From Bacteroidota bacterium (lineage in GTDB: Bacteria > Bacteroidota > Ignavibacteria > Ch128b), in the NCBI GenBank assembly GCA_018828505.1, contig JAHJVF010000135.1, positions 1 through 34,435 on the forward strand: 34,435 nt of DNA. The letters are read 5' to 3'. The notes below the pieces were generated by a model. The model did no database searches. It was not told the DNA's origin and was given only the letters and a program-made list of their open reading frames with translations. This document shows, piece after piece, positions 1 to 34,435 of this stretch (position 1 is the stretch's first letter; every line of letters starts with the position of its first letter). The position numbers and the translations under genes were made by a program.

Positions 1-50
1 CATTTTTATAGTTCTTTAATGTCTTTGCTATTTTCTTCATCGGCTCTATA

Positions 51-65
51 CCTGCTTGCAGCAGG
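51..65. repeat. Short palindrome CCTGCTTGCAGCAGG in the ISL3 remnant
   Basis: Arms CCTGC/GCAGG. It sits between the ...WYENVVKSNL and EPMKKIAKTLKNYK segments. Confidence 0.55.
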
Positions 66-100
66 CAAGTTGGATTTAACAACGTTTTCATACCAACTAT

Positions 101-120
101 CCTGCCTGACGGCAGGCAGG
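101..120. repeat. Short palindrome CCTGCCTGACGGCAGGCAGG in the ISL3 remnant
   Basis: Self-complementary arms. It sits between QASAFF and DSWYENVV, which are in different frames. Confidence 0.6.
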
Positions 121-171
121 CAAAAAATGCCGAAGCTTGTTCTGTTGTCTGCTTTTCAAATATTTCCATAA

Positions 172-186
172 TCCGCCAAAGGCGGA
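172..186. repeat. Short palindrome TCCGCCAAAGGCGGA
   Basis: 6-bp perfect arms. Lies in the ISL3 remnant between RAWKMK and MEIFEKQT. Confidence 0.6.
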
Positions 187-214
187 CTTTCATCTTCCAG
201 GCTCGTGAGGTTAA

Positions 215-270
215 TCCGTCAGCTGACGGACTTGATTTATTTCGATGAACTTTGTCCGTCAGTTGACGGA
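215..270. repeat. Two copies of palindrome TCCGTCAGYTGACGGA (215-230, 255-270)
   Basis: 215-230 is a perfect 16-bp palindrome; 255-270 differs by one base. Both lie in the ISL3 remnant between SDKLTDK and LTSRAWKMK. Confidence 0.7.
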
Positions 271-381
271 TTTGTCTGTTAATTTATCTGAATTTTTTAG
301 CATTACATACTTAGCTTTCTTAAGCAACGGTTCTGTTTTTACTTCCTTCTTGCGTGTATCGTCTATGCCTTTATTAAGATA

Positions 382-417
382 CCTGCCCGCCACGTCAGAA
401 CTAATGAGGCAGGCGGG
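382..417 (-). repeat. 36-bp palindromic repeat, copy A (cctgcccgccacgtcagaactaatgaggcaggcggg)
   Basis: Same arms and length as copies B and C. In the orientation shown it would read PARHVRTNEAGG. It lies in the ISL3 remnant between ...DKYHVVK and YLNKGID. Confidence 0.8.
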
Positions 418-703
418 GGCTTGACCACGTGATATTTGTCATGTACAATTTCAACATCCGAACATTTTTTTTTACTGCTGCAATAAATGCATCCCACATA
501 TCTACGCATACAGCTTTCATACCAGCTAATTGTTTATCTGTAAAGGTTTTTTTGAACAATTCTTCGGTTGCTGATAATGTTCTGTCTTTACCAACTTCTA
601 ATACACGATTTGCCTTGCTATCACTGATGACTGTTATGTATTGATGACCTTTTTTATAACTCTTTTCATCTATATTGATTACGGGAATATCATCTTTATT
701 GTA

Positions 704-908
704 ACTTAAAAAACCACCTTCTTAGAAGGTGGTTATGTACTTTTGGCTACGCCATTACTGTAAAAGATAAATAACAATTGAATAAAAGATATCTTGATCC
801 TGGTCTTTAAAGGAACTCAGAAATTCACATTCTCAAAAGGTGAATTTAAAAAAATTAATGAACGCTTCGCGTGTTTCTTAAAGCCACGTTCTTAGAACGT
901 GGTTGTTT
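704..908. mobile_element. 205-bp insertion inside the ISL3 transposase, bounded by similar hairpins and an ACTTAA direct repeat
   Basis: Hairpins 712-734 (AACCACCTTCTTAGAAGGTGGTT) and 884-902 (CCACGTTCTTAGAACGTGG). ACTTAA at 704-709 and 909-914. Removing one repeat plus the interior restores ...VERGLQRRQLS-YNKDDIPVINIDEKS.... Confidence 0.7.
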
Positions 909-944
909 ACTTAATTGTCGTCTTTGGAGTCCACGTTCTACACT

Positions 945-980
945 CCCGCCTGCCTCTCTCATCTCAACAGGGCGGGCAGG
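945..980 (-). repeat. 36-bp palindromic repeat, copy C, in-frame in the ISL3 transposase (PARPVEMREAGG)
   Basis: Reverse complement cctgcccgccctgttgagatgagagaggcaggcggg lies between ...NRIMCV and SVERGLQRRQLS as exactly 12 codons. Confidence 0.82.
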
Positions 981-1172
981 TACGCACATTATTCGGTTAA
1001 CTTTTTCGTAGCTAATATCAAGCAATTCTCCTGTTTATCTTCAGACCTTTGTCTGGTTATGGGTTGCCTTTAGTACTTTGATAGCATAATCGTCAAATTT
1101 CTTCGTGTGGCGACCATCATCGTCTGCCCACGGTACTGGTATACTCACAACATTGCCAAGTGAATTTTTTAC

Positions 1173-1208
1173 TCCCTGCCACAAGATAGCTATGTCGTGG
1201 CGGGTCGG
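1173..1208 (-). repeat. Diverged 36-bp repeat, copy E, in-frame in the ISL3 N-terminal domain (PTRHDIAILWQG)
   Basis: Reverse complement ccgacccgccacgacatagctatcttgtggcaggga resembles copy A at the arms (CCGCCACG, GGCAGG). It separates CRV from VKNSLGNVVSIPVPWAD in the 144-aa ORF. Confidence 0.55.
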
Positions 1209-1548
1209 TACACGACAATACAAATAGCTGTTATATCCCAATATATCAAGATGTCTCCAGGTCCTTTCCGGACGATAATCATAAATTGGGCATATCTCTC
1301 CTGTTTCTCTGCATACACCTTCGTCATCTGTGTAACGGATAGAAATGTGAACTTCCTTTTTCTGGCTTTTACCGAAGGGACTCATTCGAGCACTCTCTTC
1401 GGTGAAGTTAATTTCATTTACCTCCCATTCAGGAGGTAATTGTAATAGCTCGGTAATAAATTCTGTTGTTTCCATACCTTTAATTTAATAACTTTTCACA
1501 CAATTAACGGTAGAACCGTAATTTTTATATTAAAAAAGTTTGGGAATC

Positions 1549-1575
1549 TACCCCTTCGGGGTTGGAAAGTTTTTT
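1549..1575 (+). terminator. Hairpin with UUCG loop and nearby T-run; terminator-like or IS-end structure
   Basis: accccttcggggt followed shortly by gttttttatg, upstream of the toxin-antitoxin operon. Confidence 0.4.
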
Positions 1576-1723
1576 ATGTCACATTATAGTACAATTACAG
1601 GGTTAATTTCAATTAAAGTTGAGAATAATCATCATATATTAAAGAGGGGAAGTTGGTGTTCATAATTATTTATCGTTTAGTTATTTTTGATTGTTGTTTA
1701 TTAAACTTAAGGAGGATCGAGAT

Positions 1724-1951
1724 ATGAAGTTTACGAGGATAACAGTTAATCCTAATCAAATGAATGGAGTACCCTGTATAAGAGGCTTAAGAATACCTGT
1801 CTCGGTAATTGTTGGAATGATTGCCGAAGGGATCAGAAATGAAGAAATTTTGAACTTATATCCTGACCTGGAAAAAGAAGACATTAAAGAAGCTTTGCAA
1901 TATGCGGCGGAAGCAGTTAGAGAGCAGCAAATTCCACTTATTAATACATGA
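1724..1951 (+). CDS. DUF433-domain antitoxin-like protein
   Basis: MKFTRITVNPNQMNGVPCIRGLRIPVSVIVGMIAEGIRNEEILNLYPDLEKEDIKEALQYAAEAV matches the DUF433 pattern. aaggagg lies upstream of ATG 1724. The ORF track starts further upstream at 1691. Confidence 0.88.
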   Translation: MKFTRITVNPNQMNGVPCIRGLRIPVSVIVGMIAEGIRNEEILNLYPDLEKEDIKEALQYAAEAVREQQIPLINT

Positions 1952-2316
1952 TAAAATTTTTAGTTGATAATGCTCTTTCACCTCTATTATCTACCAAGCT
2001 GTGTGAAAGTGGTTATGATTCAGTTCATGTTCGGGAATTAAATCTCCAAAATTCAGACGATCTTATTATTTTCAATAATGCATTAGAACAGAATAGAGTA
2101 ATAATCTCTGCTGATACCGATTTTAGTACGATTCTCTCAACATGGAAATATTCGTTTCCCTCATTAATTTTATTCAGAAGAGGTATAGCAAGACATCCTC
2201 TAAAGCAAATAAAGATATTACTCGAAAATCTTTCCTCGATTGAGTCTGCATTAGAATCGGGCAGTATTGTAGTGATTGAAGAAAGCCGTATAAGAATTCG
2301 CTCATTACCACTTTAA
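1948..2316 (+). CDS. DUF5615 PIN-like toxin
   Basis: MIKFLVDNALSPLLSTKLCESGYDSVHVRELNLQNSDD...NRVIISADTDFSTIL, with PIN-like acidic motifs. Overlaps the DUF433 gene by ATGA. Confidence 0.87.
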   Translation: MIKFLVDNALSPLLSTKLCESGYDSVHVRELNLQNSDDLIIFNNALEQNRVIISADTDFSTILSTWKYSFPSLILFRRGIARHPLKQIKILLENLSSIESALESGSIVVIEESRIRIRSLPL

Positions 2317-2369
2317 ATACTTGAATTGATTTACAAGAAGATTTATTCTATTTAATCATTTTAATCAAA

Positions 2370-4796
2370 ATGAAAACTGTACTTAAAAAAGAGATGTTTA
2401 ATAACAAATACGGATTTTTTACAGACGATTTCAGAGAATTTGTGATTACCGATCCACGCACTCCGCGGCCGTGGTTTAATTATATGTGGAATGATGAATA
2501 CGTCGGTCTGATTTCTCATACAGGCGGCGGATTTAGTTTTCTGGAAAGCCCGCGCGATAATCGTTTGACAAGAATGCGATACAACTCTTTGCCGTGGGAT
2601 AGACCCGGAAGGTACGTCATCGTTAAAGATGTTGAAACAGGCAAATATTGGTCGTTGAGCTGGGCTCCAACGATCGATCAAAAATATAAATTATTTGAAT
2701 GCAGGCATGGACAAGGTTACACAAAAATCATTACCGAAATTAACGGTATTCGCGGAGAAATAACTTACTTCGTTCCGATAGATTGTAATGCTGAAATTTG
2801 GAGAGTAAAACTCACAAATCTTACCAATCGAAAAAGAAATCTTGAAGTCTACTCTTTTACTGAATTGTTGATGGGAAATGCATTGAACGATTTAATCAAT
2901 CAACCCAACGATAAACATTTCACTGAAATTTATTTCAATAAAAAACATAAAACGCTTGTTGCAACAAGACGCTATTGGGTTTTGAATAGAAGAGTAACTG
3001 TCGAACAACCCAATTTAGATTGGAAGTATAAAATTCTTTTTACTCAAACACTTCCGATAAAAGGATTTGATGGAAGTCTCGATAATTTCATCGGACGTTG
3101 GCGTGCAGAATCAAATCCCGAATCCATCGAAACAGGAAAGATGAAAAATACCGAAATTACGGCAGGCGATCCGGTTGCGGCACTTCAATCAAAAATATCT
3201 CTCAATCCAAAATCTGAAAAAGATTTTGCCGTAGTGATGGCTGTATCGCCGAAAGAAGTCGAAAATCCTTATGAGCATTTAAATTGGGATTTGTTGACCA
3301 AAATCGAAACTATCGATGAAAAATTTTCTGAACTCAGAAAAAAATGGGATGATTACCTTTCGGCTTTTAAGGTTTATTCATCAGATAGTAAATTTGATTT
3401 GATGTTAAACGTTTGGAATCAATATCAAGCCGCGGTTACTTTTGATATGTCGCGAAATGCAGGATACTATCATGGTGGACTTTTATTCGGAACCGGCATG
3501 CGAGATCAATTTCAGGATATTCTCGGAGTGGTTATCGTAAATCCGGAGAACGTCCGCTCTCGTCTAATCAATGCACTTCGATTTCAATTTAAAGATGGTT
3601 CAACTCTTCATAATTTTTTCAAATTGACAGATTGGGGAGAACGTACAAATCACTCCGATACTCCACTTTGGATTCCTTTTGGAATTGTTGAATACCTGAA
3701 TGAAACCGCAGATTTTTCGATTCTTGATGAAGTAGTTAAATTTTATGATGAAGGGGAAGCAACTGTTTATGAGCATTTAAAGAGAGCAATTGATTTTTGT
3801 CTTTCTTTGACCAGTTCGCGAGGAATTCCTAAAATCATGAATGGCGATTGGAATGATACTCTCGATAAAGTTGGGCCCAAAGGTGAAGGTGAAACAATTT
3901 GGGGTGCTTTCTTTTTGGCATACATTATCAAAAAAGTCCTTGAGCTTCTGGAATGGAAAAAAGATTTCGATACATTGAACAGATGGAAAACCAAATATCA
4001 AAAAATTTCAGAAGTTGTCAACAAAGTCGCTTGGGATGGTGAATGGTACATCCGCGCATTCAAAGATAATGGCGAACCACTCGGTACTCACAAAGCAAAG
4101 CAAGGAAAAATTTTTATTAATGTACAATCGTGGTCGGTGATCTCTGGACTTGCACCGAAAGAGAGAGCAGATAAATGTATTTCGTCGGTTAAAAAATATC
4201 TTGCAAGACCAAACGGAATTCAAATTTGCTGGCCGTCATTTACAGAAATTGAAGTAGATGTCGGTTTGATTAGTCGTTGCGTCCCTGGTAAAAAAGAAAA
4301 CGGTGCAATCTTCAATCACGCTTCATCGTGGTTTGTTCTTGCTTCAATTCTAAATGGCGATGTTGATTTTGCTTATGATGTTTACATGCGAATGAATCCT
4401 TTGAATTCATCGAAGAGAATTGACAGATATGAGGTCGAACCTTACGTTTACGCAGAATATATTACAAGCCCCGATCATCCAACCGAAGGACAAGCAAGTC
4501 ATTCATGGCTAACAGGTACGGCAGTGTGGATGTTGAGAATTGGAATCGATTACATTCTCGGCTTCAATACATCGTTAAAAGGATTGACAATTAATCCAAA
4601 CATTCCTTCACATTGGAAAGAATTCAGAGCGGAGAGAAAATTCAGAGGGAAATTAATCAAACTGCATGTTCTCAATCCACACGGAAAAAATTCCGGATTC
4701 AGCGAAATAAAAATTAACGGAGAGAAAGTTGATAATAACTTTATTGAAGTTGAAAAGTTTAACGAACATGAAATCGATGTAGAGTTGATTTTATAA
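2370..4796 (+). CDS. GH94-family glycoside phosphorylase (cellobiose phosphorylase-like)
   Basis: 808-aa ORF with GMRDQFQDILGVVIVNPE, MNGDWNDTLDKVGPKGEGETIWGAFFLAY and PYVYAEYITSPDHPTEGQASHSWLTGTAVWM motifs. Confidence 0.87.
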   Translation: MKTVLKKEMFNNKYGFFTDDFREFVITDPRTPRPWFNYMWNDEYVGLISHTGGGFSFLESPRDNRLTRMRYNSLPWDRPGRYVIVKDVETGKYWSLSWAPTIDQKYKLFECRHGQGYTKIITEINGIRGEITYFVPIDCNAEIWRVKLTNLTNRKRNLEVYSFTELLMGNALNDLINQPNDKHFTEIYFNKKHKTLVATRRYWVLNRRVTVEQPNLDWKYKILFTQTLPIKGFDGSLDNFIGRWRAESNPESIETGKMKNTEITAGDPVAALQSKISLNPKSEKDFAVVMAVSPKEVENPYEHLNWDLLTKIETIDEKFSELRKKWDDYLSAFKVYSSDSKFDLMLNVWNQYQAAVTFDMSRNAGYYHGGLLFGTGMRDQFQDILGVVIVNPENVRSRLINALRFQFKDGSTLHNFFKLTDWGERTNHSDTPLWIPFGIVEYLNETADFSILDEVVKFYDEGEATVYEHLKRAIDFCLSLTSSRGIPKIMNGDWNDTLDKVGPKGEGETIWGAFFLAYIIKKVLELLEWKKDFDTLNRWKTKYQKISEVVNKVAWDGEWYIRAFKDNGEPLGTHKAKQGKIFINVQSWSVISGLAPKERADKCISSVKKYLARPNGIQICWPSFTEIEVDVGLISRCVPGKKENGAIFNHASSWFVLASILNGDVDFAYDVYMRMNPLNSSKRIDRYEVEPYVYAEYITSPDHPTEGQASHSWLTGTAVWMLRIGIDYILGFNTSLKGLTINPNIPSHWKEFRAERKFRGKLIKLHVLNPHGKNSGFSEIKINGEKVDNNFIEVEKFNEHEIDVELIL

Positions 4797-4800
4797 CAAA

Positions 4801-4949
4801 TAATATTACTCAAGTTGACCGCCTTATTTGTAATTGATTATTTTATAATGAGTTAAAGAAAGTTAAAAATTTTAATGTTCTTCATAAAAACATTATATTT
4901 TTCAAAAAATAGACTTTTTCTTTTTACGCGGTCAACTTGAGTAATATTA
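4801..4949. repeat. 149-bp element with perfect 22-bp terminal inverted repeats
   Basis: taatattactcaagttgaccgc (4801-4822) and its exact reverse complement gcggtcaacttgagtaatatta (4928-4949). Confidence 0.8.
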
Positions 4950-4968
4950 ATAGGAGTCAAACAGAACA

Positions 4969-6834
4969 TTGAAGAAAATTTTTATCTTAATCGTAGTTAT
5001 TTTGGGTATCAAAGAGCTAAGTGCACAAGAACTAAGAGGTACATGGATTGCACGCGACCAGCTTGCAACGAAAGAAGCCCTCGCACTTGCAATGGACAGT
5101 CTTGCAGCAAATAATTTCAATGTGGTTTACGTTAATGCGTGGAGTCGCGGCTATCCTCTATGGCAAAGTGATATTTTTTATCAACATACCGGAACAGCTA
5201 TTGATCCAGCATTCGTTGGACGTGATATATTAGCGGAAGCAATTGCTGAAGGGCATAAGCATGGGCTTCACGTTGAAGCTTGGTTCGAATATGGATTCGT
5301 TGGCGGATACGTATTGTATTATCCGGGGACAAGCGGAAAAGGAAAAATATTTGACGTTCATCCGGAATGGGTTGCAAAACGTCAAGATGGCGGAGAAAAA
5401 GACAACAGCAATTTTTATTGGATGGTTCAAACGAGAAGAGATGTGCAAGATTTTTTAATTGCTCTTTGTACAGAGATGGCTCGCAAATATGATCTCGATG
5501 GAATTGAATTGGACCGAATAAGATACTCGAGTTTGCAGTATGGCTATGATTCGTACACTGATAGTTTATATCGTCTAGAACATAGCGGAAATCCTCTACC
5601 GATCAATTATTCAGATGCATCATTTATCCGCTGGCGTGCAGATAAATTAAATGAGTTTGCTGCCAGAATCTACGACAGTCTTAAAGCAATAAATCCTAAT
5701 CTAAATATTTCGAATGCACCGAGCTTATACAGTTCAAGTTCATATACGTCGTATACTAATTTTTGTCAGGATTGGGCCTGGTGGGTGAATAATAATAAGA
5801 TCGATAACGTTCAGGTTCAGATGTATGTAAGTTCTCCTGCTTCTTTTTCATCTATATTAGATTATGCAAATACATTAGCCGCTAATAAATCAAAAGTTTT
5901 TCCGGCTTTTGCCGTAGCACCATCGGGAACTCCACTTATTCTCGAATCGGTGTTACAGTTTATCGATATCGCAAGAGCTAAAGGTCATAATGGGAATTCA
6001 ATTTGGTACTATACCGACCTTCGTTCATATTTCTCCGGAATAAAAAATGCACGTTATAATGATAAAACATATCCGCCATTCTCAAAAACTGATTGGAGAG
6101 AAGTAAAAAAGATAATCAGCATCTCAAACTCCGCAGATGCAGTAAGATTCGGCAATTGGTTCAACAGTTTAGTTTATGGTTATGATGGTCCTTCAATTTA
6201 TTCTAACTATGGCGATTCTGCTGCGGTGAGTTATTACATCGATGTACCGGCAAATGGATTTTATGAAGTCTATGCATTTGTTCCGATCGGTGCAGACCGT
6301 GCACAGAATGCGGAGTACATTGTTATTGATCCCTCTGGAGTTGAAAAGAGAGTTTACGTTGATCAGTCTGATGTTAACAATAAACGCTGGTTTAAATTGG
6401 GTGATTTCAAACTGAAAGCCGGTAGAAGTCTTGTTGCTGTTTTAAGCAATCGTGGAATTGCAGCCGGTAAAAGAGTTAGTGCTGATGCGATAATGATAAA
6501 ATTGAACAGAAGATTATCCCCGGAAGTAATAACATCAGTTGAAACTGAAAAGAATTTGAATGAAAGTTTTGAACATAAGATCAATTTGAAAAATTATCCG
6601 AATCCTTTTAATGATCAGACGACTGTTACTTTTGAATTAACTGAATCAAAAAGAGTAGATCTTTCACTATATAATATATTAGGTGAAAATGTTATGAAGG
6701 TTGAGAGGTTTAGTGGTAAAAAGGGAATAAATAACATTCAGATCGATACTTCTTCCTTTCCGAGCGGAATTTATTTTTGCTCGCTTGAGCTTGATGATAA
6801 AATTTATTTCGGTAAGCTGCTTCTCTTGAAATAG
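4969..6834 (+). CDS. Secreted GHL10/DUF187-type glycosyl hydrolase-like protein with T9SS sorting tail
   Basis: TTG start; signal MKKIFILIVVILGIKELSAQ; ELRGTWIARD...NNFNVVYVNAW...YDLDGIELDRIRY; C-terminal NYPNPFNDQTTVTFELTESKRVDLSLYNILG...SGIYFCSLELDDKIYFGKLLLLK. Confidence 0.8.
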   Translation: MKKIFILIVVILGIKELSAQELRGTWIARDQLATKEALALAMDSLAANNFNVVYVNAWSRGYPLWQSDIFYQHTGTAIDPAFVGRDILAEAIAEGHKHGLHVEAWFEYGFVGGYVLYYPGTSGKGKIFDVHPEWVAKRQDGGEKDNSNFYWMVQTRRDVQDFLIALCTEMARKYDLDGIELDRIRYSSLQYGYDSYTDSLYRLEHSGNPLPINYSDASFIRWRADKLNEFAARIYDSLKAINPNLNISNAPSLYSSSSYTSYTNFCQDWAWWVNNNKIDNVQVQMYVSSPASFSSILDYANTLAANKSKVFPAFAVAPSGTPLILESVLQFIDIARAKGHNGNSIWYYTDLRSYFSGIKNARYNDKTYPPFSKTDWREVKKIISISNSADAVRFGNWFNSLVYGYDGPSIYSNYGDSAAVSYYIDVPANGFYEVYAFVPIGADRAQNAEYIVIDPSGVEKRVYVDQSDVNNKRWFKLGDFKLKAGRSLVAVLSNRGIAAGKRVSADAIMIKLNRRLSPEVITSVETEKNLNESFEHKINLKNYPNPFNDQTTVTFELTESKRVDLSLYNILGENVMKVERFSGKKGINNIQIDTSSFPSGIYFCSLELDDKIYFGKLLLLK

Positions 6835-7275
6835 TTATTTATCCAAGAGCTTAAATCTTAATCTCAGCACATCATTTTCAAAACTTGTCGAAATGATTTT
6901 AAAGCGTCCAATTTCTGAAGTTGAGTTTACGTGAATTCCGCTGCAAGGGCAAGAATCGTAATCGCCAATTTTAATAATTCGCAATGTGTCGCCAGCCTCA
7001 TCCGGAAGTCTTTCCAAATTAAACATCTTTTCAGCTTCTAAGCGCGGGATGAATTCTTCGTAAACATCCAAGCTCTTTACGATTACCTCATTAACACGTT
7101 TTTCAATTTCGTCAATCTCGAGTTCAGTTATTTCTCTATTGAACTTGTAATCGCACTTGGATTTTTTCTTTTCGATATGGGCGCTAAATGCTCTTCCGCA
7201 ATCGAACATTCTAACCATAGTTTGGTTAAGAATATGTTCAGCAGAATGCATTCTTGGATCATAATCTTTTTTCAT
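6835..7275 (-). CDS. AlaX-like alanyl-tRNA editing / SAD-domain protein
   Basis: MHSAEHILNQTM (HxxxH) and SCPCSGIHVNSTSEIGRFKI zinc-binding motifs typical of the AlaRS editing domain. Confidence 0.8.
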   Translation of the reverse strand: MKKDYDPRMHSAEHILNQTMVRMFDCGRAFSAHIEKKKSKCDYKFNREITELEIDEIEKRVNEVIVKSLDVYEEFIPRLEAEKMFNLERLPDEAGDTLRIIKIGDYDSCPCSGIHVNSTSEIGRFKIISTSFENDVLRLRFKLLDK

Positions 7276-8308
7276 AGTAGGAATTATCCCTATTTACTTG
7301 AACAACAATTTTTCCAATCGTCTTTCCCGATTTTAATTTTGATACTGCATCCGGCAGCTTATCATATGGAAATCTTTCACCAATAAAGGGTTTTGGCAGA
7401 TTGAGTTCCTGCACTTCTGCTAAAATTTCTTTTAACATTTCTACTTTATCGTAAAGCCAGATAAGATTAAAACCGCTTACAGTTTTGTTTTGCTCAATGA
7501 TCCGAAGAGTATCGATTTTAGGTCGTCGTAAATAATTAGCAGCAAGCTTAAAATAATTTGAACTAAACTTACCGGTTGAGAAACTAGCTCCGCCGTAAAT
7601 CATCATTCTCCCCATTGGAGCGAGTAAATCGTATTTGATCTTTAAAACATCTCCTCCAATAGATTCCAGAGCTAAATCGAGTGTTCGATCTTTTAGTGCA
7701 CGTATTAGATTCTTTTTAAAATATTTATCTCTTACAATGATTTGGTCATAACCTTCTGATTTGGCAAAATCAGTTTTTGATTCATTGCCTATGACCCCTA
7801 TAGTATAAGCATTAAATCTTTTTGCAATTCTATTCGCATAAAGTCCTACACCACCGACAGCACTTTCAATTAAAACAGTTTGTCCAAATTGAAGATTACC
7901 AAGTTTCGTCAGAGCGTAATAAGCAGTCAATGAATTAACGATAAAACTTGCTCCTTCATCGAATGTCCAATCGTTCGGGATTTTCAAAATGTATCGTTGG
8001 TCGATATTCAAGTGTGTTGTAAAGCTTCCAAATTTAATTACTCCCATGACCCTATCGCCAATTTCGGATTCTCTAACTAAGTCTCCTTTATTTATAACTA
8101 ATCCGGAAAATTCAATTCCCGGGATAAAATCTCGTTTCGGTGCAGCTTTGTACAGACCAAGAACAGTAAAGACGTCTGCGAAATTAAGTCCGATTGATTT
8201 TATTTCAATTGTAACTTCATGATCTTGCGGAAGAGGAAGCTCTTCCGAGACCAATTTCAGTTTTTTTATTGAACCGGGTTTTGAAATTCTATAAGACTTT
8301 CTAATCAT
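7259..8308 (-). CDS. Zinc-binding dehydrogenase / NADPH:quinone reductase-like (MDR superfamily)
   Basis: 349 aa: SIGLNFADVFTVLGLYKAAPKRDFIPGIEFSGLV...VLIESAVGGVGLYANRIAK. Overlaps the AlaX-like gene by 17 bp. Confidence 0.88.
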   Translation of the reverse strand: MIRKSYRISKPGSIKKLKLVSEELPLPQDHEVTIEIKSIGLNFADVFTVLGLYKAAPKRDFIPGIEFSGLVINKGDLVRESEIGDRVMGVIKFGSFTTHLNIDQRYILKIPNDWTFDEGASFIVNSLTAYYALTKLGNLQFGQTVLIESAVGGVGLYANRIAKRFNAYTIGVIGNESKTDFAKSEGYDQIIVRDKYFKKNLIRALKDRTLDLALESIGGDVLKIKYDLLAPMGRMMIYGGASFSTGKFSSNYFKLAANYLRRPKIDTLRIIEQNKTVSGFNLIWLYDKVEMLKEILAEVQELNLPKPFIGERFPYDKLPDAVSKLKSGKTIGKIVVQVNRDNSYYEKRL

Positions 8309-8366
8309 AAGGGGATATTCTCATAACTTAGCGGCAAGCTAAAAAGTTTAAGAAATAATAACAAGA

Positions 8367-8392
8367 AATCTCTATCAATTGATATAGAGATT
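8367..8392. repeat. Inverted repeat aatctctat...atagagatt in a divergent intergenic region
   Basis: 9-bp arms with an 8-nt loop, directly seen. Confidence 0.6.
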
Positions 8393-8416
8393 CGTTTATA
8401 TTTAATACCCCCAAAA

Positions 8417-8469
8417 AAAGATTCCATCTTTTAACAATTCATTTTAGCAGTGTTAAAGATGGAATCTTT
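8417..8469. repeat. Long hairpin aaagattccatcttttaaca...tgttaaagatggaatcttt
   Basis: 19-20-bp arms with one extra T, in the divergent intergenic region. Confidence 0.75.
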
Positions 8470-8607
8470 ATTTGTTCGAGAAAATTCATGCCATTATAAT
8501 TTTTATTGAGTATTATAATTCTGAACACCATATTTGAATTAAAAATATAAAGCTAATTATTAGATCATTAAACATAATTACACAAAAATAAAAAGTGAGA
8601 AAAAGAA

Positions 8608-10719
8608 ATGAGGACATTTGTTTACCTTCCAATCATTTTATCAGTAGTGATCAATTTTTCATTTGCACAGGACAGTAAGATAAATATTAAAAATCCTTTT
8701 TTTCAAAAGTATGAGACACCTTTTGAAGTCCCTCCATTCGATAAAATTAAAGAAGAGCATTATCTGCCCGCCTTCAAAGGCGGTATCGAGGCACAACAAA
8801 AAGAAGTGCAGGATATTGTCAATAATCCGCAGCCTCCAACATTTTCGAACACGATTCAAGCTCTTGAATACAGTGGAAACTTACTCACAAAAGTCGGTTC
8901 TGTTTTTTACAATCTTAATTCTGCAAATACAAATGACGAGCTTCAAAAAATTGCTAAAGAAGTTTCGCCGTTATTATCAAAACATCGAGACGACATTAAC
9001 CTAAATGAAAAATTATTTCAGAGGATTAAAACAATTTATGAAGGGCGTGGCAAATTAAATTTAACTGCTGAACAGATGCGTCTACTTGAGGAACATTACA
9101 AAGATTTTGTCCGTGGCGGTGCAAATCTGAACGAAGAACAAAAGACGAAATTAAGAGAGATAAATAAAGAACTATCACTACTTACGTTGAAATTCGGTGA
9201 AAATATTTTGAAAGAAACTAATTCCTTCAAAATGATCCTTGATAAAAAAGAAGATCTTGACGGACTGCCAGAATCAGTCATCGAAAGTTCGAGCAAAGCA
9301 GCTCAAGATGCGGGGTTGAAAGATAAATGGCTTTTTACATTGGACAAACCGAGCTTTATACCTTTTCTACAATATTCAAAAAGACGTGATTTGCGCGAAA
9401 AGATTTTCAATGCATATATCAATCGCGGCAACAATAACAACGAATTCGATAATAAAGAAATCTTATCAAAGATCGTTTCATATAGGATAGAGAAAGCAAA
9501 ATTACTCGGATATAATAATCACGCTGAATTCATACTCGAAGAGAATATGGCGAAGACACCTGATAAAGTATACGACTTCATCCGTCAACTTTGGGAGCCT
9601 GCATTAAAGGTTGCACAAAGTGAAGCCGCGAAACTTCAAGAGATGATAAAAAAAGAAGTACATGATTTCAAATTAGAACCATGGGACTGGTGGTATTATT
9701 CAGAAATCATAAAAAAAGAAAAATATGAACTTGATGAAGAAATTCTTCGTCCATATTTCAAACTTGAGAATGTTCGGAACGGAGCGTTTGATGTTGCAAA
9801 TAAACTTTTTGGAATTACGATTCATGAAAGAAAAGATATTCCTGTTTATCATCCTGATGTTCAAGTATTTGAGGTGAAAGAATCTGACGGCAAGCACATT
9901 GGATTGTTATTTATGGATTTTCATCCGCGACCCGGAAAAAGAGTTGGTGCATGGATGAACTCATTCAGAAAACAGTACAAAGAAAAAGGAAAGAATATCA
10001 ATCCGCTTATTGCTAACGTCTGTAACTTTTCTAAACCGACAACTGATAAACCTTCTCTTTTAAGCTTCGAGGAAGTTGAAACATTATTTCATGAGTTTGG
10101 TCATGCGCTTCACGGTTTGCTTTCTAATAGTACATACCCGAGTTTAACAGGTACTTCAGTTCCGAGAGATTTTGTTGAGCTTTGTTCTCAGATCATGGAA
10201 AACTGGGCGAACGAGCCTCAAGTCTTAAAATCTTACGCAAGACACTACGTAACAAATGAACCCCTTCCGGATGAACTAATTGAAAGAATGAAAAAAGCCG
10301 AGCACTTCAATCAAGGTTTTGCAACGGTGGAATATCTTTCTGCAGCATTTTTGGATATGGATTGGCATACATTGACCGAACCAATTTCTTCCGATCCGAT
10401 GGAGTTTGAGCAAAAATCCTTATCAAGCATTCAGCTAATTCCGGAAATAGTCGTTCGTTATCGAAGTCCTTATTTCAATCATATTTTCTCTGGCGGATAC
10501 TCTGCGGGCTACTACAGTTACATCTGGGCAGAGGTTCTTGATGCCGATGCATTTGAAGCATTCAAAGAAACAAGCCTGTTCGATAAAAAGACGGCTCAAA
10601 GTTTTAGAGAAAATATTCTTGCGAGAGGCGGAACAGAAGATCCTATGGTACTCTATCTTAAATTTAGAGGAAGAGAACCTCGAGTTGAACCGTTATTAAA
10701 AAGAAAAGGACTTAATTAA
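8608..10719 (+). CDS. M3-family zinc metallopeptidase (peptidyl-dipeptidase Dcp / oligopeptidase A-like), exported
   Basis: 703 aa; signal MRTFVYLPIILSVVINFSFAQ; catalytic LFHEFGHALHGLLS; HYLPAFKGGIEAQ; GTEDPMVLYLKFRGREPRVEPLLKRKGL. Confidence 0.9.
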   Translation: MRTFVYLPIILSVVINFSFAQDSKINIKNPFFQKYETPFEVPPFDKIKEEHYLPAFKGGIEAQQKEVQDIVNNPQPPTFSNTIQALEYSGNLLTKVGSVFYNLNSANTNDELQKIAKEVSPLLSKHRDDINLNEKLFQRIKTIYEGRGKLNLTAEQMRLLEEHYKDFVRGGANLNEEQKTKLREINKELSLLTLKFGENILKETNSFKMILDKKEDLDGLPESVIESSSKAAQDAGLKDKWLFTLDKPSFIPFLQYSKRRDLREKIFNAYINRGNNNNEFDNKEILSKIVSYRIEKAKLLGYNNHAEFILEENMAKTPDKVYDFIRQLWEPALKVAQSEAAKLQEMIKKEVHDFKLEPWDWWYYSEIIKKEKYELDEEILRPYFKLENVRNGAFDVANKLFGITIHERKDIPVYHPDVQVFEVKESDGKHIGLLFMDFHPRPGKRVGAWMNSFRKQYKEKGKNINPLIANVCNFSKPTTDKPSLLSFEEVETLFHEFGHALHGLLSNSTYPSLTGTSVPRDFVELCSQIMENWANEPQVLKSYARHYVTNEPLPDELIERMKKAEHFNQGFATVEYLSAAFLDMDWHTLTEPISSDPMEFEQKSLSSIQLIPEIVVRYRSPYFNHIFSGGYSAGYYSYIWAEVLDADAFEAFKETSLFDKKTAQSFRENILARGGTEDPMVLYLKFRGREPRVEPLLKRKGLN

Positions 10720-10877
10720 AAAAATCAGTTGAATTATATTTACTTAAATTATACAGGAAGACAAAGCATTTTGAACAATAAATCGAATTCTGTTACGAAA
10801 TAATGCGAATAAAAACAATAATTATTTTATGATAAAAATTTTTTATCATCACGAAAAAGGACTTCTGTAATCCTGTA

Positions 10878-12458
10878 TTGAAAACAAATAATAATTTTGA
10901 ATATGATTTTTTAATAATCGGCAGCGGGTTTGGCGGTTCCGTCGCTGCACTTCGTTTGGCGGAAAAAGGTTATAAAGTTCTCGTAGTTGAAAAAGGAAAG
11001 TGGTATTCAACCAAAGATTTTCCTAAAACTAACTGGAATCTTAAACGATGGCTCTGGTTACCGATATTTAGATTTTTTGGATTCTTTAAAATCACTTTTT
11101 ATCGGCACGTTGGAATCTTATCTGGGGTAGGAGTTGGCGGCGGCTCTTTAGTTTACGCAAACACGTTACCAGTTCCTAAAAAAGAATTCTTTGAAGCTGA
11201 ATCATGGTCACATCTTGCTGATTGGGAAAAGGAATTGGCTGAACATTATCAGACCAGCCAAAAAATGATGGGTGTAGTAACAAGCCCAAGATTAGAGAAT
11301 GGAGATAAAGCACTTCAACAATTAGCAAGAGAAATCAATAAAGAGGATTTTTTTGAACCAACTCAAGTAGCTCTGTTTTTTGGTGAGCCGGATAAAATTG
11401 TTAAAGATCCTTACTTCAATGGAGAAGGTCCGGATCGATTAGGCTGTACTTTTTGCGGTGCTTGTATGGTTGGCTGTCGTGAGAACGCAAAGAATTCACT
11501 CGACAAAAATTATTTATACCTTGCTCAAAAAAAAGGAGCTGAAATCAAATCAGAATCGGAAGTCTATGACATAATTCCGATTGACAATGATGATGCGTCT
11601 GAAGGATATATAGTCAAATGGAAATCATCGACAAAAATATTTAAGAAGAAAAGCGAAGCAAGAGTGAAAGGAATTGTTTTTGCCGGAGGAGTTCTTGGCA
11701 CTGTTCCTCTGATGCTAAAATTTAAAGAGACTTCGTTACCGAATTTATCAGAAAAAGTCGGTTACAACATCAGAACAAATTCCGAAAGTCTGATGGGAAT
11801 AGTAGCCCCACAAAAAGAAACTGTATTTTCAGATGGAATAGCTATCAGTTCAATTTTACATATAGATGAACATAGCCATCTTGAGCCGGTGAGATATCCG
11901 TCAGGCTCAGGTTTTTGGCGGCTTCAATTAGCTCCGGTAACTGTTGGTAATAATGTGGTTACAAGATTGATAAAGGCAATTGTAGAAATTTTAAAACATC
12001 CTGTACGTTACTTTAAAGTTTACTTTGTACGAGACTGGGCAAAAAAAACTCAAATACTTCTTTACATGCGGACAATTAGCGGAACATTGAGATTTACACA
12101 TGGCAGGTTTAGAATGAAATCGAATATAGGAGAGGGTGCACTTCCAACAGCGTTCATGCCCGAAGCAGAAAAGTTAGCTAAAAGATTTGGTGAAATCGTA
12201 AATGGCACGCCTGGTGCATTGTTATCAGAAATTATTTTGGGAATTCCTACCACAGCGCATATTCTCGGCGGAGCAACAATGGGAAAAAATATTAATGAAG
12301 GAGTGATAGATAAAGATAACCGGGTCTTTGGTTATAAAAATATGTTTGTTTGTGATGGATCGATGATATCAGCAAATCCTGGGGTGAATCCGTCACTAAC
12401 GATTTTAACACTCAGTGAAAGGGCGCTGAGTAAAATAGAAGTTAAAGTTTCTAATTGA
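10878..12458 (+). CDS. GMC oxidoreductase (cholesterol oxidase-like)
   Basis: TTG start; FLIIGSGFGGSVAALRLAEKGYKVLVVEKG FAD motif; GVGVGGGSLVYANTL; TLGCTFCGACMVGC-type Cys motif (CTFCGACMVGCRENAKNSLDKNYL); C-terminal VCDGSMISANPGVNPSLTILTLSERA. Confidence 0.88.
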   Translation: MKTNNNFEYDFLIIGSGFGGSVAALRLAEKGYKVLVVEKGKWYSTKDFPKTNWNLKRWLWLPIFRFFGFFKITFYRHVGILSGVGVGGGSLVYANTLPVPKKEFFEAESWSHLADWEKELAEHYQTSQKMMGVVTSPRLENGDKALQQLAREINKEDFFEPTQVALFFGEPDKIVKDPYFNGEGPDRLGCTFCGACMVGCRENAKNSLDKNYLYLAQKKGAEIKSESEVYDIIPIDNDDASEGYIVKWKSSTKIFKKKSEARVKGIVFAGGVLGTVPLMLKFKETSLPNLSEKVGYNIRTNSESLMGIVAPQKETVFSDGIAISSILHIDEHSHLEPVRYPSGSGFWRLQLAPVTVGNNVVTRLIKAIVEILKHPVRYFKVYFVRDWAKKTQILLYMRTISGTLRFTHGRFRMKSNIGEGALPTAFMPEAEKLAKRFGEIVNGTPGALLSEIILGIPTTAHILGGATMGKNINEGVIDKDNRVFGYKNMFVCDGSMISANPGVNPSLTILTLSERALSKIEVKVSN

Positions 12459-12490
12459 AATTGAAGAACTACAACCCTACTCATAATCAA

Positions 12491-12508
12491 TGGCGGAGAG
12501 AAAGGGAC
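12491..12508 (-). other. tRNA-Ser-like 3'-end fragment (AGTCCCTTTCTCTCCGCCA-type)
   Basis: tggcggagagaaagggact reads on minus as AGTCCCTTTCTCTCCGCCA, i.e. T-stem, acceptor and CCA pattern. No complete tRNA is present. Confidence 0.35.
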
Positions 12509-12580
12509 TGACTACGTCCCGTTGAGCGGGGCTTCGTCAGTTAAAACTGACTACGCTACGGAGTCGCTTCGTCAGTTAAA
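12507..12580. repeat. Two tandem hairpin repeats actgactacg...cttcgtcagttaaa
   Basis: actgactacgtcccgttgagcggggcttcgtcagttaaa followed by actgactacgctacggagtcgcttcgtcagttaaa. Confidence 0.7.
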
Positions 12581-12709
12581 ATTCTTTTTTTTAGGATGGC
12601 TTTACCAGAACCAGTTTTGAAATATTTCTCTAGTTCTCTCGCTTTGGATTCAGTTTTAACTGCAATGAATGCCTCTAAAGTCAATGGCTTATGTCGAATG
12701 TTAATAAAT
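12556..12709 (-). pseudogene. 5'-truncated GIY-YIG endonuclease-like C-terminus
   Basis: Minus-strand translation INIRHKPLTLEAFIAVKTESKARELEKYFKTGSGKAILKKRILTDEATP*, resembling the C-terminal part of small GIY-YIG proteins. No intact N-terminus; in-frame stop upstream. Confidence 0.6.
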
Positions 12710-12722
12710 CAGTTTAGGAAGC

Positions 12723-12804
12723 TTGGCCAGCCAACCGATTGACTACATTCCTTCGGAATTTTGTCAATTAAAAAGCCCCCTTTCAAAATTGGCCAGCCAA
12801 CCGA
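12723..12804. repeat. 16-bp direct repeats ttggccagccaaccga at 12723-12738 and 12789-12804
   Basis: Exact identity. Each copy contains an internal inverted repeat TTGGC-CA-GCCAA. Confidence 0.8.
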
Positions 12805-12827
12805 AGCCGATTTATCGAGACGTAGGT

Positions 12828-12846
12828 TGGCGGAGAGGGAGGGATT
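12828..12846 (-). other. Second tRNA-Ser-like 3'-end fragment
   Basis: tggcggagagggagggatt reads on minus as AATCCCTCCCTCTCCGCCA. Confidence 0.35.
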
Positions 12847-13044
12847 ATCCGCTGATGAGCTATTGGTTGCATTTTCTTTGAGAAAAGAAGTTTTTCAAGA
12901 AGTAAGTGTCATAAAAGTGTCATAGAATTTTTGCTAATCTCATGTATTCATCCACTCCAAAATAATTCATAACACAAAAAAGTTTAGAACGGAAATCACG
13001 CGAATGCATGTAGAAGAACGATTAAACTATCGAGTAATATCAAA

Positions 13045-13084
13045 CCAGCCCGCCTTGTTGTTCTGACGTAGATTGGCAGGGAGG
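13045..13084 (+). repeat. Related ~40-bp palindromic repeat, copy D, at the 5' edge of the second transposase remnant
   Basis: ccagcccgccttgttgttctgacgtagattggcagggagg has CAGCCCGCC and GGCAGGGAGG arms, and shares gttctgacgt with the reverse complement of copy A. Confidence 0.5.
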
Positions 13085-14047
13085 ATACGGGAAAAATATT
13101 ATATAAGAATTACACCAGGTCGTCTTTGTGATATGGTAAATGAAGTAGCAACTCATACAAAAGGTAGTAAACAGATAAAAGAAGAGCACCACCCCAATTG
13201 GGAAGGATATTTAATCGTCGATGAAAAATACATAAACGTCAAAGGTAAGAAGCAAGTTAGTCTGATAGCTGTAGATTCAAGTTGCGATATTGTACACGAG
13301 GAATTCTTAGCATATCAAGAGCAGACAAGATATGATGAATTTTTCGTCCGCCGTGGCGGACATAAAGTCTCACCTTAAATATCCATTTAGGTCAGTTATA
13401 ACAGATTTAGATTTTATGTTAGAAAAGTCAATAAAAACAGTACTTAACAGCGATATTCCTCATCAGAAATGTTTGAAACACATGATAGAGAACGTAAAGA
13501 GGATACTAAATTATTCTAGCACGAAAGCCCAATACAACAAGCTGATGCGGATGCATCCCTTTGGGAAAAAACATGTCGAAAATAGAATTGTTATCAGTCA
13601 GGAAAAAGCAGAGCAATTAGAAGCCATAGAAGATAAATATTTTGTATAGGAGAACTTTTGTCTGGTATAAGAGAGATTTTGTATTGTACAAATAGAGCTG
13701 AATCAAATCTCAAGTTAAAACAGTTAAGAAATAGATTTGGTCCGAAATATTCGAAGGTGTTCAATTTGATTGATCATCATTTGACCGGGTTACTTAATCA
13801 TCAAAAGGATAACTTGATCCCAAAGACAAATAACCTGGCAGAAAATAAAAATTGACAGATTAAAAGAAGATTTAAAACAATTGAAGCATTTCAATCTAAA
13901 CAAAATGCTAGTAACTACTTAAGGTTCAAGCCATATACTGATTATCGTAAAAATAGAAAGTCACGCAATGGTAAATCTCTTTTAGAAATCTGTGGTGTAG
14001 TTCTAAGAAAAGAAGATCGGTTAAAAAATTCTGTAAATGTATATTAA
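13073..14047 (+). pseudogene. Degenerate DDE transposase, family not assigned (MULE/IS256-like resemblance)
   Basis: Consecutive ORFs 13073..13378, 13332..13649 and 13658..13855, then QIKRRFKTIEAFQSKQNASNYLRFKPYTDYRKNRKSRNGKSLLEICGV. VDEKYINVKGKKQVSLIAVD, ITDLD and KTNNLAENKN fit a split DDE transposase. Confidence 0.72.
13346..13361. repeat. Palindrome GTCCGCCGTGGCGGAC at a frame change in the transposase remnant
   Basis: 7-bp perfect arms. The reading frame switches between the 13073 and 13332 ORFs here. Confidence 0.7.
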
Positions 14048-14238
14048 TTCAGTAGCCGAAAAGTGGTATGCGACCTTATTATTTTGATTTACAATAATCA
14101 TTGATTTATATAAATTAAAAATAAATGTTTACTTCCAAATTCTGGATATTGATTAGTAATTTTGGAAAGAAGATTTACTCTCTTGTACAATAAACTTATA
14201 TATTTAATCAGTATTAGATTTCAATTACATGCAATTAT

Positions 14239-15288
14239 ATGAGATTTGAAGTCAATAATTCATCACTGGGGCAGTTTAAAACTCTATTAATTAATGATAA
14301 TGAAACCAGAAGTAAAATTGAGATTGCTTTAAGAGGTGCAATGCTTCTTAGCTACTATGTAAAGCTCGATCAAAATATTTTTAACATCATTGATGGTTTT
14401 CAATCTCAAGATGAATTGGGATCGGGTACAGGTGCACGATGCTGGATCATGGCGCCGTTTCCCAATCGAATTGAGAATGGTATATATAAATTTCTCGGGA
14501 AAACTTACCAGCTACGCCCGATCGCTCCAAGAACTCAGGTAATTCATGGTTTTACATCAAATGTCGATTTCAAAATTATTGATACGGAATCTAATGATGA
14601 AGAAATTATAATTACTTTTTATACAAATATTCTTCGACCAGGAGTATTTGAGGGTTATCCATTTAGTGTCGATGTTTACATTAAATACATTTTTAACGGA
14701 TTAAAATTAAATATTGAAGTAATAGCTAAAAATGTTGGAAATGAACCGGCTCCGTTCGGAACCGGGTGGCATCCATATTTCAGAACCTCCGAGAAAGGGT
14801 CTGCCCACCATGTCCAGCTGCACGAGGCAGGCGGGATTGATCATCTAATCCTTACGCTCAACGCGAATCAATTAATACTTACTGATAAGAATTTAATACC
14901 GCTCAAAGATGAAAAGGCTTATGGTAAACTAAACGATTATTTAGACTTTGATTTTAGAGATACGAGAACAATTGAAGAACGTGTGATAAAAAATAGAATA
15001 CTCGATAATTGTTTTGCTGATCTGAAAGTAGATGAAAATGGAATTTCTTCAACAACATTATATGATCCCACCAATGATCTGCAAATAAAAATTTTTCAGA
15101 AAGGAGGCCTTACACTAGTTTTTTCCGGTGACACACTTTCTGAAAGACAAAGAAAATCAATTGCAATTGAACCTGTGCAATTTATGACGAATGCATTTAA
15201 CCGTCCGGAATTAGAAGAAAAGATTAGAATCAATCCTGGAAAAGAATCAAAATTCGAATTTGGAATTGAAGTTTATTGTAACAAATAA
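14239..15288 (+). CDS. Aldose 1-epimerase family protein (GalM-like)
   Basis: 349 aa: MAPFPNRIENGIYKFLGKTYQL, IHGF, EPAPFGTGWHPYF, SIAIEPVQFMTNAFNRPE. Confidence 0.87.
   Translation: MRFEVNNSSLGQFKTLLINDNETRSKIEIALRGAMLLSYYVKLDQNIFNIIDGFQSQDELGSGTGARCWIMAPFPNRIENGIYKFLGKTYQLRPIAPRTQVIHGFTSNVDFKIIDTESNDEEIIITFYTNILRPGVFEGYPFSVDVYIKYIFNGLKLNIEVIAKNVGNEPAPFGTGWHPYFRTSEKGSAHHVQLHEAGGIDHLILTLNANQLILTDKNLIPLKDEKAYGKLNDYLDFDFRDTRTIEERVIKNRILDNCFADLKVDENGISSTTLYDPTNDLQIKIFQKGGLTLVFSGDTLSERQRKSIAIEPVQFMTNAFNRPELEEKIRINPGKESKFEFGIEVYCNK
14800..14835 (+). repeat. 36-bp palindromic repeat, copy B, in-frame inside the intact aldose 1-epimerase gene (SAHHVQLHEAGG)
   Basis: tctgcccaccatgtccagctgcacgaggcaggcggg. 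Same length and arms as copy A (382-417). It starts on codon 188 of the 349-aa ORF and spans exactly 12 codons. Confidence 0.75.
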
Positions 15289-15404
15289 TTTTGTTCGCAA
15301 TCAACGCACAGCTGTCAAAAAAAAAGGGAACATTAATAAATCTTTTAATTTGATAGATTTTGGACAGATGCGGATTAAATAATTAATAAAATTGACAAGA
15401 GGTA

Positions 15405-15457
15405 TTGACTTTATATAAAAAATACTGTAGTATTTATCTAGAATGTTAACGCTAACA
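15405..15457 (+). promoter_or_regulatory. Putative promoter with adjacent LacI-family-type operator
   Basis: TTGACT (15405-15410), 17-nt spacer, TAGTAT (15428-15433), then TGTTAACGCTAACA (15444-15457), upstream of the ATG at 15601. Confidence 0.5.
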
Positions 15458-15600
15458 CGGAGCTATATACAAGTTTATCAAAGTATCACCGAAAAGATAA
15501 ATTTATATACAGTTTTAGTGTGTCGACCAAGAATTAAAAATACATTCAAATCTTTTAATTCATATCCAAAACAAATTACAATTAACAACAGGAGGCATGT

Positions 15601-16310
15601 ATGAAGTTCTTGCAACTTTTCCTGCGATTTTCTCTTCTGAGTATAATCACAATTTTTCTGAGTAAAGGTACAAGCTTTGCTCAAGAACCAATTGGTGGTC
15701 CATATACAGAACAAAATTAGTCGGACGACCCAAGAAGGGGAAACTTGTTTTTAATAAGCTGCACGATTACGCACAAATTTATCTTGATGGGAAATTTATT
15801 GGGACTGTCTACCGGAATAAAGAAGAAAATTCGATGATTGAGTTGCCGGAAACAGATGACCCAAATCCAACATTAGATGTTTTGGTTGAAGCTCTTGGAC
15901 GAATAAATTTTGGACCAAGACTTCTTGATAGAAAAGGTATAACGAATTATGTTGAGCTTAATGGTGTCACTTTGATGAATTGGAAAGTTTATAATCTTCC
16001 TATGAATTACTCCGATCTCAATAAATTGAAATTTACAGAAGAGATTGTTTCAACTGCACCTGCATTTTACAGCGGTCATTTCGATCTGGAAAAAACAGGA
16101 GACACGTTTCTTGATTTAAGCAAATGGAAAAAAGGATTTGTTTTTGTCAATGGGCATAATCTCGGTCGATACTGGGATATTGGTCCTCAACGTGATCTGT
16201 ATTTACCCGGTGTCTGGCTTAAAAAAGGAAGAAATGAAATTATAATTTTTGATTTATTGATAGATAAACCCGCACCGCTCAGCAGTTCTTCAATGAGAAA
16301 TAAAGATTGA
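15601..16310 (+). pseudogene. GH35 beta-galactosidase remnant with the catalytic domain deleted
   Basis: Signal peptide MKFLQLFLRFSLLSIITIFLSKGTSFAQEPIGGPYTEQN* runs directly into, in another frame, YRTKLVGRPKKGKLVFNKLHDYAQIYLDGKFIGTVYR...GHFDLEKTGDTFLDLSKWKKGFVFVNGHNLGRYWDIGPQRDLYLPGVWLKKGRNEIIIFDL, the C-terminal domains of GH35 enzymes. Confidence 0.8.
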
Positions 16311-16395
16311 AAGTGTAACTGATTTTAAGCAATCACAAATATTTTTGTTGTAATAAATAACCATATATTAAACAACAATATAAAGGAGTACCAAA

Positions 16396-18780
16396 ATGAA
16401 AAGGCTTACTTATGTTCTTTTAGCAACTTTGTTGATGGCATTGAGCGGTTTTGCTCAAAGCACATCAATACTGTTTTTCTCGGGCAACGCTGGTGGACTT
16501 TCGGACAGCGTTACATACAGCTCCTGGGGGTTTGCCCAGAATCGGCTGCATTTAGCTGAACAACAAGGATATACCCCGGGTACCGATGCGTTACTTTGGG
16601 CTACGTCAAATTGGAGCTGGCAAGGTATTAATTTTGGTCTTAAACGCAAGCAGAATCTTAAAGCTACCTGGAATTCCGATACACTTAGTTTCAAGATTAA
16701 AGCTCCTGCCGGTATAAACACACTGCTTTCAAAAATTAAAGATAATGCAGGGAAAGCCGGTGTGTACATTTTTACCGGTTTAGATACTCTTTCTAAAGGA
16801 GACTGGCTGCAAGTTAAAGTTCCATTAAAGAACTTCGTACTCGAAACTCCGTTTGATACCACTCAGGTTCAAAATCTTACTTTTGAAGCAGCATACGAAA
16901 ACAAAACCATTCCGGAGACACTCTTATTTGATGATATACAAATCGGTTCTCCCAAAGTGGTCGTTCATGTAGTTGTATTTAACGGCAGGTCGCTGCAATA
17001 CGGGATAAGTTATAACGCTTGGGGATTTCCAAATAATAATCTTGTCATCGCTCAGGGTGAGGGATATGTTCCCGGAACGAACGCTATCAATTGGGAAGGG
17101 TCAAATTGGAGCTGGCAAGGGATGGAGTTTAAAATGCGTCCGCAGGATTTTACTAATTCTTGGCCTGCTGATACTCTTAAGTTTAAGATAAAAGCACCGG
17201 CAGGTATTAATTCGCTGTTAGTGCGTTGGAAAGATGCAAATGGAAAAAACGCAACTCGCATTCTAACAAGCAGTGATGTGGTTTATGACGGCACCTGGAA
17301 AAAGGTAAACGTACCGCTTAATTATTTTACTCCGGATGCAGGTTTTAACATGTCAAAAATTACAGCTTTCAGGATTGAAGCTGCTGTAGAAAATTTAACC
17401 GTTCCACAGCGTCTTCTGTTTACCGATATTTGGACCGGTAACCCTTCAATAGATGTTATTCCTCCTGCTGCACCTGCGAGTGTGTCGGTATCTACCGATC
17501 CTTCTTACCCGTATGTAAATCTGGTTTCTTGGGCTGATGTAACGAGCGAAACCGGCGAGACCTATAATGTTTATGCAAGTCTTTATCCTATAACTAAACT
17601 GGATACAAACACTGTTGTGCAAATAGCTGCAAATGTTCCGGAAGGTACAACCTCAATTCCTCACAGGCTTTATTATCCATTAAAGGATCATGCTATATCA
17701 TACTATTATGCAGTTGAAACGGTTGATAAAGCCGGGAATGTTTCTACAACTTTTGCTGCAACTCCAGCTCCTTACACAAATGTCGGAAAGAAGAGAGCTG
17801 TAATTTCATTAAATCCGCCCCAGAATTTTATAGCCGATGCCAACCTAAATGAGTGGACAAATATCGTTCCTTATACTATGAATCCAAAACGGAATATTTA
17901 TTCAGGGATAATTAGTGATTCACTCGATTACTCGGCTGAAGTTTATGTGGCAATAGATAGTGCCTTTTTGTACGTAGCCTTTGATGTATTAGATGATGTG
18001 TTCTCTTGGAGATCTACCAATACTCAACAATGGTGGGAGGATGAAAACATAGAGTTCTACTTCGGGCTTTATCAGTTATCCCGTCCGCATCAGGTCTTTC
18101 AACGCGGTAAAGAACCTGATTACCGGATTGTTTTTATACCTAACAGGCTGATGAGATCTACTCCTGGCTATCCTGATTTAGACATTTATCAGAACAATAC
18201 TGCCAATTATATTTGGAAAGATTTCGGCGGACGAGACTACATTATTGAAGCCAAAATTGCCTTGTCCAACATTCGGGTTTCGGACGACGCAATCTTTAAA
18301 CCGAAAAGAGGTATAGAAATTCCATTTGAAATATTCGCCGCCGATGCAGATGTTGTTAATGGCGGAAATCAAAGCTATCTTCAATTAGGAGACAATCCGG
18401 CGCTTAATCCTTTCCATGGGGGTCCTTCTAAATGGACATTTGCGTGGATAGGTGTCCCAGATTGGGTTACAGGTGTGGAAAAAACTGATAACAGTATCCC
18501 CACAATGTTTGAGGTAATGCAAAATTATCCAAATCCATTCAATCCTTCTAGTACAATAAGATTCGCAATACCTCATCAATCATTGGTTACTATTAAGATA
18601 TACAACATGCTTGGTCAAGAAGTAAAAACTCTCATGAATAAGGAAATGTCGCCTGGCTTGTATAATGTTCAATGGGATGGTAAAGATAATCATGGACAAA
18701 GTGCCGTAAGCGGTGTTTATGTTTATAGAGTTGTTGCCGGGCAATATTCTCAAAGCATGAAAATGCTTTTGCTTAAATGA
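16396..18780 (+). CDS. Secreted protein with two tandem carbohydrate-binding-like domains, an FnIII-like segment, a CBM9/DOMON-like domain and a T9SS sorting tail
   Basis: 794 aa; signal MKRLTYVLLATLLMALSGFAQS; internal duplication around GTDALLWATSNWSWQGINF / GTNAINWEGSNWSWQGMEF; ADANLNEWTNIVPY...WWEDENIEFYFGLY; C-terminal NYPNPFNPSSTIRFAIP...GVYVYRVVAGQYSQSMKMLLLK. Confidence 0.8.
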   Translation: MKRLTYVLLATLLMALSGFAQSTSILFFSGNAGGLSDSVTYSSWGFAQNRLHLAEQQGYTPGTDALLWATSNWSWQGINFGLKRKQNLKATWNSDTLSFKIKAPAGINTLLSKIKDNAGKAGVYIFTGLDTLSKGDWLQVKVPLKNFVLETPFDTTQVQNLTFEAAYENKTIPETLLFDDIQIGSPKVVVHVVVFNGRSLQYGISYNAWGFPNNNLVIAQGEGYVPGTNAINWEGSNWSWQGMEFKMRPQDFTNSWPADTLKFKIKAPAGINSLLVRWKDANGKNATRILTSSDVVYDGTWKKVNVPLNYFTPDAGFNMSKITAFRIEAAVENLTVPQRLLFTDIWTGNPSIDVIPPAAPASVSVSTDPSYPYVNLVSWADVTSETGETYNVYASLYPITKLDTNTVVQIAANVPEGTTSIPHRLYYPLKDHAISYYYAVETVDKAGNVSTTFAATPAPYTNVGKKRAVISLNPPQNFIADANLNEWTNIVPYTMNPKRNIYSGIISDSLDYSAEVYVAIDSAFLYVAFDVLDDVFSWRSTNTQQWWEDENIEFYFGLYQLSRPHQVFQRGKEPDYRIVFIPNRLMRSTPGYPDLDIYQNNTANYIWKDFGGRDYIIEAKIALSNIRVSDDAIFKPKRGIEIPFEIFAADADVVNGGNQSYLQLGDNPALNPFHGGPSKWTFAWIGVPDWVTGVEKTDNSIPTMFEVMQNYPNPFNPSSTIRFAIPHQSLVTIKIYNMLGQEVKTLMNKEMSPGLYNVQWDGKDNHGQSAVSGVYVYRVVAGQYSQSMKMLLLK

Positions 18781-18997
18781 TCTTTTAATGGTGAAGATTT
18801 TAAAGCTAAAAGGGCTTCACTTTTTCTAAGTGTAAAAAAGCAAGTCCCTTTTTCAAAAATATTTATTACAAAATCTCGATGACTTTCACGGTTACTCGTA
18901 TGTTATGCGTCATGCTTTGGCGACAGTGCGAGCATTAACCGACAGGAATAAAATTGAACAATGAATACGAACTCATATCTTTGACAACTTAAAATAA

Positions 18998-22234
<3,237 letters not shown>

Positions 22235-22346
22235 CCGGTGAAGAGAAAAGAGATTTATGTGAAATGAAGATTGGAGTGCAAGTTATTTGCATAACTTTTC
22301 ATAAAGAAGTATTTTTTGCCAACTTGTAGAGGCGAAGGATTTTAAT

Positions 22347-25112
22347 ATGCCTACATCAACTGACTTACTAAACCAATTTTACCACAGAATTACAGCATGG
22401 ATAAGTTTGATTATCGTCTTATTTCTGTTTTACAGTGTTCCGACGCTAAGCCAAACCACCGGAAAAATTTCCGGAAAGGCTACGGATGCCGAAACCGGCG
22501 AACCGCTCATCGGAGCGAATGTTTTAATTGTTGGAGCCAGCAGAGGAGCAGCAACGGATATAGACGGTGAGTTCTACATAATCAATGTTTCGCCCGGTAA
22601 TTATAAACTTCGTTTTCAAATGGTTGGTTATGAAGCTTTGGAGTTAGAAGATTTAAGAGTTTCAATAAACCGTACAACAACTGCGAATGTAAAACTGAAG
22701 CAAACCGCAATAACTGTGGGTGAAGTTGTGGTAAAAGCGGATAGGGTGACTCAAAAGGATCAGACCGGTTCGATTAGGAATATTTCCGATAAAGAAATTT
22801 CATTTCTTCCTGTTGAAACAATTAACGACGTTGTTGCTTTGCAGCCGGGTGTGGTAGCAGGTCATTTTAGAGGCGGCAGAACCGGCGAAGTGCTTTATCT
22901 TTTGGACGGCATACCGGTTAATGAGAATTTCTCTTCGGGTAATGCTATCAATGTGGAAAAAGAAATAGTAAGGGATCTTGAAGTTATCTCAGGTACCTTT
23001 AGTGCAGAATACGGGCAGGCAATGAGCGGAGTTGTAAATGTTGTAACAAAAGACGGCGGAAACAGCTTTAGCGGTTCAGTATCCCGAAGCATGTCAAACT
23101 ACTATACTTCGCATAACGATATATTCATCGGACTAAAGAATAGTGAAATCAATAGAAATCAGGATTATAAGTTCCAGCTAAGCGGTCCGGTTATTCCGGA
23201 TGAGCTTACCTTCTTGTTTAACGTCCGGTACCAAGATAACAAAAACCATTTAAACGGGATTCACAGATTTGATGTTAATAATTACAGCGATTTTTCCTCG
23301 TCTGACTCGAGCCGGTGGTACACCAAACACACCGGCGGTAATGAGTACGTTCCCATGAACTTCAGCAAGAATCTGTCCTTATTTGGAAAGATTACTTCTA
23401 AATTGTCCGAAGATATTAAGGTTTCTTTACTTTATGATTATGGTAAGAACGACTATGAAGACTACAACCACATGTATAAGTATAATCCTTATGGTTCGCC
23501 AATAACCCACACCATAAGCAAACTGTCTGCATTGCAGCTAAATCATATTATATCAAAAGATCTTTTCTATGAAGCGAAGTTTTCGAATTTGTATTACTAC
23601 TTCGGAAACTACCCCTATGAAGATCCTTTCGATAGCCGTTATGTTCATGATGCTTATTTGAGAAGTACTGGGCCTGGTTTCTATACAGGGGGTCAAAGTA
23701 AGAATCATAACATTCACAAAGAGAATAAGTATTCGGTGAAGGTAGACCTTTCCTGGCAGGCAAATAAGCATCATCTCTTTAAGGTAGGAATACTGGGCAA
23801 TTTGATTAATTTAATAAACGACTGGCATACCATTAGAAATGCCTATGAAGGTACCGGTGTGCATCAAGATTATTTCTATTTTGATACTACTTCCGGAAGA
23901 GTGGTCTTCCCGTATTACAAGCCTGCGGTTTATGGAGATACCACAATCTATGCCGATGTTTACAGTGTATGGGCTAAGGATTTTGGGGCTTATATTCAGG
24001 ACAAAATGGAATATGACGAACTGGTGATTAACTATGGTTTGAGGTTCGACTATTTCAATCCGTCTTCCGTATATCCTTCACAGATTAGAAATCCCGGCAA
24101 CCTGCTTTCCTTCCCGGACAATCCGGAGAGAATGTCCCAATACCTAAGAACTAAACCGACTTATCAATTAAGTCCTAGAATAGGATTAGCATATGAATTA
24201 GGTCAGTATGCTGTTCTGCATTTCGGCTATGGTCATTTCTTTCAGACACCGCCGCTTTATGCATTATATCAAAACCATGCCTTTCTTGTTGGTCCAACTT
24301 CTTATTCAACAGTTATGGGGAATACGGAGCTTAAGCCGCAAAAGACAGTGCAATATGAAGTTGGTCTCGGGCAAGAATTAATTACGGGGATGAATTTAGG
24401 GGTTGCTGTTTTCTATAAGGATATTTATAATTTATTGAGTACTAAAGTTGTAACTACTTACAACCAGATTGCCTACGGAATGTACACAAATAAAGATTAT
24501 GGAAATGTAAAAGGTCTGGAAGTAAAATACGATTTCAGATTTGGGAATTTTGCCGCCTATTTAAACTACACTCTTCAGTATGCTACAGGCAATGCAGACA
24601 ATCCTACACAGACATTCACACGCGCAGGTAATAGTATGGATCCGATTTCTACATTGATTCCATTAGCCTGGGATCAACGTCATACTCTGAATTTAACTTT
24701 ATCTTATTCACTGCCGAGATTTAGTCTGACGGTTACAGGTTATTACAATTCAGGGGTTCCGTTTACATGGTCTCCTCCTACTCAAAACAGATTGGCTGAC
24801 ATAAACTTATATCCTAACAACTCGATACAGCCTTCTACGTTTGATGTGGATTTATATGGTTATTATAATTTATTAAATATAAAGCCGCTGCAAATTGAAC
24901 TGACGCTGAATATCTATAATTTATTCGATAGACTCAACGCAAGATGGGTCAATAGTCAAACCGGTCAACCTTACACTGCTATTGTACAAACATCAGACCT
25001 TACGAGTCATCACAGCGACTTCAATAGTTATTATGACATTATTCGTAATCCGGATATGTACTCAGTGCCACGTCAAATCAAACTTGGTCTAAGAGCCAAC
25101 TTCGATTTTTAA
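22347..25112 (+). CDS. TonB-dependent receptor with carboxypeptidase-regulatory-like N-terminal domain
   Basis: 921 aa: GKISGKATDAETGEPLIGANVLIVGASRGAATDIDGEFYIINVSPGNYKLRFQMVGYE; plug domain GEVLYLLDGIPVNE...AEYGQAMSGVVNVVTKDGG; C-terminal beta-barrel ending ...KLGLRANFDF. Confidence 0.92.
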   Translation: MPTSTDLLNQFYHRITAWISLIIVLFLFYSVPTLSQTTGKISGKATDAETGEPLIGANVLIVGASRGAATDIDGEFYIINVSPGNYKLRFQMVGYEALELEDLRVSINRTTTANVKLKQTAITVGEVVVKADRVTQKDQTGSIRNISDKEISFLPVETINDVVALQPGVVAGHFRGGRTGEVLYLLDGIPVNENFSSGNAINVEKEIVRDLEVISGTFSAEYGQAMSGVVNVVTKDGGNSFSGSVSRSMSNYYTSHNDIFIGLKNSEINRNQDYKFQLSGPVIPDELTFLFNVRYQDNKNHLNGIHRFDVNNYSDFSSSDSSRWYTKHTGGNEYVPMNFSKNLSLFGKITSKLSEDIKVSLLYDYGKNDYEDYNHMYKYNPYGSPITHTISKLSALQLNHIISKDLFYEAKFSNLYYYFGNYPYEDPFDSRYVHDAYLRSTGPGFYTGGQSKNHNIHKENKYSVKVDLSWQANKHHLFKVGILGNLINLINDWHTIRNAYEGTGVHQDYFYFDTTSGRVVFPYYKPAVYGDTTIYADVYSVWAKDFGAYIQDKMEYDELVINYGLRFDYFNPSSVYPSQIRNPGNLLSFPDNPERMSQYLRTKPTYQLSPRIGLAYELGQYAVLHFGYGHFFQTPPLYALYQNHAFLVGPTSYSTVMGNTELKPQKTVQYEVGLGQELITGMNLGVAVFYKDIYNLLSTKVVTTYNQIAYGMYTNKDYGNVKGLEVKYDFRFGNFAAYLNYTLQYATGNADNPTQTFTRAGNSMDPISTLIPLAWDQRHTLNLTLSYSLPRFSLTVTGYYNSGVPFTWSPPTQNRLADINLYPNNSIQPSTFDVDLYGYYNLLNIKPLQIELTLNIYNLFDRLNARWVNSQTGQPYTAIVQTSDLTSHHSDFNSYYDIIRNPDMYSVPRQIKLGLRANFDF

Positions 25113-25140
25113 CTTTTAGAAATTAGATTGTTTCTTCAAA

Positions 25141-28100
25141 TTGGAGGTTACGATGACAATTAAGATTCTCTTGCTCATAATGTTGTTGATCATCAGCAGT
25201 TCATCTTTCAGTCAAGTTTTGAAATACCAGGGACCGGATGATCCTGCAGGCGATCCCGCCGCAAGAAGGGAAGCTTACATGAGGGGAAACCGTGTATTGC
25301 TTTATTTCCAGAATACAACCGAATTATCTTATTGGCCTAAATCAGATGCCTCACTATGGCCAAATAATTATGAAGGCACACGAATGCTTGACGGTATAGC
25401 ACTGATGGTTGGTGCAAAAGTGTATTTAGAAAAAGATACGATCCCTGTTGAAAACCCAAAAGGGAGAAGCGGCCTCGATACGCTTTATTATTGTCAGACA
25501 AGTTACCGGCAGGGAATGGATAGAAATCTAACAGGAACAATCACATGGGGATTTTATCCTGTGTTCGGATATTTCAATCCTACAAGTGAAACACCTGCTA
25601 TGAGCAATCGTCCGAATTCCTGGCCCCCTAACGGCTGGCCCTCACAGGGTGATCAAACAAAATGGCACGGAGAATGGGACGGCAGATTCGGCAGAGGTGT
25701 ACAGTATGCAGATTTGGAGACTTACTTTGTTGTAAATGATGCACAGGATCAAGAGTATCTTGTGTGGGGAAATAGAGTAAAATATTATCCGCGCCCGGGA
25801 GTGCGTATTGGCGATAAACGTCCGCAGGTAACAATTCAAAAAGGAATGCCGTGGGGAGGTATCGGTATCAGGGTTGCACAACGGGGATTTCAATGGAATA
25901 ATCCTCAAGCAAGGGATGCACTTTTCTGGGAGTATTCGGTTGCTAACATCTCAGATTATGATTTGCCTGATGTAGCTTTTGGTTATCGGGTAGATACCTG
26001 GATTGGCGGCGAAAGTTCAAGTGATGACGTCGGATATTATGATGCCTACGTCGATATGATGTATTGTTGGGATACCGACGGAATAGGTTTCGGAGGCAGA
26101 CCTACCGGGACCCTTGGTATTGCTTACCTTGAAAGCCCCGGGGCACCGGATGACGGTAAAGATAACGACGATGACGGAATTGTCGACGAGAAAAGAGACA
26201 ATGATGCTGGAACTAAAATTGTTGGACGCGACAATATAGTTGCTTATATGCAATCCCGTTACAATATGGCTAAGTTTCTCAAATATTATCAGTACAACAG
26301 TGTTGACGATATTCCTGCCGTTCAGCAAGGTGTTTGGTGGACCGGCGATGAAGATGGAGACTGGCGATCATTTGATGATCTTAACGGCAACGGTAAATTG
26401 GATAAAGGTGAACCGCTTAATAATGATGTTGGGCTTGACGGAGTTGGACCCGGCGATATAAACTATACCGGTCCCGATGAAGGTGAAGGAAACGGTAAAC
26501 CGGACTACGTTCAGGGTAAAGGCTGCGAACCTGAATTTAATGCTACCGACGTATCCGAATCAGATATGTTGGGTTTGACATCTTTCCAGATGTTTACCGA
26601 ACCGGACCCATCTTCTTCATATCGTTGGTTTCGGGGTGACAAATCGATGTGGGAACTAATTGGTACTGGACTGCTGCCAACAGAGTTTTGGTCAGGCAGT
26701 CTTTCAAATCTAGGGTTCACAATGTCTACCGGTCCTTTTCCGCTTAAAAAAGGGAGTGAAGAAAGGATATCAATGGCGGAACTGCATTCGTATGATCCCT
26801 TAGCCGGGTTGAATTCTAGCGTACATACTGCACCGGCGCTATTCGAGAAAAAAAGAATTGTTCAAGTTATATATGAAAAAGATTATCGATTCGCACAACC
26901 TCCGCTTTTACCTACGCTTAGTGCAACAGCAGGCGACGGTAAAGTGATATTGACGTGGGATGATAGGTCGGATACAAAAACAAGAGATCCTTTTGTAGGC
27001 AATGTAAATGATTTTGAAGGTTATAAGTTATTTAGAGCTACCGATAAAAACTTTTTGGATGCCTTGGTAATTACAGATGGTTTTGGCACAAAGAGCGGAC
27101 TAAAGCCGATTTTTCAATGCGATTTAGTTGATGGCATTTTCGGGTTTGCAAATTTTGGTGCAGTTAGCGGCGCCGAATATTATCTTGGTAATGAAAGCGG
27201 CATAGTCCACTGGTTCATTGATAACACAGTTCGAAACGGAGTTACATATTATTATGCTTTAGTTGCTTATGATTACGGCATACCTTCTTTGGGTGTTGCC
27301 CCTTCGGAAAACAATATTGTTGTGGAATTAGATGAGGCGGAAAACATCACCTTTACGGGGCAAAATGTTCAAGTTGTTACTCCACATCAGATGGCGGCAG
27401 GTTACCAACCTCCTTCACTTAAAGTCTTAAGCAGACCAAAAATTGGCAGCGGTAGTATAACTCCCGAAATACTCGCAACAGGCGATATTAAAACAAATCA
27501 TACCTACAAAATTAAATTTGATATCGACACTATCTACTCGGTACCTAATTATAATTACGGTCTTCAATACACAACAAGCGGTTTCTCCGTCTTTGATGAG
27601 ACTGATAACAACAAGCTCGTATATTCCGAATCGCCGCAAAATTACATGCCGGGTCATATTCTTTTCAATGACCAGTATAAATACTATTACCTTAATCCGG
27701 GAAAGGAAATCACAACCGATGTTTTCGACGGTTTAAATCTGAAAATAAATCTACCTTTAATCACTGCATCTTTCAATAAAAATAAATCCGGATGGCTGCA
27801 AGGAAACTCTCCGATTAGAATAACTCCCACAATCAAAGAATCAAGTTACTTCCCCTGGAATTATGAAATTATATTTCAGCCCAATGCTTATGTAAGCAAG
27901 GTTACGGATACCAGATTTGTTCGAGATGAAGCAGGCATTGGAAGACTTTCTAATCTTCTTACGAATCAGACATTTAATTTTAAGGTTCTGAATACCTCTT
28001 TCCCCGATTCAAACGGGAATTTTCAGGAAATGGATCTTGTGGCTCAAGATCAAAATTTTAACGGCGTTTTTGACATGAGAACCGATAGAGTCTTCGTCGG

Positions 28101-28614
28101 AGCTTTAACTCCAAGCGTAGTTTGGGCAGGAACAGTGTTCATCATCGACTTTAAACAAGCAGAATCGGATCAGCAGCTTCCTCGTGACGGAGATAAATAT
28201 TTCGTTACCTTTGACAGACCTTTCTTTCTTACAGATTCGATGACATTTATTGTTATGCCGGAGAAGTCGTTAGATCCCGGGAAACTAAAAGAAACGATGG
28301 ACCGGATCAAAGTTGTACCGAATCCTTATGTTGCTACTAATGCTATGGAACCGGCAGTATCCAATAAATTTCTCAACCAGAGAAGGAGTCTGCTGTTTAC
28401 CCATCTGCCGGCTAAGTGCACTATTAAAATTTTTACTGTGAGCGGAGTTTTGGTCGATGAGTTTCATGTAGATAATCCTTCGGATAATGGAACAGCCCAT
28501 TGGGATATGCTCAGCAGAGAGGGGCTCGATATTGCTGCCGGAGTCTACATATACTATGTAAAATCGGATTTAACAAGCGATACCAAAATTGGAAAGTTCG
28601 CAGTCATAAAGTAA
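25141..28614 (+). CDS. Large secreted protein with Ca-binding-like Asp repeats and a T9SS-like C-terminal tail
   Basis: 1157 aa; signal MTIKILLLIMLLIISSSSFSQ; DDGKDNDDDGIVDEKRDND; GDEDGDWRSFDDLNGNGKLDKGEP; C-terminal VPNPYVATN...GVYIYYVKSDLTSDTKIGKFAVIK. Confidence 0.75.
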   Translation: MEVTMTIKILLLIMLLIISSSSFSQVLKYQGPDDPAGDPAARREAYMRGNRVLLYFQNTTELSYWPKSDASLWPNNYEGTRMLDGIALMVGAKVYLEKDTIPVENPKGRSGLDTLYYCQTSYRQGMDRNLTGTITWGFYPVFGYFNPTSETPAMSNRPNSWPPNGWPSQGDQTKWHGEWDGRFGRGVQYADLETYFVVNDAQDQEYLVWGNRVKYYPRPGVRIGDKRPQVTIQKGMPWGGIGIRVAQRGFQWNNPQARDALFWEYSVANISDYDLPDVAFGYRVDTWIGGESSSDDVGYYDAYVDMMYCWDTDGIGFGGRPTGTLGIAYLESPGAPDDGKDNDDDGIVDEKRDNDAGTKIVGRDNIVAYMQSRYNMAKFLKYYQYNSVDDIPAVQQGVWWTGDEDGDWRSFDDLNGNGKLDKGEPLNNDVGLDGVGPGDINYTGPDEGEGNGKPDYVQGKGCEPEFNATDVSESDMLGLTSFQMFTEPDPSSSYRWFRGDKSMWELIGTGLLPTEFWSGSLSNLGFTMSTGPFPLKKGSEERISMAELHSYDPLAGLNSSVHTAPALFEKKRIVQVIYEKDYRFAQPPLLPTLSATAGDGKVILTWDDRSDTKTRDPFVGNVNDFEGYKLFRATDKNFLDALVITDGFGTKSGLKPIFQCDLVDGIFGFANFGAVSGAEYYLGNESGIVHWFIDNTVRNGVTYYYALVAYDYGIPSLGVAPSENNIVVELDEAENITFTGQNVQVVTPHQMAAGYQPPSLKVLSRPKIGSGSITPEILATGDIKTNHTYKIKFDIDTIYSVPNYNYGLQYTTSGFSVFDETDNNKLVYSESPQNYMPGHILFNDQYKYYYLNPGKEITTDVFDGLNLKINLPLITASFNKNKSGWLQGNSPIRITPTIKESSYFPWNYEIIFQPNAYVSKVTDTRFVRDEAGIGRLSNLLTNQTFNFKVLNTSFPDSNGNFQEMDLVAQDQNFNGVFDMRTDRVFVGALTPSVVWAGTVFIIDFKQAESDQQLPRDGDKYFVTFDRPFFLTDSMTFIVMPEKSLDPGKLKETMDRIKVVPNPYVATNAMEPAVSNKFLNQRRSLLFTHLPAKCTIKIFTVSGVLVDEFHVDNPSDNGTAHWDMLSREGLDIAAGVYIYYVKSDLTSDTKIGKFAVIK

Positions 28615-28634
28615 TGTTGTAGAAAGGTTCGGGT

Positions 28635-29720
28635 ATGAGGACTATAAAAGAGTTTTATATGAAATCTGGTAAACTGGCGTTAATTTCTATCATTGCAGTT
28701 TTTATGCTTACTCCAGGAGTTATTGCTCAAGTACCAAATAGGGTTGGCACAACTGCAGCAAACTTTCTGGAAGTTGGATTTGGCGCCGCTGCCACTGCCA
28801 TGGGCGATTCGTATGTTGCTGATGCCAACGACGTATCGAGCATTTATTGGAATCCTGCCGGGCTTGCCTATCTGGAGAATTCAGAAGCCATGTTTACAGT
28901 TAAGCCCTGGATCGCAAATATAAATATGGGTTTTGCCGGCGTTGGAGTTCCTATTCCAAATATAGGAACATTAGGATTGGGAATAGTATATGTAAATTAT
29001 GGTCAAATGGAAGTAACTACACTTGATATGCAGGACGGCACAGGCGAGGAATTTTCGGCAAGCGATTATGCATTCTCTCTTACTTATTCCCGGAAAATTG
29101 CCGAATGGTTTTCCTTTGGGCTCAGCGCTAAATACATATCTTCTTCCATATGGCATACAAGCGCCAGTGCCTTTGCAATGGATCTTGGTGTTATAGTCAA
29201 AACGAATTTCTTCTCGCCTACATCTCAAAGAGAAGGTGGAATGAAGATTGGTATGAGCATTTCAAATTATGGAACCAAGATGCAATACGACGGTATGGAT
29301 TTATTGAATCCTATTGACATCCTCCCTTATGAAAGTGGAAACTATGCATACGTACCGGGTCAATTCAGGTTAAGTTCGTGGGAGCTGCCGCTTATTTTCA
29401 GAATCGGCATATCCGTAACACCGATTGTTACAAACTCATCCAGATTAAAGCTGGAAGTAGGCGCTCTTCATCCTAACAATAACTATGAATCCGTTAACGT
29501 AGGCGGACAGTATATGAGGGATGTGATATCTTTCGGAACCTTATATTTTAGAGGAGGATATAAAGCCCTATTTATGCAAAACTCAGAATACGGACTTACA
29601 CTTGGTGCAGGATTTAAACTTCAACTGCCCCAAAACATTCATGTTCAGGTGGATTATTCTTACCAGGCTATGGGAATATTTGGTTATGTTAATTCATATT
29701 CTGTTAATGTTGCATTTTGA
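28635..29720 (+). CDS. PorV/PorQ-family outer-membrane protein
   Basis: 361 aa: VGTTAANFLEVGFGAAATAMGDSYVADANDVSSIYWNPAGLAYLE is the PorV/UPF0164-type N-terminus; beta-barrel-like remainder. Confidence 0.85.
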   Translation: MRTIKEFYMKSGKLALISIIAVFMLTPGVIAQVPNRVGTTAANFLEVGFGAAATAMGDSYVADANDVSSIYWNPAGLAYLENSEAMFTVKPWIANINMGFAGVGVPIPNIGTLGLGIVYVNYGQMEVTTLDMQDGTGEEFSASDYAFSLTYSRKIAEWFSFGLSAKYISSSIWHTSASAFAMDLGVIVKTNFFSPTSQREGGMKIGMSISNYGTKMQYDGMDLLNPIDILPYESGNYAYVPGQFRLSSWELPLIFRIGISVTPIVTNSSRLKLEVGALHPNNNYESVNVGGQYMRDVISFGTLYFRGGYKALFMQNSEYGLTLGAGFKLQLPQNIHVQVDYSYQAMGIFGYVNSYSVNVAF

Positions 29721-29753
29721 TATCCTAAATTAAAATATTTATAATAAATTTTT

Positions 29754-29913
29754 TTGTAACTACTCAGTCTGTTTTTTGTGATTTCTTTGTTTGCTCCAAG
29801 AAAATAAAGAAATCCCCCTCACCCCCTTTGGAAAGGGGGATACAGGCTGAAAGCCCGACTTCTTTTTGGCGGGGGGATTTTTTGAATCAACGACTTCAAC
29901 TGAGTAGTTACAA
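29754..29913. repeat. 160-bp element with perfect 15-bp terminal inverted repeats and a nested C-rich/G-rich hairpin
   Basis: ttgtaactactcagt (29754-29768) and exact reverse complement actgagtagttacaa (29899-29913). Interior has aaatccccctcaccccctttggaaagggggat...ggcggggggatttttt. Confidence 0.78.
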
Positions 29914-29965
29914 TATTGTTAATCCTAACTCAAAATTCAAAGGGTAGTGAAAGGAAATAATTTCT

Positions 29966-31504
29966 ATGAATAGAAAAATTTTCACCTTGATTTTTTTAGT
30001 AATTTCAGTTTTTCTCTCGTTTCAATTCTGCCAGGGTAAAGGAAAAAAAAGCGGGAACTCTGATATTGTGGCTAAGGTGGGAAACCAGGTAATTACCACC
30101 GGGGAATTTATCAGAAGAGCAGAGTATACAGTTAGACCTCTTTACTGCCAAGGAAGCAGTAATGTAGACAAGCAGATTATTCTTAACTCATTGATTGCTG
30201 AAAAGCTGCTGGCACAAGAAGCGGCTGAAGATTCAGACTTTTATTCTAATAAGAATATTATGTCTTATTTAGAAGGACGAAAAGAGCAGGCAATGCGGCA
30301 GGTTCATTATTACTACGAGGCATATAACAAGGTTAAGGTGAATCCGGATGTAGTAAAAAGAATTTTTCCGCTGGCAGGCAGAAAGTATAATGTTTCATAC
30401 TTTACTGTTGATAAGGAAAAGGAAGCTGCTTTTGTAAGAAAGAAGCTTTTTAAAGATAAGATGCCTTTTAACAAAATGTTCGCTTTGCTTTCACACACAA
30501 AAGGAGATTCACTGCCTTCAAGACAAGTTTCATGGGAGAAAGGGGAAGTGAAAGAAATTGAGCAGGCATTGTTTTCCTATCCTCTAAAAAAAGATGAGAT
30601 TGTAGGACCTGTAAGTATAAACGGCAAATTTATATTTATGAGAATTAACGGATGGATAGATTCGCCGCGGCGAACTGTTTCGGAAAATCAGGCTGATCAA
30701 AGATTAGACGATATAACTGATTGGCTTAAAGAAAATAAAGCATGGGAAAACTACAAGTTGTACGTTGCCGGATTAATGAAAGGGAAAAAAGTTGAGTTCG
30801 TTAGAGAAACTTTTGAGAACCTTGCTGTGCTTGCAGCTAAAGCGACAATTGTAAGTGATTCTATCCGGAAGGCGATATTAAAAAAAGAAATCTGGGATCC
30901 CAACAAAGAAATGAGAGGATTAACTGCAGATATGGTGGAAGATATTAGAACTATTGCAGACCATCCTTTGCTTAAGATTGATGGGAAGATTTGGACTATT
31001 AAAGACTTCCAGGCTGAGATTAAAAAGCATCCGTTGGTTTTCAGAAACAGATACTTGAGCAAGAAAAACTTTGTAGAAGAGTTTAGACTGGCAATAGTCG
31101 ATTTAATTAGTGACAAGTACATAACTCTTGATGCTTATAAAAAAGGTTATGATAAAGACAAGATGGTTACGGAAAACTACAACATGTGGAAAGAGAGCTT
31201 GCTTGCATTATATCAGAAGCATAAATTTCTAAATGAAAGAGGAGTAAAGGAACATGATCAAATGGAGATTATAAAAAAATATTTGGATCCTTATGTTGTG
31301 TCGCTATTTAAAAAGTACAGCGGTGAAATCCAGATAAATGTTCCTGCGTTCAACAAGATTGAGTTGACAAGAATAAGCATGGTATCGGTGCAGCCGGAAA
31401 TGGCATTCCCTTTATTAGTTCCTTCCTTTCCCACACTTACTACCAACAGCAGACTTGATTATGGAAAGAACCAAGACTATTTTTTCATCAAAATATTTCC
31501 GTAA
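29966..31504 (+). CDS. SurA/parvulin-like peptidyl-prolyl isomerase-related exported protein
   Basis: 512 aa; signal-like N-terminus; DIVAKVGNQVITTGEFIRRAEYTV...NSLIAEKLLAQEA, typical of SurA-N domains. Confidence 0.65.
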   Translation: MNRKIFTLIFLVISVFLSFQFCQGKGKKSGNSDIVAKVGNQVITTGEFIRRAEYTVRPLYCQGSSNVDKQIILNSLIAEKLLAQEAAEDSDFYSNKNIMSYLEGRKEQAMRQVHYYYEAYNKVKVNPDVVKRIFPLAGRKYNVSYFTVDKEKEAAFVRKKLFKDKMPFNKMFALLSHTKGDSLPSRQVSWEKGEVKEIEQALFSYPLKKDEIVGPVSINGKFIFMRINGWIDSPRRTVSENQADQRLDDITDWLKENKAWENYKLYVAGLMKGKKVEFVRETFENLAVLAAKATIVSDSIRKAILKKEIWDPNKEMRGLTADMVEDIRTIADHPLLKIDGKIWTIKDFQAEIKKHPLVFRNRYLSKKNFVEEFRLAIVDLISDKYITLDAYKKGYDKDKMVTENYNMWKESLLALYQKHKFLNERGVKEHDQMEIIKKYLDPYVVSLFKKYSGEIQINVPAFNKIELTRISMVSVQPEMAFPLLVPSFPTLTTNSRLDYGKNQDYFFIKIFP

Positions 31505-31582
31505 ACTATGTTTTTAGAGGTTCCCATAATATATTCTATGGATTTTAAGCAAAACCATCACTCATTTCTTACGGCAATATTG

Positions 31583-33433
31583 ATGAAAAGTAAAACTCTT
31601 TTGTTCATTTTGATCGCAGTTTCTTTCGCAGACTGCCAATCTCAAAATATTCAAATTAATATTGATGCGTCGGTAAAGTATCAGACAATTGATAATTTCG
31701 GAGCTTCCGATGCCTGGTGGGCTCAAAAGGTTGGCGGATGGTTTCTTCCGAATAAAGAGAAAGTTGCCGATTTGCTCTTCTCTGAAACAAAAGGAATTGG
31801 ATTGAGCGCCTGGAGGTTTAATGTCGGCGGCGGAATCAATACAACTACTATTACCGATCCATGGAGAACTGTTGCGACATTTGAAGTTGGAAAAGATCAA
31901 TACGATTGGACAAGACAGGCAAACGAACGATGGTTCCTTCAAGCTGCAAAAAAAAGAGGTGTCAAACAATTTATAGCATTTGTTAACAGTCCGCCAGGCA
32001 GAATGACTAAAAACGGATATACTAATTGTACCGACGGACTGGGAACAACTAATTTGAAATCCGGATATGAAAAAGAGTATGCAAAGTATCTAACAGATAT
32101 ACTTAAGCATTTTCAGGATTCTTTAGGGATAACATTCAATTATATAAGTCCGGTTAACGAGCCAGAATGGGAATGGAATGCAAAGTCGAATCAAGAGGGG
32201 AATAGAGCATCCAATGACGACATAAAACGAATAGTAAAGGCTCTCTATTCTGAACTGAAAAGTCAAGGCGTACCAACTGAAATAAACTTGATTGAATCGG
32301 GCGCATTGAAACATTGGTATTTATATCAAAATGACATATCCAGCAAGTACGGCGCACAGTACGGTAATTACTTGTATGATATCTTTGTGGATACAACAAT
32401 TAGCAATAAAGTTGCAAAGATATTGGGAGGACATTCATACGGATCGGATCTCATCTCAACCCAGCTTACTCAAGAAAGAGAACAACTGAAATCTCGTATT
32501 GATCCTTTCTTAAATAACGGACGGAAATATTGGGTTACAGAGTACTGCATTCTGCAAGGTCCTGATGGTGAAGGCGGAAACAGGAGAGACCTTAGTATCA
32601 ATACTGCCATAAATGTTGCTCGAATTATTCATTATGATTTGACTACCTTAAGTGCCAGCGCCTGGCAATGGTGGTTAGCCGTTTCACCATACGATTACAA
32701 AGATGGTTTACTTTATACCGATTACCACAATGCAGGTGATTATCAATCAATAATACCATCTAAGACGTTGTGGGCAGTCGGAAACTTTAGCAAATTCATT
32801 AGACCTGGATCTTTGCGAATTCAATATCAAGGAGCTGATGATAAATACGGGCTAATGGCATCGTCATATTTAGACGAAGCAAATAATAGACTTGTTATTG
32901 TCTTAATAAATGCCGGTACGGATAAAAAGGATGTGCAAATAAAGGTTTCGGGTTTGGATTCGGGTAAGGTGATTACTGCTTTTACACCTTTTGTTACAAG
33001 CGACGATCCCGGCGATAACTTAACGCAATACGCATCATTTGAAAAAGATTCGACTTATATTGTTAAGCCGAGGTCTGTTGTAACATTGATTGGCAATCTG
33101 GACGGGACAATACTTTCTTCTGTAAAAGATCAGCCCATGTTGCCGCTGCAGTTAAACTTATTTCCAAATTTTCCTAATCCGTTCAATTCATCTACTATAA
33201 TTGCATATTACATCCCCCGCAAAAGTTTTGTGACAATCAAAGTTTACGATGTGCTCGGAAATGAAATCGCCAATTTAGTTCAAGAGGAAAAAGAAATGGG
33301 CAAGTATCAAATCAGATTCAATGGATTTAATCTCCCGAGCGGCGTATATTTTTATCGACTTGTGGTGAGCGGGGCGAATCCATTAACTGCCGACGGTTTT
33401 ACTCAAACTAAAAAAATGCTTTTGATTCGCTAA
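31583..33433 (+). CDS. GH30-family glycosidase (possibly endo-beta-1,6-galactanase-like) with T9SS sorting tail
   Basis: QTIDNFGASDAWW; LSAWRFNVGGG; FVNSPPGRMTKNG; NYISPVNEPEWEWNAKSNQEG; ILGGHSYGSDL; YWVTEYCIL; tail NFPNPFNSSTIIAYYIPRKSFVTIKVYDVLGNE...KKMLLIR. Start at 31583 (MKSKTLLFILIAVSFADCQSQ) preferred over 31508. Confidence 0.82.
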   Translation: MKSKTLLFILIAVSFADCQSQNIQINIDASVKYQTIDNFGASDAWWAQKVGGWFLPNKEKVADLLFSETKGIGLSAWRFNVGGGINTTTITDPWRTVATFEVGKDQYDWTRQANERWFLQAAKKRGVKQFIAFVNSPPGRMTKNGYTNCTDGLGTTNLKSGYEKEYAKYLTDILKHFQDSLGITFNYISPVNEPEWEWNAKSNQEGNRASNDDIKRIVKALYSELKSQGVPTEINLIESGALKHWYLYQNDISSKYGAQYGNYLYDIFVDTTISNKVAKILGGHSYGSDLISTQLTQEREQLKSRIDPFLNNGRKYWVTEYCILQGPDGEGGNRRDLSINTAINVARIIHYDLTTLSASAWQWWLAVSPYDYKDGLLYTDYHNAGDYQSIIPSKTLWAVGNFSKFIRPGSLRIQYQGADDKYGLMASSYLDEANNRLVIVLINAGTDKKDVQIKVSGLDSGKVITAFTPFVTSDDPGDNLTQYASFEKDSTYIVKPRSVVTLIGNLDGTILSSVKDQPMLPLQLNLFPNFPNPFNSSTIIAYYIPRKSFVTIKVYDVLGNEIANLVQEEKEMGKYQIRFNGFNLPSGVYFYRLVVSGANPLTADGFTQTKKMLLIR

Positions 33434-33441
33434 GCTGATGA

Positions 33442-33524
33442 ATCCCATTGGATAATTTATTTTTATATTTCATGATATTTTTTATGCGAATGCACCACTT
33501 TGTGGAAAGTTTATCCAACGGGAT
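33442..33524. repeat. Imperfect inverted repeat atcccattggataa...ttatccaacgggat with internal hairpin
   Basis: 14-bp arms with one mismatch; internal ccactttgtgg; between the GH30 gene and galT. Confidence 0.6.
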
Positions 33525-33638
33525 GAACTCGATTAAAAATATTGAAAACGTATTCAAAATAAATTTTCTATTAAAATTTTTATTCTGTATTACGGTTAAG
33601 TCACCAGGGCAATCGGTATAAGTACAGAAAAATAAATA

Positions 33639-34435
33639 ATGATAAATTTACTTTCACATCCCCATCGTAGATACAACATTCTCACTGATGAGTGGATACT
33701 TGTATCGCCTCAGCGTGTAGATAGACCCTGGCAGGGAAAAGTTGAAGATTTCCTAAAAGAAAAAATTCCTCAGTACGATTCTAATTGTTACTTATGTCCA
33801 GGTAATGAACGTGCTAACAATAAAATTAATCCCAACTATAAAAGCACTTATGTATTTGATAATGATTTCAGTGCATTATCATTTGAAAAAGAAAATTGGA
33901 TTCCGTCTTTCGATGGAATGACAAACGAGGAACAACTCTTAATCTTACAGCCAGAACATGGCATTTGCCGTGTTGTTTGTTTTTCACCGCGACACGATTT
34001 AACACTCGCCCAAATGGAAATTGAAGACATAATGAAGGTTGTAGATGTTTGGATCGATGAGTATCAAACTTTGGGAAGCAAGGATAAAATTAATTATGTA
34101 CAGATTTTTGAGAACAAAGGTGAGTTGATGGGATGCAGCAATCCTCATCCGCATGGACAAATTTGGGCGCAGCAATCGATCCCTGCCGAATCGTCAAAAG
34201 AAACTAAACAAATGAAAAGACATTTGAGTGAAAAAGGAAGATGCCTGTTATGCGATTATCTCTCGGAAGAATTGAATTGTGGTGAAAGAATAGTCACTGG
34301 AAATTCTGACTTCATTGCTATCGTTCCATTTTGGGCAATATGGCCTTTTGAGATTTTGATTTTAAGTACTCGTCACATTATTAACATTAACCAATTCAAT
34401 GATTTAGAGAAGAAATCTTTTGCCGAAATCATCAA
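33639..34435 (+). CDS. galT: Galactose-1-phosphate uridylyltransferase, 3' end truncated by the window
   Basis: MINLLSHPHRRYNILTDEWILVSPQRVDRPWQGK...CYLCPGNERANNKINPNY..YVFDNDFSAL...FENKGELMGCSNPHPHGQIWAQ. Open to the window end, which explains its absence from the ORF track. Confidence 0.95.
   Translation, partial: MINLLSHPHRRYNILTDEWILVSPQRVDRPWQGKVEDFLKEKIPQYDSNCYLCPGNERANNKINPNYKSTYVFDNDFSALSFEKENWIPSFDGMTNEEQLLILQPEHGICRVVCFSPRHDLTLAQMEIEDIMKVVDVWIDEYQTLGSKDKINYVQIFENKGELMGCSNPHPHGQIWAQQSIPAESSKETKQMKRHLSEKGRCLLCDYLSEELNCGERIVTGNSDFIAIVPFWAIWPFEILILSTRHIININQFNDLEKKSFAEII

Follow-up and report, generated by a model that had tools for sequence, protein, structure and literature searches.

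The 36-bp sequence at positions 14800 to 14835 of the window (the whole 34,435-nucleotide stretch of DNA analysed) very probably belongs, as one of its old copies, to a family of miniature mobile palindromes that are non-autonomous, can be translated where they lie in genes and are tolerated there in loops. It sits on the forward strand, in frame, within an aldose 1-epimerase gene of the galactose mutarotase family (14239 to 15288, forward strand), and encodes residues 188-199, SAHHVQLHEAGG, of the 349-residue product. More tentatively, we propose that the copy represents an undescribed, phylum-crossing family of coding palindromes with a fixed length of 36 bp and crossed, mutually exclusive stems, served by a precise, duplication-free mover that would add 12-residue peptides to proteins.

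The epimerase insert and other copies in the window

The DNA of the insert is TCTGCCCACCATGTCCAGCTGCACGAGGCAGGCGGG. It starts at base 1 of codon 188 in the open reading frame 14239-15288 and occupies exactly 12 codons; sequence, coordinates and frame are all as the original prediction gave them. The open reading frame matches Pfam model Aldose_epim (PF01263) with E=2.2e-35, and a Foldseek search with the modelled structure returns galactose mutarotases at TM 0.76-0.80. The expectation that removing the 36 bp would leave a continuous GalM-family segment was borne out by alignment: residues 188-199 are absent from all 12 homologs compared (30-51% identical, same class), both sides align well, and TSEKG[SAHHVQLHEAGG]IDHLIL here stands against TTDNGIEHLIL or TSDEGVDHLVL in the homologs. 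An AlphaFold2 model built on the homolog alignment has a mean pLDDT of 89.3 and a pTM of 0.89. Residues 188-197, the sole segment with pLDDT below 50, fall between the strand that bears the GWHPYF motif, whose His178 is invariant, and the next strand; the structural check suggested at the outset returned a disordered loop. In the model the epimerase appears otherwise ordinary, its mutarotase fold intact and the insert a flexible, disordered loop.

With TCTGCCCACC instead of CCTGCCCGCC as its left arm, a difference of two substitutions, the epimerase copy looks older and drifting; its peptide has S for P at residue 188 and H for R at 190 relative to the consensus PAR. It makes a poor hairpin in single-strand DNA folding (z +0.97). 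Directly downstream, ATTGA at 14836-14840 (forward strand) shows the target signature found at most copies, G at +4 and A at +5.

A second intact copy, CCTGCCCGCC ACGTCAGAACTAAT GAGGCAGGCGGG, lies at 382-417 on the forward strand. This is the partner to which the original prediction ascribed the same length and arms; it is real and the length agrees, while the left arms differ by the two substitutions in the epimerase copy. A third, CCTGCCCGCC CTGTTGAGATGAGA GAGGCAGGCGGG, lies at 945-980 on the reverse strand, and neither of these two is crossed by a long open reading frame. A decayed copy, CCAGCCCGCCTTGTTGTTCTGACGTAGATTGGCAGG, to which no strand is assigned, is found at 13045-13080 and shares its interior with a better-kept copy in locus L188. 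Next to the decayed copy (at 13073-13649) and next to the one at 382-417 (at 300-660) lie fragments resembling broken transposase genes. A different hairpin repeat (AAAACCACCTTCTTAGAAGGTGGTT type, 85% alike) occurs at 710-742 and 880-912, just upstream of the copy at 945-980.

Abundance and architecture of the element

The genome of this bacterium (G000) is a metagenome assembly of 3.9 Mb in 539 contigs. The exact right arm GAGGCAGGCGGG occurs in it 216 times (112+104), against 0+0 for a backwards control; the strict two-arm element occurs 145 times (76+69) and the generic two-arm element 187 times (97+90; backwards control 0), all counts taking related copies as separate. The repeat is real and far from chance, and the recurrence elsewhere in the genome that had been proposed as a check amounts to about 200 copies. 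The same-genus genome G001 and the family genomes have no matches. Within the class, 26 of 391 genomes contain the element, with 1 to 36 matches each besides the 187 in G000 and none for the control. A scan of GTDB genomes found at least 46 stretches with the element, mostly from MAGs of Ignavibacteria and Bacteroidetes; among the matches listed are single records named Omnitrophota, Parcubacteria, Desulfobacteraceae and Proteobacteria, singletons for which bin contamination is possible. A viral collection scanned for the element gave 0 matches. Other MAGs have in-frame copies in a methionine synthase activation domain (MetH; PARLIEFREAGG, L119:7562-7597) and in an ATP-grasp protein (PARHASQGEAGG, L083, BMS3Abin15). 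A type I restriction specificity subunit (L092, SW.3.66) also has an in-frame copy. At seven loci of X2_MaxBin.003 (L077, L078, L093, L107, L108, L113 and L118), a 36-mer with the centre ATGTTTGGTCTAAA forms part of a longer repeat whose flanks are conserved; the amplified unit there seems to have been larger than the 36-mer.

The consensus is CCxGCCyGCC-N14-GAGGCx'GGCy'GG, where the 14-bp centre varies freely, in subfamilies. Among 116 distinct strict copies the length is 36 in 109, 37 in five and 35 in two. The arm letters x and x' are complementary in 115 of the 116 copies and y and y' in 110; for the nested pairings x:y' and y:x' the counts are only 3 and 4. When the 36-bp frame is ignored and hexamer pairs of the type CCxGCC/GGCy'GG are considered on their own, 230 of 238 are complementary at an outer length of 32, against 8 of 131 at length 36 and 3 of 112 at length 28. 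These pairing counts are inflated by the kinship of the copies, yet no fewer than five combinations of letters (TC, TA, CA, CT, AC) fit the rule. Since the arm letters pair in crossed order, each element consists of two 6-bp stems that overlap, one shifted by 4 nt against the other and each with a 20-nt loop, and both stems cannot be fully formed together. The description of the repeat as palindromic stands, with crossed and overlapping stems in place of a simple hairpin. The second stem forms in single-strand DNA folding of two main-type copies (z -2.0 and -2.7); no base-pairing within the 14-nt centre was found in any register tried. The crossed complementarity of the arms hints that recognition of the element involves an unusual step.

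A second family, 30 bp long and so likewise a multiple of three in length, has the form CCxGCC-N18-GGCy'GG, often with CATAGCTAT in its centre; 26 hexamer pairs of length 30 were listed, and one such element lies at L207:719-750.

Insertion sites and the fate of copies in genes

The element is mobile within G000, where filled and empty sites show that a unit of fixed size is inserted or lost exactly, without target-site duplication and at preferred targets. In at least 10 of the 17 within-genome comparisons listed, the filled site differs from the empty one by exactly 36 or 37 bp, with nothing duplicated or lost. Several pairs have flanks that are 95-100% identical, for example cccgacaag|tcgggacaag and gtaatctg|cgggagaa (both 100%) and gttcatt|atggac (98%). 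Two IS200-type transposase (Y1_Tnp) genes of about 86% nucleotide identity carry reciprocal insertions: one shows an exact 36-bp filled/empty site, ATGGCAATT|TCAGAT, and the other has gained in frame a 30-bp relative, CCTGCC-N18-GGCGGG, which adds PANSTQFYGG. No target-site duplication occurs in the filled/empty pairs, and immediate direct repeats of at least 3 nt flank 1 of 116 copies. Elements nested in elements were seen at L019, L028, L193, L205 and L216, including a 30-mer within a 36-mer.

Among 105 flanks, G occupies position +4 in 84 (background 22%, P ~1e-35); position +5 is A in 55, position -1 is A or G in 83, and position -4 holds a pyrimidine in 78. The insertion preference is thus NNN|NNNG, a signature not seen in pooled loci of other genomes. 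A palindromic or hairpin-tip target was considered and rejected: the flanks show no covariation, just column preferences at +4 and -4.

For copies in genes, we called a site genic where joining its flanks gives an open reading frame no shorter than 150 aa that extends 20 aa to either side. Among the 147 sites in stretches fetched around copies (copies on the last contigs were left out), 24 fall within long open reading frames and 123 outside. Given a coding share of about 81% in the window, copies are strongly under-represented in genes, and most genic insertions are, this suggests, purged or avoided. The reading frame stays open through the element at 21 of the 24 genic sites and is broken at three, weakly above the roughly 69% that we estimate from frame-wise stop rates. 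One common frame, giving PARHxxxxEAGG-like peptides, is used by 12 of the 21 open copies. In the genes of the window, GA dinucleotides in the phase of a GAN codon make up 30% of sense and antisense GA sites; the frame bias is partly explained by the target signature, which favours this phase, and the remaining excess has P=0.009. Stops in frame +1 occur in 5 of 88 distinct copies against 21.7 expected. After loose clustering of interiors they occur in 3 of 25 clusters (P=0.17), and because the effect fades in this way we do not use stop avoidance as proof of coding selection.

Individual genes show the insertion with varying clarity. In PGI/PMI an exact 12-residue insertion is seen on alignment with 19 other loci, with a nucleotide-level empty site (77% identical) in the same-genus genome G001. 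ActB of alternative complex III has an exact 12-residue insertion facing a 12-column gap in 6lod_B, and homolog alignment places another in a Y1_Tnp (IS200-type) transposase. For an alpha-amylase and a NUDIX protein, where alignments are loose, the 12 residues are deduced from spacing; DnaQ has two copies at the point where its homolog alignment breaks, and PriA has a net gain of 9 residues, not 12. Judged against outgroup sequences, the direction in PGI and in the epimerase is gain. The phrase coding mobile palindrome, under which the repeat had been predicted, thus fits as to mobility, with exact empty sites and in-frame insertions elsewhere, and fits a minority of sites as to coding.

Genic copies are translatable because the element is 12 codons long and usually free of stops in the frame favoured by the signature (GAN codons, Asp/Glu). 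In the mechanism we propose, the family would enter NNN|NNNG(A) sites in units of exactly 36 bp and leave the target unduplicated, and genic copies would survive where the extra peptide, typically PARHxxxxEAGG, sits in a tolerant loop; in the epimerase this would be the loop between two strands. The peptide is presumably translated, and the epimerase probably still works.

Candidate movers and relation to known systems

An enzyme supplied in trans and acting on the hairpin arms would move the element; the likeliest candidate is a transposase, of the single-strand HUH/Y1 type or another. A HUH enzyme of the single-strand kind is plausible, since insertion occurs without duplication and Y1_Tnp is present in every element-rich genome tested: G000 has 16 matches, and 9 of 9 other such genomes have them. 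None of the Y1_Tnp loci inspected, 16 in G000 and 30 in the 9 other element-rich genomes (among the matches listed), is bracketed by the element. An autonomous parent lying between neighbouring copies was also sought and rejected: besides overlapping loci, only a response-regulator pair (35% identity) recurs.

That the repeat is instead a REP family moved by a RAYT, a Y1 transposase of the same genome, is the most serious competing account, and we consider it unlikely. Its size, high copy number and GC-rich palindromic form are those of a REP, Y1_Tnp matches accompany it as just described, and insertion without target-site duplication fits IS200/IS605 chemistry. However, the element lacks a GTAG or CGTC terminus, and the Y1 genes inspected are accompanied by other palindromes, which on C133 are of the GCCCTGAAAGGGC type. 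Where a 36-mer does lie near a Y1 gene, in genomes G081 and G257 of two other genera, it is itself inserted into the REP-like repeats of the locus, at the same point in each (ggttgaaacc|gacgcc and ggttaaaacc|gacggc; L259:1277-1312 and L260:1067-1103), with empty repeats nearby. On these grounds the RAYT candidates inspected were rejected as the cognate mobiliser. At L207:1926-2550 a Y1_Tnp gene is bracketed by GCCCTGAAAGGGC palindromes, the classical REP/RAYT layout of another family.

The other alternatives concern the protein. Selection of the peptide as an adaptive loop that improves the enzyme, beyond mere tolerance, could be read from the two amino-acid changes by which the epimerase peptide has drifted or adapted away from PAR; it is improbable, with the same type of peptide in unrelated proteins, a modelled loop that is disordered and so few sites in long open reading frames. 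Still less probable is that the element is transcribed and then absent from the protein, through ribosome bypassing, as known for the byp elements of yeast mitochondria, or through removal from the RNA. Fixed-length, GC-rich palindromes within genes and the three broken reading frames are what such a process would allow, but bypassing needs neither a length that is a multiple of three, as in 109 of 116 strict copies, nor the scarcity of +1 stops, nor 21 of 24 frames kept open. Almost no weight attaches to the idea that the 12 residues go back to the ancestor and have disappeared from the sampled homologs, or that the likeness to the repeat is coincidental, against 12 of 12 homologs without the residues and a backwards control of 0 versus 187. 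An old, presumably translated copy of a mobile palindrome remains our preferred reading.

Most palindromes known to code in frame come from Rickettsia, with a few from elsewhere, and their mode of insertion is obscure. With about 200 copies, many exact filled/empty pairs, reciprocal insertions in paralogs and a target signature in a single genome, the insertion mechanism and the cost at the protein level become directly testable here. The element also steadily supplies enzymes of environmental bacteria with insertions of 10-12 residues, a pattern to be borne in mind in annotation and structure modelling.

The palindromic elements of Rickettsia (RPE; Ogata et al. 2000), which live in the genomes of obligate intracellular bacteria, are described as having long stem-loops and lengths of 105-146 or up to 150 bp (PMC2229807, PMC10969869), and similar coding palindromes are cited for Wolbachia and Methanocaldococcus jannaschii (PMC2996958). 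Like them, the element is a dispersed palindrome found both in frame in unrelated protein genes, where its peptide is apparently tolerated, and between genes. It differs in its length, 36 bp in 109 of 116 copies and outside the RPE range of about 105-150 bp, in its fixed arms, variable 14-bp centre and crossed, double-register pairing, in its many exact empty sites within one genome, and in its hosts, environmental MAGs of several groups. Intragenic GTAG/CGTC REPs, which include RPE-4, RPE-6 and REPs in genes of O. terrae (PMC3733652), share with it a short (20-40 bp), GC-rich, high-copy palindrome, mostly intergenic with a minority in open reading frames. The element, in contrast, ends in CCxG and Cy'GG with no GTAG/CGTC tag in its flanks, has no cognate RAYT among the Y1_Tnp loci inspected, and inserts exactly and without duplication at NNN|NNNG, as the filled/empty pairs show. 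Lack of target-site duplication sets it apart from MITEs. Set against IS200/IS605-type (HUH) transposition, which inserts without duplication beside a fixed short motif, the element shows duplication-free insertion and a preference for G at +4, yet the motif is a loose one to which no enzyme could be linked. The small dispersed repeats (SDR) of cyanobacteria, mobile and likewise only tens of bp long, resemble it in size. REPINs, pairs of inverted REPs associated with RAYTs (PMC3116915, where the cyanobacterial repeats are also named), are likewise miniature palindromes, non-autonomous and multiplied within one genome, whereas the element occurs as single 36-bp units without such a RAYT gene. 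The label RPE-like under which it was predicted holds for behaviour and not for membership: in an unrelated lineage, the element behaves like RPE and intragenic REPs but is not one of them, judged by length for the former and by GTAG/CGTC tag, duplication and RAYT for the latter. A literature search found no paper reporting the repeat by its sequence. Palindromes that code for protein have been described before; in the literature searched, this family, the logic of its arms and its documented empty sites appear to be new.
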